Below are positions 1 through 64,000 of a stretch of DNA of 64,000 nt, piece by piece (the first letter of the stretch is position 1; the number at the start of each line of letters is the position of its first letter). Under the pieces are notes generated by a model. The model made no database searches, was not told the origin of the DNA, and saw nothing but the letters and a program-made list of their open reading frames with translations. The stretch is taken from positions 1,121,001 through 1,185,000 of the forward strand of contig NZ_VISI01000002.1 of NCBI RefSeq assembly GCF_007827365.1, in the 5' to 3' direction. The stretch is from Olleya sp. Hel_I_94 (GTDB lineage Bacteria > Bacteroidota > Bacteroidia > Flavobacteriales > Flavobacteriaceae). The position numbers and the translations under genes are program-made.

Positions 1-1
1 T

Positions 2-400
2 GCGCACAATGATTTGTTTCAGGAAATAACCATCCAATTATGGAAGGCTTTCCCGAAATTTAGAGGTGATAGTAAGTTTAGTACTTGGATGTATCGTGTG
101 GGATTAAATACTGCAATTACGCTATATCGCAAGTCTAAACGGACTATTAATACTCAACAATTTGATACTGTACAATTTAAAATTAGTGCTGAAGAGTATG
201 ACAGTACAGAAGAGGACCAATTAAAATTATTATATAATGCTGTCCACCAACTAAATGATATTGAAAAAGCATTAGTTTTTTTATATCTAGAGGACAAAAA
301 TTATAAAGAAATAAGTGAAACAATGGGTATTACTGAAGTTAATGCTAGAGTGAAAATGAACCGAGTGAAAACTAAATTAAAAACCATTTTAAATCCGTAA
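2..400 (+). CDS. ECF RNA polymerase sigma factor, 5' end cut by window edge
   Basis: The frame is open to the left edge, so only the last 132 codons are present. The fragment begins inside sigma region 2 (QEITIQLWKAFPKFRG, then FSTWMYRVGLNTA) and ends with a region-4 helix-turn-helix around residues 90-125 (YKEISETMGITEVNARVKM). This is the layout of sigma-70 family ECF factors, which direct RNA polymerase to stress or envelope promoters. A TTG at 14 is not the start, because conserved residues lie upstream. It is followed 3 bp later by two membrane-protein genes, which may act as its anti-sigma system; that role is inferred from position only. Confidence 0.88.
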   Translation, partial: AHNDLFQEITIQLWKAFPKFRGDSKFSTWMYRVGLNTAITLYRKSKRTINTQQFDTVQFKISAEEYDSTEEDQLKLLYNAVHQLNDIEKALVFLYLEDKNYKEISETMGITEVNARVKMNRVKTKLKTILNP

Positions 401-403
401 CCT

Positions 404-1036
404 ATGGATGAATTAGAATTATTGAAGAAGGATTGGGTTAAAAGTGATGCTAAATTTGAAAAAAAATCTGCCTCGCAAATCTACCCTATGTTGTTAAAAA
501 AGTCGTCTAGTATTGTTAAGACGCTATTTTATATAAGTGTTGCCGAACTAGTTTTTTGGATTGTTATAAATGCGTTACCGTTTGTAATGTCTGATACGTA
601 TCGTGCTAAACATGAAGAATTATATAGCAGTAATTTGTTTATAATTTTAAGTGTCCTATCCTACGCTATTATTATACTATTTGTGTATTTATTATATAAG
701 TCATACAAATCTATATCTGTGACTGATAATGCTAGACGTTTAATGAAAAGCATTATTAAAACTAGAAAGGTAATTAAGTATTATGTGCTGTACAATCTAA
801 TCATGGCATCTGTATCTATGATATTTGGTTTTTATTACTCTAGTAAACATGATCCCAAATTAGTTGAAAAAATTGAGCATTTTAATAATACGCAATTTAT
901 GGTCATGGTTGGTGTGTTTACTTTAGTGACAGTTATTTTTGTTACTATAATCTGGTTGTTTTATAAATTAATCTATGGTATTTTATTAAAACGATTAAAT
1001 AGAAACTACAACGAGCTTAAAAAAATAGAAGTATAA
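404..1036 (+). CDS. Four-helix integral membrane protein, possible anti-sigma partner
   Basis: A 210-residue protein with no motif that I recognise. It has a charged N-terminal 35 residues (KKDWVKSDAKFEKKSASQ) and four hydrophobic segments near residues 38-60, 78-98, 125-145 and 165-195. It starts 3 bp after the sigma factor stop and overlaps the next gene by one base (TAATG), so the three are one operon. A membrane protein co-transcribed with an ECF sigma factor is often its antagonist, but there is no zinc anti-sigma signature (HxxxCxxC), so function remains open. Confidence 0.75.
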   Translation: MDELELLKKDWVKSDAKFEKKSASQIYPMLLKKSSSIVKTLFYISVAELVFWIVINALPFVMSDTYRAKHEELYSSNLFIILSVLSYAIIILFVYLLYKSYKSISVTDNARRLMKSIIKTRKVIKYYVLYNLIMASVSMIFGFYYSSKHDPKLVEKIEHFNNTQFMVMVGVFTLVTVIFVTIIWLFYKLIYGILLKRLNRNYNELKKIEV

Positions 1037-1497
1037 TGCAGACTTTTGATAACTACATTACTTTTTTTAAAGGCTTAAAAACTGAATTATCTATAAAAAA
1101 GGAACGTCGTATATACGACAACTTTATTAGAGTATTTAACGATTTAAATCTGCGTGATTTTAACGATGCAGAATTAAAATCGATACATAATGAGCTGGAG
1201 CTAATTAACTTACAATCTGACACAAACACTAAGGTTTTGTCTAAAAAATTACAACAGTTATTAGCTTATTTAAAACAGAAGTTTAATTTAATTACTATTG
1301 GTCATTACGCCAACACATACATGCCAATAGGTATGTGTCTTGGATTAGTGTTTGGTATGGCTTTAGGACCATTAAGCTTAACTTTTGGGCTACTAATAGG
1401 TATGGTAATTGGTATGGCTTTAGGATCCGAAAAGGACAAAAAAGCAAAAGCTGAAGGTCAGGTTATGGATGTAAAAACGTCTGAAAGCTGTATTTAA
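1036..1497 (+). CDS. Small protein with glycine-zipper membrane hairpin
   Basis: A 153-residue protein with no recognised family. The first 90 residues are charged and helical. Residues 100-135 form two short hydrophobic segments rich in glycine and methionine (GMCLGLVFGMALG, then GLLIGMVIGMALG), a repeated glycine-zipper pattern that suggests packing or oligomerisation in the membrane. The start codon overlaps the previous stop (TAATG), so it belongs to the sigma-factor operon. It converges with the acyltransferase gene, with only 11 bp between the stops and no clear terminator. Confidence 0.72.
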   Translation: MQTFDNYITFFKGLKTELSIKKERRIYDNFIRVFNDLNLRDFNDAELKSIHNELELINLQSDTNTKVLSKKLQQLLAYLKQKFNLITIGHYANTYMPIGMCLGLVFGMALGPLSLTFGLLIGMVIGMALGSEKDKKAKAEGQVMDVKTSESCI

Positions 1498-1508
1498 CCT
1501 AACTACTA

Positions 1509-2312
1509 TTACCCTAAAAATTCACGTTGTTTATTAAGTTCTTCTTGAGCTAATAATTCTGCTTGAGGTATCACTTTTAAAAACGATGGATGTTGCTCAA
1601 TAGCATATTCAATTTGCTCTACAATATCAGCAATAGAGTCGTTTTCGTAATCAATTTTTAAGGGTTCTTTAATCTCAAAAGATTGATAAACATTTTTCTT
1701 TTTAATACGTAATCCTTTTTTGTCAAAACTACGTCTAAATCCATCAATTACTATAGGTACGACTATTGGCTTATGACGTTTTATAATGTGCGCTGTTCCT
1801 TTACGAATTGGTTTAAAGGGTGTGGTTGTCCCTTGTGGGAATGTAACTACCCATCCATCATCCAATGCTTTTTTAATAGCCGAAATGTCAGACATTTTAA
1901 CTTGTCTATTAACGTCTTTACCTTCGCTACGCCAAGTACGCTCTATACTAATAGATCCTGTGTATGCAAATATTTTAGGTAATAATCCAGCCTTCATTGT
2001 CTCTTTAGCTGCAACGTAATAAAAATTTAATTTTGGATTCCATAAATAACCTACATTTTTAATCGTGTCCTGTCTATCACTTAATGCTGCATTAAAGACA
2101 TGAAACATTGCAATTACATCTGCAAAGTACGTTTGGTGATTAGATATAAATAATACGTTTGTATCTGGTAAGTTTCTTATAATATCAGACCCTTCAATTT
2201 GTAACTCATTAAACCCTCTATAACGTCTATGTGTTAAGACACCAAGGATTCTAATCAACCATTTTTTAACAAAAAGTATATGTCCGAAAGGATTTTTTTT
2301 AAATAAACCCAT
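1509..2312 (-). CDS. PlsC-like lysophospholipid acyltransferase
   Basis: A 267-residue protein of the 1-acyl-glycerol-3-phosphate acyltransferase superfamily, which moves a fatty acyl group onto a lysophospholipid or related lipid at the inner membrane. The acyl-acceptor motif is NHQTYFAD at 58-65, with one residue more between His and Asp than the usual NHx4D. The substrate motif FPQGTT (158-163) replaces the common FPEGTR. There is no signal peptide; the N-terminus is basic and amphipathic. The true acceptor could be a lipid other than lysophosphatidate. Confidence 0.85.
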   Translation of the reverse strand: MGLFKKNPFGHILFVKKWLIRILGVLTHRRYRGFNELQIEGSDIIRNLPDTNVLFISNHQTYFADVIAMFHVFNAALSDRQDTIKNVGYLWNPKLNFYYVAAKETMKAGLLPKIFAYTGSISIERTWRSEGKDVNRQVKMSDISAIKKALDDGWVVTFPQGTTTPFKPIRKGTAHIIKRHKPIVVPIVIDGFRRSFDKKGLRIKKKNVYQSFEIKEPLKIDYENDSIADIVEQIEYAIEQHPSFLKVIPQAELLAQEELNKQREFLG

Positions 2313-2359
2313 AGTTTTATTTTACATTTAGTAAATACAAATATAGAAAAACCTTTACG

Positions 2360-3001
2360 TTAAAGGGTTGCTTTTAACAAGTCTTTGACTTCGCTAAGCA
2401 TCATAGCTGTTGCTCCCCAAACCAAATGATTACTCAAATTAAAGGCAGGCACCTCAACCTCAGCACCATAACTAGTCTTAACTTTTTTGGAAGTTAAATT
2501 ACCATCGCTTAACAAATCCGTTAGATAAACCTCTAACAAATCCTCTACTTCTGTATCTTGTTTAGTAAATATTGGTGTTTGAGAAGCCAATCCAATAAAC
2601 GGTTGAACATAAAAATTACTTGGCGGAATGTAAACTTGTGTTAGTTTTTTATAGACCGTAACTAATTCTGGATGTACGCCAACTTCTTCATGCGTTTCGC
2701 GTAATGCTGTATGCATCAAATCCTTATCCTCTAACTCAACTTTTCCACCCGGAAAACCAACTTGTCCTGAGTGAACTCCTTTATACGTTTTTCTTAAAAT
2801 TAAAATAAGTTTAGTTTGCGCTTCCAAATCCGGATAAAACAAGGCTAAAACTGCACTTTGTCTGGCATTTTTGATATTATCACCTTGTTGCTTGACTAAA
2901 TCTTGCCTGTATGGTGGCACCATTTTAAGCTGTGATGCTTCGGCTGGCAATGGTATATTTTTTATTTTTGGTAACGCTATGACAAATTCATTAAAATTCA
3001 T
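2360..3001 (-). CDS. NUDIX hydrolase, CoA pyrophosphatase type
   Basis: A 213-residue NUDIX protein. The NUDIX box spans about residues 86-109 (GKVELEDKDLMHTALRETHE followed by EVG). The upstream stretch LILRKTYKGVHSGQVGFPGG matches the NuCoA signature of CoA/acyl-CoA pyrophosphatases (NudL/YeaB group), which cleave CoA to phosphopantetheine and adenosine 3',5'-bisphosphate. I start it at the ATG at 3001 (MNFNEF), because a longer reading would overlap the divergent cyclophilin gene. Only 7 bp separate the two start codons, so each promoter must lie inside the other gene. Confidence 0.87.
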   Translation of the reverse strand: MNFNEFVIALPKIKNIPLPAEASQLKMVPPYRQDLVKQQGDNIKNARQSAVLALFYPDLEAQTKLILILRKTYKGVHSGQVGFPGGKVELEDKDLMHTALRETHEEVGVHPELVTVYKKLTQVYIPPSNFYVQPFIGLASQTPIFTKQDTEVEDLLEVYLTDLLSDGNLTSKKVKTSYGAEVEVPAFNLSNHLVWGATAMMLSEVKDLLKATL

Positions 3002-3008
3002 TTTAAAA

Positions 3009-3695
3009 ATGCGCGTATTATTATTGGTTGGTTTTTGTTTAATCTTTCTTAATTGTGAAGATAAACAATCCAAATCTAAATCGACAACAAACTTATCTAA
3101 TACAACTATTGATACTATAAAGAAAGACACCACTCCAACGCGTAAATATCCTTACTTGACAGAGGATAACGCAATGGACTTTTTTTTAGAATACGAGACT
3201 AAAAACAAAGAAAACAAAGTGCGGTTGGTAACAAGCATGGGTAATATTGATATTTTATTGCATGACATTACAAAGTTTCATCGTGCCAATTTTATTTTTC
3301 TGACTAAACAAGGTGCGTTTGACAATACGCAATTTCATCGTGTGGTTAAAAACTTTATCATTCAAGGTGGTAATACAGACAATGTAAAAGTTGCTGCCAA
3401 ACGTGGTAAAATTGGTCATTATCTATTACCAACAGATACCAAACGTGGATTTACACATAAAAGAGGTGTAATCTCTATGCCTAGTAGTGATATTGAAAAT
3501 CCACATAAATTAGCCTCTCCTTACGAGTTTTTTATTACTCAACAAGATGCGTTTCATTTAGATGGTGACTTTACTATTTTTGGAGAAGTCATCAATGGTT
3601 TTGATGTTGTTGATAAGATTAATGCAGTAACTGTTGACGAGTCTGATTGGCCACTTACCAATATCTATATTAAAACAGTCAAAATTCTAGAATAG
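3009..3695 (+). CDS. Cyclophilin-type peptidyl-prolyl isomerase lipoprotein
   Basis: A 228-residue lipoprotein that catalyses proline cis-trans isomerisation outside the cytoplasmic membrane. The N-terminus is a lipoprotein signal with the lipidated Cys at 16 (FLNC). The cyclophilin domain (about residues 75-226) contains FHRVVKNFIIQGG and a FFITQQDA-like substrate-binding strand. Later strands read FTIFGEVINGFDVVDKINAV, typical of the family. The start at 3009 gives the complete signal peptide. It is followed 42 bp later by a peptidase lipoprotein on the same strand. Confidence 0.88.
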   Translation: MRVLLLVGFCLIFLNCEDKQSKSKSTTNLSNTTIDTIKKDTTPTRKYPYLTEDNAMDFFLEYETKNKENKVRLVTSMGNIDILLHDITKFHRANFIFLTKQGAFDNTQFHRVVKNFIIQGGNTDNVKVAAKRGKIGHYLLPTDTKRGFTHKRGVISMPSSDIENPHKLASPYEFFITQQDAFHLDGDFTIFGEVINGFDVVDKINAVTVDESDWPLTNIYIKTVKILE

Positions 3696-3737
3696 TGACT
3701 TACTTTTAAGTATTTTTAAGCTATAATTAACTAAACT

Positions 3738-5891
3738 ATGAAAACAAATGCAATTTACTGCATCCTAACTTGTACTATCATTTTACTAAGTACTAGTTGT
3801 AAAAAAGATGCTACAACCAACAACAATTATAAACCTATGAGTGATAACCTATTACTTAAAGACTTTACAGGACCTTATGGTGGTGTTCCTGCTTTTGACA
3901 AAATGAAAGTTGACCAAATCCAACCTGCTGTTTTAGAAGGCATTGAAGAAGGTCTAATTGATATTGAGACTATTGCAAATAATAAGGAAGCACCATCTTT
4001 TAAAAATACTATTGAAGCTATGGAACGTGCAGGTCATAGCCTAGATAATGTATTTACGTATTATGGTATTTTTAGTAGCAATATAAGTAGTCCAGAATTT
4101 AGAGATGTGCAAAGTGCTTTAGCTCCTAAATTATCTGATTATACTTCTAAAATTAATCAAAACGAAGCTTTATTTAAACGTGTAAAAGCTGTTTATGATG
4201 CCTCACAAACCAACCCGCTTCCTGCAGACCAGCAACGTGTTACAGAACTGGTTTACAAGCGTTTTGAGATGAATGGAGCCGAATTAGACGACGCTAAGAA
4301 AAAACGTTATGCTGAAATAAATAAAGAATTATCCACACTATATAACAAATTTGGAGATAACGTTTTACATGACGAAGAAAACTATATCACATATTTAACT
4401 AAAGACCAACTTGACGGATTAAGTGATGGTTTTATAAAATCTGCAGCAAAAATAGCAACAGATAATGGTAAGGATGGCATGTATGCTATCACAAATACAA
4501 GATCTTCAATGGATCCATTTTTGACTTATAGTACTAAACGTCAATTGCGCGAGCAAGTTTGGACCAACTACTACTCTAGAGGAGATAATGGAGATGCTTA
4601 TGATAATAAAGCGCTTATCGCAGAAATTTTAAAACTTAGAAGAGAGCGTATAAAATTATTAGGCTACTCTAATTATGCCGAATGGCGTTTGCAAGATCGT
4701 ATGGCAAAAACACCAGAAAACGCTATGGCATTAATGGAAGCTGTGTGGCCTGCAGCTATTGCAAGAGTAAAAGAAGAAGTTGCAGATATGCAAGCTGTAG
4801 CTGATGCTGCTGGTAAAAATATAGAAATTGCACCTTGGGATTATCGTTTTTACGCTGAAAAAGTACGTCAAAAAAAATACGATTTAGATAGTGACCAGGT
4901 CAAACAATACTTACAATTAGACAAATTAACACAAGCCTTATTTTATACAGCTGGACGTTTATTTAATTATAAATTCACTCCAGTGCAAGAAGGAAAAGTA
5001 CCTGTTTTTCATGAAGACGTTAAAGTTTGGGAAGTTACTGATTTAGATTCTGGAAAACACATTGGACTATGGTATTTAGATCCATTTGCTAGACCAGGAA
5101 AACGATCTGGTGCGTGGGCTACAACCTATAGAAGTCATACCACTTTTGATGGTCCAAAAACAGTATTAGCATCTAACAACTCTAACTTTGTAAAAGCTGC
5201 TCCAGGCGAAGCAGTTTTAATATCTTGGGATGATGCCGAAACTTTCTTTCATGAATTTGGACACGCATTACACTTCTTTTCATCTAATGTAAAATACCCA
5301 ACATTAAATGGAGGTGTTAGAGATTATACTGAGTTTCAGAGTCAATTATTAGAACGTTGGTTATCTACAGATGAAGTTATTAATCAGTTTTTAGTGCATT
5401 ATAAAACAGGAGAACCAATTCCTGAGAAACTTGTTGCTAAAATCAAAAAAGCAGCAACATTTAATCAAGGTTTTGCTACTACAGAATATCTAGCATCTGC
5501 CTTAATGGATATGAAATTACATTTAGCAGACCCAACAGATATTGATATTGCTAAGTTTGAAACAGAAACTTTAGCGTCACTTAACATGCCAAAAGAGTTA
5601 CCAATGCGTCACAGAACACCACATTTTGGTCACGTGTTTTCTGGCGAAGGGTATGCTACAGCTTATTATGGTTATATGTGGGCAGATGTCCTAACTAGCG
5701 ATGCTTCAGAAGCATTTAAAGATGCGCCTGATGGCTTTTATGATAAAGCTTTAGCAGATAAATTAGTTAAGTACTTATTTGCACCAAGAAATAGTATGGA
5801 TCCAGCCGAAGCTTATAATTTATTTAGAGGTCGAGGTGCTAAAATTGAAGCTTTAATGCGTGATAGAGGTTTTCCGGTTACAACAAATTAA
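3738..5891 (+). CDS. M3-family metallopeptidase lipoprotein, Dcp-like
   Basis: A 717-residue zinc oligopeptidase of family M3, probably a periplasmic or surface dipeptidyl carboxypeptidase that degrades short peptides. The catalytic motif HEFGH is at residues 505-509, and the downstream region carries the third zinc ligand and an HRTPHFGHVFSGEGYATAYYGY-like loop, conserved in Dcp enzymes (shown here in part: FGHVFSGEGYATAYY). The N-terminus is a lipoprotein signal ending LLSTSC. Full family length is present. It differs from cytosolic oligopeptidase A by the lipobox. A terminator follows. Confidence 0.92.
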   Translation: MKTNAIYCILTCTIILLSTSCKKDATTNNNYKPMSDNLLLKDFTGPYGGVPAFDKMKVDQIQPAVLEGIEEGLIDIETIANNKEAPSFKNTIEAMERAGHSLDNVFTYYGIFSSNISSPEFRDVQSALAPKLSDYTSKINQNEALFKRVKAVYDASQTNPLPADQQRVTELVYKRFEMNGAELDDAKKKRYAEINKELSTLYNKFGDNVLHDEENYITYLTKDQLDGLSDGFIKSAAKIATDNGKDGMYAITNTRSSMDPFLTYSTKRQLREQVWTNYYSRGDNGDAYDNKALIAEILKLRRERIKLLGYSNYAEWRLQDRMAKTPENAMALMEAVWPAAIARVKEEVADMQAVADAAGKNIEIAPWDYRFYAEKVRQKKYDLDSDQVKQYLQLDKLTQALFYTAGRLFNYKFTPVQEGKVPVFHEDVKVWEVTDLDSGKHIGLWYLDPFARPGKRSGAWATTYRSHTTFDGPKTVLASNNSNFVKAAPGEAVLISWDDAETFFHEFGHALHFFSSNVKYPTLNGGVRDYTEFQSQLLERWLSTDEVINQFLVHYKTGEPIPEKLVAKIKKAATFNQGFATTEYLASALMDMKLHLADPTDIDIAKFETETLASLNMPKELPMRHRTPHFGHVFSGEGYATAYYGYMWADVLTSDASEAFKDAPDGFYDKALADKLVKYLFAPRNSMDPAEAYNLFRGRGAKIEALMRDRGFPVTTN

Positions 5892-5913
5892 TAATTTATT
5901 ATAGTTTAATAAA

Positions 5914-5967
5914 ATAGCCCTATTTATAATTTCTAAAACTTATTTATAGGGTTATTATTTTTTTAAA
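5914..5967 (+). terminator. Rho-independent terminator after the M3 peptidase
   Basis: An 11-bp stem (AATAGCCCTAT with ATAGGGTTATT, one wobble pair) encloses a 22-base loop and is followed by a T-rich tract. It lies about 20 bp after the peptidase stop codon. Confidence 0.6.
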
Positions 5968-6001
5968 GATAGCTATTGAAGCTTTCAAACATTTTAACAA
6001 T

Positions 6002-6367
6002 ATGATAGTTACTGCTAAACAAGATGAAAGAATTGCTAAAATGACTTTTGCTTCCGTATATCCACATTATGTAACTAAAGTAGAAAAAAAAGGACGTAAA
6101 ATTGAGGAATTACATCAAGTCATCCAGTGGTTGACAGGCTACAATTTTAAAACAATTGAAACCTTAATTGACAAAAAAGTATCATTTAAAACCTTTTTTG
6201 AAGAGGCGACACTTAACCCAAATGCTAACCTTATTACAGGTGTAATTTGTGGTTATCGTATTGAGGACATAACGTTTCCTTTAACACAGCAAGTAAGGTA
6301 CTTAGATAAATTGGTCGATGAATTGGCTAGAGGTCGTAAAATGGATAAAATTTTAAGACAGAATTGA
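6002..6367 (+). CDS. DUF2200 family protein
   Basis: A 121-residue soluble protein that matches DUF2200. The recognisable parts are an early KMTFASVYPHYVTKVEKKGR stretch, a central helical region with FKTFFEEATLNPNANLI, then CGYRIEDI, and a C-terminal LDKLVDELARGRKM. The family occurs as a stand-alone protein in many bacteria, and its biochemical function is not known. It lies alone between the M3 peptidase terminator and the SMR transporter, with no clear partner. Confidence 0.82.
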   Translation: MIVTAKQDERIAKMTFASVYPHYVTKVEKKGRKIEELHQVIQWLTGYNFKTIETLIDKKVSFKTFFEEATLNPNANLITGVICGYRIEDITFPLTQQVRYLDKLVDELARGRKMDKILRQN

Positions 6368-6473
6368 TACTTTATAACTCTATTGTTGTTTCCCTCATTC
6401 AATCATCCTTTGTTATATTAAATCTATTTAAATACTTTATTTTTGGTTAAAATTAAATAACTCTGCTAAATAT

Positions 6474-6800
6474 ATGAATTGGATTATTTTAATCATTGCT
6501 GGATTATTTGAAGTAGCTTTTGCTGCCTGTCTTGGTAAAGCAAAAGAGTCTAGTGGTACAATTGCCACCTATTGGTATATTGGTTTTATAATATGTCTAG
6601 CTATAAGTATGTTATTACTTTTAAAAGCTACCAAACAACTGCCTATAGGAACAGCCTATGCTGTATGGACAGGTATTGGAGCTATTGGGACAGTTATTTT
6701 AGGGATTGTAGTTTTTGATGAGCCTGCAACTTTTTGGAGACTATTTTTTATATCCACTTTAATAATATCTATAGTAGGATTAAAAGTAGTTGCTAATTAG
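6474..6800 (+). CDS. Small multidrug resistance transporter, Gdx/SugE subtype
   Basis: A 108-residue, four-helix SMR transporter. The essential proton/substrate glutamate is E13 in AGLFEVAFA. The motif LPIGTAYAVWTGIGAIGTV is characteristic of the SugE/Gdx branch, which exports guanidinium ion in exchange for protons, rather than the EmrE drug-efflux branch. SMR proteins work as dual-topology dimers, so one gene may suffice. I saw no guanidine riboswitch in the 106 bp upstream. The stop overlaps the convergent TRIC gene by 4 bp. Confidence 0.88.
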   Translation: MNWIILIIAGLFEVAFAACLGKAKESSGTIATYWYIGFIICLAISMLLLLKATKQLPIGTAYAVWTGIGAIGTVILGIVVFDEPATFWRLFFISTLIISIVGLKVVAN

Positions 6801-7399
6801 TCTTTATATAAATTAGGTAAACTAATTTTAAACTTTACAGCAATGAGTCTTACGGTTATTACTACTGCTCCAGCAATTACAAAAACAAAATCTGATGCTA
6901 TGGGTAATTTAATGACAACAAAATAGGTCGCTCCACCCAAAATACAAGCTGTTGCATACACTTCTTTTCTAAAAATCACAGGAATTTCATTACATAAAAT
7001 ATCTCTAATTACACCTCCAAAACAAGCACTCATTGTACCTAAAAAAATGCAAATAATAGGATGTAATCCAGCCGAAATTCCTTTTTCAACGCCAACAACT
7101 GTATACAATCCAATACCAATAGTATCAAATAAAAACAAGGATTTACGTAAATAATCAATTTTAGATCTAAAAACAACAGCAAAAATAGTAGATGCTATAA
7201 CAACGTAAATAAAAGTCATATCCTTCATCCAGCTAACAGGTGTTTCGCCAATTAAAACATCTCTTAAAGTACCTCCTCCAACAGCTGTGACAAATGCGAT
7301 AATTAAAATACCAAAAGCATCCATACGTTTATTTAGCGCTACCAACACACCTGAAATTGCAAAAGCAATTGTTCCTAAAATATCTATAATGTAAAACAT
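6797..7399 (-). CDS. TRIC-type cation channel family protein (YicG-like)
   Basis: A 200-residue membrane protein with seven hydrophobic helices arranged as an internal repeat. The two repeat signatures are GGGTLRDVLIG and GGVIRDILCN, diagnostic of the UPF0126/TRIC family. These are trimeric potassium-permeable cation channels in prokaryotes. I chose the ATG at 7399 over a TTG 18 bp upstream, because the family begins close to the DILGTIAFAISG helix. Physiological role in this organism cannot be told from context. Confidence 0.86.
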   Translation of the reverse strand: MFYIIDILGTIAFAISGVLVALNKRMDAFGILIIAFVTAVGGGTLRDVLIGETPVSWMKDMTFIYVVIASTIFAVVFRSKIDYLRKSLFLFDTIGIGLYTVVGVEKGISAGLHPIICIFLGTMSACFGGVIRDILCNEIPVIFRKEVYATACILGGATYFVVIKLPIASDFVFVIAGAVVITVRLIAVKFKISLPNLYKD

Positions 7400-7592
7400 A
7401 GTAAATTTAAAAAGCAAAATTAGTTTTTATAAAATAAACCTAAGACCTTAAACTATAATAATTATCAAAATTGGATTTAACAAACGACTTATACTAGTTA
7501 ATCTGTCTAAGCTAACCGTTAATCTTATTAGTTTTAATATTATTATTATTTAAACTATATTGGTCATGCTATTAACCAATATTCTAAAAAAA

Positions 7593-8840
7593 ATGAAACG
7601 ATTAGTTTTACTACTAACTGTTGTTCTGCTACTATCTGTATCTCAAAATTTACAAGCGCAAGATGTGTATTCTCCATGGACAGCCAGTTTAAGCACTAAT
7701 GCAATTAATAATCCTGTATTAAAAGCACCCAATAATTTAGGACGTTTTAAAACTTGGAATTGGGAAGCTGCTGGTTTTAAAGGCGCAATTTCTAGACACC
7801 TAACAGGTAATTTATCTTTGGAAGGTTCTGTAACATTGACAGGAATCAAACAAAACTATATTGATGTTGACAAAAAGTTTTCATTAATAGCTTTAGATGG
7901 TCTAGCTAAATATAACGTTATAAATAATTTTAATGTAAACCCTTATGTTGCTATAGGAGGTGGATTAACTTGGGTTGATACACTAGGTAAATCACTTACA
8001 GCAAATGCTGGTGTTGGATTAAATGTTTGGTTGACTTATAATTTTGGATTGACAGGTCAATCCATATATAAACATGCACTGGATGATTATGGTATAAGCC
8101 ACTTCCAACATTCTGTTGGTATAATTTTTAAATTTGGTGGAACAGATAACGACAACGACGGTATAATTAATAAAGAAGATAATTGTCCTAATGTATTTGG
8201 TTTAGCAATGTTTAATGGTTGCCCAGATACAGATAAAGATGGTATAATGGATCAAGAAGATAATTGTCCAGATATCGCTGGAACTTTAAATGGTTGTCCA
8301 GACGCTGATAACGATGGTGTTGCAGACCCATATGACAAATGTCCAAATTTTGCTGGAGACAAAACTAATAACGGTTGTCCTTTACCTGATACCGATAATG
8401 ATGGTGTACCAGACAAATTTGACAAATGTCCCTCTGTTAAAGGACTAAACAACAATAATGGTTGTCCTCCTGAAGCTGATATTAATCAAATAAATATAGC
8501 ATCTAAACCAAAAGCTGTTTTAATTTATTTTGAATTAAGTAAATCTGAAATCACAGCTGAAAGCAAAAAAATATTAGATAATGTTGCCTCTTACATCACA
8601 AAATCAAACATTAAAACTTACGAAATATCAGGACACACAGATAATACGTCCTCTGCAGAAACTAATTTAAAACTGTCTTTAGCTAGAGCCAATGCTGTTA
8701 GAGATTATTTAGTTGCAAAAGGTATTGATAAAACCAAACTAATAACGCGAGGTTTTGGTGAAGAATTTCCTGTTGATTCTTCTAATACGGAAGAAGGCAG
8801 ACATAAAAACAGACGTGTAGAAATCATACCAATGATTTAA
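7593..8840 (+). CDS. OmpA-family protein with thrombospondin type 3 repeats
   Basis: A 415-residue outer-membrane protein. The ATG at 7593 gives a clean signal peptide (MKRLVLLLTVVLLLSVSQ, then LQAQ). Residues about 25-190 are a predicted small beta-barrel. Residues 190-300 hold four calcium-binding thrombospondin type 3 repeats of the form DTDxDGxxDxxDxCP. Residues 310-415 are a C-terminal OmpA peptidoglycan-binding domain (SGHTDNTSSAETNLKLS, then RANAVRDYL). It anchors the outer membrane to the cell wall, and this layout is common in Flavobacteriia. An upstream ATG at 7566 would spoil the signal peptide. Confidence 0.9.
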   Translation: MKRLVLLLTVVLLLSVSQNLQAQDVYSPWTASLSTNAINNPVLKAPNNLGRFKTWNWEAAGFKGAISRHLTGNLSLEGSVTLTGIKQNYIDVDKKFSLIALDGLAKYNVINNFNVNPYVAIGGGLTWVDTLGKSLTANAGVGLNVWLTYNFGLTGQSIYKHALDDYGISHFQHSVGIIFKFGGTDNDNDGIINKEDNCPNVFGLAMFNGCPDTDKDGIMDQEDNCPDIAGTLNGCPDADNDGVADPYDKCPNFAGDKTNNGCPLPDTDNDGVPDKFDKCPSVKGLNNNNGCPPEADINQINIASKPKAVLIYFELSKSEITAESKKILDNVASYITKSNIKTYEISGHTDNTSSAETNLKLSLARANAVRDYLVAKGIDKTKLITRGFGEEFPVDSSNTEEGRHKNRRVEIIPMI

Positions 8841-8943
8841 TTCTACAATTGAACTATAAAAAATAACAGTTGAGTACAGTTTTTTAGTCTAATAGTTGTC
8901 TTTATTGCAAATTTGAAGTGTTAACCAATTAAAACAACACCTT

Positions 8944-9411
8944 ATGAAGACTTTTAAAACATCTAAAAAACAGTACTTAACTTTTGTAAATAGCTTAGTA
9001 GTTTTTATTCTTAGCATTTCATTTTCCTTTGCACAAGTAGATGCTGATGAAACTACAGATACTGGTCAAACTATCACTGTTGTAGTTAATAAAGTAAAAA
9101 ACAATTCAGGACAAATAATGTTTGCTTTGCATACCAATGATACTTGGATGAAAAGTCAAGGCATACAAAATATAAATAGCTCGATAAAAGATAATACTGT
9201 AACGGTAACTTTTAAAAATGTAAAACCTGGTGCATACGCAATAATGGTATTACATGATGAAAATGAAAATAATCGTATGGATTTTGAAAACGGTATGCCT
9301 CAGGAAAACTATGGTATGTCTAACAATCCGCTATCTTATGGTCCTCCTAATTTTTCTGAAGCTAAATTTGAAGTAACTAATAAAAATTTAAACTTTGATG
9401 TACGCTTCTAG
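8944..9411 (+). CDS. DUF2141 secreted protein
   Basis: A 155-residue exported protein. Residues 1-32 form a signal peptide (LVVFILSISFSFAQ). The rest is the DUF2141 beta-sandwich with VKPGAYAIMVLHDENENNR and the downstream FENGMPQENYGMSNNP, both hallmarks of the family. The DENENNRMDF loop looks like a calcium-type acidic loop. Function is unknown. It is ended by a clear terminator shared with no other gene. Confidence 0.87.
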   Translation: MKTFKTSKKQYLTFVNSLVVFILSISFSFAQVDADETTDTGQTITVVVNKVKNNSGQIMFALHTNDTWMKSQGIQNINSSIKDNTVTVTFKNVKPGAYAIMVLHDENENNRMDFENGMPQENYGMSNNPLSYGPPNFSEAKFEVTNKNLNFDVRF

Positions 9412-9436
9412 GACTATCCAAAAAACAAATTAAAAT

Positions 9437-9461
9437 AAAGCCACTATATCGTGGCTTTTTT
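9437..9461 (+). terminator. Rho-independent terminator after DUF2141
   Basis: The stem AAAGCCAC / GTGGCTTT has a six-base loop and six T residues. It lies just after the DUF2141 stop and inside a longer open frame, which supports starting the BLUF gene downstream. Confidence 0.75.
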
Positions 9462-9549
9462 AATTTTGCATTTTTTTTCAACATTATCTTTTTTTTTGAT
9501 TAACTTAGTGATAACCAACGCTCTTAATTACCTACTTAATAATCAATAT

Positions 9550-9969
9550 ATGACCTATCGTCGAATAATTTACTCTAGTCAAGCCACACAACATTTTAAT
9601 AAACGTGATTTATTAGATTTATTACATGACGCACGTGCATTTAACACAATAGATAATATTACAGGTGTCCTAATGCATAAGGATGGTTTATTTGTTCAGG
9701 TTATAGAAGGAGACCATAATATTATTGACGACCTGTTAAACCGTTTACGTCGAGATATAAGACATAGTAAAATCAAAATAATTGATGATCAAACAGTAAA
9801 GACTAGACTTTTTGGTATTTGGAGTATGGGTTGTGCAGATTTTGATGATCCTTCATTAAGTTTAATTCCAGGTATAAGAACAGATTTAAGCGATCCTAAG
9901 GTTGTAGAAGATTTAATTAATAGACTTCCACAAGTTGCAGACATATTATTAGAAAACATTGCTATGTAA
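9550..9969 (+). CDS. BLUF-domain blue-light photoreceptor, PixD-like
   Basis: A 139-residue flavin photoreceptor made only of a BLUF domain plus a short C-terminal helical part. The FAD-binding residues fall at Tyr8, Asn32 and Gln50, the same numbering as in cyanobacterial PixD (Slr1694). The segment FGIWSMGCADF carries the conserved Trp/Met strand. With no fused output domain it should signal through a partner protein or oligomer change; no partner gene is adjacent. The ATG at 9550 is chosen because the preceding open frame runs through a terminator. Confidence 0.9.
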   Translation: MTYRRIIYSSQATQHFNKRDLLDLLHDARAFNTIDNITGVLMHKDGLFVQVIEGDHNIIDDLLNRLRRDIRHSKIKIIDDQTVKTRLFGIWSMGCADFDDPSLSLIPGIRTDLSDPKVVEDLINRLPQVADILLENIAM

Positions 9970-9994
9970 ATCTGACCCTATTTTAAGTAATAAT

Positions 9995-10651
9995 TTATTG
10001 TAGTGTATACTTAGTTGTTACAATTTTACCTTTCCCTTCTTTTAAATTTATAGTTAAAAGCGCTTCTTGAGATGTAATCTTAAAATTAAAAGGTGCTTTT
10101 AAAACATCCAAACCACTCTGCTTTTTAAGTCTAATACCTTGTCCCGAAATTATATCTTGATTAGGTATAAAATCAAATGATGGAATATGCTCTGTAATGA
10201 TAACATATTTGTAAGCCTTTAGCTTTTGCAATATGTTTTTAACTTCTTTGTTAGATAAATGTTGTAAAACTTGCCTAATTAAGGCACAATCTGCAGACGG
10301 TAATTCGTCTAAAGCAATATCCAAACAACTAAAGGACAAGTTATTTGCTATAAAATTGCTTTTGTTATAATCAATCAAGCTTGGTACAATATCTACAGCA
10401 AAATATTTACTAGCATAATTGTACAAATTACTTCCAATATTAAAATCGCCACAGCCTAAATCGCAAACACTTATTGGTGTTTTGAATGTTTTTAAAAAAG
10501 ATACAATAACCTCTATATAAGGATTAACCAAATCCGGATTATGCGAACCTTCACCTGAATAAAATTCTGACGCATTACTTCCCCAAAGGTTTAATTTATA
10601 AACCTGTTCCATAGCTGCTTTGGTTGGCCAAGGTGTTTTTGGAGTCTTCAT
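9995..10651 (-). CDS. Class I SAM-dependent methyltransferase
   Basis: A 218-residue protein with a Rossmann-type methyltransferase fold. Motif I is VCDLGCGDFNIG, followed by an acidic residue ending strand 2 (YFAVDIVPSLI). A motif IV-like ALIRQVLQHLS stretch suggests a small-molecule or sugar-type substrate. The ATG at 10651 is preferred over an upstream GTG. The substrate is not evident. It is transcribed toward the BLUF gene and shares a short 25-bp gap between stops. Confidence 0.8.
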   Translation of the reverse strand: MKTPKTPWPTKAAMEQVYKLNLWGSNASEFYSGEGSHNPDLVNPYIEVIVSFLKTFKTPISVCDLGCGDFNIGSNLYNYASKYFAVDIVPSLIDYNKSNFIANNLSFSCLDIALDELPSADCALIRQVLQHLSNKEVKNILQKLKAYKYVIITEHIPSFDFIPNQDIISGQGIRLKKQSGLDVLKAPFNFKITSQEALLTINLKEGKGKIVTTKYTLQ

Positions 10652-10724
10652 TATCTTAACTATTAACACACAAAATACTTACTTTATATAAGTATATTTA
10701 GCAAACCTACAAAAACTATGTTTC

Positions 10725-10757
10725 AAAAAAAAAGAGCTACTTATGTAGCTCTTTTTT
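10725..10757 (-). terminator. Terminator downstream of dps
   Basis: The perfect stem AAAAAAGAGCTAC / GTAGCTCTTTTTT with a TTAT loop lies 19 bp after the dps stop on the minus strand. It has T tracts in both directions. Confidence 0.8.
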
Positions 10758-10775
10758 AATCAAAAATTAATGTCA

Positions 10776-11255
10776 TTATAAGCTTTTACCTAACCAAGCA
10801 TTCATCATCCAAATGGTTTTTTCTTGCTCAGAGATAAAATCGCTAATCATAGCGTTAGTACCTTCATCATTTGCATCTCCAGAAGCATCCAAAATGTCAC
10901 GTTCTAATTTTAATAATTCTGTTAAAGATGTTACAATTAAAGCTACAGCGTTTTCATCTTTAGATACATTATGTCCTACTGGTACTTTAGCTATTTTAAC
11001 GTAGTCTTCAAAAGTATGCAATGGTGTTTCTCCTAAAGTTAAAACACGCTCTGCAATTAAATCTACTTTCATGTTTGCATCTGTGTATAACTCTTCAAAC
11101 TTAACATGTAACCCAAAAAAGTTTTTACCTTTAATATTCCAGTGGATTCCTCTTAAGTTTTGATAATATATCTGAAAATTAGCCAGTAATTGATTTAATT
11201 GATCTGCTAATTCTTTAGTTTTTTTTGTGTCTAGTCCTAAGCTATTGTAAGTCAT
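10776..11255 (-). CDS. dps: Dps ferritin-like DNA-protection protein
   Basis: A 159-residue Dps-family protein that assembles into 12-subunit shells, oxidises iron with peroxide and stores it, and protects DNA. The ferroxidase segment is NLRGIHWNIKGKNFFGLH, continuing to FEELYTDANMKVDLIAERVL, with the His, Asp and Glu ligands of the inter-subunit site. ATG at 11255 fits the family length; the longer open frame upstream adds an unlikely hydrophobic tail. It is divergent from oxyR, and the intergenic region holds a TAnnTTTG box and an OxyR-like site. Confidence 0.92.
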   Translation of the reverse strand: MTYNSLGLDTKKTKELADQLNQLLANFQIYYQNLRGIHWNIKGKNFFGLHVKFEELYTDANMKVDLIAERVLTLGETPLHTFEDYVKIAKVPVGHNVSKDENAVALIVTSLTELLKLERDILDASGDANDEGTNAMISDFISEQEKTIWMMNAWLGKSL

Positions 11256-11279
11256 AGTATTGTTTTTTATTTGTTTAAC

Positions 11280-11287
11280 CAAATTTA
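11280..11287 (-). promoter_or_regulatory. Putative dps promoter -7 box
   Basis: TAAATTTG on the minus strand matches the Bacteroidota TAnnTTTG element, 25 bp upstream of the dps start codon. The -33 element is weak. Confidence 0.5.
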
Positions 11288-11340
11288 CAACTAAATAAAC
11301 CAATTAATATATAAGTTTTATTGATAGATTTTATATTTTT

Positions 11341-11355
11341 ATAGTCTTAAACTAT
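11341..11355. promoter_or_regulatory. OxyR-like binding site ATAG-N7-CTAT
   Basis: ATAGTCTTAAACTAT matches the core half of the E. coli OxyR site (ATAG-N7-CTAT). It ends 4 bp before the oxyR start codon and lies roughly 70-80 bp upstream of the predicted dps start point. This suits autoregulation of oxyR together with activation of dps. Seen by eye only. Confidence 0.5.
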
Positions 11356-11359
11356 ATCG

Positions 11360-12301
11360 ATGACAATAACTCAATTATCCTATGTACTTGCTGTTGCAGA
11401 AAATCAAAATTTCACAAAAGCAGCTCAAAAGTGCTTTGTAACACAGCCAACCTTAAGTATGCAAATACAAAAATTAGAAGATCAATTAGATGTTTTAATT
11501 TTTGATAGAAGTAAAAAACCAATAGAGTTAACAGAAGTAGGTAAAAAAATAGTAACCCAAGCTAGAAATATAGTTAATGAATCCTACAGAATCCAAGATA
11601 TTGTAGATCAAGAGAAAGGTTATATAGGTGGCGAATTTAAGATTGGTATTATCCCAACCGTTATGCCAACATTATTACCTATGTTTTTAACCAATTTTGT
11701 TAAAAAATATCCTAAGGTTAAACTTAAAATTGAAGAGTTAACTACCGAAGAAATAATATCTAGAATTAACGATGGTCATTTAGATGCTGCAATTGCTGCA
11801 ACACCTTTAGAAAACGAAAATATTAAAGAACGCGTCCTATATTTTGAACCATTTGTTGCTTACGTACCACAAAATCACAGGTTAAAAAACAAGAAAAAGT
11901 TAGAAACCTCTGACTTAGAAATAGATGACATGCTTTTACTAGAAGATGGTCATTGCTTTAGGGATGGTGTTATTAATTTATGTAAAGCTTTTAAAAACCA
12001 TAGTGACGATAAGTTTCAAATAGAAAGTGGTAGTATAGAAACTTTGGTTAAATTATCTAACGAAGGTCTAGGCATGACATTAATGCCTTATTTACATACC
12101 TTAGACTTAAATGATAGAGATAAAGAGAATCTACATTATTTTACAGAACCTTCACCTGCAAGAGAAGTTAGCTTAATATATCATAAAAGCGAGCTTAAAA
12201 TGCAAATTATTGAAGCAATGCAAGACGTGATTTCTGGTATTGTTAGAGGTGCTATTGCTTTTCAAAACGTGCAAATAATTAGTCCTGTATCTAAAAAATA
12301 A
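11360..12301 (+). CDS. oxyR: OxyR-type LysR-family peroxide sensor
   Basis: A 313-residue LysR-type regulator. Residues 1-60 are the winged HTH (FTKAAQKCFVTQPTLSMQIQ). In the effector domain the redox cysteines fall at exactly Cys199 and Cys208 (HCFRDGVINLC), the same numbers as E. coli OxyR, where peroxide forms a disulfide between them. That identifies the protein as a peroxide sensor rather than a generic LysR. It is divergent from dps, its classical target, and an ATAG-N7-CTAT site lies just before its start. Confidence 0.93.
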   Translation: MTITQLSYVLAVAENQNFTKAAQKCFVTQPTLSMQIQKLEDQLDVLIFDRSKKPIELTEVGKKIVTQARNIVNESYRIQDIVDQEKGYIGGEFKIGIIPTVMPTLLPMFLTNFVKKYPKVKLKIEELTTEEIISRINDGHLDAAIAATPLENENIKERVLYFEPFVAYVPQNHRLKNKKKLETSDLEIDDMLLLEDGHCFRDGVINLCKAFKNHSDDKFQIESGSIETLVKLSNEGLGMTLMPYLHTLDLNDRDKENLHYFTEPSPAREVSLIYHKSELKMQIIEAMQDVISGIVRGAIAFQNVQIISPVSKK

Positions 12302-12332
12302 AAAAAAGCGACCAAATGGTCGCTTTTTTTTA
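12301..12332. terminator. Bidirectional terminator between oxyR and the MbnP operon
   Basis: The stem AAAAAAAGCGACC / GGTCGCTTTTTTT with an AAAT loop overlaps the oxyR stop. It serves both converging transcripts. Confidence 0.85.
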
Positions 12333-13316
12333 AAGAGCAAAATTGACATAAACGGACAATCGCTGTTTGGACTGTACATTATCACCAAATAAGTTTTGAC
12401 TAACTGGTAATGTGTAGCTAGCTCCAAAGATAAATTTTTCGATAGCCAACTCGGATCCAAAGCTAAAGTTTAAAATATCTCCATCTGTATCTCTTAACGT
12501 TTCGTCGTATTGTGTAATAGAATCATATACATCTCCTGAAAGTCCAACAAATGGCATGATATTCATTTTTTGTCGCGGAATTGCAGTAAAAAAGTTTACC
12601 GCATAACTAAATTGATCTCCAAATTGGTAGTCATTTTTATTTTCGCCTTTTAAATAATAGCTAAGTAGCGTATTGACACCAAATTTATCACTTCCATAAT
12701 TATAACCTAAAGAAAAAACACCATCAACACTACCTGTACCAACTTGAAATCCAGGATTAATATTATCTGCTAATCTTTGTTCAAACTGGCCAGTGGGTAA
12801 TTTAACACCTAAACCAAACTGCAGACTATGACCTGATGGTTCTTTATTAGGATTAAAGTCTACGACGTTTTCATCTTTCTTTTTATAAAACACGTGTTTG
12901 TACCATCCTATAACACTTGCATCTCCTAATCCGTTTAAATTTTCTTTTACGTTATTAAAGTCTCTTGTCAAATCTTGATATGGTAGACTTGTAGTGACAT
13001 AAAAAGAATCATTAATTGGTATTTGAGCCCATAATTGTATGGTATTAAAGGTTTCCTTGCTTATTGGAGAGTTTTCAAAAATCCCGTTTTTAGACTCAAA
13101 ATTTTGATAAATATATCTTAAACCAACAAAGTTAGCATTGCTTAAAGTTCCAAAACCAAAACTTCCGCTACTTGTAGAGCAGCCACATAAATCACACAAT
13201 ACCTGAAATGGTTCATGTTTATTACAAGGGTTTACGGGATTATGTGCTTCCGCTTTAGCGACACTAAATAAAACGACTCCTATTATTAAATATTTAATAT
13301 TCTGCAAAACGCTCAT
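12330..13316 (-). CDS. Outer-membrane beta-barrel protein of the MbnP/MbnH operon
   Basis: A 328-residue exported protein with a signal peptide (LIIGVVLFSVAKAEA). Just after cleavage comes a Cys-rich stretch (CNKHEPFQVLCDLCGCSTS) that could bind metal or form disulfides. The remainder has alternating polar and aromatic strands ending in Phe-Ala-Leu, typical of an outer-membrane barrel. Its first 23 bp overlap the end of the MbnH-like gene, so they are translationally coupled. Related proteins accompany copper-binding MbnP genes, so a role in metal passage or display is inferred. Confidence 0.72.
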   Translation of the reverse strand: MSVLQNIKYLIIGVVLFSVAKAEAHNPVNPCNKHEPFQVLCDLCGCSTSSGSFGFGTLSNANFVGLRYIYQNFESKNGIFENSPISKETFNTIQLWAQIPINDSFYVTTSLPYQDLTRDFNNVKENLNGLGDASVIGWYKHVFYKKKDENVVDFNPNKEPSGHSLQFGLGVKLPTGQFEQRLADNINPGFQVGTGSVDGVFSLGYNYGSDKFGVNTLLSYYLKGENKNDYQFGDQFSYAVNFFTAIPRQKMNIMPFVGLSGDVYDSITQYDETLRDTDGDILNFSFGSELAIEKFIFGASYTLPVSQNLFGDNVQSKQRLSVYVNFAL

Positions 13317-14340
13317 CTTCTAAAAATTGATTATCGGTTAATGTTTTTAAGAAAGCTATTAAACTCTCTTTTTCGTATGCTGAAAGTGAGATACCGTAAG
13401 TCCCATCTGTTTTTTGTAATGACGCATCCACATTACCATTATCCACAATACCAGAATTGTAAAAATCTAAGACGACTTCTAAGGTAGAAAAACGTCCATC
13501 GTGCATATAAGGATAAGACACCTCTACATTACGTAAGCTTGGCACTTTAAACTTATACAAATCGTCTGGGTTTTCTAGTATATTAAAACGTCCTTTATCG
13601 TTTAATTGCGGATTAATTGGCAAACCATTGTTTCTAAAGGTTTGATCGGTAAAAAGGTCTGAAGCATGACAGCTTGAGCACTTATTTTGAAACGTATTTA
13701 GACCATCCAACTCTGTTGTTGTTAATGTAACATTATCTTCTTGCCTAACATACTTGTCGTACTTAGAGTTAGAAGAAATCATCATTAACATAAATTGAGA
13801 CAATGCTTTTAACATGTTTTCCGTATTGACTTCTCCTCCATCAAATGCTTTAGCAAATTGCTCTTGATAATAACTGTCCTGTTGTAATTTTACAATAACA
13901 TTGGATAAGGTTTCACCCATTTCTAACTCGCTAGTAATAGGAAGTATGGGTTGCAAATCCAAATGCGATGCTGCACCATCCCACATAAAGGATGTTTGAT
14001 AAGCTAAATTTTGGATAGGTTGTGCATTTCTTAAACCAATTCCTCCATTTACACCATGACTTAAATTATGTCCATGGTGTGTAAAAGCAAAAGCTTGCTC
14101 ATGACAAAAAGCACAAGCTATTGCACCATTAGAGGATAATTTACCTTCGTAAAATAGTCTTTTACCCAATTCAAAACCAGCGTCTGTTATGGGATTATTA
14201 TCCAAATTATAAGTTATATCTGGAAAATTGGATGGCAAATCTAACTGTAAAGGTATGGGAACATAGTTTGCTGTATCTGTACTATTAGAACACGCAAACA
14301 GTGTAACCAAGCCCAAAATTATAAGGCTTAACTTTTTCAT
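13294..14340 (-). CDS. MbnH-like diheme cytochrome c peroxidase family lipoprotein
   Basis: A 348-residue periplasmic diheme protein of the MauG/cytochrome c peroxidase family. Heme motifs are CAFCH (76-80) and CSSCH (221-225). The lipobox Cys is at 17 (LVTLFAC). Characterised MbnH enzymes use a high-valent diheme to oxidise a Trp of the partner MbnP to kynurenine, creating a copper site. The adjacent gene encodes an MbnP-like lipoprotein, so this role is more likely here than peroxide scavenging. An electron-transfer cytochrome peroxidase is the alternative. Confidence 0.85.
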   Translation of the reverse strand: MKKLSLIILGLVTLFACSNSTDTANYVPIPLQLDLPSNFPDITYNLDNNPITDAGFELGKRLFYEGKLSSNGAIACAFCHEQAFAFTHHGHNLSHGVNGGIGLRNAQPIQNLAYQTSFMWDGAASHLDLQPILPITSELEMGETLSNVIVKLQQDSYYQEQFAKAFDGGEVNTENMLKALSQFMLMMISSNSKYDKYVRQEDNVTLTTTELDGLNTFQNKCSSCHASDLFTDQTFRNNGLPINPQLNDKGRFNILENPDDLYKFKVPSLRNVEVSYPYMHDGRFSTLEVVLDFYNSGIVDNGNVDASLQKTDGTYGISLSAYEKESLIAFLKTLTDNQFLEDERFAEY

Positions 14341-14355
14341 AATAATGAGATTTAA

Positions 14356-14390
14356 AACACCATTAAAAGCACTTAGCCTTTAATGGTGTT
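14356..14390 (-). other. Intercistronic hairpin between mbnP-like and mbnH-like genes
   Basis: A perfect 12-bp stem (AACACCATTAAA / TTTAATGGTGTT) with an 11-base loop fills the 62-bp gap. The following tract on the minus strand is only moderately T-rich, so partial termination or 3'-end protection of the mbnP-like mRNA are both possible. Confidence 0.6.
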
Positions 14391-14402
14391 ATTAGATAAG
14401 TT

Positions 14403-15206
14403 TTAATCGTTATGTACGTGATGTACCTCAAACATTGTAGCTATGTTTGTTGCGATTATTGGTGTCTCATTAACATCTGTATGTACTTGATCATAACCAT
14501 CAGCAAAATTAGCTGTTGTTGTACCATCAAAAACTTTAGCTATATCTGCCTTAATATGTACTTCTGGTGTTTTATCTGCTCTAACCAAAACTGTATTTGG
14601 AAAACTTAACGTTACTTCCTTATAATTATCTAATGCTGTCCCAACGCTTCCCATATGCACTGCTAATGGTTGGTCAGACACTGCACTTGTAGAATAGGTA
14701 CCATCTAATCTTATAAATTTATATCCCGAAGCCCAACTCCACATCATACCTTGGTCTGTTGCATAGTCTAAAAAAGTACCTTGACCTGCTGCACCTAAAG
14801 CAAATCTGTCTTGGTCAATCCCTACACCAAAAGTAACAGATACGTAATCTGCTGCGTCCACACCTTCTAATGTCACAAAGATTTCGCCTGCGTTATTACC
14901 ATCAAGCTCGTTGATAATAAAAACGTTATCCTCTGTTGGATATTCAAAAATATTACCATTAGAATCCGTAAATCTTACGTTACTAATCATGTATTTTAAC
15001 GTTTCTAATTTAAAAGATTCTGAATTAGATTTATTGTAAGTGGTACCAAATATAAAATCCTGATCACCAACTCCATTGTCATACTTAAGTGTAATAACAC
15101 CTGTTTGTCCTGTTAAATCTTCTGGTTGATTATTATCATCGTCTGATGAACATGCTGTAAATATTGCACACACTAATAGTGCAAATGTGTATTTTAATAA
15201 TTTCAT
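14403..15206 (-). CDS. MbnP-like copper-binding lipoprotein
   Basis: A 267-residue lipoprotein (lipobox Cys at 19, IFTAC) with an MbnP-like domain from about residue 36 to 262. It contains the family strands LETLKYMISNVRF and FGVGIDQDRF, and a Trp pair at W156 and W158 (MMWSWASGYKF) in the conserved tryptophan segment. The C-terminus ends EVHHVHND and the domain includes EVHIKAD, giving further possible metal ligands. Gene order with the diheme MbnH-like enzyme supports a post-translationally modified copper-binding protein. No methanobactin genes are in view. Confidence 0.83.
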   Translation of the reverse strand: MKLLKYTFALLVCAIFTACSSDDDNNQPEDLTGQTGVITLKYDNGVGDQDFIFGTTYNKSNSESFKLETLKYMISNVRFTDSNGNIFEYPTEDNVFIINELDGNNAGEIFVTLEGVDAADYVSVTFGVGIDQDRFALGAAGQGTFLDYATDQGMMWSWASGYKFIRLDGTYSTSAVSDQPLAVHMGSVGTALDNYKEVTLSFPNTVLVRADKTPEVHIKADIAKVFDGTTTANFADGYDQVHTDVNETPIIATNIATMFEVHHVHND

Positions 15207-15276
15207 TTGTATTGTTATTTTTTATTTAAATAGAATGTAATTAAGCCTGTTTTGGCTTAAGTCGAAAAATAAAAAA

Positions 15277-15672
15277 TTATACTATTGGAGGTTTAAAATG
15301 AAAATAATCAAAGTTGTAAGAATACCTTTGGTTATAAATCGTTGTATTTTTTTGATTAAAAAACACTAGCGAAGAAGCGTCTAGAGCATATTGGTATTCC
15401 AAGTAAAATACAGGGAAAAAAGACTCTGCCAAAGTAGTTATAGCTTTACTATCATTATCATCACTTATTGGTGATTGCAATTGTTTTGCTAAATGACATT
15501 TACCATTACAAGCTAATTGTGGTTTTTCTTTATTAACACAATAGGTATCTATAATGTAATCTATATTTAACTGAAAATAGGCCACATAACCAACGTAATA
15601 CATAGGTCGTATTGCAAAGGATAAAAACAATAATATTGTAAACAGCTTTTTCAGAAAAAATAATTTTTGCAA
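15277..15672 (-). CDS. Small Cys-containing membrane or exported protein, copper-associated
   Basis: A 131-residue protein with an N-terminal hydrophobic segment (LFTILLFLSFAIRPMYYVGY) and a conserved-looking motif YCVNKEKPQLACNGKCHLAK with three cysteines and a histidine. Similar small proteins occur in Bacteroidota next to copper and other metal genes, and I infer metal handling. It lies 70 bp upstream of the MbnP-like gene on the same strand and is probably first in that operon. A secreted His/Cys-rich protein in the element's metal operon (35152-35547) sits in an analogous place. Confidence 0.65.
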   Translation of the reverse strand: MQKLFFLKKLFTILLFLSFAIRPMYYVGYVAYFQLNIDYIIDTYCVNKEKPQLACNGKCHLAKQLQSPISDDNDSKAITTLAESFFPVFYLEYQYALDASSLVFFNQKNTTIYNQRYSYNFDYFHFKPPIV

Positions 15673-15721
15673 AGTTATAGCATTTAGTTCAAATTTATAA
15701 CATTACTTAAGTTATTTATAT

Positions 15722-15750
15722 AAAAAAAACGACCTGTTGGTCGCTTTTTA
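15722..15750 (-). terminator. Terminator downstream of the 65-residue protein gene
   Basis: The stem CGACC / GGTCG with a TGTT loop is flanked by A and T tracts. It separates the small gene at 15762-15959 from the MbnP operon. Confidence 0.7.
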
Positions 15751-15761
15751 GTTTTATATTT

Positions 15762-15959
15762 TTAAGTGTTTAGATATATTAAACATTGGTCTAATTTTGG
15801 GTTTTGCTGTACTAAAGACTCAATATACACTTTAAGCTCTTCTACCTCATATGGTAAAAGTCGCTCTAAGGCTTTTTGGACTTCTTTGCAAAACAACGTG
15901 GTATCAAAACTAACTTTTTGCAGTACAGTTTTAGTGTACTCAAACATTGCTCTTGCCAT
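15762..15959 (-). CDS. Conserved small flavobacterial protein of 65 residues
   Basis: A 65-residue soluble, mostly helical protein (MARAMFEYTKTVLQKVSFD, then FCKEVQKALERLLPYEVEEL). I recognise the pattern as a short protein found widely in Flavobacteriaceae, but know no function. It has its own terminator and stands alone between the MbnP operon and the AIM24 gene. Confidence 0.65.
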   Translation of the reverse strand: MARAMFEYTKTVLQKVSFDTTLFCKEVQKALERLLPYEVEELKVYIESLVQQNPKLDQCLIYLNT

Positions 15960-16106
15960 AATTAATTATTAGGTTTAGTTAAATAAAAAGTAATAGTATG
16001 CTATAGGCAAACGGTTTAAAAGTTTCGATTAAAGGTAGCAAAAAAACAGGTTCAAAATTGATGTATCCAAAATTTTAACAGTTAAAAACACGTTAAAATT
16101 ATTTAC

Positions 16107-16937
16107 TTAGAAGCGATTATCACCATCCAATAAGTCTCCTAAACCACCAAGAATACTACCTTCGCCTTTGCTTTTCCCTCCTCTTGGTACACTTTGCAAT
16201 ACACGTCCTGCTAACCTACTAAATGGTAACGATTGTATATATACGACGCCTGGACCTTCTAATTTTGCAAAAAACAAACCTTCACCACCAAAAACGGTAT
16301 TTTTAATACCTCCAATAAACTCTATATCATAATTCACGTCCTGAGTAAAGCCAACTATACATCCTGTATCAACCCTTAATGTCTCTCCTCGTTGCAATAC
16401 TTTTCTTGCTAAAGTTCCTCCTGCATGTACAAAAGCTAATCCGTCTCCTTCTAATTTTTGCATTATAAAACCTTCGCCTCCAAAAAGACCACGACCTAAT
16501 TTTTTACTAAATTCTACACCTACACTAACACCTTTAGCTGCACATAAAAAAGCATCTTTTTGACATATAAACTTACCTTTGTATTCCAGCAAATCAATAG
16601 CTACAATTTTTCCAGGATAAGGTGATGCAAAACTTACTTTACGCTTTCCTGTCAAGTTGTTGTAAAATGCTGTCATAAACAAACTTTCTCCAGTTAACAA
16701 TCGTTTTCCTGCTCCAAATATTTTTCCTAAAAAACCAGAATCGTTTTGAGAGCCATCACCAAATATGGTTTCCATTTTAATACCATCATCCATCATCATA
16801 AAGCTTCCTGCTTCTGCAATAACGCCTTCTTGCGGATCAAGTTCTACTTCTACATATTGCATTTCTTCGCCATAAATTTTATAATCTATGTCATGTGCAT
16901 TTAAACTGTTTTGAGGTAATTCGTCTTTTGGATACAT
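16107..16937 (-). CDS. AIM24/TIGR00266 family protein
   Basis: A 276-residue protein of the AIM24 family (TIGR00266), a trefoil-like beta fold of repeated Gly-rich strands. Recognisable segments are [36 protein letters not shown] and [20 protein letters not shown], which are internal repeats. The C-terminus is a Gly-rich tail ([16 protein letters not shown]). Bacterial members have no settled function; the yeast homologue is mitochondrial and structural. It may share transcription with the DUF4442 gene 60 bp upstream. Confidence 0.87.
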
Positions 16938-16997
16938 ATTTGTAAAGTTTTAATTTATTATATGTTGCTTAATTGTACAATTTGTTACAATTGGAGT

Positions 16998-17453
16998 TTA
17001 GCTTTTTACTTTAATAGACCATTCAAAATTAAATGTTGATACTACTACTCCATCAGCATTAGTACCAATAGCCTGCATCCAAATAGTTTGACCTTCTCCA
17101 GTTTTTATAGCATTTTGTAATGCTTGATCTACTTTTAAACCATCATTACACACAAAGGTAATTCTGCCTGTCGCCTTTTTAGTAAACGTGGCATTATTAG
17201 AGGTGACTAACATGGATACTTTTTTACCTGTTTCTTGTATTTTCATCATCATCATGGCACCAGTTGCAAATTCCGCAGCCATACCTTGAACAGCCCAAAA
17301 CATAGAATTAAAAGGGTTTTGATTAAACCATCTATGTTTTACAGTTGTTACGCATTGTGTATCATTTAAAACTTTTGTTCTAACACCACACAAAAAAGCT
17401 GATGGTAATTTAAGCATTGTAAATGTGTTAAGTTTACTAGGAGTTATTTTCAT
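16998..17453 (-). CDS. DUF4442 hot-dog fold protein, thioesterase-like
   Basis: A 151-residue protein matching DUF4442, related to the hot-dog thioesterases. Segments typical of the family are WFNQNPFNSMFWAVQGMAAE (helix plus small-residue turn) and a C-terminal strand GVVVSTFNFEWSIK. An acyl-CoA thioesterase activity is possible but unproven. It lies just upstream of the AIM24 gene on the same strand. Confidence 0.8.
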   Translation of the reverse strand: MKITPSKLNTFTMLKLPSAFLCGVRTKVLNDTQCVTTVKHRWFNQNPFNSMFWAVQGMAAEFATGAMMMMKIQETGKKVSMLVTSNNATFTKKATGRITFVCNDGLKVDQALQNAIKTGEGQTIWMQAIGTNADGVVVSTFNFEWSIKVKS

Positions 17454-17560
17454 TATATATTCGATTTTCAGCTAAATTATCGAAAATAATTGACATTACA
17501 CTATGTTAAAAATATGTTAATTTTTAGTACTTTGTATTGCATAATACCTTTTTAAAGATA

Positions 17561-17568
17561 TATATTTG
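17561..17568 (+). promoter_or_regulatory. Putative promoter of the DUF4870 gene
   Basis: TATATTTG is a perfect TAnnTTTG box, with a TTG about 21 bp upstream. It lies 29 bp before the start codon at 17598. Confidence 0.55.
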
Positions 17569-17597
17569 CATAAGAAACTATTATATACTTTTGAATT

Positions 17598-18044
17598 ATG
17601 GTTACCAGTCATCAAAAAAATCTAGCAACATTTATTCATTTATCAACTTTTTCTAGGTTTATATTTCCTTTCGGAAATTTAATAGCACCAATAGTATTAT
17701 GGGTTGCTAATAAAGATAAATCAGAGTTTATTGATGCTCATGGTAAACAAGCTATTAATTTTCAGTTTAGCATTTTATTATATGCTGTAATCATAGGCAC
17801 ATTATGTATACCGTTTTTTGCTTTCACTTTATTTAACCATTTAGACTTATTAGATTTTCAGGCTTTTGAAGGCATTAATATTAATCTTACCAAACCGTCA
17901 CCTCTATTTTATATTGGTGGTAGCATTGGACTACTGGCAGTATTTGGTTTTATATTAGAAATTATTTTTATAATTAATGCAAGTCTAAAAGCAAGAGATG
18001 GTCAAGCATACAAATATCCATTTACAATAAAATTTATCAAATAA
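17598..18044 (+). CDS. DUF4870 membrane protein
   Basis: A 148-residue protein with three transmembrane segments. The motif FPFGNLIAPIVLWVANKDKS followed by FIDAHGKQAINFQ is diagnostic of DUF4870. The family is small, inner-membrane and of unknown function; it is often next to PspC or PadR genes, as here. It precedes a PadR regulator and a PspC-domain protein, with a separate promoter box visible upstream. Confidence 0.88.
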   Translation: MVTSHQKNLATFIHLSTFSRFIFPFGNLIAPIVLWVANKDKSEFIDAHGKQAINFQFSILLYAVIIGTLCIPFFAFTLFNHLDLLDFQAFEGININLTKPSPLFYIGGSIGLLAVFGFILEIIFIINASLKARDGQAYKYPFTIKFIK

Positions 18045-18111
18045 CACACATCATCAATCAATCAAATCATCAAAAAACGAACAGTTTAATTATGAAACAT
18101 CTTACAGAATT

Positions 18112-18456
18112 ATGAAGATAGAAAACACAAAAGCACAAATGCGCAAAGGTGTTCTGGAATACTGCATCTTGTCAGTCTTGAAGGACGAAGATGCATACGT
18201 TGCCGAAATATTAGAAACACTTAAAGACGCTAAATTATTAGTTGTTGAAGGCACAATATACCCTTTACTAACACGACTTAAAAATGCTGGATTACTTAAC
18301 TATCGTTGGGAAGAATCCACCTCTGGACCACCACGTAAGTATTACGGATTGACAGAAACAGGTCATCTTTTTTTAAAAGAATTAACCACGACTTGGAACG
18401 AATTACAAAATGCAGTAAATATAGTAACATCAATTAAATCAACTAAAAATGAATAA
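18112..18456 (+). CDS. PadR-family transcriptional regulator
   Basis: A 114-residue winged-helix repressor. The PadR fold is clear: MRKGVLEYCILSVLKDE (helix 1), YVAEILETLK, VEGTIYPLLTRLKNAGLL (recognition helix and wing) and GPPRKYYGLTETG. Its gene overlaps the PspC gene by 8 bp, the standard pairing in Bacteroidota, where the regulator controls its own envelope-stress operon. The ATG at 18112 is the only one in frame; a nearby ATG at 18091 leads to a stop within seven codons. Confidence 0.92.
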   Translation: MKIENTKAQMRKGVLEYCILSVLKDEDAYVAEILETLKDAKLLVVEGTIYPLLTRLKNAGLLNYRWEESTSGPPRKYYGLTETGHLFLKELTTTWNELQNAVNIVTSIKSTKNE

Positions 18457-20299
18457 GACAGTCAATATAAATTTAGCAGGTATATTTTTTCATATCGATG
18501 AAGATGCATACTTAAAACTGCAGCGTTATCTTGAGGCTATAAAACGTTCATTTACAGACTCTCAAGGTCGTTCTGAAATTATCGCTGATATAGAAATTAG
18601 AATTGCAGAGTTATTTTCTGAACGCATGAAAACAGACCGACAAGTTATTGGTAATAAAGAAGTTGAGGATGTTATTACCATCATGGGACAACCAGAAGAT
18701 TATTTGGTAGATGACGAAATATTTGAGGACGAACCTACTCCAAAAAGTCATGCTTCATCAAGATCTAAAAACAGTAATGCTAAAAAACTATTTAGAGATA
18801 CCGAAAACAGCTATGTTGGTGGTGTCTGTTCTGGATTAGCACACTACTTTAATATTGATGTTATTTGGGTAAGATTAGTTTGGATACTTTTAGTATTTGG
18901 AGCTGGTACTGGTATTTTCTTGTACATATTATTATGGATTTTTATTCCAGAAGCAACCACGACTGCTGATAAATTAAACATGACTGGAGAGGAAGTCACT
19001 ATTTCTAATATCGAAAAAAAAATTAAAGACGGATTTGACAGCGTATCAGAGAATGTAAAAAATATAGATTTTCAAAAACATGCGGACAAGTTTAAAGAAG
19101 GGTTTGGACAGGCGTCAGACAACATATCAGATTCGGTAAAAAAGATAGATACAAATAAGATCAAATCTAGTAGTAAATCCTTTTTTGGAGGTTTAGGAAA
19201 CGTTATTTCATCTTTATTTAAAATATTTTCTAAATTTATTGGTATTGCACTTGTAGTATCATGCGTTGCTGGTATCATAGCTTTAGCAATTGGTTTAATA
19301 TTTGGGACCTTTTTTAATGCCGATTTTGGCTTTTTTACCACAGATTATGTTAGAACATTCAATGATGGTGATGGGCTTTTTTGGTTATTTCCAGTCTTAA
19401 TATTTATAGTATCTGTTATCCCAATTATTTTCTTTATTTACTTAGGCTTAAAAATATTAGTAAACAACCTAAAACCAATGGGTAGTGTTGCTAAATATAG
19501 TTTAATTGGATTATGGATTATGGCAATAATTGGCTTAGCCATTATTGGTAGAAGACAAGGCTTAAGCTATAAAGAAAAAGCTGCAGACATTAAAACAGAA
19601 CAATTAGCAAACATTAAAACTAATGATACTTTAGTGATTAGCATGAACTATAACGACACCTTTGCTGAACGTTTTAGACGTGATTATGGATTACAACGTG
19701 CTGACGACGATAACGGAAACGAGGTTGTGTTTTCTCAAGGGATCAGACTAATTGTTAAGTCTACTAAAGATAGTGTTGCTAAACTTAGAGTGGATAAATC
19801 TGCTAGAGGAAGCAGCTACAGTAAAGCTAAAGACAGAGCAAAAAACATAAGCTATAATTACACTTTAAATAACAACAACTTAATATTAGACAACTACTTT
19901 ACGGTATCTAACAATGACATTTCAAGAGATCAAGAAGTAGAACTAACGATTTATCTACCAGAAGGAAGCGTATTATTTGCTGAAGAAAGCACTTATAATT
20001 ACCACAGAAACAACAGTCATTATTATAACGATATTTTAAATAACGGAATGGAAGAACACTTTTTACTAGTAAAACGTGCTAAATTAGAATGTTTGGATTG
20101 TGATGACGATAATGACATGGCTTCAGATAACGACAACACCTCAACCATTGTTGTAAATCAAGAAGGTATAGTGGCAAAAACAGACACTATGGATGTTATT
20201 ATTAACGACGAAGGTGCAAAAGCAAGTACAAAAAACGTAAAAGTCACTATTAATGAAGAAGACGGAATTAATATAACCAATAATAAAGATCAAAATTAA
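18449..20299 (+). CDS. PspC-domain membrane protein
   Basis: A 616-residue envelope protein. Residues 1-95 are a cytoplasmic helical region, followed by a PspC domain at about 108-172 (GGVCSGLAHYFNIDVIWVR) with one membrane hairpin. Further transmembrane segments lie near 250-285, 305-340 and 350-372, and the C-terminal 240 residues are an Asn/Asp-rich exported domain. The PspC region is known to sense membrane stress in proteobacteria; here the larger form typical of Bacteroidota is present. It is translationally coupled to padR. Confidence 0.88.
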   Translation: MNKTVNINLAGIFFHIDEDAYLKLQRYLEAIKRSFTDSQGRSEIIADIEIRIAELFSERMKTDRQVIGNKEVEDVITIMGQPEDYLVDDEIFEDEPTPKSHASSRSKNSNAKKLFRDTENSYVGGVCSGLAHYFNIDVIWVRLVWILLVFGAGTGIFLYILLWIFIPEATTTADKLNMTGEEVTISNIEKKIKDGFDSVSENVKNIDFQKHADKFKEGFGQASDNISDSVKKIDTNKIKSSSKSFFGGLGNVISSLFKIFSKFIGIALVVSCVAGIIALAIGLIFGTFFNADFGFFTTDYVRTFNDGDGLFWLFPVLIFIVSVIPIIFFIYLGLKILVNNLKPMGSVAKYSLIGLWIMAIIGLAIIGRRQGLSYKEKAADIKTEQLANIKTNDTLVISMNYNDTFAERFRRDYGLQRADDDNGNEVVFSQGIRLIVKSTKDSVAKLRVDKSARGSSYSKAKDRAKNISYNYTLNNNNLILDNYFTVSNNDISRDQEVELTIYLPEGSVLFAEESTYNYHRNNSHYYNDILNNGMEEHFLLVKRAKLECLDCDDDNDMASDNDNTSTIVVNQEGIVAKTDTMDVIINDEGAKASTKNVKVTINEEDGINITNNKDQN

Positions 20300-20334
20300 A
20301 CCATAATCATTAATCAAATCAAAAACTAACCATT

Positions 20335-20388
20335 ATGATCACATTAATCGAGTATCTAGTAACCTCCATCGTGTCTATTTTATTTTAA
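20335..20388 (+). CDS. Possible 17-residue hydrophobic peptide
   Basis: The short frame MITLIEYLVTSIVSILF would encode a membrane-spanning peptide. It lies 35 bp after the PspC gene and before a terminator. Coding is not proven; conservation in relatives would decide. Confidence 0.3.
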   Translation: MITLIEYLVTSIVSILF

Positions 20389-20426
20389 ACAGGACGGATA
20401 ATTTTATCAAAAATCAATCAAAAAAA

Positions 20427-20467
20427 CCAGCCATCTCAAGCTTTAATCAAGTTTGGGATGGTTTTTG
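20427..20467 (+). terminator. Terminator after the PadR-PspC operon
   Basis: A 13-bp stem (CCATCTCAAGCTT with AAGTTTGGGATGG, two wobble pairs) with a five-base loop and five T residues. It lies between the PspC region and the DUF2807 promoter. Confidence 0.75.
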
Positions 20468-20469
20468 CT

Positions 20470-20477
20470 TATATTTG
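20470..20477 (+). promoter_or_regulatory. Putative promoter of the DUF2807 gene
   Basis: TATATTTG is a perfect TAnnTTTG box, 24 bp before the start codon at 20501. It sits immediately after the preceding terminator. Confidence 0.55.
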
Positions 20478-20500
20478 TACTAACAAATCAAAATACATAA

Positions 20501-21325
20501 ATGTCAAAACAATTACTTACAATATTATTACTTCTTGCAACTACATTTACGTTTGCACAAAAAAAAGAAAAGGTTAAAGGTAGTCGTGTCCTTACCAAAG
20601 TATCCACTCCTGTCAATGCTTTTCAGCGTTTAGTTTTAACAGAAGACTTTGAAGTTAATTTAGTACAAGCAGATTCTACTAGAATTGAAATTACTACAGA
20701 CGAAAACTTACATAATTACATTAAAATAATATCTCAGGATAACACCTTAAGTTTAAAAACAACTGCAAGATTGCAAGAAAAAAAACTTGAAATAACCATA
20801 TTTTATAATTCGCTTTTAAATACTATCGAGCTTAAGGAGGATGCAGAAATCAGCTCTAAATCTAGCTTAAAATTTGATGACCTAACATTAACAACCTCTA
20901 GTAGTACAGAAGCTTACTTAACAATAGACAGTAATTTATTTAAATTAATAAATAATGATAAAGCTAAAGCTGAATTAAATATTACTGCAAAAGCTGCTAC
21001 TTTAGAGCTAAACGGAAGCAGTAAGGTTGAAGCATTAATTAACGCGTCTAAAATAGTCGTTGATATGTTAGAGAGTGCGGATGCAAAAATTGAAGGTGAT
21101 ACAGCTAATTTAATATTAAATGCTGATAACTCGACGGATTTTAATGGCCAAAATTTAACATCAAAAAACGCAACTGTAACTACAGAAAATAGAGCTGAAG
21201 CTTACGTAGATGTTAGTGGAGAATTAGTGGTAAAAGCCTCAGGATCTTCAATAATAGAAATCTTTGGAAGCTCTAAAATCACAATTGAAACCTTTGAGGA
21301 TAATGCTATTTTAAAGAAAAAATAA
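20501..21325 (+). CDS. DUF2807 (GIN domain) secreted protein
   Basis: A 274-residue exported protein with a signal peptide (LLTILLLLATTFTFAQ). The remainder is a right-handed beta-helix-like GIN/DUF2807 domain with short repeated strands such as ASKIVVDMLESADAKIEG and GSSIIEIFGSSKITI. The family is very common in Bacteroidota and its function is unknown; a surface or periplasmic role is likely. It follows the PspC operon, as in many relatives, but has its own promoter box. Confidence 0.88.
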   Translation: MSKQLLTILLLLATTFTFAQKKEKVKGSRVLTKVSTPVNAFQRLVLTEDFEVNLVQADSTRIEITTDENLHNYIKIISQDNTLSLKTTARLQEKKLEITIFYNSLLNTIELKEDAEISSKSSLKFDDLTLTTSSSTEAYLTIDSNLFKLINNDKAKAELNITAKAATLELNGSSKVEALINASKIVVDMLESADAKIEGDTANLILNADNSTDFNGQNLTSKNATVTTENRAEAYVDVSGELVVKASGSSIIEIFGSSKITIETFEDNAILKKK

Positions 21326-21352
21326 GACTATTGTATTCCGAAAATATATGAA

Positions 21353-21389
21353 TAAAAAAAACCGAAGCAATTGCTTCGGTTTTTTTTTA
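21353..21389. terminator. Bidirectional terminator between DUF2807 and trxB
   Basis: The stem AAACCGAAGCA / TTGCTTCGGTTT carries a long A tract upstream and a long T tract downstream. It serves both convergent genes. Confidence 0.85.
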
Positions 21390-21405
21390 TTTTAAAATTT
21401 AAATA

Positions 21406-22389
21406 CTAGTTATAAGTAGAAGTGCTAACCTCAAAAGAAGAATCTTTAGCTGCTAAATAACGTTCTGCATCTAAAGCTGCCATACATCCTGTACCTGCTG
21501 CTGTAATAGCTTGTCTGTACACATGGTCTGCAGCATCTCCACTAACAAAAACACCGTCTATATTTGTCTTAGATGTTCCTGGTTTAGCATTAATAATGTA
21601 ACCTGTTTCATCTAAATCTAAAAAGCCTTTAAAAATATCTGTATTAGGTTTGTGTCCAATTGCCACAAAAAATCCAGTTGCTGGAATTAAGTGTGATTGC
21701 TTTGTTTGATTATTTAAAACTTTAACACCTGTTACAACCTGACCGTCACCAATAACTTCTTCCGTTTCGGTATTATAAAGGATTTCTATGTTTTTAGTAT
21801 TTTTAACACGTTCAGCCATAATTTTAGACGCTCTAAACTCATCACGTCTAACTAACATGGTTACCTTAGTACATAATTTTGATAAGTAATGAGCTTCTTC
21901 ACAAGCACTATCTCCTGCTCCCACAATTACCACTTCTTGATTTCTGTAGAAAAAACCATCACATACAGCACAAGCAGAAACTCCACCTCCTAGTTTTAAA
22001 TATTTTTGTTCAGACTCTAAACCTAAATATTTAGCACTTGCTCCAGTTGATATAATTACGGTATCACAGTGGATTTCTTTTTCACCATTAACCCATACTT
22101 TATGTACATCTCCAGAAAAATCTACCTTAGTAATCCAACCATCTCTAACATCTGTTTCAAAACGTTCAGCTTGCTTTTGCAGCTCCATCATCATTGCTGG
22201 ACCAGTAATACCATCTGGATAACCAGGAAAATTCTCAACTTCGTTTGTAGTTGTTAATTGTCCACCAGGCTGTGTTCCTTGGTATAAAACAGGTTTCATA
22301 TTAGCTCTTGCTGCATATATTGCTGCTGTATATCCTGCAGGTCCAGAACCTATTATCAAACATTTTACTTTTTCTATATTCTCTGACAT
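21406..22389 (-). CDS. trxB: Thioredoxin-disulfide reductase
   Basis: A 327-residue flavoprotein that reduces thioredoxin with NADPH. The FAD-binding motif is IIGSGPAGYTAAIYAARA (residues 12-29), the redox centre is C140-A-V-C143-D, and the NADPH motif is VGAGDSACEEA. The C-terminal FAD contact is VFVSGDAADHVYRQAITAAG. Length is standard. It has a TAnnTTTG box 24 bp upstream on the minus strand. Confidence 0.95.
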   Translation of the reverse strand: MSENIEKVKCLIIGSGPAGYTAAIYAARANMKPVLYQGTQPGGQLTTTNEVENFPGYPDGITGPAMMMELQKQAERFETDVRDGWITKVDFSGDVHKVWVNGEKEIHCDTVIISTGASAKYLGLESEQKYLKLGGGVSACAVCDGFFYRNQEVVIVGAGDSACEEAHYLSKLCTKVTMLVRRDEFRASKIMAERVKNTKNIEILYNTETEEVIGDGQVVTGVKVLNNQTKQSHLIPATGFFVAIGHKPNTDIFKGFLDLDETGYIINAKPGTSKTNIDGVFVSGDAADHVYRQAITAAGTGCMAALDAERYLAAKDSSFEVSTSTYN

Positions 22390-22412
22390 ATTATATTCAT
22401 TTTTATCTTCTA

Positions 22413-22420
22413 CAAAAGTA
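22413..22420 (-). promoter_or_regulatory. Putative trxB promoter
   Basis: TACTTTTG on the minus strand fits TAnnTTTG. It lies 24 bp upstream of the trxB start codon. Confidence 0.5.
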
Positions 22421-22567
22421 GAATTTTTATAAGAAAACTTACACTAGACTTATTAAAAGTTATTATTAAAGAATAAAGAGTTCTTATAGTCTATTTTTTT
22501 TCTTTTTTTTAAGAAAACTTTATTTGAAATATTCTAACTTGAAACTCTAATTTAATTTTAAAAACCA

Positions 22568-22951
22568 ATGGGTGTGATAGCGACCAACACTAATAAAAAT
22601 ACATTTTACTATAATTCTAACTCTAATGTAGATAAACAAACATTAACGTACATTCAAGATAGTGTAAAAAAAACGTTAACAATTGATATTTCAAAAACTA
22701 AAGTTTCTGACACTCAATGGATAGAAATTGCTGCTAAATTAAATATAGCTGTAGCTGAATTAATAAATAAGGAGCATCCAGATTTTACTAAAAATTATGA
22801 TAATAAAGCGGTATTAACGGATGAGGATTGGATTAAAGTAATACAAAATAATCCAGAAGTACTTGCTAATTCTATATTAGTAATTGAAGATAAATTTTAT
22901 AAAATTGAAACACCATCTCAAGTAAGACAGCTTTTAGGTACTAATAGTTAA
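22568..22951 (+). CDS. ArsC/Spx-like thioredoxin-fold protein without catalytic Cys
   Basis: A 127-residue protein that resembles ArsC/Spx-family proteins of Flavobacteriia. The start (GVIATNTNKNTFYYNSNSNV) aligns with their first strand, and the end (DWIKVIQNNPEVLANSILVI) resembles the helix and cis-Pro strand of arsenate reductases. No cysteine is present anywhere, so arsenate reductase activity is unlikely. The role is unknown and may be regulatory. It is divergent from trxB. Confidence 0.65.
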   Translation: MGVIATNTNKNTFYYNSNSNVDKQTLTYIQDSVKKTLTIDISKTKVSDTQWIEIAAKLNIAVAELINKEHPDFTKNYDNKAVLTDEDWIKVIQNNPEVLANSILVIEDKFYKIETPSQVRQLLGTNS

Positions 22952-22962
22952 TTTATAAGTTT

Positions 22963-23121
22963 TTAATGTTCTGATATAAACTTGTAAACTGTACCAATAA
23001 ATAAAGCTACAAATACAAAAAAACACAGCTTAGCCAAAAATGCTAAGTTTCCTGCTAGATCACCAAAACCAAAAATAGCTGATATAAATGCAAGAATTAT
23101 AAAAAAAATAGTCCAGCGCAT
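22963..23121 (-). CDS. DUF1328 family small membrane protein
   Basis: A 52-residue protein starting MRWTIFFIILAFISAIFGFG, the DUF1328 (YtjA) pattern, with a second hydrophobic helix (CFFVFVALFIGTVYKF). The family consists of two-helix membrane peptides, often general-stress induced; function is unknown. I found it by reading the minus strand of the gap. A TAnnTTTG box lies 24 bp upstream, so it seems to be transcribed separately from the topoisomerase gene. Confidence 0.85.
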   Translation of the reverse strand: MRWTIFFIILAFISAIFGFGDLAGNLAFLAKLCFFVFVALFIGTVYKFISEH

Positions 23122-23144
23122 AATTAATTGTTTTAAATATTATT

Positions 23145-23152
23145 CAAATTTA
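23145..23152 (-). promoter_or_regulatory. Putative promoter of the DUF1328 gene
   Basis: TAAATTTG on the minus strand matches TAnnTTTG, 24 bp upstream of the start codon at 23121. Confidence 0.5.
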
Positions 23153-23258
23153 CAATTTATGCAACCTTATATAATACTGTTTAACACTCATTTACAAAGA
23201 CTTTAACTGCACTTAACATAAGCACACTGCTATTTAAGACGTTATTAAGAAATCCCAA

Positions 23259-24335
23259 TTAAAATTCTGGCTGATATGATTTTAAAAGTCGCATTAAAGC
23301 GCTTTCCATGGGTGTGAAGTGACTTAAAATTTGTTTCTTTTTTTTAGGAGATTCAAAATAGTTCACAATGGTACCTTCTTCGTAGTTTTTAATAATTGCA
23401 GGATGTATATAATATTTACGACAGACATTTCTTGTATTTCCTAATTGACTAGAGGTAACATCCATGGCGTGTAAAATATGTTCCTTATTTAATTTTGGAT
23501 CTTCTGTGTATCCTAATTCCTTCAAGGTTTCAAAACAAATTATACTTGCAGCCCATGTCCTAAAATCTTTTGCAGTAAAAAGCGTCCCACTTAAATCCTG
23601 TAAATACTTATTTAACATAGCACTATCAACCTTTTGTTTTTCCCCATTAGCATCGTAATATTGAAACAACTCCCAACCAGGAATTTCTTCACATTTATTA
23701 ACTAATTTTATTAGCTTTTTATTTCTAATAGAAACTTTGTGCGCTTTACCTTTTTTACCAACAAATTCAAACTGAATTTTATCCTTAAAAGTATTTACAT
23801 GTTTTGACCTTAATGTAGTAAGACCATAGGTTTCATTACGTTTAGCATATTGTGTGTTACCAATCCGTATATGTGTTTCTTCCATTAATCTTACAATCAA
23901 TGCTAATACTTTGGTTTGCGTCCATGTAGTTTGGTCCAAATCAACCTCTACTTGTGCTCTTATATTAGGTAACTGTTGCCCAAAAAGATACATTTTATAA
24001 AATTTGGTTTGATTTCTAATTTTATTCCATTTAGGATGGTACCTATATTGTTTTCTATTTTTAGCATCACGACCTACCACTTGTAGGTGACCGTTTTCTA
24101 ACTGAGAAATTTTTACATTATTCCACGCTGGAGGAATAACCAACTGTTTAAATCTGTTTATTTCATTTTCCTCCTTGATGACTCTATTTCTAAGTTTAAA
24201 AATAAAGTCATCATCTAAGCGTTCTCTAATTATCTTTAAATGAGAAGGATTGGTATAAACCAAATCAAATTCTTCTATAACCTGTTCTGGCTGTAAAAGA
24301 ATTTGATTGTAAATATCTGTATGTAAAGCTTTCAC
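23259..24335 (-). CDS. DNA topoisomerase IB, poxvirus/bacterial type
   Basis: A 358-residue type IB topoisomerase that relaxes supercoils through a 3'-phosphotyrosine. The N-terminal clamp contains IPPAWNNVKIS and GRDAKNRKQYRYHPKW. Catalytic residues are in RIGNTQYAKRNETYGLTTLR, KDFRTWAAS and the active-site Tyr near residue 309 (CRKYYIHP). Full length for the bacterial family. It is the last gene of a stress cassette that starts with YtxH at 25678 and begins 8 bp after the hemerythrin stop. Confidence 0.92.
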   Translation of the reverse strand: MKALHTDIYNQILLQPEQVIEEFDLVYTNPSHLKIIRERLDDDFIFKLRNRVIKEENEINRFKQLVIPPAWNNVKISQLENGHLQVVGRDAKNRKQYRYHPKWNKIRNQTKFYKMYLFGQQLPNIRAQVEVDLDQTTWTQTKVLALIVRLMEETHIRIGNTQYAKRNETYGLTTLRSKHVNTFKDKIQFEFVGKKGKAHKVSIRNKKLIKLVNKCEEIPGWELFQYYDANGEKQKVDSAMLNKYLQDLSGTLFTAKDFRTWAASIICFETLKELGYTEDPKLNKEHILHAMDVTSSQLGNTRNVCRKYYIHPAIIKNYEEGTIVNYFESPKKKKQILSHFTPMESALMRLLKSYQPEF

Positions 24336-24343
24336 TTATAAAT

Positions 24344-24778
24344 CTATAAATTAGTATCCATATACGATCTATAATCTTTGGCTAATGCTGTTTTTTGGGT
24401 GTCATTAAAAACTTTTCCTGCCAACTGAAAAAACTTATGTTCTTCATCTTCTAGATGATGCTCTACTTTTTCTTTAAGATCTTTAGCTATTTTAAGCCAA
24501 GCTGAAGAGCTATATTCCGTATCATCCAATTGCTCTAACAATTCGTCAATTTCGTGATGCTCGGCAATACCATGTCTAGCTTTTTCCTGCATCATGTCAT
24601 TACTTATAAGTGGTTTATAAAAATGACGTTCTTCCGCTTCTGCATGAATATTTAATTCATTTTTTAACTGCTTATATATTTTATCTCGTTGTTTACTATC
24701 TCCTGTAGTTTTTACTAACTGATCTAGTAATTCCCTTTGGGTATCATGGTCTTTTCTTATGGATTCAAATATGGTCAT
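24344..24778 (-). CDS. Hemerythrin-domain protein
   Basis: A 144-residue four-helix protein of the HHE/hemerythrin family, which binds a diiron centre and senses or buffers oxygen, NO or iron. Candidate ligands are His11 (RKDHDTQ), His in INIHAEAEERHFYKPL, His in EHHEID, and the C-terminal HHLEDEEHKFF. It is part of a co-directional stress operon. The N-terminus MTIFESIRKD resembles that of the holin-like gene product (MTVFESIQD), perhaps a shared translation-start environment. Confidence 0.85.
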   Translation of the reverse strand: MTIFESIRKDHDTQRELLDQLVKTTGDSKQRDKIYKQLKNELNIHAEAEERHFYKPLISNDMMQEKARHGIAEHHEIDELLEQLDDTEYSSSAWLKIAKDLKEKVEHHLEDEEHKFFQLAGKVFNDTQKTALAKDYRSYMDTNL

Positions 24779-24800
24779 TGGTTGATTTTTAATGGTTAGA

Positions 24801-25004
24801 TTATTTTATTATTTTTTTGAATAACATCATCATTCCAAATTTTGTAAACATTTTATAACCTGTTTGAAGCCAATTTGGAGGTTGCACAGCTTCTTTAAAG
24901 TCTCCTTTAATAGATTTTAATTCTTCCCACGCAATTTGCTTTTCAAGACTAAGTCTTTTTAGGTCATTCTCTAAATCGTGTTCTGTTTTATATTGTTTCA
25001 TCAT
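24801..25004 (-). CDS. Small protein of 67 residues in the stress cassette
   Basis: A 67-residue basic protein with a helical, charged first half (EHDLENDLKRLSLEKQIAWE) and a C-terminal amphipathic or membrane-associated tail (FTKFGMMMLFKKIIK). No family is recognised. Its start codon shares one base with the stop of the holin-like gene (TAATG), so it is co-translated. Similar small proteins accompany YtxH and holin-like genes in Flavobacteriia. Confidence 0.68.
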   Translation of the reverse strand: MMKQYKTEHDLENDLKRLSLEKQIAWEELKSIKGDFKEAVQPPNWLQTGYKMFTKFGMMMLFKKIIK

Positions 25005-25351
25005 TATTCAAAAAATGTTTTTGATAGTGATTGAATAACCTTACTATTTATCTGTTTTCTTATTAAATAAATAACTGCAGAAAATAAAATAAAAATAAGA
25101 CCGACAATTAAAAAGCCAAGTGAAAAACTATCTAACATGTTACCTATAGCAATTGCTCCAGCAACAGCTACAAAAACAAATCCTATAAGTATTAATCCAC
25201 CAATTAATAATGATTTTAAAACTAAACTAATTGACATTGTCAATTGCTGAAAAACCTTTAGCTTATAATACTCATGGGATTTTTTTAAATATTCTTCACC
25301 TTTATCAATCGCTTGATTAGAAGTATCTTGTATGGATTCAAAAACAGTCAT
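25004..25351 (-). CDS. Phage-holin-like superfamily membrane protein
   Basis: A 115-residue protein with two long hydrophobic helices (KSLLIGGLILIGFVFVAVAG and FSLGFLIVGLIFILFSAVIY) and charged ends. This is the pattern of the holin-like family often encoded next to YtxH stress genes; it is not evidence of a prophage. It begins directly after the YtxH stop and overlaps the following small gene by one base. Confidence 0.72.
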   Translation of the reverse strand: MTVFESIQDTSNQAIDKGEEYLKKSHEYYKLKVFQQLTMSISLVLKSLLIGGLILIGFVFVAVAGAIAIGNMLDSFSLGFLIVGLIFILFSAVIYLIRKQINSKVIQSLSKTFFE

Positions 25352-25678
25352 CTATTTTTGAAGTTTTTTATTCTTCGCTTTTAAATCTTTTAATTTACTT
25401 TCTAACGTAGTAATTACATCGTCTGCTTTATAACTAGCATCAGAAATTACAGTTTCTAACTGAGAATCTAAACTATGTTTTTGTGACGTTATAGTACTAG
25501 CTACTTGATCCTTTAAGTGTAAAGCACTATCTGCTAATTTATCTTTAGTAGCAATTGCGTCGTCCTTAAGTTTTTTTCTTGTATTGGCACCTTTATCTGG
25601 TGCAAATAATATTCCTAAAGTTGCTCCAATTGCTCCTCCTAATAATAGTCCTAACGCTGTATTTGTGTTCTTGCTCAT
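25352..25678 (-). CDS. YtxH-domain general stress protein
   Basis: A 108-residue protein with the YtxH N-terminus (LGLLLGGAIGATLGILFAPD, then KGANTRKKLKD): a glycine-rich membrane helix followed by a long helical coiled tail (residues 35-108). YtxH proteins are induced by general stress in many bacteria and have no known enzyme activity. It is first in the YtxH, holin-like, small protein, hemerythrin and topoisomerase cassette. A TAnnTTTG box lies 54 bp upstream. Confidence 0.87.
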   Translation of the reverse strand: MSKNTNTALGLLLGGAIGATLGILFAPDKGANTRKKLKDDAIATKDKLADSALHLKDQVASTITSQKHSLDSQLETVISDASYKADDVITTLESKLKDLKAKNKKLQK

Positions 25679-25731
25679 TTTATTTTTTTTTATGGTTAAT
25701 AATTATACTGATGGTTTGTATCAGCCTGAAA

Positions 25732-25739
25732 CAAAGATA
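25732..25739 (-). promoter_or_regulatory. Putative promoter of the YtxH stress operon
   Basis: TATCTTTG on the minus strand is a TAnnTTTG match, 54 bp upstream of the first gene's start codon. Confidence 0.5.
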
Positions 25740-25860
25740 AAATATAAGCGTTTAATTATTCTTAATAAAACTTTAAATAAATTGATAAATCTATGTTAAA
25801 ATAAGATTTAAATCATAAATTACTATGGATTATTTATAATTTTAACAAAAAATAAAACCA

Positions 25861-27225
25861 ATGAAAAAGCAAATAATCACAGCTAATCCGCATACAGGTG
25901 ACGTAATTAATAAATATAATTATCACACGCCAGAAGAAATTTCTAATATATTAACTGTTTCAAACACAACGTTTGAAACTTGGAGCCAAACCGAAATTCC
26001 TAACAGGACCAAATTATTAAAAAATTTAGCTAATCTATTAGAAGAAAATAAAGAAGATTATGCCACATTAATGGCAACCGAAATGGGAAAACCGATAGCA
26101 CAAGGTATTGCCGAAATTGAAAAATGTGCTGTACTTTGTGATTTTTACATTGCTAATGCAGACAACTTTTTATCTGATCAAATCATTAAAACTGAAGCTT
26201 CAGAAAGTTTTATAAGCTACGACCCTTTAGGTACAATATTAGCCATAATGCCTTGGAATTACCCCTTTTGGCAAGTTTTTAGATTTGCTGTTCCAACATT
26301 GACAGCTGGTAATGTGGGGCTTTTAAAACATGCATCAAATTCAACAGGTACAGCAATTGCGATACAAAAATTATTTATCGATGCAGGTTATCCTGAAGGA
26401 TGTTTTCAAGCTTTACTAATTAACCACAAGGATTTAGAAGCGGTAATCCAAAACGATATAGTAAAAGCTGTGACACTTACTGGTAGCGAAAAAGCAGGAA
26501 AAAGTATAGCAGCTGTTGCTGGAAAAAGCCTTAAAAAAACTGTATTAGAATTAGGCGGTAATAATGCTTGTGTTGTATTAGATGACGCAAATTTAGATAA
26601 ATATTTAGACACAATGGTTAGCGCCAGAATGCAAAATAATGGTCAAAGTTGTATTGCTGCGAAACGGTTTATTGTTACAGAAATAATTTATGACACATTT
26701 TTAGAGCAATTCACTAGAAAGGTAAAAGCTTTAAAATATGGTAGCCCTGAAGACAAAGACACCTATATGAGCGTCATGGCAAGAGAAGATTTAGCTGAAG
26801 AATTAGAAAAACAAGTAACCAAGTCATTAAAAAAAGGCGCAACTGTGCACTATGGTAATACCAGAGAAAAAGCAAAATACCAACCAACTGTAATTACTAA
26901 TGTTACGCCTGGAATGCCAGTTTTTGATGAAGAAACTTTTGGACCTGTAGCAGCAATCATTAAAGCTAAGGATAAACAAGATGCTCTACAGCTAGCTAAA
27001 AATTCTAGATTCGGTTTGGGCACAATGATTTTCACAGAAGATATTGATGGCATTTATGATAATATCAGTCAAATCCCTGATGGTGCTTTATTTATAAACG
27101 AAATGGTAAAATCTGATCCTAGATTGCCTTTCGGCGGAACAAAAGCCTCAGGTTACGGTAGAGAATTATCAAAAGAAGGAATATTAGAATTTGTAAATAC
27201 AAAAACAGTATACATTAACAAATAA
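25861..27225 (+). CDS. NAD(P)-dependent succinate-semialdehyde dehydrogenase
   Basis: A 454-residue aldehyde dehydrogenase of the GabD/SSADH subgroup. Catalytic residues are Glu230 (LELGGNNACVVLDDA) and Cys264 (NNGQSCIAAKRF). The IMPWNYPFWQVFR motif and ATMEMGKP-like start (here MATEMGKPIAQG) fit the single-domain SSADH family rather than glyceraldehyde or betaine enzymes. It oxidises succinate semialdehyde to succinate, feeding GABA or polyamine carbon into the TCA cycle. No partner transaminase is adjacent. Confidence 0.88.
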   Translation: MKKQIITANPHTGDVINKYNYHTPEEISNILTVSNTTFETWSQTEIPNRTKLLKNLANLLEENKEDYATLMATEMGKPIAQGIAEIEKCAVLCDFYIANADNFLSDQIIKTEASESFISYDPLGTILAIMPWNYPFWQVFRFAVPTLTAGNVGLLKHASNSTGTAIAIQKLFIDAGYPEGCFQALLINHKDLEAVIQNDIVKAVTLTGSEKAGKSIAAVAGKSLKKTVLELGGNNACVVLDDANLDKYLDTMVSARMQNNGQSCIAAKRFIVTEIIYDTFLEQFTRKVKALKYGSPEDKDTYMSVMAREDLAEELEKQVTKSLKKGATVHYGNTREKAKYQPTVITNVTPGMPVFDEETFGPVAAIIKAKDKQDALQLAKNSRFGLGTMIFTEDIDGIYDNISQIPDGALFINEMVKSDPRLPFGGTKASGYGRELSKEGILEFVNTKTVYINK

Positions 27226-27234
27226 AACTAAAAT

Positions 27235-27387
27235 ATGAGTTTAATAAAAGATAAAAACGAAGATAGAAAAGATTACATTTTACAAAAAGACAAAACAACT
27301 AAATTAACAAGTGGCTTTGTAACAATAATATTACTATTGCTTGTCGTGGCAGTATTAATTTCTGGTTTCTTTTTCAAATGGTTTTAA
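27235..27387 (+). CDS. Small single-pass membrane protein of 50 residues
   Basis: A short gene starting 9 bp after the dehydrogenase stop. It encodes a charged N-terminus (SLIKDKNEDRKDYILQKDK) and one transmembrane helix (FVTIILLLLVVAVLISGFFF). Both ends were checked in frame. It is probably in the same operon; there is no recognised family. Confidence 0.6.
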   Translation: MSLIKDKNEDRKDYILQKDKTTKLTSGFVTIILLLLVVAVLISGFFFKWF

Positions 27388-27474
27388 TATGGTTTAAATA
27401 TATTCTGTACTAACAAAAAAGTTTTCATTATTTTTTCGTAAATTGTAGTAAATCAACAACTTAATTAACGAATT

Positions 27475-27960
27475 ATGAAAAACACAATACTACTTTCAGT
27501 AATTCTGCTATTATTATTTTCTTGTAATAATAATAGTGACATAAACCGCGAAACCAGCACAAAGGATTTTACAGAAATTAAAACAGACAATAAAAGTAAA
27601 AATCTTCAAGGTGCCTGGCAATTAGTAAGTTTCTATAACTATGTCAACGATAAAATCAAAGATTCCACAATCTCCAATGCCAATCAAAAACAAATTAAAT
27701 TGTTTACCGATGGAAAATTTATGTGGAGTAAAAAAAGGCCTGCAGATTCAACCGAATGGTTTGCTTTTGGTAGATACAACATTAATGATAATATTCTAAC
27801 GGAACATGTTGAATATGGATCATTAACTATGGATAATATCATGAAACTTCGAAAAACCTTTGAATACGAACTAATACTTTCAAAAAATAGATTTAGTCAA
27901 GTAGAATTGGACGAGAATGGATCAAGAATATATTCAGAGAATTATATAAAATTAGAATAA
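27475..27960 (+). CDS. Lipocalin-like lipoprotein
   Basis: A 161-residue lipoprotein (lipobox LLLFSC, then an Asn/Ser-rich linker). Residues about 45-160 resemble the lipocalin-like domain with LQGAWQLVSFYNY at the start, KLFTDGKFMWSK and FAFGRYNINDNILTE. These proteins may bind small hydrophobic ligands; none is known here. It is the last chromosomal gene before the integrated element, and its terminator adjoins the attachment site. Confidence 0.75.
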   Translation: MKNTILLSVILLLLFSCNNNSDINRETSTKDFTEIKTDNKSKNLQGAWQLVSFYNYVNDKIKDSTISNANQKQIKLFTDGKFMWSKKRPADSTEWFAFGRYNINDNILTEHVEYGSLTMDNIMKLRKTFEYELILSKNRFSQVELDENGSRIYSENYIKLE

Positions 27961-27992
27961 AAAAAAAGCTTCAGTAAAACTGAAGCTTTTTT
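27961..27992. terminator. Bidirectional terminator at the element boundary
   Basis: The stem AAAAAAGCTTCAG / CTGAAGCTTTTTT with a TAAAA loop follows the lipoprotein gene. On the minus strand it directly follows the tRNA 3'-end remnant, so it probably also served the original tRNA. Confidence 0.85.
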
Positions 27993-28011
27993 TGGTCGGG
28001 GTGGCAGGATT
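27993..28011 (-). other. ICE attachment site: 3' end of a tRNA, probably tRNA-Pro
   Basis: On the minus strand the 19 bases read AATCCTGCCACCCCGACCA: the 3' half of a T arm, the acceptor strand CACCCCG, discriminator A, then CCA. The implied 5' strand, CGGGGTG, starts with C, typical of tRNA-Pro. No D or anticodon arm follows. This is what remains when an element integrates into a tRNA 3' end, with the whole tRNA restored at the other junction. Confidence 0.68.
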
Positions 28012-28519
28012 ATACCCTTTCCCCATAATATTATATATATCAATCAGTTACAGATTCCGAAACTTTACTGTTAGCCGATTTGTTGACGATATTATAAATG
28101 AACTTAAAGTAAAATGCTTTACTTTCTGATGGTGCAAATATATAATTTGTATTATTTCAAACCAACATAAAAAGTCATTTATTTTATGACTCTTAATACT
28201 GCTTCAAATTTGGTTCATTATGCCTTATCATTTCTACTAAATATCTTTAAGTTAATCATTCTGGAAACACATTAAATCGAGTAATCAACTATTTCATTAT
28301 AGGTCTTTTAAGTGATGAACTTCTATAGAAAAATTTGAGGTAGAGAGTATTCATACAATATTACCGAAATATAAACGTCGCAAAATATTTTTCGGAAAAG
28401 GGACGGCATAAAGCCATCGCTTCTTCCCTCGCTTATTTATTCCGTTTCCTTTCCACTCTAAAATTTTGTCTTCCGTTTGGGTTTTGCTCAAATATTGTTT
28501 AATCTAAAATCATTTAATT
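28012..28519. other. Non-coding left end of the element
   Basis: I see no credible gene in these 508 bp. Two perfect small hairpins lie here: AAAGTAAA / TTTACTTT (28106-28125) and AGTCAT / ATGACT (28173-28191). They might be integrase or excisionase contact sites. A minus-strand promoter-like box is listed separately. Confidence 0.5.
28135..28142 (-). promoter_or_regulatory. Outward-facing promoter-like box near the element end
   Basis: On the minus strand TATATTTGCACC matches the strong TAnnTTTG box. Transcription would run left through the tRNA remnant to the boundary terminator. Confidence 0.35.
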
Positions 28520-28927
28520 ATGGAAACAAAAGTAAAATCAAACGGAACAGCAAAAAAAGTAAATGCAACCGTTAAAAAGGAAGTTCAAAAGAAGTTGACC
28601 GAGGAAGCTATCGGAAAAGCTGTTACACCGGAAAAGCTCGTGGTAGCCAAAAAACCAGAGATTAATTTGGATGACAGAATTCAAAAGTTTGAAAAATTGA
28701 GAGGTTTGGCCAATCAACGTGAACGGTTGACGGAAACATTGAACGAGCTTACCAAGTTCAATTACAATCAGGATGGTTCGAGTTCCTTCCATATAAGGGA
28801 CTCACGTAATCTGGAATTCAAGACGACCAATACGAATTTAATCAAGTTGGTAACTACACATTTACAGTCCACTTTGGAACAACGTAAATCAGAGATTGAA
28901 GAACAGATTCTAAAATTTGAACTTTAA
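28520..28927 (+). CDS. Conserved ICE-backbone protein, unknown function
   Basis: A 135-residue hydrophilic protein with a Lys/Ala-rich first 50 residues, then a helical region (DDRIQKFEKLRGLANQRERL) and a C-terminal helix (LEQRKSEIEEQILKFEL). Its position next to DUF932 and SSB genes is typical of Bacteroidota conjugative elements; I know no function. The alternating basic tail and coiled-coil suggest nucleic-acid or protein binding. It is followed by its own terminator. Confidence 0.65.
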   Translation: METKVKSNGTAKKVNATVKKEVQKKLTEEAIGKAVTPEKLVVAKKPEINLDDRIQKFEKLRGLANQRERLTETLNELTKFNYNQDGSSSFHIRDSRNLEFKTTNTNLIKLVTTHLQSTLEQRKSEIEEQILKFEL

Positions 28928-28950
28928 TGAAGCTAATGTCTTCAAATGTG

Positions 28951-28984
28951 AAAGCCTGCTCGCAAGAGTAGGCTTTCTTTTTTT
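28951..28984 (+). terminator. Terminator after the first ICE gene
   Basis: The stem AAAGCCTGCTC / GAGTAGGCTTT with a GCAA tetraloop is followed by CTTTTTTT. Confidence 0.8.
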
Positions 28985-29023
28985 AATCATATCTGTCTTC
29001 AGACAGGTCTAAAATCAAATATT

Positions 29024-29860
29024 ATGTATTTAAATCGTTTACAACAAGATGAAATTTTCGTTTCAAATGAAATGAAATCGTTAAAAATTATTACTGGTAT
29101 GGAGTCTCGAAGAGGACTTGAAAATGCCGTTATTTCCAATGACAAAATTGTGAATGTGGTCTCGAACAGTTATGGCCATATTCCAAATGAATTGTTTTTC
29201 AAAAAAGCCGAACAGCTATTACTGGATGCCAATCTGAAATATCATAAACGCACGATTAACAGAAATGACAGGTCTTTCATTACCGACTTTATAATCGAGG
29301 ACCATAATCAGTTTTCGTTGAAGAATGAACAGGATAAGATATTACCGATGTTGCGTTTCAAAAATTCCTATGACGGAAGCGAAAAGACTTCCGGGCATTT
29401 TGGATTTTATAGAGAAGTATGCACCAATGGCTTGCACGTTGCTCAATCAGAAATAGCATTTTCAATAAAGCACAGCAAAAACAATACAGATTTAATAATG
29501 CCGAAATTGAATTTTCTATTCGAGAAGTTCTTGGATAACGAATACTACGAAATCACAAGAAAATTCAGGGAAATGGAAGAAATCGTACTTATCGACACCA
29601 AAGCATTCGTAAAGGAAATATTGGAAAAAACGAAACTGTTCCGATATGAATGTAGCGACAAAAACGATAATCCTTCAAAGAAATCCAGGGAATTATTGGA
29701 TATGATAGCCGAAGAAGGACACGATTATTATACAACGCCCACATTATGGGATGGGTATAACGCCTTTAATTGGATGCTTCACAATACCTTGAAAAAAACT
29801 TTTTCGCAACAGGAAAGGTTGGATAAGGTTTTGTTCGATGAAATATATGCAATGGTTTAA
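29024..29860 (+). CDS. DUF932 family protein of the ICE backbone
   Basis: A 278-residue protein matching DUF932 (phage/plasmid-like TIGR03299 group). Typical segments are VSNSYGHIPNELFFKKAEQL near residues 45-65, the central FREVCTNGLHVAQSE-like strand (here YREVCTNGLHVAQSEIAF) and a C-terminal WMLHNT helix. The family is widespread on plasmids, phages and ICEs and has no proven role; DNA replication or anti-restriction functions have been suggested. Confidence 0.82.
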   Translation: MYLNRLQQDEIFVSNEMKSLKIITGMESRRGLENAVISNDKIVNVVSNSYGHIPNELFFKKAEQLLLDANLKYHKRTINRNDRSFITDFIIEDHNQFSLKNEQDKILPMLRFKNSYDGSEKTSGHFGFYREVCTNGLHVAQSEIAFSIKHSKNNTDLIMPKLNFLFEKFLDNEYYEITRKFREMEEIVLIDTKAFVKEILEKTKLFRYECSDKNDNPSKKSRELLDMIAEEGHDYYTTPTLWDGYNAFNWMLHNTLKKTFSQQERLDKVLFDEIYAMV

Positions 29861-29948
29861 AGAAACATTGTTAAAGGTTTATCCAGTACCTAACTAAACT
29901 GGATTTTTAATTATACTTCTGCCATATTATTCCGTTTAGCACATTTCC

Positions 29949-30010
29949 CTACATTTCGTTGCTCTACATTTTGGAAAAAGAGCTTCACTCAAAAAAGGTC
30001 TTGGACACAA
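29949..30010. repeat. Imperfect direct repeat, copy 1
   Basis: It contains CTACATTTCG, then CTACATTTTGGAAAAAGAGC and TCTTGGACACAA. It matches copy 2 at 30170-30233 with scattered changes. Confidence 0.5.
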
Positions 30011-30169
30011 CTTCAAAGATTCCGATTTCCATTCCACTTGCCCACTCATTCCCGAGAAAATTCGGGAAGTGGTCAAACTCTATTCCAATCTACATCTTTA
30101 AAGTCAAGTCCGCTTTAAAACCCTACTTCAAAAGAATAATTCGTTTTATAAACCGTTCAGCACTTTACC

Positions 30170-30233
30170 GCTACATTTCGCGAAAAGCTACATTTCGGGC
30201 AAAGAGCTTCTCTCTAAAAAATCTTGGACCCAA
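30170..30233. repeat. Imperfect direct repeat, copy 2
   Basis: It contains CTACATTTCG, then CTACATTTCGGGCAAAGAGC and TCTTGGACCCAA, in the same order and spacing as copy 1. Confidence 0.5.
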
Positions 30234-30519
30234 TCCCCGTTTTTGGCTTTCCATTCCGCTTCCCCTTCCCGCTTCGATGGGAAGGAACGCTACATTCCCA
30301 AGCCAAAACCGTGAATCCAGTCCGCTTGTAATCGGAAAGTCAAAGCCTCGATTTTCTTAACAGAATTAACGGCAAAGCCTACTTTGGTCTTTGCTCGATA
30401 ATTCTTAAAAACCGAACCTTTGCCTCACACATTTTAAGGGGTTTATAATACAAACACCCCTTAAAATTTAATTCAGTTTAAATCAAAAAGGGAAATATTA
30501 ATCTTTTAAATCTTTTATT

Positions 30520-30855
30520 ATGAGTACTATTAAAAATCACGTTCAGTTAATTGGAAATGTTGGGCAAGAACCAACTATTACGAACCTTGAAAGCGGTAAG
30601 AAAGTAGCCCGTTTATCATTGGCAACCAATGAATACTACAAAAACGGCAAGGGCGAAAAGCAAACGGACACCAATTGGCACACCGTTGTCGCTTGGGGCA
30701 AAACTGCTGAAATTATCGAAAAGTATGCCGAAAAGGGCAAAGAAATCGGAGTTGTTGGAAAACTAAAGACCCGAACCTATACCACGGACGATGGCAACCA
30801 ACGCTATGTTACCGAAGTGGTAGCCGATGAAATCCTATTATTAGGTAGTAAGTAA
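30520..30855 (+). CDS. ssb: Single-stranded DNA-binding protein of the ICE
   Basis: A 111-residue SSB with the OB-fold signatures HVQLIGNVGQEPTI, LSLATNEYYKNGKGEK and WHTVVAWGKTAEI. It lacks the long acidic C-terminal tail of chromosomal SSB proteins, as element-borne copies often do. It probably coats transferred single strands during conjugation and replication of the circular form. It is well isolated, with an AT-rich leader and a strong downstream terminator. Confidence 0.92.
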   Translation: MSTIKNHVQLIGNVGQEPTITNLESGKKVARLSLATNEYYKNGKGEKQTDTNWHTVVAWGKTAEIIEKYAEKGKEIGVVGKLKTRTYTTDDGNQRYVTEVVADEILLLGSK

Positions 30856-30861
30856 AAAGTA

Positions 30862-30908
30862 AAGAGGGCACTAATACCAGTTTTCAATTAGTTTGTGCCC
30901 TCTTCTTT
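30862..30908 (+). terminator. Terminator after ssb
   Basis: The stem AGAGGGCAC / GTGCCCTCT is extended by CTAAT / ATTAG inside. It is followed by a T-rich tract. Confidence 0.75.
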
Positions 30909-30937
30909 TCATCATTAAATCTAAAAAAGACATTACA

Positions 30938-31318
30938 ATGAAAGCACAAGTTAACGAAATAAAAGAAGGATTGCAACATTTTCACGGTTCTGAAATGTTC
31001 TATCAAATCCCATTGATACGCACGCGATTTACAAACGGATTGAAATATTTAGCCAATATAGCGGACTGCTTTTGGCTCATCACAGATGTTTCCGTAATTG
31101 CCAAAAGTTTGTTGAACCGAAGTCATTTTATCACAATAGATTTTAAAAGGCTATCGGAAGAAAAACAGGATTATTCAGGCTATGAAGCTGAAATAATTTA
31201 CAGCGATGGAAACGGTAATATATTAGAAACACATCGATACAACTTTTCGGATTTTCCTTTGGATGAACTGCGTTTATATTTTGTGGATAATACGCTGATG
31301 CTAACAAGCGAATATTAA
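30938..31318 (+). CDS. DUF6876-like ICE protein
   Basis: A 126-residue protein. Segments LQHFHGSEMFYQIPLIRTRF, GLKYLANIADCFWLITD and ETHRYNFSDFPLDELRLYF resemble the DUF6876 family found on Bacteroidota mobile elements. The function is unknown. I start it at the ATG at 30938; the longer frame runs through the ssb terminator. It is followed 11 bp later by a 65-residue gene. Confidence 0.68.
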   Translation: MKAQVNEIKEGLQHFHGSEMFYQIPLIRTRFTNGLKYLANIADCFWLITDVSVIAKSLLNRSHFITIDFKRLSEEKQDYSGYEAEIIYSDGNGNILETHRYNFSDFPLDELRLYFVDNTLMLTSEY

Positions 31319-31329
31319 AATGAAAGGCT

Positions 31330-31527
31330 ATGATTTATCTGAATTATAACAACCTCGATGACGAAACCCAACAGCATCTGCTTTCCGTTTCAAAAGAAGA
31401 AATAGAGAGCAAATTTGGGAATGACCTAAAAGCCTACGCCAATAAACATCATATAGATTATAACACTATATTGGACGAAGAAGCGATAAAAAACCTATAT
31501 ACATATACCTACGTTTTTAACATCTAA
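31330..31527 (+). CDS. Small ICE protein of 65 residues
   Basis: A 65-residue acidic protein (MIYLNYNNLDDETQQHLLSV at the start) with no recognised family. It is likely co-transcribed with the DUF6876-like gene 11 bp upstream and ends before a terminator at 31545. Small acidic proteins in this position are common on such elements, and an anti-restriction mimicry role could be imagined but has no support. Confidence 0.55.
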   Translation: MIYLNYNNLDDETQQHLLSVSKEEIESKFGNDLKAYANKHHIDYNTILDEEAIKNLYTYTYVFNI

Positions 31528-31544
31528 ATTGAAAACAAGAATTT

Positions 31545-31574
31545 AGACCTTTGAACTTTCAGAGGTCTTTTTTT
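31545..31574 (+). terminator. Terminator after the small ICE gene pair
   Basis: The stem AGACCT / AGGTCT, with an internal TGA / TCA pairing, is followed by seven T residues. Confidence 0.7.
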
Positions 31575-31815
31575 GTGCCTTATTTTTTCACAATATTAAG
31601 AGCCAATATTCTGAAACTCGACGTCTTAAATTTACTTTTTCATAAAAATCCTATTTTTTGGTATCAAAACAAACCAATTGGAAACAATCTGTATTTCAGT
31701 ATTATATCTAAATAGAATATCTTTAAAAGACTGTTAAGCAGTATCAATTTAAGTATCGTAATCCCATTTTGATTTGACTTTCGCCGATAATGATACTCAC
31801 CAAAAATTAAACATA

Positions 31816-31976
31816 TCGGAATTTTCTATTCCGAAAAAAAGCAACTGACTTTTTAGTCAGGTTGTTTGAAAAATTTTGTCCCTGCGGGACGAATTTGGAG
31901 AAGCAAGAGGGTAACACGCCAAGGCGATGTTAACGATTGGTTTTTAGTTGTAATTATTTGATATTCAAATAATTAC
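31816..31976. other. Hairpin-rich candidate origin of transfer (oriT)
   Basis: The 531-bp gap before the mobilisation genes (31528-32058) has no gene but at least four inverted repeats. They are TCGGAAT / ATTCCGA (31816-31834), CAACTGACT / AGTCAGGTTG (31842-31864), GTCCC / GGGAC (31878-31890) and GTAATTATTTGA / TCAAATAATTAC (31950-31976, perfect 12-bp arms, 3-base loop). Position directly upstream of BfmA and MobB, plus hairpin density, suggests the oriT. The nick site is not identified. Confidence 0.5.
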
Positions 31977-32005
31977 TGGTTATATAAAATAGAGAAATAA
32001 CAAAG

Positions 32006-32060
32006 TTTTACAGTAAATCCTTTTGAAACCCCTATAAAACGGCAATTTTTTACAGTAAAT
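32006..32060. promoter_or_regulatory. Paired palindromic operator overlapping the bfmA start
   Basis: TTTTACAGTAAAT occurs at 32006-32018 and again at 32048-32060. The core TTTACAGTAAA is palindromic, the copies are 42 bp apart (about four helical turns), and the second covers the bfmA start codon. This is the layout of an autorepressor site, possibly for BfmA itself. Confidence 0.5.
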
Positions 32061-32607
32061 GAGTTCAAATCATCAAAAGAAATACAGTTTTTCTGCCATT
32101 AGTATTAAACCTAAAGTGGCAACTCGCTTTCGGAAATTTTCCAAGGAAATTACCCATTCACATACTGATACGTTGGAAGCAATGATGAACTTTTTCGATT
32201 TGAACGAGCTATCCCCAAATGAATCTTTGGGTGCAAATATGAAGACTTTAGAGAATAGCTTAAAAAAACGAATCAATGCACTTGTAGCCATTATTAGGGA
32301 TATTGAAAAAAACCAGACCAAACCCACCAATGCAATGTTGGAACTGCTCTTTCAGGAGAATCCAAAAGAGGAAGAAGCACAAGAAGAATTATTTGAATTT
32401 GAACAACAGGAATTGATTACAGAAAATGAGGAACTGAATCATTATCGAAATCGGTACGAAGAAGTTCAACAACAATTCCATTCCGTAAAATATGATTTAG
32501 AAAAAATCATTGATAAGACCACTTATGTTAAAAGCAGTTTTGGAGGTGGCTATTTAAAACTGGATTTAAGCAAAGATGAATTTGAAAACATTAAACAAAA
32601 ATTATAA
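32059..32607 (+). CDS. BfmA/BtgA-family mobilisation protein
   Basis: A 182-residue protein of the BfmA/BtgA family, a relaxosome accessory protein that binds near oriT. The N-terminal region (KYSFSAISIKPKVATRFRKF) is a predicted DNA-binding ribbon-helix-type part. The rest is a long helical region with NEELNHYRNRYEEVQQQFHS coiled-coil character. It overlaps the relaxase gene by one base (TAATG). A palindromic sequence covers its start codon. Confidence 0.82.
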   Translation: MSSNHQKKYSFSAISIKPKVATRFRKFSKEITHSHTDTLEAMMNFFDLNELSPNESLGANMKTLENSLKKRINALVAIIRDIEKNQTKPTNAMLELLFQENPKEEEAQEELFEFEQQELITENEELNHYRNRYEEVQQQFHSVKYDLEKIIDKTTYVKSSFGGGYLKLDLSKDEFENIKQKL

Positions 32608-33635
32608 TGTATATCACAGTAACCAAACAGACATTAGATGGCAATTATGCACAGAGCGTTTCCGATTTTGTCGCTTATCTCGAAAAAGAAAACGATGACA
32701 AATCCATTGATGAAATGGAACATTTTTTCAATCAGTATGGCGAAGAAATATCAGGTAAGGAAGTCATCCAAGAAATTGACGGAAATACGGCTAAACTCAA
32801 AAAGACCGAACCAAAGTTTTATTCCATTACAGTCAATCCGAGTGCTTATGAATTGAAGCGATTGCAAAATCATTCCGAGGAACTGAAAAAGTACACCCGA
32901 GAATTGATGAAAGAGTACGCTAAATCTTTTAATCGGGAAATAAACGGACGAGCTGTTACTGTAGATGACATTATATACTATGCCAAAATTGAGCATCAGC
33001 GTACGTATAAGGGAACGGATAGGAAAATTCAGGAGAACCAACCTTATGCCACCAAGATACTTCAAATTAAGAACGATATCCGGAAAATTAAAAGTGGCGA
33101 ATTAGAAGGCAACATCAAAAAATTACAGCAAACGATGTCCCGATTGGAAAAAGAAGCACCACATCAACAAGATGGAAAACGCATTGTTAGAGGGATGCCT
33201 AAAGAAGGCTCTCAAAGCCATATCCATATTATTGTGAGCAGAAAGGATATGTCCAATAAATACAGTTTGTCCCCTGGTAGCAAGTACAAAGCTTCGGAAA
33301 CCGTTTTTAATGGCAAACCTGTAAAACGTGGTTTTGATAGGGACAAATTCTTTAAGGCTTCTGAAAAAACGTTTGACACTCTATTTCAATACAAACGAAA
33401 CTATGTTGAAACTTATAAGGCACGTAAAACATTCCTGAAAAATCCAAAGTTGTATTTCTCAATTCTTTCGGGATTGCCAACCAATGAAAAGGCAACTGCC
33501 TATAAAATACTTGCCAAATCTGGTGTACCCATAATGAATATTCCAACAAACAAAGTACAGTTGGCATTAAAGATAATCAACAAGTTTAAAAAAGGGATTG
33601 ACCGAGCAATACAGTCGGGTTCTATTGGGATATGA
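32607..33635 (+). CDS. MobB-type relaxase
   Basis: A 342-residue conjugative relaxase of the MobB/DUF5712 family, which nicks oriT and stays on the transferred strand. Recognisable parts are the IEHQRTYKGTDR stretch (129-140) and the metal-binding His-x-His pair at 205-207 (SQSHIHIIVSRKD). N-terminal Tyr2 or a later Tyr is the likely nucleophile but is not certain. It is coupled to bfmA upstream and to the coupling-protein gene downstream (4-bp overlap, ATGA). Confidence 0.85.
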   Translation: MYITVTKQTLDGNYAQSVSDFVAYLEKENDDKSIDEMEHFFNQYGEEISGKEVIQEIDGNTAKLKKTEPKFYSITVNPSAYELKRLQNHSEELKKYTRELMKEYAKSFNREINGRAVTVDDIIYYAKIEHQRTYKGTDRKIQENQPYATKILQIKNDIRKIKSGELEGNIKKLQQTMSRLEKEAPHQQDGKRIVRGMPKEGSQSHIHIIVSRKDMSNKYSLSPGSKYKASETVFNGKPVKRGFDRDKFFKASEKTFDTLFQYKRNYVETYKARKTFLKNPKLYFSILSGLPTNEKATAYKILAKSGVPIMNIPTNKVQLALKIINKFKKGIDRAIQSGSIGI

Positions 33636-35077
33636 GTATGTCAATACCACATATCATCCTTTTTATTGTTGTTCCGGTATTGTTTGTCAGTACAGTTTTA
33701 TATGTGTTTCTTCATCAAGAAGAGCCCAAAAACGGAGATAAGAAATATCAGGTACGCTTTAAACTTCGTCGTGGAAAATTTCAAATCGAAAATATCAAGC
33801 GAGGTGCATCGATTATTGGCTCTGCGGGAAACGGTAAAACAGAAAGTGTTATCTATAATTTTTTACAGCATTTTGGTACCCATCAATTTTGTGGTATCAT
33901 ACACGATTACAAGGATTTTGAACTTACCGAAATTGCCTACCCATTATTTAAAGAAAAGGATATTAAATTCTACACCATTGCCTTTGACCAAATCCATTAT
34001 CGTGTAAACCCAATTGCCCCAAGATATTTGCCCAATGAAGAAAGTGTGAATGAATTATCCAAGGTACTCATTGAAAATCTTTTGGAGTTTAACGAATCCA
34101 ATACAAACAGTACCACAAAATTCTTTAGTGATGCTGTTGAAGGTTTGATGGGTGGAATGATTTGGAAACTAAAAACGTCCAATCCTCAATATTGCACCCT
34201 GCCCCATTTGATTGCTATTTTTCAATCGATGACTACCAAACAGTTGGTTACTTTTGTGAGTTCAAATATCACTTCCCGAAGTATGGCAAGTGCTTTTATC
34301 AACGGAATGGATTCTGACAAGCAAACGGCGGGTGTAAAAAGCACATTGGCCAATGCCTTTAAAAAGATAGGTTCACAACAGTTGTTTATGGCTTTGTCAA
34401 AAGATGAAGTACCATTGAATATCAACAGCAAGGATAATCCTGCTGTTATCTGCATTGTGAACCATCCCAAATATGAATCGGCTTACTCGCCTATCATCGC
34501 TGCAATTATGCACACAGTCATCAAGCAAATGAGCGTGAGAGGTCAACAGTCGTCCTTTTTAATGATGGAAGAAGCCCCTACCATAAAGCTGCTTAATATG
34601 CACCGCATTCCCGCAACTTTAAGAAGCTATGATATTGCCACAATTTACGTGATGCAGGATAAAATACAGAATGATATGCTATATGGAGACAAAGCGAGTA
34701 AGGCTATTTTGAGTAACCTTTCCTATCAGTTTTTCGGCAAAGTTAATGACCCAGATACTGCAAAATATTATGAGCGTTTCTTTGAGATTGTCCGTATGGA
34801 AACCACAAGTATAAATCGTGGACACAATCTAAATTTTGATACACGGATTACCACAGGCGAAAAAGAAGTTTCCAAACGCAGGGCAGATGTTTTCTTTCGT
34901 TTGAAACAAGGCGAGTTTATAACTTTTGCTGATGGCGAGGATAAAAGAGTTCAATTTAAACTACAAGTGATTAAAAGGGAAATACCATATCCTCATCGAC
35001 ATTTTACAACCGATGAATTAAAGCTCAATTTTGAACGGATTTATAGAGAGGTAAAATCTATATTTAAGGTTAACTAA
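33632..35077 (+). CDS. VirD4/TraG-type coupling ATPase (T4CP)
   Basis: A 481-residue type IV coupling protein that feeds the relaxase-DNA complex to the secretion channel. It has one N-terminal transmembrane helix (HIILFIVVPVLFVSTVLYVF), Walker A GSAGNGKT at 63-70 and Walker B SSFLMMEEAPTIKLL. A TraM-recognition/TraG-D type C-terminal domain follows. The 4-bp ATGA overlap with the relaxase gene forms a three-gene mobilisation operon. The metal cargo begins 74 bp downstream. Confidence 0.9.
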   Translation: MSMSIPHIILFIVVPVLFVSTVLYVFLHQEEPKNGDKKYQVRFKLRRGKFQIENIKRGASIIGSAGNGKTESVIYNFLQHFGTHQFCGIIHDYKDFELTEIAYPLFKEKDIKFYTIAFDQIHYRVNPIAPRYLPNEESVNELSKVLIENLLEFNESNTNSTTKFFSDAVEGLMGGMIWKLKTSNPQYCTLPHLIAIFQSMTTKQLVTFVSSNITSRSMASAFINGMDSDKQTAGVKSTLANAFKKIGSQQLFMALSKDEVPLNINSKDNPAVICIVNHPKYESAYSPIIAAIMHTVIKQMSVRGQQSSFLMMEEAPTIKLLNMHRIPATLRSYDIATIYVMQDKIQNDMLYGDKASKAILSNLSYQFFGKVNDPDTAKYYERFFEIVRMETTSINRGHNLNFDTRITTGEKEVSKRRADVFFRLKQGEFITFADGEDKRVQFKLQVIKREIPYPHRHFTTDELKLNFERIYREVKSIFKVN

Positions 35078-35107
35078 AATTAGTCTATAAAGAACAACCG
35101 TAGTTTT

Positions 35108-35122
35108 TGCACAGCCTGTGCA
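35108..35122. promoter_or_regulatory. Perfect palindrome in front of the metal operon
   Basis: TGCACAGCCTGTGCA consists of 7-bp arms around one central base, at the -33 region of the promoter below. A metal-responsive repressor or activator is the natural candidate to bind here; its identity is unknown. Confidence 0.5.
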
Positions 35123-35134
35123 TCGATTAATTTG

Positions 35135-35142
35135 TATCTTTG
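35135..35142 (+). promoter_or_regulatory. Putative promoter of the metal-efflux operon
   Basis: TATCTTTG matches TAnnTTTG and lies only 9 bp before the ATG at 35152. Transcripts would therefore be nearly leaderless. Confidence 0.5.
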
Positions 35143-35151
35143 TCAAACTTT

Positions 35152-35547
35152 ATGAAAATATTCTTTTCCATATCAATGTCAATTTTATTCTTTTTTCAGG
35201 GAATTAGCATTGATATGGACTTTTGTGGACCAATTAAAGAAATTTCAAGCATTATTACCCATTATCAAGACCATAAAGTTTATGGAGACTCTTTCCTTGA
35301 ATATGTAGTTGAAGATTACATTGACAATGATGCAAAAAATGAAGGGCATCATAATAACCCAGATAAGGAGAATACACCAGTCCATTCCCATCATCAATGT
35401 TGTCACCCTTTAGTATTAATTATTGCGAACAACAATTCGGTTTTAACCAATCGACTAAAGTTTGAAGAGAAAAAACAGTTTAACTTACATAAAGTAAACT
35501 TCACTTCCAGATATCTGGAATCGCTTTTCCAACCCCCTAAAGTATAA
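35152..35547 (+). CDS. Secreted His/Cys-rich small protein of the metal operon
   Basis: A 131-residue exported protein. The ATG at 35152 gives a signal peptide (MKIFFSISMSILFFFQGISI). Near residues 65-85 is an Asp/Asn-rich tract with many His and a Cys pair (HHNN, then HSHHQCCHP), a plausible metal-binding segment. No family is recognised, but small proteins of this type precede RND metal pumps in Bacteroidota. It is first in the operon behind a palindromic operator and may act as a periplasmic metal sensor or buffer. Confidence 0.68.
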   Translation: MKIFFSISMSILFFFQGISIDMDFCGPIKEISSIITHYQDHKVYGDSFLEYVVEDYIDNDAKNEGHHNNPDKENTPVHSHHQCCHPLVLIIANNNSVLTNRLKFEEKKQFNLHKVNFTSRYLESLFQPPKV

Positions 35548-35653
35548 TTCAGTTTTTTTTAGGATAGCTATATCCTACCGTGATGCTTTTCAAAGTAAGT
35601 ATCGCATCATAAACGCATTGCATTTCTTTGCATTGCGATGTTTAAACTGAATT
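35546..35653 (+). other. Structured intergenic region before the RND pump gene
   Basis: An outer stem (AATTCAGTTT at 35546-35555 with AAACTGAATT at 35644-35653) encloses three hairpins. These are TAGGATA / TATCCTA (35560-35577), TGATGC / GCATCA (35581-35609) and CGCATTGCA / TGCATTGCG (35614-35637, one mismatch). The result looks like a four-way junction ending 12 bp before the pump start codon. It may be a cis-acting RNA or a mobile-element scar. Confidence 0.5.
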
Positions 35654-35665
35654 AATACTTTTTCT

Positions 35666-38600
35666 ATGATTAACAAAATCATTTCATTTTCCATTAATAA
35701 CAAGTTTATTATTGGGCTCTTTATAGTGGCACTTGTAGGTACGGGCATTTGGTCTATGGCCACTATAAATCTGGGTTCTGTACCCGATATTACCAACAAC
35801 CAAGTACAGGTTATTACAGTTGCCCCAAATTTAGGTACTGAAGACATTGAACAATTTGTTACTTATCCGGTAGAATTGGCAATGGCAAATCTACCAGACG
35901 TTATCGAGCTGCGTTCGGTGTCTCGTTTTGGATTGTCAGTTGTTACTATCGTATTTGAGGACGAGGCAGGCACATATCTTCCCCGGCAATTAGTGCAAGA
36001 GAAATTAACCGAAGTTGCCGGAGAAATCCCCGAAGGCTTCGGCACGCCATTTATGGCCCCAATTACCACAGGTTTGGGCGAAATCTACCAATACAGCCTA
36101 AAAGTAAAGGAAGGCTACGAAGATAAATACGATGCAATGGAGCTTCGTACCATCCAAGATTGGATTGTAAAACGCCAAATGGCATTAGTTCCAGGAGTCG
36201 TCGAGGTAAATGCTTTTGGAGGATTTGTGAAGCAATATGAAGTAGCCATAAACCCCAATAAGCTAAAAAGTTTCGGTATTACAATGAACCAGGTCTTTGA
36301 AGCCCTTAAAGTGAACAATGCCAATACTGGAGGTGCCTATATAGAAAAAAATAACCAAGCCAATTTTATCCGTGGCGAAGGCTTGGCCCGAAGTATCGCC
36401 GATTTGGAAAACACAGTTGTAACTACTCAAAACGGTAGTCCCGTTTTAATACGGGATGTCGCTGAAAAGGTTGGATATGGCAGCCAAGTACGCTATGGCG
36501 CTTTTACCCAAGATGGACACGAATCTGTGGGCGGACAAATTTTAATGCTGAAAGGCGAAAGCCCAGGCGACGTGATCGAAAATGTGGAAAAGCGTATTGT
36601 AGAAATTCAAAAATCCCTGCCGGAAGGCGTTTATATTGATGCTTTTTTAAGTCGAAGTGAACTTATTGAGGCAACCACAAGTACCGTTAAAACAAATCTA
36701 ATAGAAGGTGCCCTTATTGTCATATTTGTTTTGGTCTTGCTTTTAGGAAGCTTCCGTGGTGGCTTGATAGCAGCGTCGATAATCCCTTTATGCCTATTAT
36801 TTGCATTTATTTTGATGAAACAATTTGGCATTTGGGCAAATTTAATGTCCTTGGGTGCGATCGATTTTGGGATTATTGTAGATGGTGCGGTGATTATCGT
36901 GGAAGGAGCGGTTTTCCACATTCATCAACGGATGAAAAAATCCACAACCGCCATTAACCAAGCTGAAATGGATGAAATCGCCTATGACTCTTCAAGTAAA
37001 ATGATGAATTCTGCCTTCTTCGGTCAACTAATTGTTCTTATAGTTTTTACACCTATTCTGTTTTTGACCGGTGTGGAAGGGAAAATGTTTCGACCAATGG
37101 CATTTACATTTGGTTTTGCCGTTTTAGGGGCAATTATTCTTTGCCTTACCTACGTACCAATGATGTCATCATTATTTTTAAAACCTGCTAAAAATCAAAA
37201 TAGTTGGTTTGCCAAATTTGAAAACAAGATTGATAGGTTCAGTGATAAAATTATGGGGGTTCTGAATCGTATCTATCTGCCTATATTAAATTTTGCACTT
37301 CGCTTTCGGGCAGGTGTGGTTATAGGCGCGGTTGCCTTGCTTTTGATTGCAGGATTTATTTTTAGCAATATGGGAGCAGAATTTGTCCCTAAATTTGATG
37401 AAGGCGATATTGCATTTCAAGCATTGATAAAACCAGGGAGCAGTCTTTCAGAATCTATTGAGGCCTCAGAGAAACTTCAGAATTTAATCAATGAGTTTCC
37501 GGAAGTAAAAACAGTAGTTTCAAGGATTGGTGTGGCTGAAATACCAACAGACCCAATGCCTATGGATATTGCCGATAGTTATATTATTCTTGAAAAGGAC
37601 AAGAGTAAATGGACATCCGCAGATAGTAAAGAAGAACTCATAGAAAAGATTCAAGAAAAAATTTCAGTAGTTCCCGGCGTAAATTTTGTGTTTACACAAC
37701 CTGTAGAACTTCGTTTTAATGAATTGCTGACTGGTGTCCGTGAAGACGTGGCCATCAAATTGTACGGAGAAGATTTGGACGTTTTGGCAGACAAGATACA
37801 GGAAATCGCGGCAGTAATTAGGACCGTTCCCGGAGCGGCTGACATTAATGTGGAGGCTACAAGTGGTTTGCCACAAATGACGGTGGTATATAACCGTGCG
37901 AAAATGGCACAATACGGTGTAACCGTTGATAAGCTGAATGATTATGTAAGTGCTTCATTTTCAGGAGAACAGGCAGGAGTCATTTTTGAAGGGGAAAAAC
38001 GGTTCGATGTGGTCATTCGTTTGGCAGAGGAATATCGACAAGACATCAATAGCTTAAAAAACCTTTATATAGACCTGCCAAACGGTGCACAAGTACCATT
38101 AAAGGAGGTGGCAGATATCAGCTATAAACCCGGACCAATGCAGATTTCAAGAGACAATACCTCTCGTCGTACTTCCGTGGGCGTGAATGTTCGTGGGCGC
38201 GATGTAAAATCGATGGTCGAGGAAATTCAACAAAAATTGGAAACGGATGTTAAACTGCCACCAGGTTATTTTGTAACCTACGGCGGATCATTTGAAAACC
38301 TACAACGAGCATCAGACCGATTGATGATTGTAGTCCCAATCGTTCTATTAACAATATTTGTTCTGCTTTACTTTGCTTTGAATTCAGTTACACAAGCCTT
38401 GATGATCTATATGGCAGTGCCTTTGGCGGCCATTGGTGGCGTTTTCGTTTTGTTGATTCGTGGAATGCCTTTCAGTATTTCCGCGGGAGTCGGATTTATC
38501 GTGCTCTTCGGAGTTGCCGTATTAAACGGACTCATACTCATAAATAAGTTCAATGAATTAAAAGACAGTGGAATGACAGATTTAAAAAAACGTATATATG

Positions 38601-40081
38601 AAGCTACGCACGAACGTTTACGTCCAATTTTATTAACAGCCATTACAACAATTATGGGCTTTATCCCAATGGCGATTTCTACCTCTGGTGGTGCCGAAGT
38701 ACAGCGGCCCTTGGCGACAGTAGTCATTGGAGGAATGCTTACGGCAACATTTCTGACCTTGGTGGTTATTCCTATTCTTTATTATTGGCTTGAATCGAGA
38801 AAGGAACGAAACAATAACGATGGAGGTGTAAGCTATGTCAACAAATCAACGAACATTGTAACCGTATTATTGATGGTTGGCGGTTTGATGGCTTCTGGAA
38901 CTGCTTTTGCCCAAGACACCAATCAAAATGGAACAATGCCAAAAACCTTGACTGTAGATGAGGCCATTGCTATGGCAAAACAGAATTATCCATCGCTTAA
39001 GGAAAGTCAGGCATTTATTGAACGGGAAAAGGCACTAAAGGGAACGAGTTTTGACCTTGGTAGCACACAAGTTTTCACGGGCAAAGAAGAATATGGCAAT
39101 AATCTTCCTGGAGTGCAAACAACCGTTGGCGTGCAACAGGGCAATATCGATTTGCTTTCAGGATTTTCAAAATCGAAGTTTTATAAAGAGCGCATTGCCT
39201 TGGGAGAAAAGTTTTATGTGGCCAGTGAACAACAGTTGGTGCGCAATGTGATGCAAGCCTATGACCAAATTAATTATTACAAGGCACAGTTGCGTTTTGC
39301 AGACCAATTGGACAGTATTTATGCCAATTTTAAGTCCGCTGCCCAACTTCGGTATGACACTGGAGAAACAGGCAAGTTGGAATTTATTTCAGCCTCTTCC
39401 GAATTTCAACAGATTCAAGTGTTGAGGCAACAAGCTTTTGATGATATTGAAATTGCCAAACGTGCCTTAAAACAATATTTGGGAACGGATGAAACCATCG
39501 AGACGGTAGATGGTTTTTACGAGCCATTGGATTTTATGGCGACATTGGATTCAACTTCGGTTGCCAATAACCCAATGTTGCAATATGCCTTGCAAAATGC
39601 CGAAGTAAGTAAAGCAAATGTGGGCGTTGAAAAATCGCAATTCCTACCGAAATTCAGTTTATCATATGGCAGGCAGGTTGTGGATGATGTTTCAGGGTTT
39701 AATACCTATCAGGCAGGTATTAGTATTCCGTTATGGTTTTTTCCGCAGAAGTCAAGGGTTAAGGCAGCCAAGGCAGACGCAATGGTAGCAGAGAATCAAT
39801 ATTTGGAGCAAAAAGCGGTTACAGAAAGTCGTGTTTCACAATTGACCAAATCACTCGAAAAAACAAAGAAGATTTTGCAATATTACGAAGAAGGCGCACT
39901 ATTGTTGGCAGAAGAACAAATTACCACAGCGCAGTTGGCTTCTAAAGAAGGCGAAATAGATTACGTCAATTATATCACCATTCTTAATAGTGCCATCCGT
40001 ATTAAACAAAACCATTTACAATACATCAATCAGTATAACCAGCAGACCATTGATATGCAATATCAATTGGGCAATTTATAA
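35666..40081 (+). CDS. CzcA-type heavy-metal RND pump fused to TolC-like outer-membrane factor
   Basis: A 1471-residue single reading frame. Residues 1-1040 are a complete RND permease with 12 transmembrane helices; the signature DFGIIVDGAVII (D400, D406) places it in the HME class that exports Zn, Co or Cd rather than the Cu/Ag class. Residues about 1060-1082 form a second signal-peptide-like segment (TVLLMVGGLMASGTAFAQ). Residues 1090-1471 are a TolC/CzcC-like outer-membrane factor. The two pump parts that are usually separate genes are thus fused. The adaptor gene follows 16 bp later. Confidence 0.92.
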   Translation: MINKIISFSINNKFIIGLFIVALVGTGIWSMATINLGSVPDITNNQVQVITVAPNLGTEDIEQFVTYPVELAMANLPDVIELRSVSRFGLSVVTIVFEDEAGTYLPRQLVQEKLTEVAGEIPEGFGTPFMAPITTGLGEIYQYSLKVKEGYEDKYDAMELRTIQDWIVKRQMALVPGVVEVNAFGGFVKQYEVAINPNKLKSFGITMNQVFEALKVNNANTGGAYIEKNNQANFIRGEGLARSIADLENTVVTTQNGSPVLIRDVAEKVGYGSQVRYGAFTQDGHESVGGQILMLKGESPGDVIENVEKRIVEIQKSLPEGVYIDAFLSRSELIEATTSTVKTNLIEGALIVIFVLVLLLGSFRGGLIAASIIPLCLLFAFILMKQFGIWANLMSLGAIDFGIIVDGAVIIVEGAVFHIHQRMKKSTTAINQAEMDEIAYDSSSKMMNSAFFGQLIVLIVFTPILFLTGVEGKMFRPMAFTFGFAVLGAIILCLTYVPMMSSLFLKPAKNQNSWFAKFENKIDRFSDKIMGVLNRIYLPILNFALRFRAGVVIGAVALLLIAGFIFSNMGAEFVPKFDEGDIAFQALIKPGSSLSESIEASEKLQNLINEFPEVKTVVSRIGVAEIPTDPMPMDIADSYIILEKDKSKWTSADSKEELIEKIQEKISVVPGVNFVFTQPVELRFNELLTGVREDVAIKLYGEDLDVLADKIQEIAAVIRTVPGAADINVEATSGLPQMTVVYNRAKMAQYGVTVDKLNDYVSASFSGEQAGVIFEGEKRFDVVIRLAEEYRQDINSLKNLYIDLPNGAQVPLKEVADISYKPGPMQISRDNTSRRTSVGVNVRGRDVKSMVEEIQQKLETDVKLPPGYFVTYGGSFENLQRASDRLMIVVPIVLLTIFVLLYFALNSVTQALMIYMAVPLAAIGGVFVLLIRGMPFSISAGVGFIVLFGVAVLNGLILINKFNELKDSGMTDLKKRIYEATHERLRPILLTAITTIMGFIPMAISTSGGAEVQRPLATVVIGGMLTATFLTLVVIPILYYWLESRKERNNNDGGVSYVNKSTNIVTVLLMVGGLMASGTAFAQDTNQNGTMPKTLTVDEAIAMAKQNYPSLKESQAFIEREKALKGTSFDLGSTQVFTGKEEYGNNLPGVQTTVGVQQGNIDLLSGFSKSKFYKERIALGEKFYVASEQQLVRNVMQAYDQINYYKAQLRFADQLDSIYANFKSAAQLRYDTGETGKLEFISASSEFQQIQVLRQQAFDDIEIAKRALKQYLGTDETIETVDGFYEPLDFMATLDSTSVANNPMLQYALQNAEVSKANVGVEKSQFLPKFSLSYGRQVVDDVSGFNTYQAGISIPLWFFPQKSRVKAAKADAMVAENQYLEQKAVTESRVSQLTKSLEKTKKILQYYEEGALLLAEEQITTAQLASKEGEIDYVNYITILNSAIRIKQNHLQYINQYNQQTIDMQYQLGNL

Positions 40082-40097
40082 CCTTAAAAAAAGAGAA

Positions 40098-41357
40098 ATG
40101 AAGAATATACTATTAGTTAGTACCGTATTATTTACACTTATGTTTATGAGTTGTAATGATGCCCAAAAATCTGAACTTGGACATAATGAAGCCGAAGGTG
40201 TATCAAAGACCAATGAAGTTGGAGAAGATGCACACGGCGAAGAAGGCCACGTTGAAGGAGAGGAAGAAGGTGGTCACAGCGAGGAAGAAGGCGTTGTAGA
40301 ACTTACAAAGCAACAAGCTGAAACCATCGGTTTGGAAATGAAATCTTTGGAGGAACGGAATTTAGGGAACAACATTAAGGTAACAGGTACGCTGGAACTT
40401 TTCCCACAGGATAAGGCGAATATCAGTCCGTTTGTTGGTGGAAATGTGAGTTCCATAAAAGTAATACCTGGAGATAATGTAAGTAAAGGACAGGTATTGG
40501 CATATATAGAACACCCAGATATCATTGCAATGCAACAGGAATATCAGGAAAAAAATGACGAACTGGTCTTTTTGAAACAGGATTTTGAGCGCAAGCAGAC
40601 TCTTTATGACAAAGGTGTTTCTTCTGGAAAGGAATTTCAGATGGCGCAGTCAAAATTTCGTTCCACAACATCCAGCGTCAATGGTTTGCGGTCCCAATTG
40701 AGACTGTTGGGCATTAATCCGGACAAAGTGGCTGAAGGCCAAATATATTCCGCTGTTCCCATTACCACACCCATAAGTGGCTATGTGGATGAAGTAATGA
40801 TTAGCCTTGGCGATTACGTGGCGCAACAATCCAAAATGTTCTCAATAAGCGATAATTCAAAGATTTATGTCAACTTCAAAATATATGAGAAGGACATAAA
40901 GCAAATCAAGAAAGGACAACAGATATATTTTTCTACGGCCTCTCGTCCAGATGAACTGCTTAAAGCAACCGTTCGGTCTGTGGGTAAAACATTTAACACC
41001 GACCCAAAAGCTTTGGAAGTTCTGGCAGATATTGAAAACGAGGATAAAAACCTATTGCCGGGTATGTACGTGGAAGGGCGAATAGTGCAAGGTGAGAAAA
41101 AAGGTTTCGCCGTACCGGAAGCCGCCGTTATAAAAGAAGGCGAGCAATCCTTTATTTTTATTCTGGATGAAGATGGAGAAATGGAAGCGAACAAAATGAA
41201 ATTTAAAATGATACCCGTAACGGTTGGTATTACTGATTTAGGCTTTGTTGAAGTCAATCTGCCTGCCGAAGTTTCAAAGGACGCCAAAGTTGTCATAAAC
41301 GGAGCTTATAATCTCTCTTCGGAAATGGTTAAAGGCGAACTGGAACACGGACATTAA
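40098..41357 (+). CDS. CzcB-type RND periplasmic adaptor, His-rich lipoprotein
   Basis: A 419-residue membrane-fusion protein that links the RND permease to the outer-membrane channel. The ATG at 40098 gives a lipoprotein signal with Cys at 19 (MFMSCND). Residues 24-60 are Glu/Gly/His-rich (VGEDAHGEEGHVEGEEEGGH), a likely metal-binding or metal-sensing tract. The lipoyl-type hairpin is recognisable around KVIPGDNVSKGQVLAYIEHP, and the beta-barrel domain follows. Other starts upstream would lie inside the pump gene. Confidence 0.9.
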   Translation: MKNILLVSTVLFTLMFMSCNDAQKSELGHNEAEGVSKTNEVGEDAHGEEGHVEGEEEGGHSEEEGVVELTKQQAETIGLEMKSLEERNLGNNIKVTGTLELFPQDKANISPFVGGNVSSIKVIPGDNVSKGQVLAYIEHPDIIAMQQEYQEKNDELVFLKQDFERKQTLYDKGVSSGKEFQMAQSKFRSTTSSVNGLRSQLRLLGINPDKVAEGQIYSAVPITTPISGYVDEVMISLGDYVAQQSKMFSISDNSKIYVNFKIYEKDIKQIKKGQQIYFSTASRPDELLKATVRSVGKTFNTDPKALEVLADIENEDKNLLPGMYVEGRIVQGEKKGFAVPEAAVIKEGEQSFIFILDEDGEMEANKMKFKMIPVTVGITDLGFVEVNLPAEVSKDAKVVINGAYNLSSEMVKGELEHGH

Positions 41358-41465
41358 TTCAATAATAATCAAAGATTTTGATTCCGGGTTTGTTTATCGT
41401 CTTAATTAGTTAGTTAAAAATTAGAAAACAGGCTCGGTTCAAAATTGATTTAAAATATTCATAAT

Positions 41466-41804
41466 ATGAAGGAAATAAAAGCATTTATAAAACCGAACCG
41501 AATCCAAAGAGTCATTGAAGCACTATCAGATAATGGATTTAAAAGTATGACCCTTTCACAAGCAGAAGGAACTGGCGCCTTTAAGTCAAAAGGTGCAAGA
41601 CCGTCGTTGGATTTTCACGTGACAGATAGTCCAGTGGTTAAGTTGGAACTGGTCTGCCAAAATGAGGAAGCCCAAGTGGCCATTGAAACAATTATAGCCA
41701 ACGCCAAAACCGACGGACCTGGAGATGGTATTATTTATATAGCAAATATTGAAGATGCCTTTCAGATTAAATCTGGAGATTCCTTAAAACGGTACGACCT
41801 ATAA
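41466..41804 (+). CDS. PII-like signalling protein of the metal operon (PII-NG type)
   Basis: A 112-residue protein with the PII/CutA-like fold: strand MKEIKAFIKPNRIQRVIEAL, a B-loop-like GDGIIYIANIEDAF and a C-terminal ISGD-type turn (IKSGDSLKRYDL). The T-loop lacks the uridylylated Tyr of classical PII proteins. PII proteins of this kind are known beside heavy-metal RND genes (PII-NG group) and are thought to sense a small ligand or metal and act on the pump. Here it lies 108 bp after the adaptor gene. Confidence 0.82.
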   Translation: MKEIKAFIKPNRIQRVIEALSDNGFKSMTLSQAEGTGAFKSKGARPSLDFHVTDSPVVKLELVCQNEEAQVAIETIIANAKTDGPGDGIIYIANIEDAFQIKSGDSLKRYDL

Positions 41805-41819
41805 AACACTTTGTTGCAA

Positions 41820-42242
41820 ATGGAAAAAATAGTCCAACTACTTGAAAGCAAAGGGATACGACCTACGGCTATGCGCCTAATGACTTATAAACGTTTGGTG
41901 GAATTAAAGGTAGCCATCAGTCTTGGCGATTTGGAAAAGGATTTTAAGGTCAGTGAAAGAAGCACCCTATTTAGGACTATGAAAGCGTTTGAAGAAAAAG
42001 GTATTGTGCATCAAATTGAGGATGGGACAGGTGTTATAAAATACGCCCTTTGCGAAGAAAATTGTGAGTGCGAGGTCGGCAACGACCTTCATTTACACTT
42101 TCATTGCAACAATTGTAATGAAACTGTCTGTTTAACAGAGCATAAAATCCCTCATATCAACTTACCTGATGGCTATATTACCGAGGATATCAACTTGGTG
42201 GTAAAGGGCATTTGCGAAAAATGCAGCGACAATCTGGATTAA
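41820..42242 (+). CDS. Fur-family metal-responsive regulator (first copy)
   Basis: A 140-residue Fur-family repressor. The winged helix contains ISLGDLEKDFKVSERSTLFR, and the metal region has DLHLHFHCNNCNETVC plus a C-terminal GICEKC, giving the two CxxC structural-zinc pairs. It may be closer to the Zur/PerR-like branch than to Fe-sensing Fur, but I cannot tell which metal. It starts 15 bp after the PII stop. A second, similar Fur gene occurs at 45212. Confidence 0.88.
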   Translation: MEKIVQLLESKGIRPTAMRLMTYKRLVELKVAISLGDLEKDFKVSERSTLFRTMKAFEEKGIVHQIEDGTGVIKYALCEENCECEVGNDLHLHFHCNNCNETVCLTEHKIPHINLPDGYITEDINLVVKGICEKCSDNLD

Positions 42243-42286
42243 ACGTTTGGTTTTTAAATTCAATTATCATTTATAAATAGTGAGCA

Positions 42287-42649
42287 ATGATAACAATCTA
42301 TAAAAAAGAGGCTACTGTATATATGGTGGCAGAGAATAAGCTGGATGCCAAGGATTATGAAAACTTGATACCGGTCTTAACAGAACATATAACTGCATAT
42401 CAGGAAGTTTCCTGGTACATTGAAATGCAAAATTTTGAAGGCTGGACGGTAAGTGCCTATTGGAAGGGCATTGAATTAAATCTTCCGAATGAAACGCATT
42501 TAAAGCGTGTTGCTTTAGTGGGTAGCGTTAAATGGCAGGAGCAATTTACCGAGGCATTGCTTCCTTTTTCAGAAGCTCATATAAAATTTTATAAGCCAGA
42601 AGAAAAAGACGATGCCAAAGAATGGATAAAAAAAAATAGTAAAAAATGA
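42287..42649 (+). CDS. SpoIIAA-like protein coupled to a P1B-4 ATPase gene
   Basis: A 120-residue soluble protein of the SpoIIAA-like (STAS-related, PF11964) family: an initial strand ATVYMVAENKLDAKDYENLI, then VSWYIEMQNFEGW and a helix with HLKRVALVGSVKWQEQF. Its stop overlaps the ATPase start by 4 bp (ATGA), so the two are translationally coupled. The second SpoIIAA-like gene (47253) also lies in a Fur/ATPase module. A regulatory interaction with the ATPase is inferred. Confidence 0.78.
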   Translation: MITIYKKEATVYMVAENKLDAKDYENLIPVLTEHITAYQEVSWYIEMQNFEGWTVSAYWKGIELNLPNETHLKRVALVGSVKWQEQFTEALLPFSEAHIKFYKPEEKDDAKEWIKKNSKK

Positions 42650-45174
42650 AAAAAATACAACTAAAAATTCCAGTTATCCTTCCGCAAGTTCCAAACGAAA
42701 AAGATACTTGTGTTGAGCGGCTTATAAAAGAATTACAGGCTAAAGAGGGCATCGAAAAAGTACACGTTGCCGATACAAAGGAAGATGACACACCACAGCT
42801 CTGTTTTCATTATGACCCCGATATCATTTCTATAGACCGCATTCAATCCCTCGCCGAACGGACTGGTGCTGAAATTACCGAAAAATACGGGCATTTGCTC
42901 ATTGAGGTTAAAGGAATCAGACATACAAGACAGGCACGTTCCATAGAGAAAAGTCTTTTGGCAATCAATGGGGTTTTGGAGGCTTCCGTTTCGGCCTCTG
43001 GAATGGTGCGCCTTGAGTTTGATAAAAAGCAAACAAATTTTGATGAAATAAGTAAACAGATTGAAAAGGAAGACCTTCAGGTTAAGCGGAGTTCTTCAAA
43101 CGAAAATAATTACACCGAAGCATCCAAAAAAAAACAGGAACGTTCAAAGAAGGAAGATACTAAAGAGCAAACTTCCACAGAGGGCCACGAGCACAAGGAG
43201 GGCGAGACCCACGAGGAAGGAGAAGAGCACGCCCACGGTGGGGTTTTCGGTAAAAATACGGAGCTTATTTTTTCCATTATCTGTGGGGCACTTCTCGGGA
43301 TAGGTTTCGGGCTTTCTTATGTGGAATCCATCCCGGATTGGGTCAGTCTTACTTTGTACATTGGCGCGTACTTTTTCGGTGGTTTCTTTACGGCCAAGGA
43401 AGCGGTTCAAACTGTGGCCAAGGGTGGTTTTGAAATTGATTTTTTAATGCTGGTCGCTGCCATTGGTGCCGCCATTCTGGGAGAATGGGCAGAAGGTGCA
43501 CTGTTGTTGTTTTTATTTAGCCTTGGGCACGCCTTGGAACATTACGCAATGAACAAAGCAAGAAAAAGCATTGCCGCGCTTGCAGACCTTGCACCAAAAA
43601 CAGCCTTGCTTAAAAAAGATGGTAAGACTGTAGAAGTTGGGATTGAGAAATTGAGTATTGGCGATATTATAGTGGTCAAGCCCAATAGTAAAATATCCGC
43701 AGATGGCGTCGTGGTCAACGGAAAAAGTAGTGTAAACCAAGCACCAATTACTGGGGAAAGTGTACCTGTGGACAAAATCCCTGTGGAAGATAAGGACAGA
43801 AACTATTCGGCAGACGATGATATCAAGGATGAAAACCGTGTGTTTGCTGGAACTATCAACGGTAATAGTATGTTGGAAATTAAGGTAATCAAAGAAGCCA
43901 AAGACTCTACCCTGTCCCGATTGGTTAAACTGGTCAACGAGGCGCAGACCCAAAAGTCCCCCACACAGCTGTTGACCGATAAGTTTGAAAAATACTTTGT
44001 GCCATCCGTACTGATATTGGTTGGTGTCTTGCTCTTTGCCTTTCTGGTCATTGATGAACCGTTTAGTGCCAGCTTTTACCGTGCAATGGCGGTATTGGTA
44101 GCTGCAAGTCCCTGTGCTCTGGCCATTTCAACACCAAGTGCCGTATTGAGCGGTGTGGCGCGAGCAGCGCGTGGTGGTGTACTCATTAAAGGTGGGAGAC
44201 CGCTGGAAGATTTGGGCGAATTGACCGCTTTGGCTTTTGATAAAACAGGCACGCTTACCGAAGGCAAGCCCAAACTTACCGAAGTAGTACCATTGGGGGA
44301 TATTGAAGAAAATGAACTGTTAAAGATAGCCGTTGCCGTTGAAAACTTGAGCGACCACCCTTTGGCCAAAGCCGTCGTAAGGGATGGGAAAGAGCGTCTG
44401 AAAGGTACTGATATTATCGATGCGTCAGATTTGGAAGCAGTTCTCGGAAAAGGTATCAAAGCTTCTTTGGGCAAGGATAAAATCTATATTGGAAACCTTG
44501 ACTTGTACGAAGACCTCGATGAAGCAAAACCATCCGAAGATATATCGAATAAAGTAAAAGAACTTGAAGGTGGTGGAAATACTACGATGCTCATAAGAAG
44601 GAACAAAGAATATATAGGTATCATCGCCCTGATGGACACCCCACGGGAAGCGGCCAAGGAAACACTGAAAAAATTAAAGGAAATCGGTATCAAGCGGATG
44701 ATAATGCTAACCGGGGATAATCAAAAGGTTGCCGATGCCGTTGCTAAAGAAATTGGGTTGACCGATGCCTGGGGAAGCCTGTTGCCAGAGGAAAAAGTAA
44801 ATGCCATTAAAAAATTAAAAGAACAGGAATCCAAAGTCGCAATGGTAGGCGACGGTGTGAACGATGCCCCTGCAATGGCAAACAGCACCGTAGGTATCGC
44901 AATGGGTGCAGCGGGCAGTGATGTGGCCTTGGAAACTGCGGACATTGCCCTAATGGCTGATAAACTGGAAACACTGCCCTTTGCCATAGGTTTGAGCAGG
45001 AAGGCAAAGGCCATTATCAAGCAAAACCTTTGGGTCAGCCTCGGTATTGTGGCATTGCTTATCCCATCGACCATTATGGGTTGGGCCAATATCGGTATTG
45101 CAGTGGTCATCCACGAAGGCTCAACATTACTTGTGGTTTTTAATGCGTTAAGGCTTTTGGCTTATAAGAAATAA
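42646..45174 (+). CDS. P1B-4 type heavy-metal ATPase with degenerate HMA domains
   Basis: An 842-residue metal-translocating P-type ATPase. Residues 1-145 look like two HMA folds without any CxxC motif, followed by a His/Glu-rich stretch (EGHEHKEGETHEEGEEHAHG). The membrane ion site is S488-P489-C490 rather than CPC, the phosphorylation motif is D532-K-T-G-T, and TM8 has HEGSTLL (H823). SPC plus HEGS/T marks the P1B-4 group, whose members export Co2+, Fe2+ or Ni2+. It is coupled to the SpoIIAA-like gene and probably regulated by the neighbouring Fur. Confidence 0.9.
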   Translation: MKKIQLKIPVILPQVPNEKDTCVERLIKELQAKEGIEKVHVADTKEDDTPQLCFHYDPDIISIDRIQSLAERTGAEITEKYGHLLIEVKGIRHTRQARSIEKSLLAINGVLEASVSASGMVRLEFDKKQTNFDEISKQIEKEDLQVKRSSSNENNYTEASKKKQERSKKEDTKEQTSTEGHEHKEGETHEEGEEHAHGGVFGKNTELIFSIICGALLGIGFGLSYVESIPDWVSLTLYIGAYFFGGFFTAKEAVQTVAKGGFEIDFLMLVAAIGAAILGEWAEGALLLFLFSLGHALEHYAMNKARKSIAALADLAPKTALLKKDGKTVEVGIEKLSIGDIIVVKPNSKISADGVVVNGKSSVNQAPITGESVPVDKIPVEDKDRNYSADDDIKDENRVFAGTINGNSMLEIKVIKEAKDSTLSRLVKLVNEAQTQKSPTQLLTDKFEKYFVPSVLILVGVLLFAFLVIDEPFSASFYRAMAVLVAASPCALAISTPSAVLSGVARAARGGVLIKGGRPLEDLGELTALAFDKTGTLTEGKPKLTEVVPLGDIEENELLKIAVAVENLSDHPLAKAVVRDGKERLKGTDIIDASDLEAVLGKGIKASLGKDKIYIGNLDLYEDLDEAKPSEDISNKVKELEGGGNTTMLIRRNKEYIGIIALMDTPREAAKETLKKLKEIGIKRMIMLTGDNQKVADAVAKEIGLTDAWGSLLPEEKVNAIKKLKEQESKVAMVGDGVNDAPAMANSTVGIAMGAAGSDVALETADIALMADKLETLPFAIGLSRKAKAIIKQNLWVSLGIVALLIPSTIMGWANIGIAVVIHEGSTLLVVFNALRLLAYKK

Positions 45175-45211
45175 ATTTAATAAAAAGGGTTGCTTTTGAA
45201 TCAAGGTTAAA

Positions 45212-45646
45212 ATGACCAAAACGGAAAAAATATTATCATATCACGGTATTCGCCCTACTAAAATGAGGTCGAAGATATACAAGTTCCTGAAAAGGAAACA
45301 AAGTGCCGTGTCCTTTTCCGATTTGAAAAAGGCTTTTGTTCAAAAGAGCGAAACCAATAAAACAGCAAACAGAACTACCTTTTATCGCAACCTCAAGATT
45401 TTTGAGGATAAAGGGTTGATTCATCAGATTAATGATGGGGTCGGAGTGGCAAAATATGCGATTTCTGATGAAAACGCCAAAGGTAAATACGGTACAGATT
45501 TACATATGCACTTTCATTGTACCGATTGTAGGAAAACAATCTGTTTACCAAATAAAATATCGGAAGAGAGCTTGCCAGACGATTATGAAGTGAACGATGT
45601 GAACCTTGTATTGAAAGGAATATGTGAAAAATGCAGGAAAAAATAA
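45212..45646 (+). CDS. Fur-family metal-responsive regulator (second copy)
   Basis: A 144-residue Fur-family protein, a paralogue of the product at 41820. The winged helix reads VSFSDLKKAFVQK, then RTTFYRNLKIFEDKGL; the metal region is DLHMHFHCTDCRKTICLP, and the C-terminus carries GICEKC. The two proteins share much of the C-terminal half. The downstream gap has a terminator-like hairpin before the permease. It probably controls the second metal module (P1B-2 ATPase). Confidence 0.88.
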   Translation: MTKTEKILSYHGIRPTKMRSKIYKFLKRKQSAVSFSDLKKAFVQKSETNKTANRTTFYRNLKIFEDKGLIHQINDGVGVAKYAISDENAKGKYGTDLHMHFHCTDCRKTICLPNKISEESLPDDYEVNDVNLVLKGICEKCRKK

Positions 45647-45662
45647 CAGGTGGGAGTACTTG

Positions 45663-45706
45663 AACCTTGAACCTTTGCGCCCAATGGTCCAGTTCAGGTT
45701 TTTTCC
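45663..45706 (+). terminator. Terminator or attenuator between fur and permease genes
   Basis: AACCTTGAAC pairs with GTTCAGGTT (one bulged T) over a 20-base loop and is followed by six T residues. It lies 21 bp before the permease start, so it may attenuate as well as end the fur transcript. Confidence 0.5.
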
Positions 45707-45726
45707 ACCCTCTTTAACTAAAAAAT

Positions 45727-47043
45727 ATGGCAGAACTAAAAAAATCTTTGGGTACGCTTCGACTTACCTTTTATGGCGTTGGCACGATTGTGGGTGCAGG
45801 AATCTATACCGTGATTGGTGCAGCTGCTGGACAAGCGGGCACAGACCTTTGGTTGAGTTTTATTTTTGCAGCAATTGCGGCTAGTGTCTCTGCAATGTCC
45901 TATGCAGAGTTGTCCTCTACCTATCCCAATGCTGGTGCGGAATTTATTTTTGTACGCAAGGCATTTCCAAAAATTGATATTCCGTCTTTTCTCACGGGTT
46001 GGACGATTGCGTTTCATAGTTCGGCCACCATTGCAGCCGTGTTACTTGCCTTTTCGGGGTATTTCAATACGTTTTTTAATATGCCCTCTCTTCTAATAAG
46101 TTATGGCATTTTATTGGTGTTGTCATTAATTAGTATTACAGGCATCACAAAATCGTCGACAGCAAATATTATTATGGTCAGCATTCAACTTTTGGGATTG
46201 TTATTATTGATAGTATTTGGACTTTTGGAAACTGGTCCACCCAAAGCAGAATTTTTTAAAATTGAATCGATTTCTGGAACTTTGGCGGCCACAGCTACAC
46301 TGTTCTTTATCTATACTGGTTTTGAACATATGGCAGCTTTGGGTTCGGAAGTTAAGAACCCAGGGAAAACAATTCCCCGTGCATTTTTAATGACTATGGT
46401 AATAACTACAATAATTTATTTATTTATTGCTTTTACGGTTTTGAATATTGCAGACCCTTCCGCTTTGGCAAACGTGGATTCGCCACTTTCTCTTGCAGCT
46501 TCCAATCTCAACAATTGGTTGCCTGTGGTATTGGCTATCGCTGCACTTTTTGCTACGGCTAATGCTGCTTTTAGTGGTATCATATCCATAAGTAGGCTGC
46601 TTTTTGGAATGGCCAGTGTCGGAGAACTTCCAAAGTTTATGACCAAAACCAATGCACAGAAAGTACCGTGGGTTACTACTATTGTAGTTATGGCAGCAGT
46701 TGCGGGATTTTTATTGTTGGGCGATATTAAGATTGTAGCAGGTATGTCTTCTTTAGGCGCTTTACTTGTTTTTGTTGCCGTAAATGTCGCACTTATCGTG
46801 CTTCGGTTTAAAGCACCAGAGCAAGAACGACCATTTAAAGTTCCTTTGGCTATAGGACGAGTGCCGATTTTACCCATTTTGGCGATACTTATAAGTCTAT
46901 CATTGATAATCCAATTTAATTGGCAGGTTTATTCAGCGTTCGTAGGTGCTGTTATCGTGGGTATTGTGCTTGATTATTTTTTGGACAAAAAGTCAAAAGA
47001 TGAAATAGACCCTGAAAAAGAAAAGGAACTTTTTAACCATTAA
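45727..47043 (+). CDS. APC-family amino acid permease
   Basis: A 438-residue, about 12-helix transporter of the amino acid-polyamine-organocation superfamily. The N-terminus TLRLTFYGVGTIVGAGIYTV holds the Gly-rich substrate-binding break of helix 1 (GVGTIVGAGIY). Helix 6 (FFIYTGFEHMAALGSEVKNP) is also typical. The substrate is unknown; cationic amino acids or polyamines are possible. Its place between Fur and SpoIIAA-like genes in a metal cargo is unusual and suggests metal-linked control or export of a chelating amino acid. Confidence 0.87.
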   Translation: MAELKKSLGTLRLTFYGVGTIVGAGIYTVIGAAAGQAGTDLWLSFIFAAIAASVSAMSYAELSSTYPNAGAEFIFVRKAFPKIDIPSFLTGWTIAFHSSATIAAVLLAFSGYFNTFFNMPSLLISYGILLVLSLISITGITKSSTANIIMVSIQLLGLLLLIVFGLLETGPPKAEFFKIESISGTLAATATLFFIYTGFEHMAALGSEVKNPGKTIPRAFLMTMVITTIIYLFIAFTVLNIADPSALANVDSPLSLAASNLNNWLPVVLAIAALFATANAAFSGIISISRLLFGMASVGELPKFMTKTNAQKVPWVTTIVVMAAVAGFLLLGDIKIVAGMSSLGALLVFVAVNVALIVLRFKAPEQERPFKVPLAIGRVPILPILAILISLSLIIQFNWQVYSAFVGAVIVGIVLDYFLDKKSKDEIDPEKEKELFNH

Positions 47044-47052
47044 AATGAAGCT

Positions 47053-47229
47053 ATGGACTGGATGTTTGAAGATTTTAAAACTGACCTAGATACCTTAAAT
47101 CCTATTGTACGAGAAAAAGCCCTGTCCATAGCAAAAGAACTAATTGAAAAAAAAGATATTTCAGCAAAAGAAGCTTTATCAGAAGGCATCATAAGGGCGG
47201 AAGAATGGTTTTACGATTTAGAAGGATAA
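47053..47229 (+). CDS. Small acidic helical protein of 58 residues
   Basis: A short gene found by reading the gap after the permease. It encodes MDWMFEDFKTDLDTLNPIVR, then a helix KALSIAKELIEKKDISAKEA and a Trp/Glu-rich end (AEEWFYDLEG). It is 9 bp after the permease stop and 23 bp before the SpoIIAA-like gene, so it belongs to that operon. It has no recognised family. Confidence 0.62.
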   Translation: MDWMFEDFKTDLDTLNPIVREKALSIAKELIEKKDISAKEALSEGIIRAEEWFYDLEG

Positions 47230-47252
47230 TTATTAATTAAAAACTATATAAA

Positions 47253-47612
47253 ATGTTACAGATAATCGAATTAAAAGAAAAAAATATTGTTGCAACAAAA
47301 GCTTCGGGCAAATTGAGAAAAGAAGATATAGAAAAAATCCATCCACTTATCCACGCCATACTGGACAAAGGAATGAAAGTCCGGTGGTATTTTGAGATGG
47401 TCAACTTTACAGGTTGGGATTTACCTGGTTTATGGGAAGACCTAAAAATGGACACAGCCCACGCCACGGACTATGAAAAAATAGCAATGGTAGGAGATAA
47501 AAAATGGCAGAATTGGATAACACAATTTATGAAGCCTTTTACCAATGCCGATATTAAGTATTTCAATATAGACCAAAAGGAAGATGCCAAAAATTGGATT
47601 GAGAGCCAGTAA
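47253..47612 (+). CDS. SpoIIAA-like protein (second copy)
   Basis: A 119-residue SpoIIAA-like protein, paralogous to the product at 42287. Shared features are an initial beta strand with KNIVATKASGKLRKEDIEK, the central VRWYFEMVNFTGWDLPGLWE and a helix with EKIAMVGDKKWQNWITQF. The aromatic WYFEM / WYIEM segment is the clearest match between copies. It follows the small acidic protein in the same operon. Confidence 0.78.
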   Translation: MLQIIELKEKNIVATKASGKLRKEDIEKIHPLIHAILDKGMKVRWYFEMVNFTGWDLPGLWEDLKMDTAHATDYEKIAMVGDKKWQNWITQFMKPFTNADIKYFNIDQKEDAKNWIESQ

Positions 47613-47636
47613 GCTTACTTCCGTAAAAGACAGACG

Positions 47637-47903
47637 ATGAATAAAAAAAGCATTCTTATTACCATTTTAATTGGGTTTGCCATAGGTGTTTTTATCCTTC
47701 AACCTTTTGGGATAACAATTTTCACGTTTAGCAGCCAGAATTACAAAATCAATTGATGGCAATATTTAATAAATAATTTCATTGAAATTTTAAATATCAA
47801 TGGGAATCAAATTTTTGAGAACACTCTGTTTGGCTTATTAGGTGCAAGTGTTGCGCTAATTTATTATTTCGGTAAACGAGAAAAGGATATAGATAACAAG
47901 TAG
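47637..47903 (+). pseudogene. Two-helix membrane protein gene with an in-frame TGA
   Basis: From the ATG at 47637 the frame reads a transmembrane helix (SILITILIGFAIGVFILQPF) and reaches TGA at 47754, directly followed by TGG. The same frame then continues, without another stop, through WQYLINNFIEILN, a second helix (FGLLGASVALIYYF) and a basic tail to TAG at 47901. Thus it looks like an 88-residue membrane protein in which a codon, probably TGG (Trp), became TGA. A truncated 39-residue product, a pseudogene or recoding are the alternatives. Confidence 0.6.
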
Positions 47904-47973
47904 CGGTAAATCGTTATAGGAATGAGCGAAATTTTTTATTTAAATAAGTTAAGTGAAAACTTAATTAATAGCA

Positions 47974-48044
47974 GGCAGCTTTTATGATGCTTTTTAAAGC
48001 AAAATGATTAATAGTATTAAAAGCAAAAGTAGAAGCTGCTTTTT
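47974..48044 (+). terminator. Terminator after the second SpoIIAA-like operon
   Basis: GCAGCTT (47974-47980) pairs with AAGCTGC (48032-48038) and is followed by six T residues. The long loop contains a smaller GCTTT / AAAGC hairpin. Confidence 0.55.
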
Positions 48045-48062
48045 TAAATTATACAAGTAAAG

Positions 48063-48614
48063 ATGCGCATTATGAATATTAAACATTGTTTTTTAATAAT
48101 CTTGTTGGTTAGTTATTATAAGGTAAATGCCCAAAAAGTTTATACAACTGAAGAAGGTCATATTATGATGATGACTTTGGTTGATGATAAACCCATCAAG
48201 GCAGAAAGCCATAAATTGGCACTATATCTTGATTATGATTCCAAAGTGGTCAATGGTGTACTCGACCTTAAGACTTTATCAACATATAGTCCTAAAATCA
48301 ATGCCCTTTTAGAACAGCGGGAAGACCCTTTAATACTTCGGTTTACTGGCACTATTCCATCACAGGATTTTTTATCAAAACGGCACGACCCTATCAACTT
48401 TAATTGGCTGATAGATGTTACTTATCAAGGGAAATCCTTTAAATCACAATTTAAAGCAACCATTACCCATATAGAACAAGGAGTAAGTATGTCCTGCCTG
48501 ATAAGTGCAACCGGACAATTATTGGTTTCAAATACTGGTTTGGATTCCTTAATAGAGGGTATCGATGATACCATAGAGGTGCAGTTTGCCCAATTGGTGT
48601 TGAGATTGGAATGA
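48063..48614 (+). CDS. Exported YceI-like fold protein of the metal region
   Basis: A 183-residue secreted protein with a signal peptide (CFLIILLVSYYKVNAQ). The body has alternating strands such as HKLALYLDYDSKVVNGVLDL and FNWLIDVTYQGKSFKSQF, reminiscent of the YceI lipid/isoprenoid-binding barrel, but the match is weak and unconfirmed. An alternative start is the ATG at 48072. It lies 33 bp upstream of the P1B-2 ATPase gene and is likely co-transcribed. Confidence 0.6.
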   Translation: MRIMNIKHCFLIILLVSYYKVNAQKVYTTEEGHIMMMTLVDDKPIKAESHKLALYLDYDSKVVNGVLDLKTLSTYSPKINALLEQREDPLILRFTGTIPSQDFLSKRHDPINFNWLIDVTYQGKSFKSQFKATITHIEQGVSMSCLISATGQLLVSNTGLDSLIEGIDDTIEVQFAQLVLRLE

Positions 48615-48647
48615 CTGTGAATTTAAATAAAATTATAATTGATATAA

Positions 48648-50606
48648 ATGAAAAAAAAGAAACTGAATTTAAGAGATTTAAATAAAACTTCATCCGATAA
48701 TCACAAGCGCAATGATGGCCACAACCATAGCAGTCCGGAAAGTATAGGGAAATTTAAAATTTATGTACCAGCAATTTTCAGCTTTGTAATGCTGATTATT
48801 GGTATTGCGATGGATTATTTTGACGTAGCTTTTTTTAAAGATTGGATACGTATTGTCTGGTATGCAGTCGCATATCTTCCAGTAGGTTTTCCTGTGATAA
48901 AGGAAGGTTGGAACAGCATCAAAAATGGCGATTTCTTTACCGAGTTTTTATTGATGTCCATCGCAACCATAGGTGCATTCGCCATTGGCGAATATCCCGA
49001 AGGTGTGGCAGTAATGTTGTTTTATGCGGTAGGCGAATTGTTCCAAAGTGCCGCCGTTAAAAGAGCCAAGAGAAGCATCAAGGCATTACTAGATGTAAGA
49101 CCTAATGAAGCCTTGGTCTATAGGAACAACAATTATGTTTCTGTAAATCCCGAAATCGTTGCTATTGGCGAAAAAGTGCAAGTCCGTGTGGGCGAAAAAA
49201 TTCCTTTGGATGGTATTTTATTGTCCGAAAAAGGCTCGTTCAATACCGCAGCATTAACGGGCGAAAGCAAACCTGACACCATTGCAAAAGGAGAAAAAGT
49301 ATTTGCAGGAAGCATCAACCTTGATGGCGTTATTGAAATCGAAACCACCAAGGAATTTAAAGACAGTTCCATTGCCCGAATCCTTGATATGGTCCAGAAT
49401 GCCACGGCTCGTAAATCAAAAACCGAATTGTTCATTAGAAAATTTGCAAGAATCTATACACCTATTGTGGTATTCTTGGCGATTGGATTAACATTTTTGC
49501 CCTACTTTTTTGTGGATGATTATGTGTTTAACGATTGGTTATATAGAGCATTGATATTCTTGGTAATTTCCTGTCCGTGTGCCTTGGTTATCTCTATTCC
49601 GTTGGGTTATTTTGGTGGATTGGGAGCAGCTTCAAAAAATGGAATTCTCTTTAAGGGAGCATCTTTTTTAGATGAAATGACAAGGATAACCACAGTGGTA
49701 ATGGACAAAACCGGAACCGTGACCAAAGGTGTTTTCAAAATCAAGGAAATAAAAACCATTGATTGGGATGAACCCGAATTTATGAAATACCTAATGGCAA
49801 TGGAAGAACAATCCACCCATCCCATTGCCAAGGCCATAATGGAATATAAAGCCGATGGCGAAGATTTTCAGGCAAAAGAAGTAACCGAAGTCGCAGGAAA
49901 AGGATTAAGGGGAATGGTCAATGGCAAAACTGTTTTAGTTGGGAATAAACCATTGATGACTTCAAATAATATCGAAGTTCCATCTGAAACCGACAACATT
50001 GTAGAATCCATCGTAATGGTTTCCATTGATGGTAAATTCGCTGGCTATGTCATCATTGCAGACGAATTGAAAGAAGATGCCCACGAAGCCATCAAACAAA
50101 TTAGAGAATCTGGAATTTCCAAAATCATAATGCTTTCCGGCGATAAGGATTCCATAACCCAACAAGTGGCAAAAGAAATGGGTATTGATACTGCAAAAGG
50201 CGGTTTGTTACCAGAAGATAAGCTCAACGAAGTTGAGCATTTGAAAAAACAATTTAATACTAAAGTAGCCTTTATAGGCGATGGCATCAACGATGCACCG
50301 GTTTTGGCAGCGAGCGATGTTGGCATTGCAATGGGTGGTTTGGGCAGCGATGTGGCGATAGAGACCGCAGATGTAATCATCCAAACAGACCAACCAAGTA
50401 AAATAGCTAGAGCCATAAAAATAGGACGTTCTACAAGACGCATCGTTTGGCAGAATATTGGGTTGGCCTTTGGTGTAAAAGCAGTGGTTTTGGTTTTGGG
50501 CGCAGGTGGTCTGGCAACGATGTGGGAAGCAGTTTTTGCCGATGTAGGCGTGGCCTTGTTAGCCATTCTGAATGCGGTTCGATTACAGAAGATGAATTGG
50601 AAATAG
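48648..50606 (+). CDS. P1B-2 type Zn/Cd/Pb-exporting ATPase
   Basis: A 652-residue heavy-metal P-type ATPase. The ion motif is C309-P310-C311 in TM6 and the phosphorylation site is D353-K-T-G-T, followed by VTKGVF. TM8 has ADVGVALLA, which carries the Asp typical of the ZntA group. There is no HMA domain; instead a short His-containing N-terminus (SDNHKRNDGHNHSS) is present. The motif pattern indicates Zn2+, Cd2+ and Pb2+ export, complementing the P1B-4 pump upstream. The next small gene follows 9 bp later. Confidence 0.9.
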   Translation: MKKKKLNLRDLNKTSSDNHKRNDGHNHSSPESIGKFKIYVPAIFSFVMLIIGIAMDYFDVAFFKDWIRIVWYAVAYLPVGFPVIKEGWNSIKNGDFFTEFLLMSIATIGAFAIGEYPEGVAVMLFYAVGELFQSAAVKRAKRSIKALLDVRPNEALVYRNNNYVSVNPEIVAIGEKVQVRVGEKIPLDGILLSEKGSFNTAALTGESKPDTIAKGEKVFAGSINLDGVIEIETTKEFKDSSIARILDMVQNATARKSKTELFIRKFARIYTPIVVFLAIGLTFLPYFFVDDYVFNDWLYRALIFLVISCPCALVISIPLGYFGGLGAASKNGILFKGASFLDEMTRITTVVMDKTGTVTKGVFKIKEIKTIDWDEPEFMKYLMAMEEQSTHPIAKAIMEYKADGEDFQAKEVTEVAGKGLRGMVNGKTVLVGNKPLMTSNNIEVPSETDNIVESIVMVSIDGKFAGYVIIADELKEDAHEAIKQIRESGISKIIMLSGDKDSITQQVAKEMGIDTAKGGLLPEDKLNEVEHLKKQFNTKVAFIGDGINDAPVLAASDVGIAMGGLGSDVAIETADVIIQTDQPSKIARAIKIGRSTRRIVWQNIGLAFGVKAVVLVLGAGGLATMWEAVFADVGVALLAILNAVRLQKMNWK

Positions 50607-50615
50607 TATAAAAGA

Positions 50616-50783
50616 ATGTCTCAAAAAAGAAGAAATAGAAGAAACAAAAAAAATCGGAAATCATCGAATACCGACATCACAAAAAGAGATAAGGTCAAAG
50701 GTATTCTTATGATAATCCTTATGGTAATAGCCGCATTTCTGCTTTATTTTTTTGTGCTAAAAGGAAATATTCATAAGCATTAA
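50616..50783 (+). CDS. Small basic membrane protein of 55 residues (first of pair)
   Basis: Starts with a highly basic N-terminus (SQKRRNRRNKKNRKSSN) and has one membrane helix (ILMIILMVIAAFLLYFF). It is 9 bp after the P1B-2 ATPase stop and has a paralogue 89 bp further on. The Arg/Lys-rich cytoplasmic tail could bind RNA, DNA or an ATPase. Confidence 0.62.
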   Translation: MSQKRRNRRNKKNRKSSNTDITKRDKVKGILMIILMVIAAFLLYFFVLKGNIHKH

Positions 50784-50872
50784 TGAATTAAGATAATAAA
50801 ATATTCCAAGTGGTTTGTGTGGCTACAAAAATTGAAGTGGAAATGATTGATATATAGTAAAAATGATATTCT

Positions 50873-51046
50873 ATGTCGGAAAATAGACGGAATAGACGAA
50901 ATAAAAAAAGCAATAAAGTACCCTCTGTAAAAAATAGTATTACCAAAAAAGATAAAATAATTTGGATTAGTATTCTAATCGTTGTTATTGTGTTAATCTT
51001 CTTTGTACTGTTCTTGCAATTCCTAAAGTACTTTATATCTATTTAA
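50873..51046 (+). CDS. Small basic membrane protein of 57 residues (second of pair)
   Basis: Its N-terminus SENRRNRRNKKSNKVPSVKN closely matches the preceding gene product, and it again has one membrane helix (IIWISILIVVIVLIFFVLFL). Tandem paralogues of this kind suggest duplication inside the metal cargo. No family is recognised. Confidence 0.62.
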   Translation: MSENRRNRRNKKSNKVPSVKNSITKKDKIIWISILIVVIVLIFFVLFLQFLKYFISI

Positions 51047-51112
51047 TTAATTACAATTTTAAATGCAACGCTATTGCAGAAGATTAAGTGAAAATAATGA
51101 TACCCAGAATGA

Positions 51113-51964
51113 ATGACGACAAATTACGACGATATATTAAAAAAATTAGACAATAAATTAGATATTCTTGAAATAGAAGAACAAGATATTTTACTCAAAG
51201 CTGAAAAAGGGATTAAACTTGCAAAACAGACCCTTAAATCAGTTAGAAGTATCGTAGTTGATTATGAATTTGAAACCAAATTAGAGGAAATTCATTTCTT
51301 TAAATGTACTAAACCAAAAATTTATAGCAAACTTATTTATTACGTAAAATTATTTAACATTGAAAGTAAAAGACCCAGGGGAAGCAATAAATCGCAAGTA
51401 AAGTATTTGAACAATTATATTGAGAAACTTCAAACCTACTTTAACGACAATCTTGATTTTTACCATTATTACCGCAGGGAAGCTACTGTATTTGATGAGC
51501 AATATTTTTTAAGAGGCAAGGCAGATATTCGGTTGTTCCCAGACTCATTTCACTTTTTTGTTGATGAAGAATTTGCAACAAGCCACGATAGTACCGTGGC
51601 CTCAATTTTAGCCTACGACCTTTTGATTGTACACTTAAAACGGGAAATTGATAAATTGGAGAATAATGGAAATTATGCAAGTTTAAGATTGTTACAAAGT
51701 AAAACCAAAATTACCTGGACAGCCCACAAAATATATTTAATTGAACTGATATACGCTTTGCACAGTACAGATGTCATTAATAATGGTACTGTTGACATTA
51801 AAGATATTGCCTATTTTGTTGAAAAAACATTTAAAGTAGACTTGGGCGATTATTACAGGGCTTTTTTGGAAATACGGATGCGTAAAAATGGCAGAACCAA
51901 ATTTTTGGATATTCTGAAAAAGCAGTTGACCAAACGGATGGATGATACTGATAACGTAAAATAA
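51113..51964 (+). CDS. rteC: RteC-family regulator of conjugative transfer
   Basis: A 283-residue RteC-like protein, a winged-helix-type regulator of excision and transfer genes in Bacteroidota ICEs of the CTnDOT kind. Recognisable segments are an N-terminal helical coiled-coil, HFFKCTKPKIYSKLIYYVKL, and a C-terminal domain with KITWTAHKIYLIELIYALHS. It marks the return of backbone genes after the metal cargo. The partner two-component genes rteA and rteB are not in the window. It ends in a strong terminator. Confidence 0.87.
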   Translation: MTTNYDDILKKLDNKLDILEIEEQDILLKAEKGIKLAKQTLKSVRSIVVDYEFETKLEEIHFFKCTKPKIYSKLIYYVKLFNIESKRPRGSNKSQVKYLNNYIEKLQTYFNDNLDFYHYYRREATVFDEQYFLRGKADIRLFPDSFHFFVDEEFATSHDSTVASILAYDLLIVHLKREIDKLENNGNYASLRLLQSKTKITWTAHKIYLIELIYALHSTDVINNGTVDIKDIAYFVEKTFKVDLGDYYRAFLEIRMRKNGRTKFLDILKKQLTKRMDDTDNVK

Positions 51965-52001
51965 AACACCCAAGATGCTTCAACTTGGGTGTTTCTTGTT
52001 T
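51964..52001 (+). terminator. Terminator after rteC
   Basis: The perfect 11-bp stem AAACACCCAAG / CTTGGGTGTTT begins at the rteC stop and is followed by a T-rich stretch. A partial copy (AAAAACACCCAAG) recurs about 130 bp downstream. Confidence 0.8.
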
Positions 52002-52240
52002 TATGGAAAATCTCATTTTATTTGGTGGTTTTTAGATAGGGTATTTTTTCTGAAGAAGTACCAAAACCCTCTATTGTATTACATTGAAAATGAGAGAAGA
52101 AAAACACCCAAGTAGGCCTAACTTGTGAATAAAATCCAGCAAACTACCCCAATTTTGTAGAACGAAAGTCAAATCAGGTCAGGGGCTATCATTTTAGATG
52201 AAAGCAAAACGGTAGTCCCTTTCTTTTAATCCGTTCTATT

Positions 52241-52519
52241 ATGCCCACAAGTATTATTACCACAGACGACCTTCGAGAATTCAAAATGGAACTGCTCGAT
52301 GATATCAAGGAACTACTCAATAGCCAATCTGGTCATATTACCAAAAGGTGGCTAAAATCCCCTGAAGTAAAAAAGCTTTTGGGAATCTCTTCTGGCACGT
52401 TACAGAATTTAAGAATTAATGGCACATTGCCCTACACCAAAGTAGGGGGTGTACTCTATTACGATTACGAAGAAATAATTAGCGTAATGGAAAATAATAA
52501 AGTTCATAACAAATTCTAA
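52241..52519 (+). CDS. Helix-turn-helix (excisionase-like) protein
   Basis: A 92-residue protein with a MerR-like/excisionase HTH_17 domain: RWLKSPEVKKLLGISSGTLQ, then NLRINGTLPYTKVGGVLYYD. Such proteins act as directionality factors or regulators of element genes. It ends 6 bp before the next gene and likely shares its operon. The 277 bp upstream of its start (from the rteC stop) contain two hairpin-like sequences but no obvious gene. Confidence 0.83.
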   Translation: MPTSIITTDDLREFKMELLDDIKELLNSQSGHITKRWLKSPEVKKLLGISSGTLQNLRINGTLPYTKVGGVLYYDYEEIISVMENNKVHNKF

Positions 52520-52525
52520 ATCGTT

Positions 52526-53212
52526 TTGGAGCAGGTCAATTACATTAAGCACCTAAACGCTGTATTCTTACAATTCTCAAAGGATAGCCGTTTAAATCCC
52601 ACGCACATAAGTTTGTACGTGGCATTGTTTCAATTATGGAACAACTATCACTTTCCGACAGAATTCTATATCAATCGAGAAGAAGCGATGCGGTTTTCCA
52701 AGATTGGTTCAAAAACTACCTACCATCGCTGCATCAAAGAACTACATCATTGGAAATACCTATTATACGAACCCTCACATAATCCATTTAAAGGCAGCAG
52801 AATCAAGATGTTCAATTTTGGGACAAGTGATGGACAAGCTCTGTACCCAAACCCTACCAATATCGGAACAAGCAATGGACAAGCGGTGGTATCTATAAAC
52901 AAACATATACAAACAGGAAAAAACAAAGCAAATGATACTAAACTTGACCAACCAAAAAATGAAAATGAAGTCATTGATTTTTTTGAAAAGGAAAATTGGC
53001 CAGAATTGGAAGCCAAAAAATTTTACAACCACTACCAAGGCATCGGTTGGAAAGTAGGTGGAAAAACAAAAATTGTCGATTGGCACGCCACAGCTCGAAA
53101 CTGGATGATAAAGGCCGAAGAGCTAAAAGAAGAAAAAACAATGGTTGCAGTTAGCCAAAATACGGACAACCTAAAGACAAGTTCCAACAAAAATTATAAT
53201 GAACCATTATGA
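52526..53212 (+). CDS. ICE replication/regulation-type protein with a TTG start
   Basis: A 228-residue protein. The N-terminal region (NPTHISLYVALFQLWNNYHF followed by FYINREEAMRFSKIGSKTTY) resembles the winged-helix domain of phage and element replication or transcription proteins. A low-complexity linker follows, then a DnaD-like C-terminus (AKKFYNHYQGIGWKVGGKTK, WHATARNWM). I start at a TTG at 52526, because conserved residues begin there and no ATG exists before residue 51. It overlaps the DnaC-like ATPase by 4 bp (ATGA). Confidence 0.68.
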   Translation: MEQVNYIKHLNAVFLQFSKDSRLNPTHISLYVALFQLWNNYHFPTEFYINREEAMRFSKIGSKTTYHRCIKELHHWKYLLYEPSHNPFKGSRIKMFNFGTSDGQALYPNPTNIGTSNGQAVVSINKHIQTGKNKANDTKLDQPKNENEVIDFFEKENWPELEAKKFYNHYQGIGWKVGGKTKIVDWHATARNWMIKAEELKEEKTMVAVSQNTDNLKTSSNKNYNEPL

Positions 53213-53871
53213 ATCCCCACAAACCACATATCATTACCGAGGGTAGCGTTCAATACACCTTGGGAGAACTGAAAGACAATCAAATGCTTTATGATTTTGA
53301 TAAAATGCTAATTTATCTCAATGCCAAAGGAAAACTACTTTTTGGCAAGAAATTCAAAATTTTTGAAGAAGACCGTGATATTATATTCAAGCTCTGTAAT
53401 TATTTTATCAGGGATGAAGCTAATTGCAAAAAATTAGACATCGACCGCGATAAAGGGATTTTGCTTTCTGGTCCTGTTGGTTGTGGAAAAACCAGTTTAA
53501 TGAAACTGTTACGCCATATTGTGCCACATCAGAAATCGTATGAGGTTATACCCACACGAAACATTGCCTTTGCCTTTAATAATATTGGGTACACCATCAT
53601 TGAAAATTACGGCGACAAAAAGTTTTATTGTTTTGATGATTTGGGTGTAGAACCCACCGGAAGGCATTTTGGAAAAGATTGTAATGTAATGGGCGAAATC
53701 TTACTTTCACGTTATGATTTATTTTTAAGTCATAAAACTAAAACACACGCAACTACAAACCTCAATGCTAAAGAACTGGAGGAACGTTATGGGAATAGGG
53801 TACGTTCAAGGATGCGACAACTGTTCAATTTAATTGCCTTTGATAAAAGCAGTCGTGATAAAAGGGATTAA
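53209..53871 (+). CDS. DnaC/IstB-like ATP-binding protein
   Basis: A 220-residue AAA+ ATPase with Walker A GPVGCGKT at 88-95 and a Walker B-type YCFDDLGVEPTG. It is similar in size and layout to DnaC/IstB helicase loaders. With the preceding winged-helix protein it probably forms a primosome-like unit for replication of the excised element, analogous to DnaD/DnaC pairs in phages. It ends 2 bp before the stop of the opposite-strand gene. Confidence 0.82.
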   Translation: MNPHKPHIITEGSVQYTLGELKDNQMLYDFDKMLIYLNAKGKLLFGKKFKIFEEDRDIIFKLCNYFIRDEANCKKLDIDRDKGILLSGPVGCGKTSLMKLLRHIVPHQKSYEVIPTRNIAFAFNNIGYTIIENYGDKKFYCFDDLGVEPTGRHFGKDCNVMGEILLSRYDLFLSHKTKTHATTNLNAKELEERYGNRVRSRMRQLFNLIAFDKSSRDKRD

Positions 53872-53873
53872 AT

Positions 53874-54299
53874 CTAATTTTGGTTTTCTTCCTCTAAAAG
53901 AAGTAGTTCGTGTATCATATCGCTTTCATCCAAATATTGAGCCAACCATTCTTGTTGGGAAAGCCAATTGATATACTCTTTATCAGATTCCCAAATAGCT
54001 TCAACATATTCCCCTCTATATTTACCGAAACTAAATTTCGTTCCAGAATCTTGTCCCTCAACTTCAGTATCGAACAATTTGTAATAGGTTTCTAATAAAC
54101 CTTCTTCTCTACACCTGTAATACAGCCATTGTTTTTTATAGCCTTTGTATTGCCTTCTTTTTTCAAGATATTTTACCATTTCAACATCAGATAAGGCCTT
54201 AAATGAATTTCGTTTGGTTTTTGGTTTAAACAACCATCCAAAAGTCATCCCCAAAGTATTTTGAAGTACGTTCAAAAAGAAAATTGCAATTGCTCTCAT
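53874..54299 (-). CDS. ExoX C-terminal-like domain protein
   Basis: A 141-residue protein with a hydrophobic N-terminus (AIAIFFLNVLQNTLGMTFGW). Near residues 88-120 is the stretch FSFGKYRGEYVEAIWESDKE followed by YINWLSQQEWL, which resembles the small C-terminal domain found in exodeoxyribonuclease X and DUF3820-like proteins. A role in DNA handling is possible; no nuclease motif is seen. It is transcribed away from the OLD nuclease gene. Confidence 0.55.
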   Translation of the reverse strand: MRAIAIFFLNVLQNTLGMTFGWLFKPKTKRNSFKALSDVEMVKYLEKRRQYKGYKKQWLYYRCREEGLLETYYKLFDTEVEGQDSGTKFSFGKYRGEYVEAIWESDKEYINWLSQQEWLAQYLDESDMIHELLLLEEENQN

Positions 54300-54483
54300 T
54301 TTATTTGCACTAGAGTTTATAACACTCTAATTAGGCTTAATTTACGAAAAAAAACCAAAATTTTGACTTCCAGAAGTAAAGATATATTCTTAATAAAATT
54401 TTAACAATTTGTAGGAAACCGTAAGAATTTAAAAAGACATTTCAGTATATTTATAGGCGATTACGCTTAAAATATTAATGTTT

Positions 54484-54514
54484 AAAAAGCTAATGGGAAA
54501 TCATTGGCTTTTTT
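54484..54514. terminator. Terminator-like hairpin just before the defence-like operon
   Basis: AAAAAGCTAATG pairs with CATTGGCTTTTT (one wobble) over a six-base loop, with T tracts in both directions. It ends 20 bp before the ATG at 54535. Because it lies inside the apparent longer open frame, the frame's first 19 codons are unlikely to be coding. It may insulate the island or attenuate its transcription. Confidence 0.65.
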
Positions 54515-54534
54515 ATTGTTTCAAAATAATTATT

Positions 54535-56649
54535 ATGCATATAAGTTCACTATCCATTAGGAATTTTAGAAATTTCTATAAATCAAAATTCATTTTTAAA
54601 AAAGGTATAAATACTATTTTAGGAGAAAACGGTTCAGGTAAAACCAATCTCTTTTTTGCTTTACGAGTTTTAATTGATGATAAACTTCCAAGATATATAA
54701 GATTTAATGAGTCTGACTTTAACCGAGGTCTGGGTAAATGGGCTGGACATTGGATAATTTTATCGGTTACTTTTGACGAACTGGATGCGAGTGAAGAAGC
54801 ACAGGTACTGGCAGTACAATCTTCGGGAGATATGGAAGGCAGCAAAAAGACTGGAAGTTACTCGGTGTACTTTAGACCAAAATATCAGTTTAGAAAAGAA
54901 TTATATGATTATTCACAAACCGCAGGTAAAAGTGTAGCAGGGCTTCAGCTTTTTTTTGATAAACTTACGATTGATGATTATGAAACGTCTTACTTATGCA
55001 GAGGCTCTGGAGATTTTAGTGATGACACTACCTATAAAAAGTATGTTGGCGATTTTGATGCTGTTGAATTCCCAAACCCAGATGATAAAGAAGAATTGAT
55101 TTTTGGAACGTTTCTGCCGAGGGAAATAAGTGTGCACAACGAGGTTTCTTGTACGTTCATTAAAGCACTTCGAGATGTCGAAAGCGACTTACGTTCCTAT
55201 TCTACTAATCCATTGATTAATTTATTACGAGGAAAGGAAAAAACTATTGAAGTTTCAAAACAAACGGACATCATTGATAGCGTTAACAAACTTAACGACC
55301 AAATTAGTTCTCTCAAAGAAGTAAAGGATGTGAAAGATGGAATTGACAAAAGTATTAAGGAAGCTGTGGGTACTACTTACGGCCCTAATATAGATGTCAA
55401 ATCAGAACTTCCAAATGATATGGAAAAACTACTGCAATCACTCAAACTATGGGTTGGCGACCCAGATGAAGAAGGTTATATGGGTAAAATATGGGAGTTG
55501 AGTTTGGGAGGTGCAAATATGATTTACCTATCACTAAAGCTATTGGAGTATGAAAAAATCAGAACGGATAGAATTGCAAATTTTCTTTTAATAGAAGAAC
55601 CAGAAGCACATATTCATACGCATATTCAAAAAACCCTTTTTGATAATGTGCAAACCAATAAAACACAGGTTATTATTTTAACGCATTCTACTCACATTTC
55701 ATCTGTAAGCCGAATAAGTTCAGTAAATATTTTAAGCCGAGGAAATATGCAGACTTTGGTATATCAACCATCTAACAATCTTGATGATGATTATATAACA
55801 AGAGCCGAAAGGTACTTGGACGCCATAAGAAGCAACTTGCTTTTCGCGAAAGGCGTTGTTTTGGTTGAAGGCGATGCAGAACAGATTCTCATTCCTCAAA
55901 TGTTTAAAAAAGTCTTTGGAATTTCGCTCGATGAAATTGGGATAAGTCTCGTAAACATTGGAAGTACAGGTTTTAAAAATGTTGCAAGGCTTTTCCATAA
56001 GGATAGAATTCAGAAAAACTGTGCCATACTAACTGACTTGGATGCCAGTATTGTCAATTTACCTGCAAATGAAGTTGATGATTCTGCTTATGAAAAACAT
56101 TGTAGGGCATCGCAAATTAGTGGAGCTGAAAGAAAAAAGGAATTGGATAAATTTTGTGACAAAAACGACTTCTTGATTCCTTTTTACTCTAAATACACCT
56201 TTGAAGTTGATTTCCTTTTGAATGGGAATAGCCACGAATACGTACAATCACTTCCTGAAATTTTCAAACAACAAGCAGCTATTGATTCTTCAAAGAAAAA
56301 GTTAGAAGAAAAATCAGTTTCGATTGCAGGTGTAGAAGTTTTACGATTGGCTGATAAAAAAGGCAAAGGTTGGCTGGCGTTGGTTGTTGCAGATAATTTA
56401 GTTTACAATACTTATATTCCTGAATATATTTTGAAAGCCGTTGCTTTTGCATCTTCGCATTTAAATAATGCCTCTAAAGCTAAAACCGCTAAATACAGGT
56501 TACGAAAAATTAGTCGTAGTAAAAATGATAGTTATTACGATGTAGCAACAAAAATTAGTTTTAAGGATAAAGAAGACCAACAGGTTATTGATGACTATAT
56601 AGCCAACTTTCCTAATGACCAATTTACTAAATTTTTATCGTTTATATGA
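54535..56649 (+). CDS. OLD-family ATPase/TOPRIM nuclease, GajA-like
   Basis: A 704-residue overcoming-lysogenization-defect (OLD) protein. Walker A is GENGSGKT (30-37), the ABC-type signature is LSLGGANMIYLSLK, Walker B is FLLIEEPEAHIH (E354, E355), and the D/H-loop is ILTHSTHISSV. A TOPRIM domain follows with E445 (LVEGDAEQIL) and D501/D503 (LTDLDAS). It overlaps a UvrD-like helicase gene (ATGA), which makes it a class 2 OLD pair, the Gabija GajA/GajB arrangement. It is longer than the characterised B. cereus GajA (about 578 residues). Confidence 0.88.
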   Translation: MHISSLSIRNFRNFYKSKFIFKKGINTILGENGSGKTNLFFALRVLIDDKLPRYIRFNESDFNRGLGKWAGHWIILSVTFDELDASEEAQVLAVQSSGDMEGSKKTGSYSVYFRPKYQFRKELYDYSQTAGKSVAGLQLFFDKLTIDDYETSYLCRGSGDFSDDTTYKKYVGDFDAVEFPNPDDKEELIFGTFLPREISVHNEVSCTFIKALRDVESDLRSYSTNPLINLLRGKEKTIEVSKQTDIIDSVNKLNDQISSLKEVKDVKDGIDKSIKEAVGTTYGPNIDVKSELPNDMEKLLQSLKLWVGDPDEEGYMGKIWELSLGGANMIYLSLKLLEYEKIRTDRIANFLLIEEPEAHIHTHIQKTLFDNVQTNKTQVIILTHSTHISSVSRISSVNILSRGNMQTLVYQPSNNLDDDYITRAERYLDAIRSNLLFAKGVVLVEGDAEQILIPQMFKKVFGISLDEIGISLVNIGSTGFKNVARLFHKDRIQKNCAILTDLDASIVNLPANEVDDSAYEKHCRASQISGAERKKELDKFCDKNDFLIPFYSKYTFEVDFLLNGNSHEYVQSLPEIFKQQAAIDSSKKKLEEKSVSIAGVEVLRLADKKGKGWLALVVADNLVYNTYIPEYILKAVAFASSHLNNASKAKTAKYRLRKISRSKNDSYYDVATKISFKDKEDQQVIDDYIANFPNDQFTKFLSFI

Positions 56650-58421
56650 TTTTAGATACTTTAAGCGACCAACAAAAAGATGCCGTTGTTAAAGATGGAA
56701 ATGTACTTCTTACAGCTTGCCCAGGAAGTGGAAAAACACGAGTGATTATTCATAAACTCGCTTATGCTCTAAAAAATATTGATGTAAACAGTAAACAAAG
56801 GATTGTCGCTCTAACTTTTACCGTAAGGGCTTCCGAAGAAATATATCGCAGATTAAACGCAATGGGAATTAATAGTAATCGGGTTTGGTCTGGCACTTTG
56901 CATTCATTTTGTCTCGAATGGATTATAAAACCCTATTCCTGTTATTTACCTGAACTTGAAAACGGCTATTTAATTGCCGATGAAACTTATGCCTCGGATA
57001 TCATAAGTGAACTTAAAGAAAAGCATAAGTTAAAACCTATTGACCCGATTAATTTCAGATTCAATAGGGACGGCACATTTGCCGAACCAAAAACAATTCA
57101 AAAAAGAGTCCTTAAGGATTATCACGAAAGGCTACAAACAGAGAAGTTAATTGATTTTGAGCTTCTACTATACTATTCATACAAACTCTTAACCAAGCAT
57201 CCTAAAATAAAAAAAACGTTATCGAACATTTTTAGCCTTATATGTGTTGATGAATATCAAGACACGCAAGATTTGCTTTACGCAATTATTTCGTCGATTG
57301 TAACAACTGGGGAAGGTAGCTCAAATCTATTTTTAGTAGGAGATACAGACCAAGCAATTTATGCATCTTTGGGTGGCATTGCCAAAAGTTTGGAAGAAAT
57401 ACAGGAAGAGTTAAACACTTTACCTATTGAGCAACTTACGCTTTCTGGAAATTATAGGTCCACACAAAGAATTATCGACTTTTACTCTATATTCCAGACA
57501 AACCCAATTAAAATTGAAGCTATTGGTACTAATAAAGACGTTGATAGTATAATAACGTACAATAACACCATTGACAAAGGATATTTAGTAGATGAAATTG
57601 GACGACTTATAGAGCATAGTTTAGATAATGGAATTCCAGAAGATGAAATATGCGTATTGGTTCCGCAATGGTGGTTAATAACTACTATCACAAAACAGTT
57701 GAGAGCTAAACTACCAGATGTAAATTTTGATGCTTCAGGTTTAGCACCAATGTCAAAAAATCGAAATAACATTTGGTATAAGTTATCGAGGTTGTTCTTA
57801 ACGCAGCCACAACCAAAAATATATTCATTGCGATACAAATGGTGTTCTGAAGTAATTGAAAACTTTAAAGAACATACCAATACTGAATTCAGCGAACAAT
57901 ATCAAACAGAGCGAAATGTATTGAAATTGATTAACTCGATAACATCCAATGAAACTGAAGGTATCGATTATCTTAATGATTGTTTTGACCAGTTTTTAGA
58001 GGCTGTTGGGATTGACCAAACTATTTACGCACAACTTCTTATAAATAGGAAGACCTTTTTCGATGTAATAAAGAGCCGTCTTGAAGACCCAACGTTTCAA
58101 GTTCCAAGTGACATAGCATCATTTATGAGTTTTTATAGAGAAATGTCAGGCGTCGTCATCAATACTTGCGTTGGTGTTAAAGGAGAAGAATTTGAAACCG
58201 TTATTGCTTATGGTTTGCTAAATGGGTATATCCCACATTGGAATGACATTTTTACTGGAGACCCTGTTGCCGCTTCAAAAAAACTACTTTATGTTATCTG
58301 TTCAAGAGCCAAAACCAATTTACACTTGATATCAGAAACTGGCAGACAAACCAAAAAAGGAAACCCGTTAGAGATTACCCCAGAATTGCAAAATCTTAAT
58401 TTTGAATTTGATGAAATATAA
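56646..58421 (+). CDS. UvrD/PcrA-like helicase, GajB-like
   Basis: A 591-residue superfamily 1 helicase. Walker A is ACPGSGKT (24-31), motif II is VDEYQDTQ (D202, E203), motif III is LVGDTDQAIYASLGG, motif IV is SGNYRST, and later motifs are GVKGEEFETVIAYGL and SRAKTNLHL. Paired and overlapping with the OLD nuclease gene, it matches the helicase of Gabija systems, which act together against phage DNA. It lies 60 bp before the unrecognised third gene of the island. Confidence 0.88.
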   Translation: MILDTLSDQQKDAVVKDGNVLLTACPGSGKTRVIIHKLAYALKNIDVNSKQRIVALTFTVRASEEIYRRLNAMGINSNRVWSGTLHSFCLEWIIKPYSCYLPELENGYLIADETYASDIISELKEKHKLKPIDPINFRFNRDGTFAEPKTIQKRVLKDYHERLQTEKLIDFELLLYYSYKLLTKHPKIKKTLSNIFSLICVDEYQDTQDLLYAIISSIVTTGEGSSNLFLVGDTDQAIYASLGGIAKSLEEIQEELNTLPIEQLTLSGNYRSTQRIIDFYSIFQTNPIKIEAIGTNKDVDSIITYNNTIDKGYLVDEIGRLIEHSLDNGIPEDEICVLVPQWWLITTITKQLRAKLPDVNFDASGLAPMSKNRNNIWYKLSRLFLTQPQPKIYSLRYKWCSEVIENFKEHTNTEFSEQYQTERNVLKLINSITSNETEGIDYLNDCFDQFLEAVGIDQTIYAQLLINRKTFFDVIKSRLEDPTFQVPSDIASFMSFYREMSGVVINTCVGVKGEEFETVIAYGLLNGYIPHWNDIFTGDPVAASKKLLYVICSRAKTNLHLISETGRQTKKGNPLEITPELQNLNFEFDEI

Positions 58422-58481
58422 AAAATGTTGTAATCCATTTGTAACGATTTGAAAAATTAAGGATAGTGTTTTTAGGATAAA

Positions 58482-60191
58482 ATGAAGAAAATAGATTTAG
58501 AGAAAAAATCATTAGAAATTCAAAAAATAATCTCTCGTTATACAAAAGAGAGCTTTGTATGTTTTTTTGCTGATTTTATTAGACACCATCCAGAAAGAAG
58601 CAATATTGGATTTTCAAAAAAATTCAAGTCAAAATTAAAAGATTCTTTATATCTGATAATGTTAAGACTCTCTACACCATTGGCAGGCAAGGAAGAACTT
58701 CATTATTCAGAAAAAAATGATTTAGTACTTCAGCAAGTTGCTGACATTCTTTTAGAGATAGTTAGTTTCTATTTATCAGAAAATTATGAGGGAAATGAAT
58801 TTGATGAGATTTCTGATAAAAGACAAAAATTACTTGTTCACGAATTAGCATTCAAAAATTACTTTCAAAACGGAATATTAAATTATAGAGAACAAGAGGT
58901 AAATAAGGTTATTAGGATGTTTAAACCTTATCAAGATAAAATACAGGAAAGATTAGAAATCGATTTAAAAACCTTAATTAATTTATGCAATCATTCTGAA
59001 TTAATTTATCGTGCAAAGTCAATAAATTCAAAGTCATTTATTTTAGACAAAGGCTTTGACAAACTGGCTCGACAATCTGCAAATGGATTATTAGCAGAGA
59101 ATGAGTTTACAGATAAGCTGTTAGAACTTTCGAATGAGACCCAAGAAAGTTTTTTGAATTTTTTTGAGAAACCCCACCAATGTTTACTTTTTGCCAAACA
59201 AGATTTTCACCTCTCTTTTGAAGAAAAACATATTGATATTTTCTGTGGCTTATTTTCAATTGATATTAAAGATAATCATAGTAATTTATTTTATTCCCAA
59301 CAAAATCCTTTAGAAAATAAACCGATTATAAGAATTAGTGATAATCAGTATTTAAACGTATATCAAAAACAATTGCCTTCAGCTCTATATGATTTACTTT
59401 ATACCACGCTTACTCAAACAAAAAAGGAAAAAGAACAAGTAAATTTCCGTAGAGGAAAAGTTGTTTTGGAAAGCCATACTTTGGATATATTTAAAAAATT
59501 CTTCAAAAAATCAAAAAGGATTAAAATTTTCACCAACTATTACATAAACAACGAGCCAGAAGAAAAAGATATATTAATCCTTGTGGATAATAACGCCTAT
59601 ATCATTGAATGTAAGGCTTCAAGATATAGAGAACCACGAAGGGTTACGGAACAAGCATACCAAAGAATTAAATCTGACTTTAACGACTGTATTCAAAAAG
59701 GTTATGACCAATGCTATCAGGTTGAACAGGAATTGTTAAACAATGAAAAGGTTATTGTTAGCTTGAAAAATAAATCGGAGGTAATTATCACGAATGAAAT
59801 TCACGAGATTTTTTGCATTGTAGTTACTTCAGAAAGATTTGCTTCCATACAAACCGATTTAGGATTAATGCTTAAAAGGAAAAATAATGAAGACCCTTAC
59901 CCTTGGTCAATATATGTCGATGATTTAGAAACTTTTTTGAAAGTGCTTTACAATAGTTTCAGTAATCCATCCAGAAAGATTTTTAACTTTTTGGAGCATA
60001 GAGAATTACTACACGGAAGATTAATAACCAATGATGAATTGGATGTATGTGCTATGTTCCTAAAAGACCCAAAGAACTTCAAAGAAATATGTGAAAGTGA
60101 ATATGTTGTTTTTACTGACCCAACCCTACAAAATTATTTTGACAAGTTATATTTTGACAAAAAACTAAAATTTAGGATTGAGGATTTTTAG
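58482..60191 (+). CDS. Unrecognised protein with PD-(D/E)XK-like nuclease core
   Basis: A 569-residue soluble protein that I do not recognise. Residues 1-300 are helical and charged without a clear domain. In the C-terminal part, E330, D363 (EKDILILVDNNAYII) and E376-C377-K378 (IIECKAS) form the E...D...ExK pattern of PD-(D/E)XK nucleases. A helix with RRVTEQAYQRIKSDFNDCIQ follows. It has no transmembrane segments. Position behind the OLD/UvrD pair suggests a third component or associated restriction nuclease of a defence island. Very AT-rich by eye compared with the tra genes. Confidence 0.72.
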   Translation: MKKIDLEKKSLEIQKIISRYTKESFVCFFADFIRHHPERSNIGFSKKFKSKLKDSLYLIMLRLSTPLAGKEELHYSEKNDLVLQQVADILLEIVSFYLSENYEGNEFDEISDKRQKLLVHELAFKNYFQNGILNYREQEVNKVIRMFKPYQDKIQERLEIDLKTLINLCNHSELIYRAKSINSKSFILDKGFDKLARQSANGLLAENEFTDKLLELSNETQESFLNFFEKPHQCLLFAKQDFHLSFEEKHIDIFCGLFSIDIKDNHSNLFYSQQNPLENKPIIRISDNQYLNVYQKQLPSALYDLLYTTLTQTKKEKEQVNFRRGKVVLESHTLDIFKKFFKKSKRIKIFTNYYINNEPEEKDILILVDNNAYIIECKASRYREPRRVTEQAYQRIKSDFNDCIQKGYDQCYQVEQELLNNEKVIVSLKNKSEVIITNEIHEIFCIVVTSERFASIQTDLGLMLKRKNNEDPYPWSIYVDDLETFLKVLYNSFSNPSRKIFNFLEHRELLHGRLITNDELDVCAMFLKDPKNFKEICESEYVVFTDPTLQNYFDKLYFDKKLKFRIEDF

Positions 60192-60263
60192 TTTTAATTA
60201 TCTCTTTGAAGATAGTTATAATAATCTTTCTAATGCTTTTTACAATTTCCATAAATATTTCCT

Positions 60264-60929
60264 TCATAACCCAACATTTAAATAGTTATACAATCCCATT
60301 AAAATGGCCAATGCCATTGCTCTTATATTTTTGGGCTTTAAAAAATAATCTGCTTCATCGGTGCTCGAAATAAAGCCCATTTCGATGAGTATAGCAGGGC
60401 GAATTTCGATATTTTCACGTAGCACTTGAAAATTTGCGAATCGAACTGCTCGTTTTTTAAAGTCCAATTTCAGAGTGCTTTCTTCCAAAATGGACAATCC
60501 CATTCCGATAGATTTCTTTATAAGTACTTCTTCATCGTTGGTATTATGCACGTAAATGTCCATTCCTTTTGCCGATGTGTTAGAGGCATTGCAATGTAAC
60601 GATACAAACACATCAGCCTTTAAGCTTTCAGCTAATCGACTTCTATCGGATAAAGAAATTAAAGTGTCCATATATCTGGTCGAATACATATCAAACTCGT
60701 TATTTAAGAGGGTTTCATTTAGCCTTATAATCTCTTTGGCAATACTTAACGATACATCCTTTTCTTGAATACTATTTGTACCGATTGCACCAGTATCTTT
60801 TCCACCGTGTCCAGGGTCGATGATAATGACTTTTTGTTGACCGAAAATCACACAGAATTGTAGCATCAAAATCACAAAACTGACGTTTTTGGGCGTTACC
60901 CACTTCCAAAATTTTAGAGTTATCAACAT
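60264..60929 (-). CDS. N-acetylmuramoyl-L-alanine amidase
   Basis: A 221-residue exported cell-wall amidase of the Amidase_3 (AmiC-like) family. Zinc ligands are seen in DPGHGGKDTGA, the Glu of the following helix, SLHCNAS and the catalytic Glu in ILIEMGF. Near the start, after a basic stretch, is a hydrophobic segment (FVILMLQFCVIFGQ) that acts as a signal or anchor. The ATG at 60929 is chosen over a TTG at 60941. It opens the peptidoglycan for the conjugation pore; it lies beside the tra genes but is divergent from them. Confidence 0.87.
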   Translation of the reverse strand: MLITLKFWKWVTPKNVSFVILMLQFCVIFGQQKVIIIDPGHGGKDTGAIGTNSIQEKDVSLSIAKEIIRLNETLLNNEFDMYSTRYMDTLISLSDRSRLAESLKADVFVSLHCNASNTSAKGMDIYVHNTNDEEVLIKKSIGMGLSILEESTLKLDFKKRAVRFANFQVLRENIEIRPAILIEMGFISSTDEADYFLKPKNIRAMALAILMGLYNYLNVGL

Positions 60930-61095
60930 CGCACTTTTCAATTTTCATAAAATTTGATACCAATTCGCATCAAATAAAAACAATTGACATCAAAACTTAT
61001 TTTATTCACAATTTACTGATTATCAGTTCTTTGTATTGCAATATACACTATTTTTCAAATATCAAAATTGACGTAAAATCTAAATCACTTTGATT

Positions 61096-61383
61096 ATGAA
61101 AAAATCACATTATGTAACCATCTTATCATTACTTATTTCAAGTACAACTTTTGCACAAATTGGAGGTATCGAAGATTCCGTAAACGATGTTTCTGATACT
61201 ATCCGAACCATTTTCCCCATTATTTTGGGCGTTATCTTTTTAATTGGATTCCTATTTAATGCTGGACATTTCTTTGGCGAAAATGCCGATTTAAAAAAAG
61301 GGATTACCCGCGTACTGGTCTTTGTATTGATTGCGGGAGCAGTCGTGGGCATCTTTACGTACCTCATTAGCATCGTAGTGTAA
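61096..61383 (+). CDS. traE: TraE-type conjugative transposon protein (DUF4134)
   Basis: A 95-residue membrane protein with a signal or first helix (ILSLLISSTTFAQ) and two transmembrane helices (FPIILGVIFLIGFLFNAGHF and GITRVLVFVLIAGAVVGIFT). This matches TraE/DUF4134 of CTnDOT-like elements, a small VirB2/3-like component of the mating channel. It overlaps traF by one base (TAATG). The ATG at 61096 is the first ATG in the frame. Confidence 0.85.
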   Translation: MKKSHYVTILSLLISSTTFAQIGGIEDSVNDVSDTIRTIFPIILGVIFLIGFLFNAGHFFGENADLKKGITRVLVFVLIAGAVVGIFTYLISIVV

Positions 61384-61667
61384 TGAAACGATTCGAGGTC
61401 TATAAAAACATACGCAAGCGAGCCGTGATTATGGGTCTGCCCATATCATTGTTCGCTTTAATGATGACCGTTGTTATCGGTTCATTGCTGTTCATCATCT
61501 TTTCGTTCAGCTTTACTGTTATCATTTCAGTATTTCTATTGAACGGTGCACTGTATATCGTATTGACTCACATTACCAAAAACCCTGCATTGATGCACAT
61601 CAAAAAGGTATTCCCACAAACAATTAGTAACAAAAAAGGAAGTCGTCTGTACTATGAAGAAAATTAA
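61383..61667 (+). CDS. traF: TraF-type conjugative transposon protein (DUF4133)
   Basis: A 94-residue VirB3-like membrane protein (DUF4133) with two transmembrane helices and a basic N-terminus (KRFEVYKNIRKRAVIMGLPI). Its end overlaps traG by 14 bp. In this family TraF lies between TraE and the TraG ATPase, as here, and is part of the inner-membrane complex of the type IV secretion-like mating apparatus. Confidence 0.85.
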   Translation: MKRFEVYKNIRKRAVIMGLPISLFALMMTVVIGSLLFIIFSFSFTVIISVFLLNGALYIVLTHITKNPALMHIKKVFPQTISNKKGSRLYYEEN

Positions 61668-64000
61668 CCTATCGGCATATCATCCTATTTTGGATATTCA
61701 AGACCATATCGTGTTCGCTAATAACGGCAATGTGGTATTGGGCTATCAAGTGGACAATCCTGAAATCTATTCCCTCGCGGAAAAAGATTTTGAGGATATT
61801 CACGGTTCGTGGTTTCAAGCGTTTAAATCATTGCCTATTGCCACGGTTATCCACAAACAGGACATCTATCAGAAAGCTGAATATTTGGCGGAAGAACTTC
61901 CGAACAAAAGCTTTTTGCAACGTGCCACACACGATTATTTTAAAGGTCGGGAATTCATTAAACATTCTTCTTACCTATTCTTTATACTTCCGCACAACAA
62001 AGCTTTGAACGCACCGAAGTTTACCAACCCATTCCGCAAGGTCGAAAAGGGTATTCATAAGCAAATGGACCATAACGTTCAGGAATTTATTGCTTCTGTT
62101 AACGATGCCGTTTCCTTTGTAAATAACAGCCGGAAAGTGTCATTGATACCTTTGGGTATCGATAAAGTCTTGTCATTGACCAATGCTTATTTTAATGGAT
62201 TCAACGAAGGATTTGATACCGACATTCTATTGAAAAAAGCGAATATTGAAATTGGCGACCATCATTTTGATGTGCTGGCCATCAATAGCGAATTGTGTTA
62301 TGGCGATGTGGTTCAGAGTAGCAAGACCAATGATAAATTTACTTCGGACGACTTTGTATTCCACCAAGGATTTATTGACGGATTAGGGTTGAATCTCAAT
62401 GAAAATCATATTGTCAACCAAATCATTTATTTGGATGATAAGCACAAATGGCGAAAGCTGTTGGACAAGAAAATTGAAGAACTCAAAAAGAGTTCCAATT
62501 TTGAAACACAGAACAAAGTCATCTTAAAGAAGATTGAAGACATTGTTACCAAAATCAATGAGGACGATAGTTCAAGAATTATTAGGGGTCATCTAAATAT
62601 TATATTCTGGGATAAAGATGAAGCACAATTAGAAAGAATTGCTTCCAAAATAAAAACCGAATTCAAAGAATTGGATATAGTGCCTTATTATCCAAAAGGC
62701 GAAGAACGCAAGCAATATTTCTTAAACTCATATTGCTGTTTTACTTCCAATTTTTCTAATGAGGATTTATACGTAACCGATTTAAAACACGCTCTTTGCC
62801 TGTACATTAACAATACCAACTATCAGTCAGATGCCACAGGTGTCATCTTTAATGACAGACAACATAACATTCCTGTACTTAAAGATGTCTGGGATGAAAA
62901 GAAGAAACGCATCAAGGCAAGGAACTTTGCCATTTTCGCACCTACTGGAGAGGGAAAATCTTTTTTGGCAAACAATATTCTACGCCAATATTTTGAACAA
63001 AATGTTCGATTGGTCATTATTGATTTAGGTGGTTCATATTCAAAATTTGCCAAGCTCTATCCAGACGACCATATCATCCTTCGCTATGAACAGGGAAAAA
63101 ATTTGGGTATCAATCCATTCTATATCTCTGATGTCAATGATTTGACACCAGAGCGATTGGAAGATTTGGCAATCTTCCTTTTAGAGCTCTTGGCTTCGGG
63201 CAAAGCAACGACTAAAGCTGAAGAAGTGGCGGTCAAAAAAGTACTTCGGTACTACTATCTACAAAATGTGGGTGGTACACATTCTTTGGAAAATTTATAC
63301 CAGTTCGTTGATACAAAAAAAGACACCTTTTTAGAAGAACTACATATTCAAGAGCAACATTTCAACATCTACGATTTTCTGCACATTCTCTCTGAATATG
63401 TGGATGATGGCTTGTACAGCTTCCTGTTCAATGTAAGTGAAGACCAGACCTATAAAATTGAGGATAAAAGACTGATTGTTTTTGAACTTGATGAAGTAAA
63501 GGACAATAAGGAAATCCTTTCCGTAATGTTGAAGCTGATTAAATCTGCCATTCAAAGAACCATTTGGAGAAATAAAGCCGAGAGGGGAATCATCCTATTC
63601 GACGAGTTTGCCAAACAGCTCAAATTTGGAAATGTACTCGAAAGTGTAGAATTCTATTATCAAGCCATTAGAAAACAAAATGGAGCGATTGGGATTATAC
63701 TGCAATCCATTAACCAATTGCCCAACAATTCCACATCGGCGAGTATTCTTGAAAACACCCAAGTAATTTACAGCCTTCGTAATGAAAAAGGCTATGCCGA
63801 ATTAAAAAACAGGCTCAACCTTACCAGTCACGATTTAAACCAGTTAAAATCCATTCGTAACAACCTTACAGGAACACGAAAATATACCGAAATGTTCATC
63901 AAAATCGGAAAGGAAAGCAACATTTTCCGATTGGAAGTACCGCCCGAAGTCTTTGCTGCTTACCTCACGGATGGCAAAGAAAACGAAGACATTATGAAAC
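61654..64000 (+). CDS. traG: TraG conjugative transposon ATPase, 3' end cut by window edge
   Basis: The first 782 codons of a VirB4-like mating-channel ATPase (TraG of CTnDOT-type elements); the frame is open at the window end. The start (MKKINLSAYHPILDI) is typical, Walker A is APTGEGKSF (residues about 429-437), and a later motif IILFDEFAKQLKFG is Walker B. It begins 14 bp inside traF, so the two are coupled. The rest of the tra operon must lie to the right. Confidence 0.92.
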   Translation, partial: MKKINLSAYHPILDIQDHIVFANNGNVVLGYQVDNPEIYSLAEKDFEDIHGSWFQAFKSLPIATVIHKQDIYQKAEYLAEELPNKSFLQRATHDYFKGREFIKHSSYLFFILPHNKALNAPKFTNPFRKVEKGIHKQMDHNVQEFIASVNDAVSFVNNSRKVSLIPLGIDKVLSLTNAYFNGFNEGFDTDILLKKANIEIGDHHFDVLAINSELCYGDVVQSSKTNDKFTSDDFVFHQGFIDGLGLNLNENHIVNQIIYLDDKHKWRKLLDKKIEELKKSSNFETQNKVILKKIEDIVTKINEDDSSRIIRGHLNIIFWDKDEAQLERIASKIKTEFKELDIVPYYPKGEERKQYFLNSYCCFTSNFSNEDLYVTDLKHALCLYINNTNYQSDATGVIFNDRQHNIPVLKDVWDEKKKRIKARNFAIFAPTGEGKSFLANNILRQYFEQNVRLVIIDLGGSYSKFAKLYPDDHIILRYEQGKNLGINPFYISDVNDLTPERLEDLAIFLLELLASGKATTKAEEVAVKKVLRYYYLQNVGGTHSLENLYQFVDTKKDTFLEELHIQEQHFNIYDFLHILSEYVDDGLYSFLFNVSEDQTYKIEDKRLIVFELDEVKDNKEILSVMLKLIKSAIQRTIWRNKAERGIILFDEFAKQLKFGNVLESVEFYYQAIRKQNGAIGIILQSINQLPNNSTSASILENTQVIYSLRNEKGYAELKNRLNLTSHDLNQLKSIRNNLTGTRKYTEMFIKIGKESNIFRLEVPPEVFAAYLTDGKENEDIMK

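Follow-up and report, generated by a model that had tools for sequence, protein, structure and literature searches.

Three genes follow one another on the forward strand of the window, the 64,000-nucleotide stretch of Olleya sp. Hel_I_94 DNA that was analysed as a whole (Table 1). The first two, for an OLD/TOPRIM protein and a UvrD-like helicase, share the four bases ATGA at the end of the one and the start of the other by sequence reading, and the third follows 60 bp on in the same direction. The start used for the first gene agrees with the 704-residue homologues at two other loci (L006 and L091; loci and genomes carry our L and G numbers).

Table 1. Features of the locus, in window positions
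Feature	Position	Strand	Remark
RteC	51113..51964	+	Presumed Bacteroidota ICE marker
ICE backbone ATPase (DnaC/DnaI-like)	53209..53871	+	Bounds the variable cargo slot upstream
GajA, OLD-family ABC ATPase with TOPRIM domain, 704 aa	54535..56649	+	PADLOC subtype PDLC00072
GajB, UvrD-like SF1 helicase, 591 aa	56646..58421	+	PADLOC subtype PDLC00127; 4 bp overlap with GajA
Spacer from gajB to the third gene, 60 bp	58422..58481	+	Without terminator-like site
Third gene, 569-aa NERD-like PD-(D/E)XK protein (E330, D363, E376, K378, Q410)	58482..60191	+	Tail gene of diverse defence operons
N-acetylmuramoyl-L-alanine amidase	60264..60941	-	Converges on the third gene; downstream flank of the slot

The overlapping pair had been taken for Gabija in a preliminary description of this DNA, and both Pfam and PADLOC agree. 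GajA contains AAA_15 (2e-26) and OLD-like TOPRIM (6e-19) domains, together with what we take to be Walker and TOPRIM-type motifs, and matches model PDLC00072 over nearly the full model length (950 bits, 1.7e-286); GajB contains a UvrD-helicase domain (1e-44) and matches PDLC00127 (754 bits, 1.9e-227). Both proteins had been called longer than the characterised ones, and they do exceed the solved chains (575-598 residues for GajA, with one construct of 675, and 493-499 for GajB); yet their lengths are normal, because the models of their own subtype measure 709 and 594. Both genes, their order, overlap, domains and lengths all match this subtype. As judged from its sequence, the pair is a complete two-gene Gabija of an already catalogued subtype, and it is complete without the third gene.

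The third protein carries E330, D363, E376, C377 and K378, as first described, and its predicted structure contains a confident PD-(D/E)XK alpha-beta core with the E/D...(D/E)xK residues, bearing out the nuclease core suggested at the outset. The catalytic residues are conserved in 67-68 of the 68 aligned family members (9 of 76 loci were omitted from this alignment), and the gene is under strong purifying selection (dN/dS 0.08-0.11). Residues 339-422 align with NERD (PF08378) at a score of 21.9 bits, just below the Pfam gathering cut-off of 22.1, and PF08378 is present in 33 of 83 homologues. Among solved structures, Upx comes closest in fold with its N-terminal part (PDB 9wuf, chain residues 32-516); a conserved helical N-terminal region of about 260 residues had no PDB match of its own, and the family profile matched no PDB sequence up to E 1. 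We consider the third protein to be probably an active nuclease. It had also been called AT-rich like the pair, which holds for the third gene (28.7% G+C) and fails for GajA and GajB, whose 34.2-34.3% equals the window mean of 34.1%; thus, the third gene differs from the pair in composition. A promoter-like match in the gap (58449-58478, 9 of 12 positions) is of a kind as frequent as expected by chance.

The comparison of slots supports the initial assignment of the three genes to ICE cargo: they sit between the DnaC-like ATPase and the amidase and transfer genes, with RteC, which we take to be a marker of CTnDOT-like Bacteroidota ICEs, further upstream. Here, we found one Bacteroidota ICE to hold four states of the same slot, namely GajAB with the tail gene, another Gabija subtype with a 71% identical tail (L007), IetAS with tails of 59-61% (L009, L011, L012), and the same GajAB without a tail. 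Near-identical copies in Arenibacter (L003) and Gelidibacter mesophilus (L004), with 99.95 and 99.98% identity across 15.5 kb, and in Olleya marilimosa (L002), with 98.7% across 15.2 kb, are a sign of recent transfer. At L006, the GajAB-tail block keeps 84.5% DNA identity from 54523 to 60437 while the backbone proteins are 32-81% identical, and because the block is alike while the ICE backbone has diverged, we infer that the three genes were probably transferred jointly between diverged ICEs. At L005 the similarity (85.3%) extends into the transfer genes; at both loci the synonymous divergence of the three genes is similar (dS 0.82 versus 0.92-1.11).

The window differs by its additional tail gene from two related Gabija loci. 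L091 holds the same Gabija (89 and 93% identity) in the same ICE slot, and its DNA similarity to the window stops 2 bp past the gajB stop; tblastn found no tail-gene remnant there, with only two chance matches elsewhere (E 3.5 and 7.3). L101, with a more distant pair (60 and 49% for GajA and GajB), lacks the tail gene as well. In a further near-identical cassette (L013), GajAB is intact and the tail gene lies in two frames, unless this is a sequencing error.

Among 397 Flavobacteriaceae genomes, the tail gene was matched at 1e-10 in 8 (with a short or distant match in G228 and G075), and GajA at 1e-30 in 5, of which G133 is only 32% identical; both stand side by side in three (G000, G209, G321). 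The ICE ATPase has a relative in 124 of the same 397. A class-level sample of 395 genomes gave 6 with the tail gene and 2 with GajA, G000 being in both. The tail gene was present in 0 of 20 sampled slot stretches, which are the best ATPase matches minus the carriers G000, G209 and G321 and therefore give no frequency estimate; L110 spans only 2 kb, and TraE1 is present in 10 of the 20. We rejected the third gene as a part of the ICE backbone on these counts (8 versus 124 of 397, and 0 of 20 slots).

The slot (53872-61089, from the ATPase to the amidase/TraE1, compared over L105-L124) is a defence hotspot. Ten slot proteins were scanned: they include GajA of two other subtypes, a CBASS cyclase with a phospholipase neighbour, and a type II methyltransferase, with weaker matches in three (JetC, pAgo, PDC-M03A) and none in two of the ten. 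A four-gene set of about 445, 216, 1080 and 316 residues, likened between loci by gene order and size, recurs in this slot, either by itself or following Gabija genes (L008:2327-8443, L106, L108, L111, L124). Its long protein is weakly MukB-like, a JetC match was obtained in L111 (1e-7) and none for L008, and the set may represent a Wadjet-like system not described before. A small reverse-strand ORF (53874-54299) with an ExoX-like C-terminal domain (3e-7) separates the ATPase from GajA and is present, among the compared slot loci, only in L002-L004; in L105, a 141-residue ORF occupies the corresponding position. Beside the tail-less Gabija of L101, convergent ATPase and HNH-like genes (L101:3206-6203) have, by reading, the look of Septu.

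Is the third gene a component of Gabija, as its place in the window suggests? To answer this question, we surveyed its family in one genome per species and obtained 77 loci, all but four of them (L054, L074, L075, L078) in genera that we take to belong to Bacteroidota; L078 had no ORF match, which leaves 76 as the usable base. Gabija stands directly upstream or within the co-directional stretch in 11 of the 77 (L002-L007, L013, L015, L018, L022, L029), labelled by PADLOC in L007, L015, L022 and L029 and elsewhere by similarity to the window pair or clustering. The subtypes comprise PDLC00072 (the window type), PDLC00079 (L007, L022), PDLC00086 (L015) and a PDLC00146 GajB next to a short GajA ORF (L029). 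The remaining 66 showed no Gabija pair beside the third gene, a count in which some loci are truncated at contig ends, a very divergent Gabija could escape, and L008 is included with a GajB-like gene in its block. Together with the tail-less L091 and L101, these loci speak against the three-component Gabija that had been proposed.

Other partners were labelled from PADLOC and Pfam matches, partly via clustering. IetAS lies upstream of the tail gene in three loci (L009, L011, L012; confirmed by scan in L011 only), Wadjet I in five (L019, L021, L023, L025, L026; confirmed in L019 only), and type I restriction genes adjoin it in seven, all of them scanned (L032, L033, L043, L044 (downstream), L052, L058 and L071, where the restriction gene ends 150 bp upstream). 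Single partners are HerA (L031), PDC-M68 (L020), PDC-S73 with TIR (L039), AbiH (L064) and OLD (L016, labelled via clustering with L018; its next gene matches PD-Lambda-2_B at 8e-19), and a block of GajB and MukB-like genes lies beside the tail gene in L008. In total, 32 of 77 loci have a strong defence match, which equals 32 of the 44 scanned or clustered, a chosen set and not a random draw, the other 33 being outside the scan. Matches were weak or partial in L036, L047, L053, L056 and L061, and the scanned neighbours in L024, L028, L030, L040, L057, L062 and L063 had no PADLOC match.

Several of these loci show further peculiarities. An extra OLD-like ATPase of 630 residues (L018:4925-6814) intervenes between Gabija and the tail gene, and a relative of it stands directly before the tail gene at L016:8028-9917. 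Two of the three IetAS loci have IetS divided between two ORFs (L009:7464-9935, 655 and 148 residues; L012:7461-9932, 187 and 611 residues), and the tail gene is frame-broken in L013, L033, L067, L070 and L072 through decay or sequencing errors. A phage or plasmid origin of the third gene was set aside: the phage records and viral contigs searched held no relative, and plasmids held two distant, partial ones.

The position of the gene within its stretch was compared with that of 329 control genes of at least 300 residues from the same loci, using 66 loci (10 of 76, with near-copies and broken or cut-off genes, were omitted). A close co-directional neighbour lies upstream of 41 of 66 third genes (0.62, versus 0.66 of controls) and downstream of only 20 (0.30, versus 0.66). 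Among genes with a neighbour on one side, 26 have it upstream and 5 downstream (binomial p 2e-4), compared with 59 and 61 controls, and 20 of 66 have none on either side (controls, 52 of 329). Since the upstream rate does not exceed that of controls, the gene is best termed a tail or solo gene, and the 20 solitary copies suggest that many may work alone. On a tree of 67 proteins (9 of 76 loci omitted; a quick method, with two long branches, L074 and L075), 15 partner labels need 23 changes, against a possible minimum of 14 and a shuffled mean of 33.8. Wadjet I and IetAS each form one clade, and the type I restriction label, with six changes, is no more clustered than chance allows (99 of 500 shuffles gave a count as low). 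The Gabija label needs four changes, a number forced by well-supported branches, and its four separate places may reflect independent acquisitions or an ancient association lost in the lineages between them. The preliminary description would have had a gene found mostly without Gabija be an unrelated neighbour. The first part is what we observed (66 of 77), but the second is too strong, because the L006 block apparently moved together and Gabija recurs in four tree places.

An interpretation has to start from what was observed: a catalogued Gabija, a third protein with a predicted nuclease fold whose catalytic residues are conserved and whose gene is under purifying selection, and the switching of partners. 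We read the third gene, with a probability of roughly 0.55, as a mobile auxiliary or backup DNA nuclease that trails diverse defence operons. The family would be an auxiliary module added by Bacteroidota to many different defence operons, frequently in last place, and probably co-transcribed with the main system or else placed next to it. Its product would be a metal-dependent nuclease, presumably acting on DNA. We propose that the N-terminal helices recognise or bind DNA in a particular state, such as ends or nicks, that arises from infection or from the cuts of the main system, and that the PD-(D/E)XK core then degrades the sensed DNA; the nuclease would thereby lengthen the primary cut, or substitute for the primary system once a phage has blocked it. 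The most economical role is that of a backup or second-strike nuclease; a role in end processing is weakened because some partners, IetAS and AbiH, are not known to cut DNA. Against the auxiliary reading stand the 45 of 77 loci without an established partner (12 scanned, with weak matches or none, and 33 outside the scan), an upstream rate no higher than that of controls, the 20 solitary copies, the chosen nature of the scanned set and the chance that the four Gabija places are relics of one old link; the window protein also falls just short of the Pfam NERD cut-off.

The most serious rival, if an unlikely one in our judgement, makes the third gene a complete one-gene defence system of the Upx or Shedu kind, a nuclease that does its own sensing and cutting and came to stand beside other systems through pile-up in defence islands and cargo slots. 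The Upx-like fold and the 20 solitary loci favour it, but mere pile-up would sit poorly with the strong tail bias (26 versus 5), with the recurrence of Gabija in four tree places, and with a GajAB-tail block that stayed alike at L006 while its ICE diverged. An improbable alternative has the protein act as a guard, inactive under the defence complex until a phage inhibitor releases it to kill the cell or cut DNA. Phages are known to inhibit some of the large complexes (Gabija, Wadjet, type I restriction) behind which the gene takes its close tail position. The guard would also suit the role proposed, in the excerpt of PMC12839542, for backup nucleases that make up for a neutralised primary BREX effector, yet direct contact with each of many unrelated partners is unlikely, and 20 of 66 copies stand alone. 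We regard it as very improbable that a Gabija variant requires the protein as its third subunit: the 60-bp gap, the common strand and the similar dS of the three genes at L005 and L006 agree with it, but 66 of 77 loci have no Gabija pair found, L091 and L101 do without the gene, L013 retains GajAB beside a broken copy (sequencing error aside), and the G+C content departs from that of the pair (28.7 versus 34.2%). There is least to be said for a recombination or maintenance nuclease of mobile elements outside defence, which is hardly credible despite three relatives behind apparent ICE transfer genes (L034, L049, L050, by clustering and gene sizes), given the rarity of the gene relative to the ICE ATPase and the strong defence matches in 32 of 44 loci.

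The auxiliary nuclease may be carried further, to a doubtful but possible form in which the family is a plug-in effector: it would recognise one shared signal, for instance stalled phage DNA or DNA ends, deliver a second strike under any primary system (Gabija, IetAS, Wadjet, type I restriction, HerA), and be swapped freely by mobile elements. If true, effectors can be shared accessories, although catalogues usually treat each defence system as a closed set of genes, and a conserved, selected nuclease would be kept while the primary system in front of it is exchanged, which would account for extra genes dropped by detection tools. One ICE slot offers a natural series, from GajAB through GajAB with tail and another Gabija with tail to IetAS with tail, in which one can ask what the accessory adds.

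Among known nucleases, Upx, which reportedly originates from Gao et al. 2020, is closest in fold; its chain of 1212 residues has a further C-terminal part that the 569-residue third protein lacks, and helix-rich matches of this kind can be generic. No Upx model, if PADLOC has one, appeared among the PADLOC matches up to E 1. Shedu SduA gave a weak fold match, and no Shedu model was among the PADLOC matches of the window proteins. NERD is also found in PglW, DndF, Mokosh type I and Nhi-like proteins, with which the third protein shares the alignment at 339-422 and retained catalytic residues; it differs by its conserved helical N-terminus of about 260 residues and by having no fused kinase or helicase. 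The PADLOC matches listed for the three proteins (the best 25 for GajA and GajB) contain no Mokosh or Nhi model. No paper on the family was found among the literature matches listed, and the term GajC led only to unrelated papers among the best 20 of 155. A preprint (PMC12407980) reports a DNA-end logic for Gabija and Shedu, with which a backup role agrees. A parallel in arrangement comes from BREX, which was absent from the matches of the third-gene neighbours scanned: the excerpt of PMC12839542 proposes that the additional nucleases of BREX loci, NERD proteins included, act as backups that compensate once the primary effector is neutralised, and the backup role suggested for the third gene agrees with this. 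As far as that excerpt goes, they resemble the third gene as extra nucleases beside a complete defence system, and differ from it in that the third-gene family is common to Gabija, IetAS, Wadjet, type I restriction and other systems.
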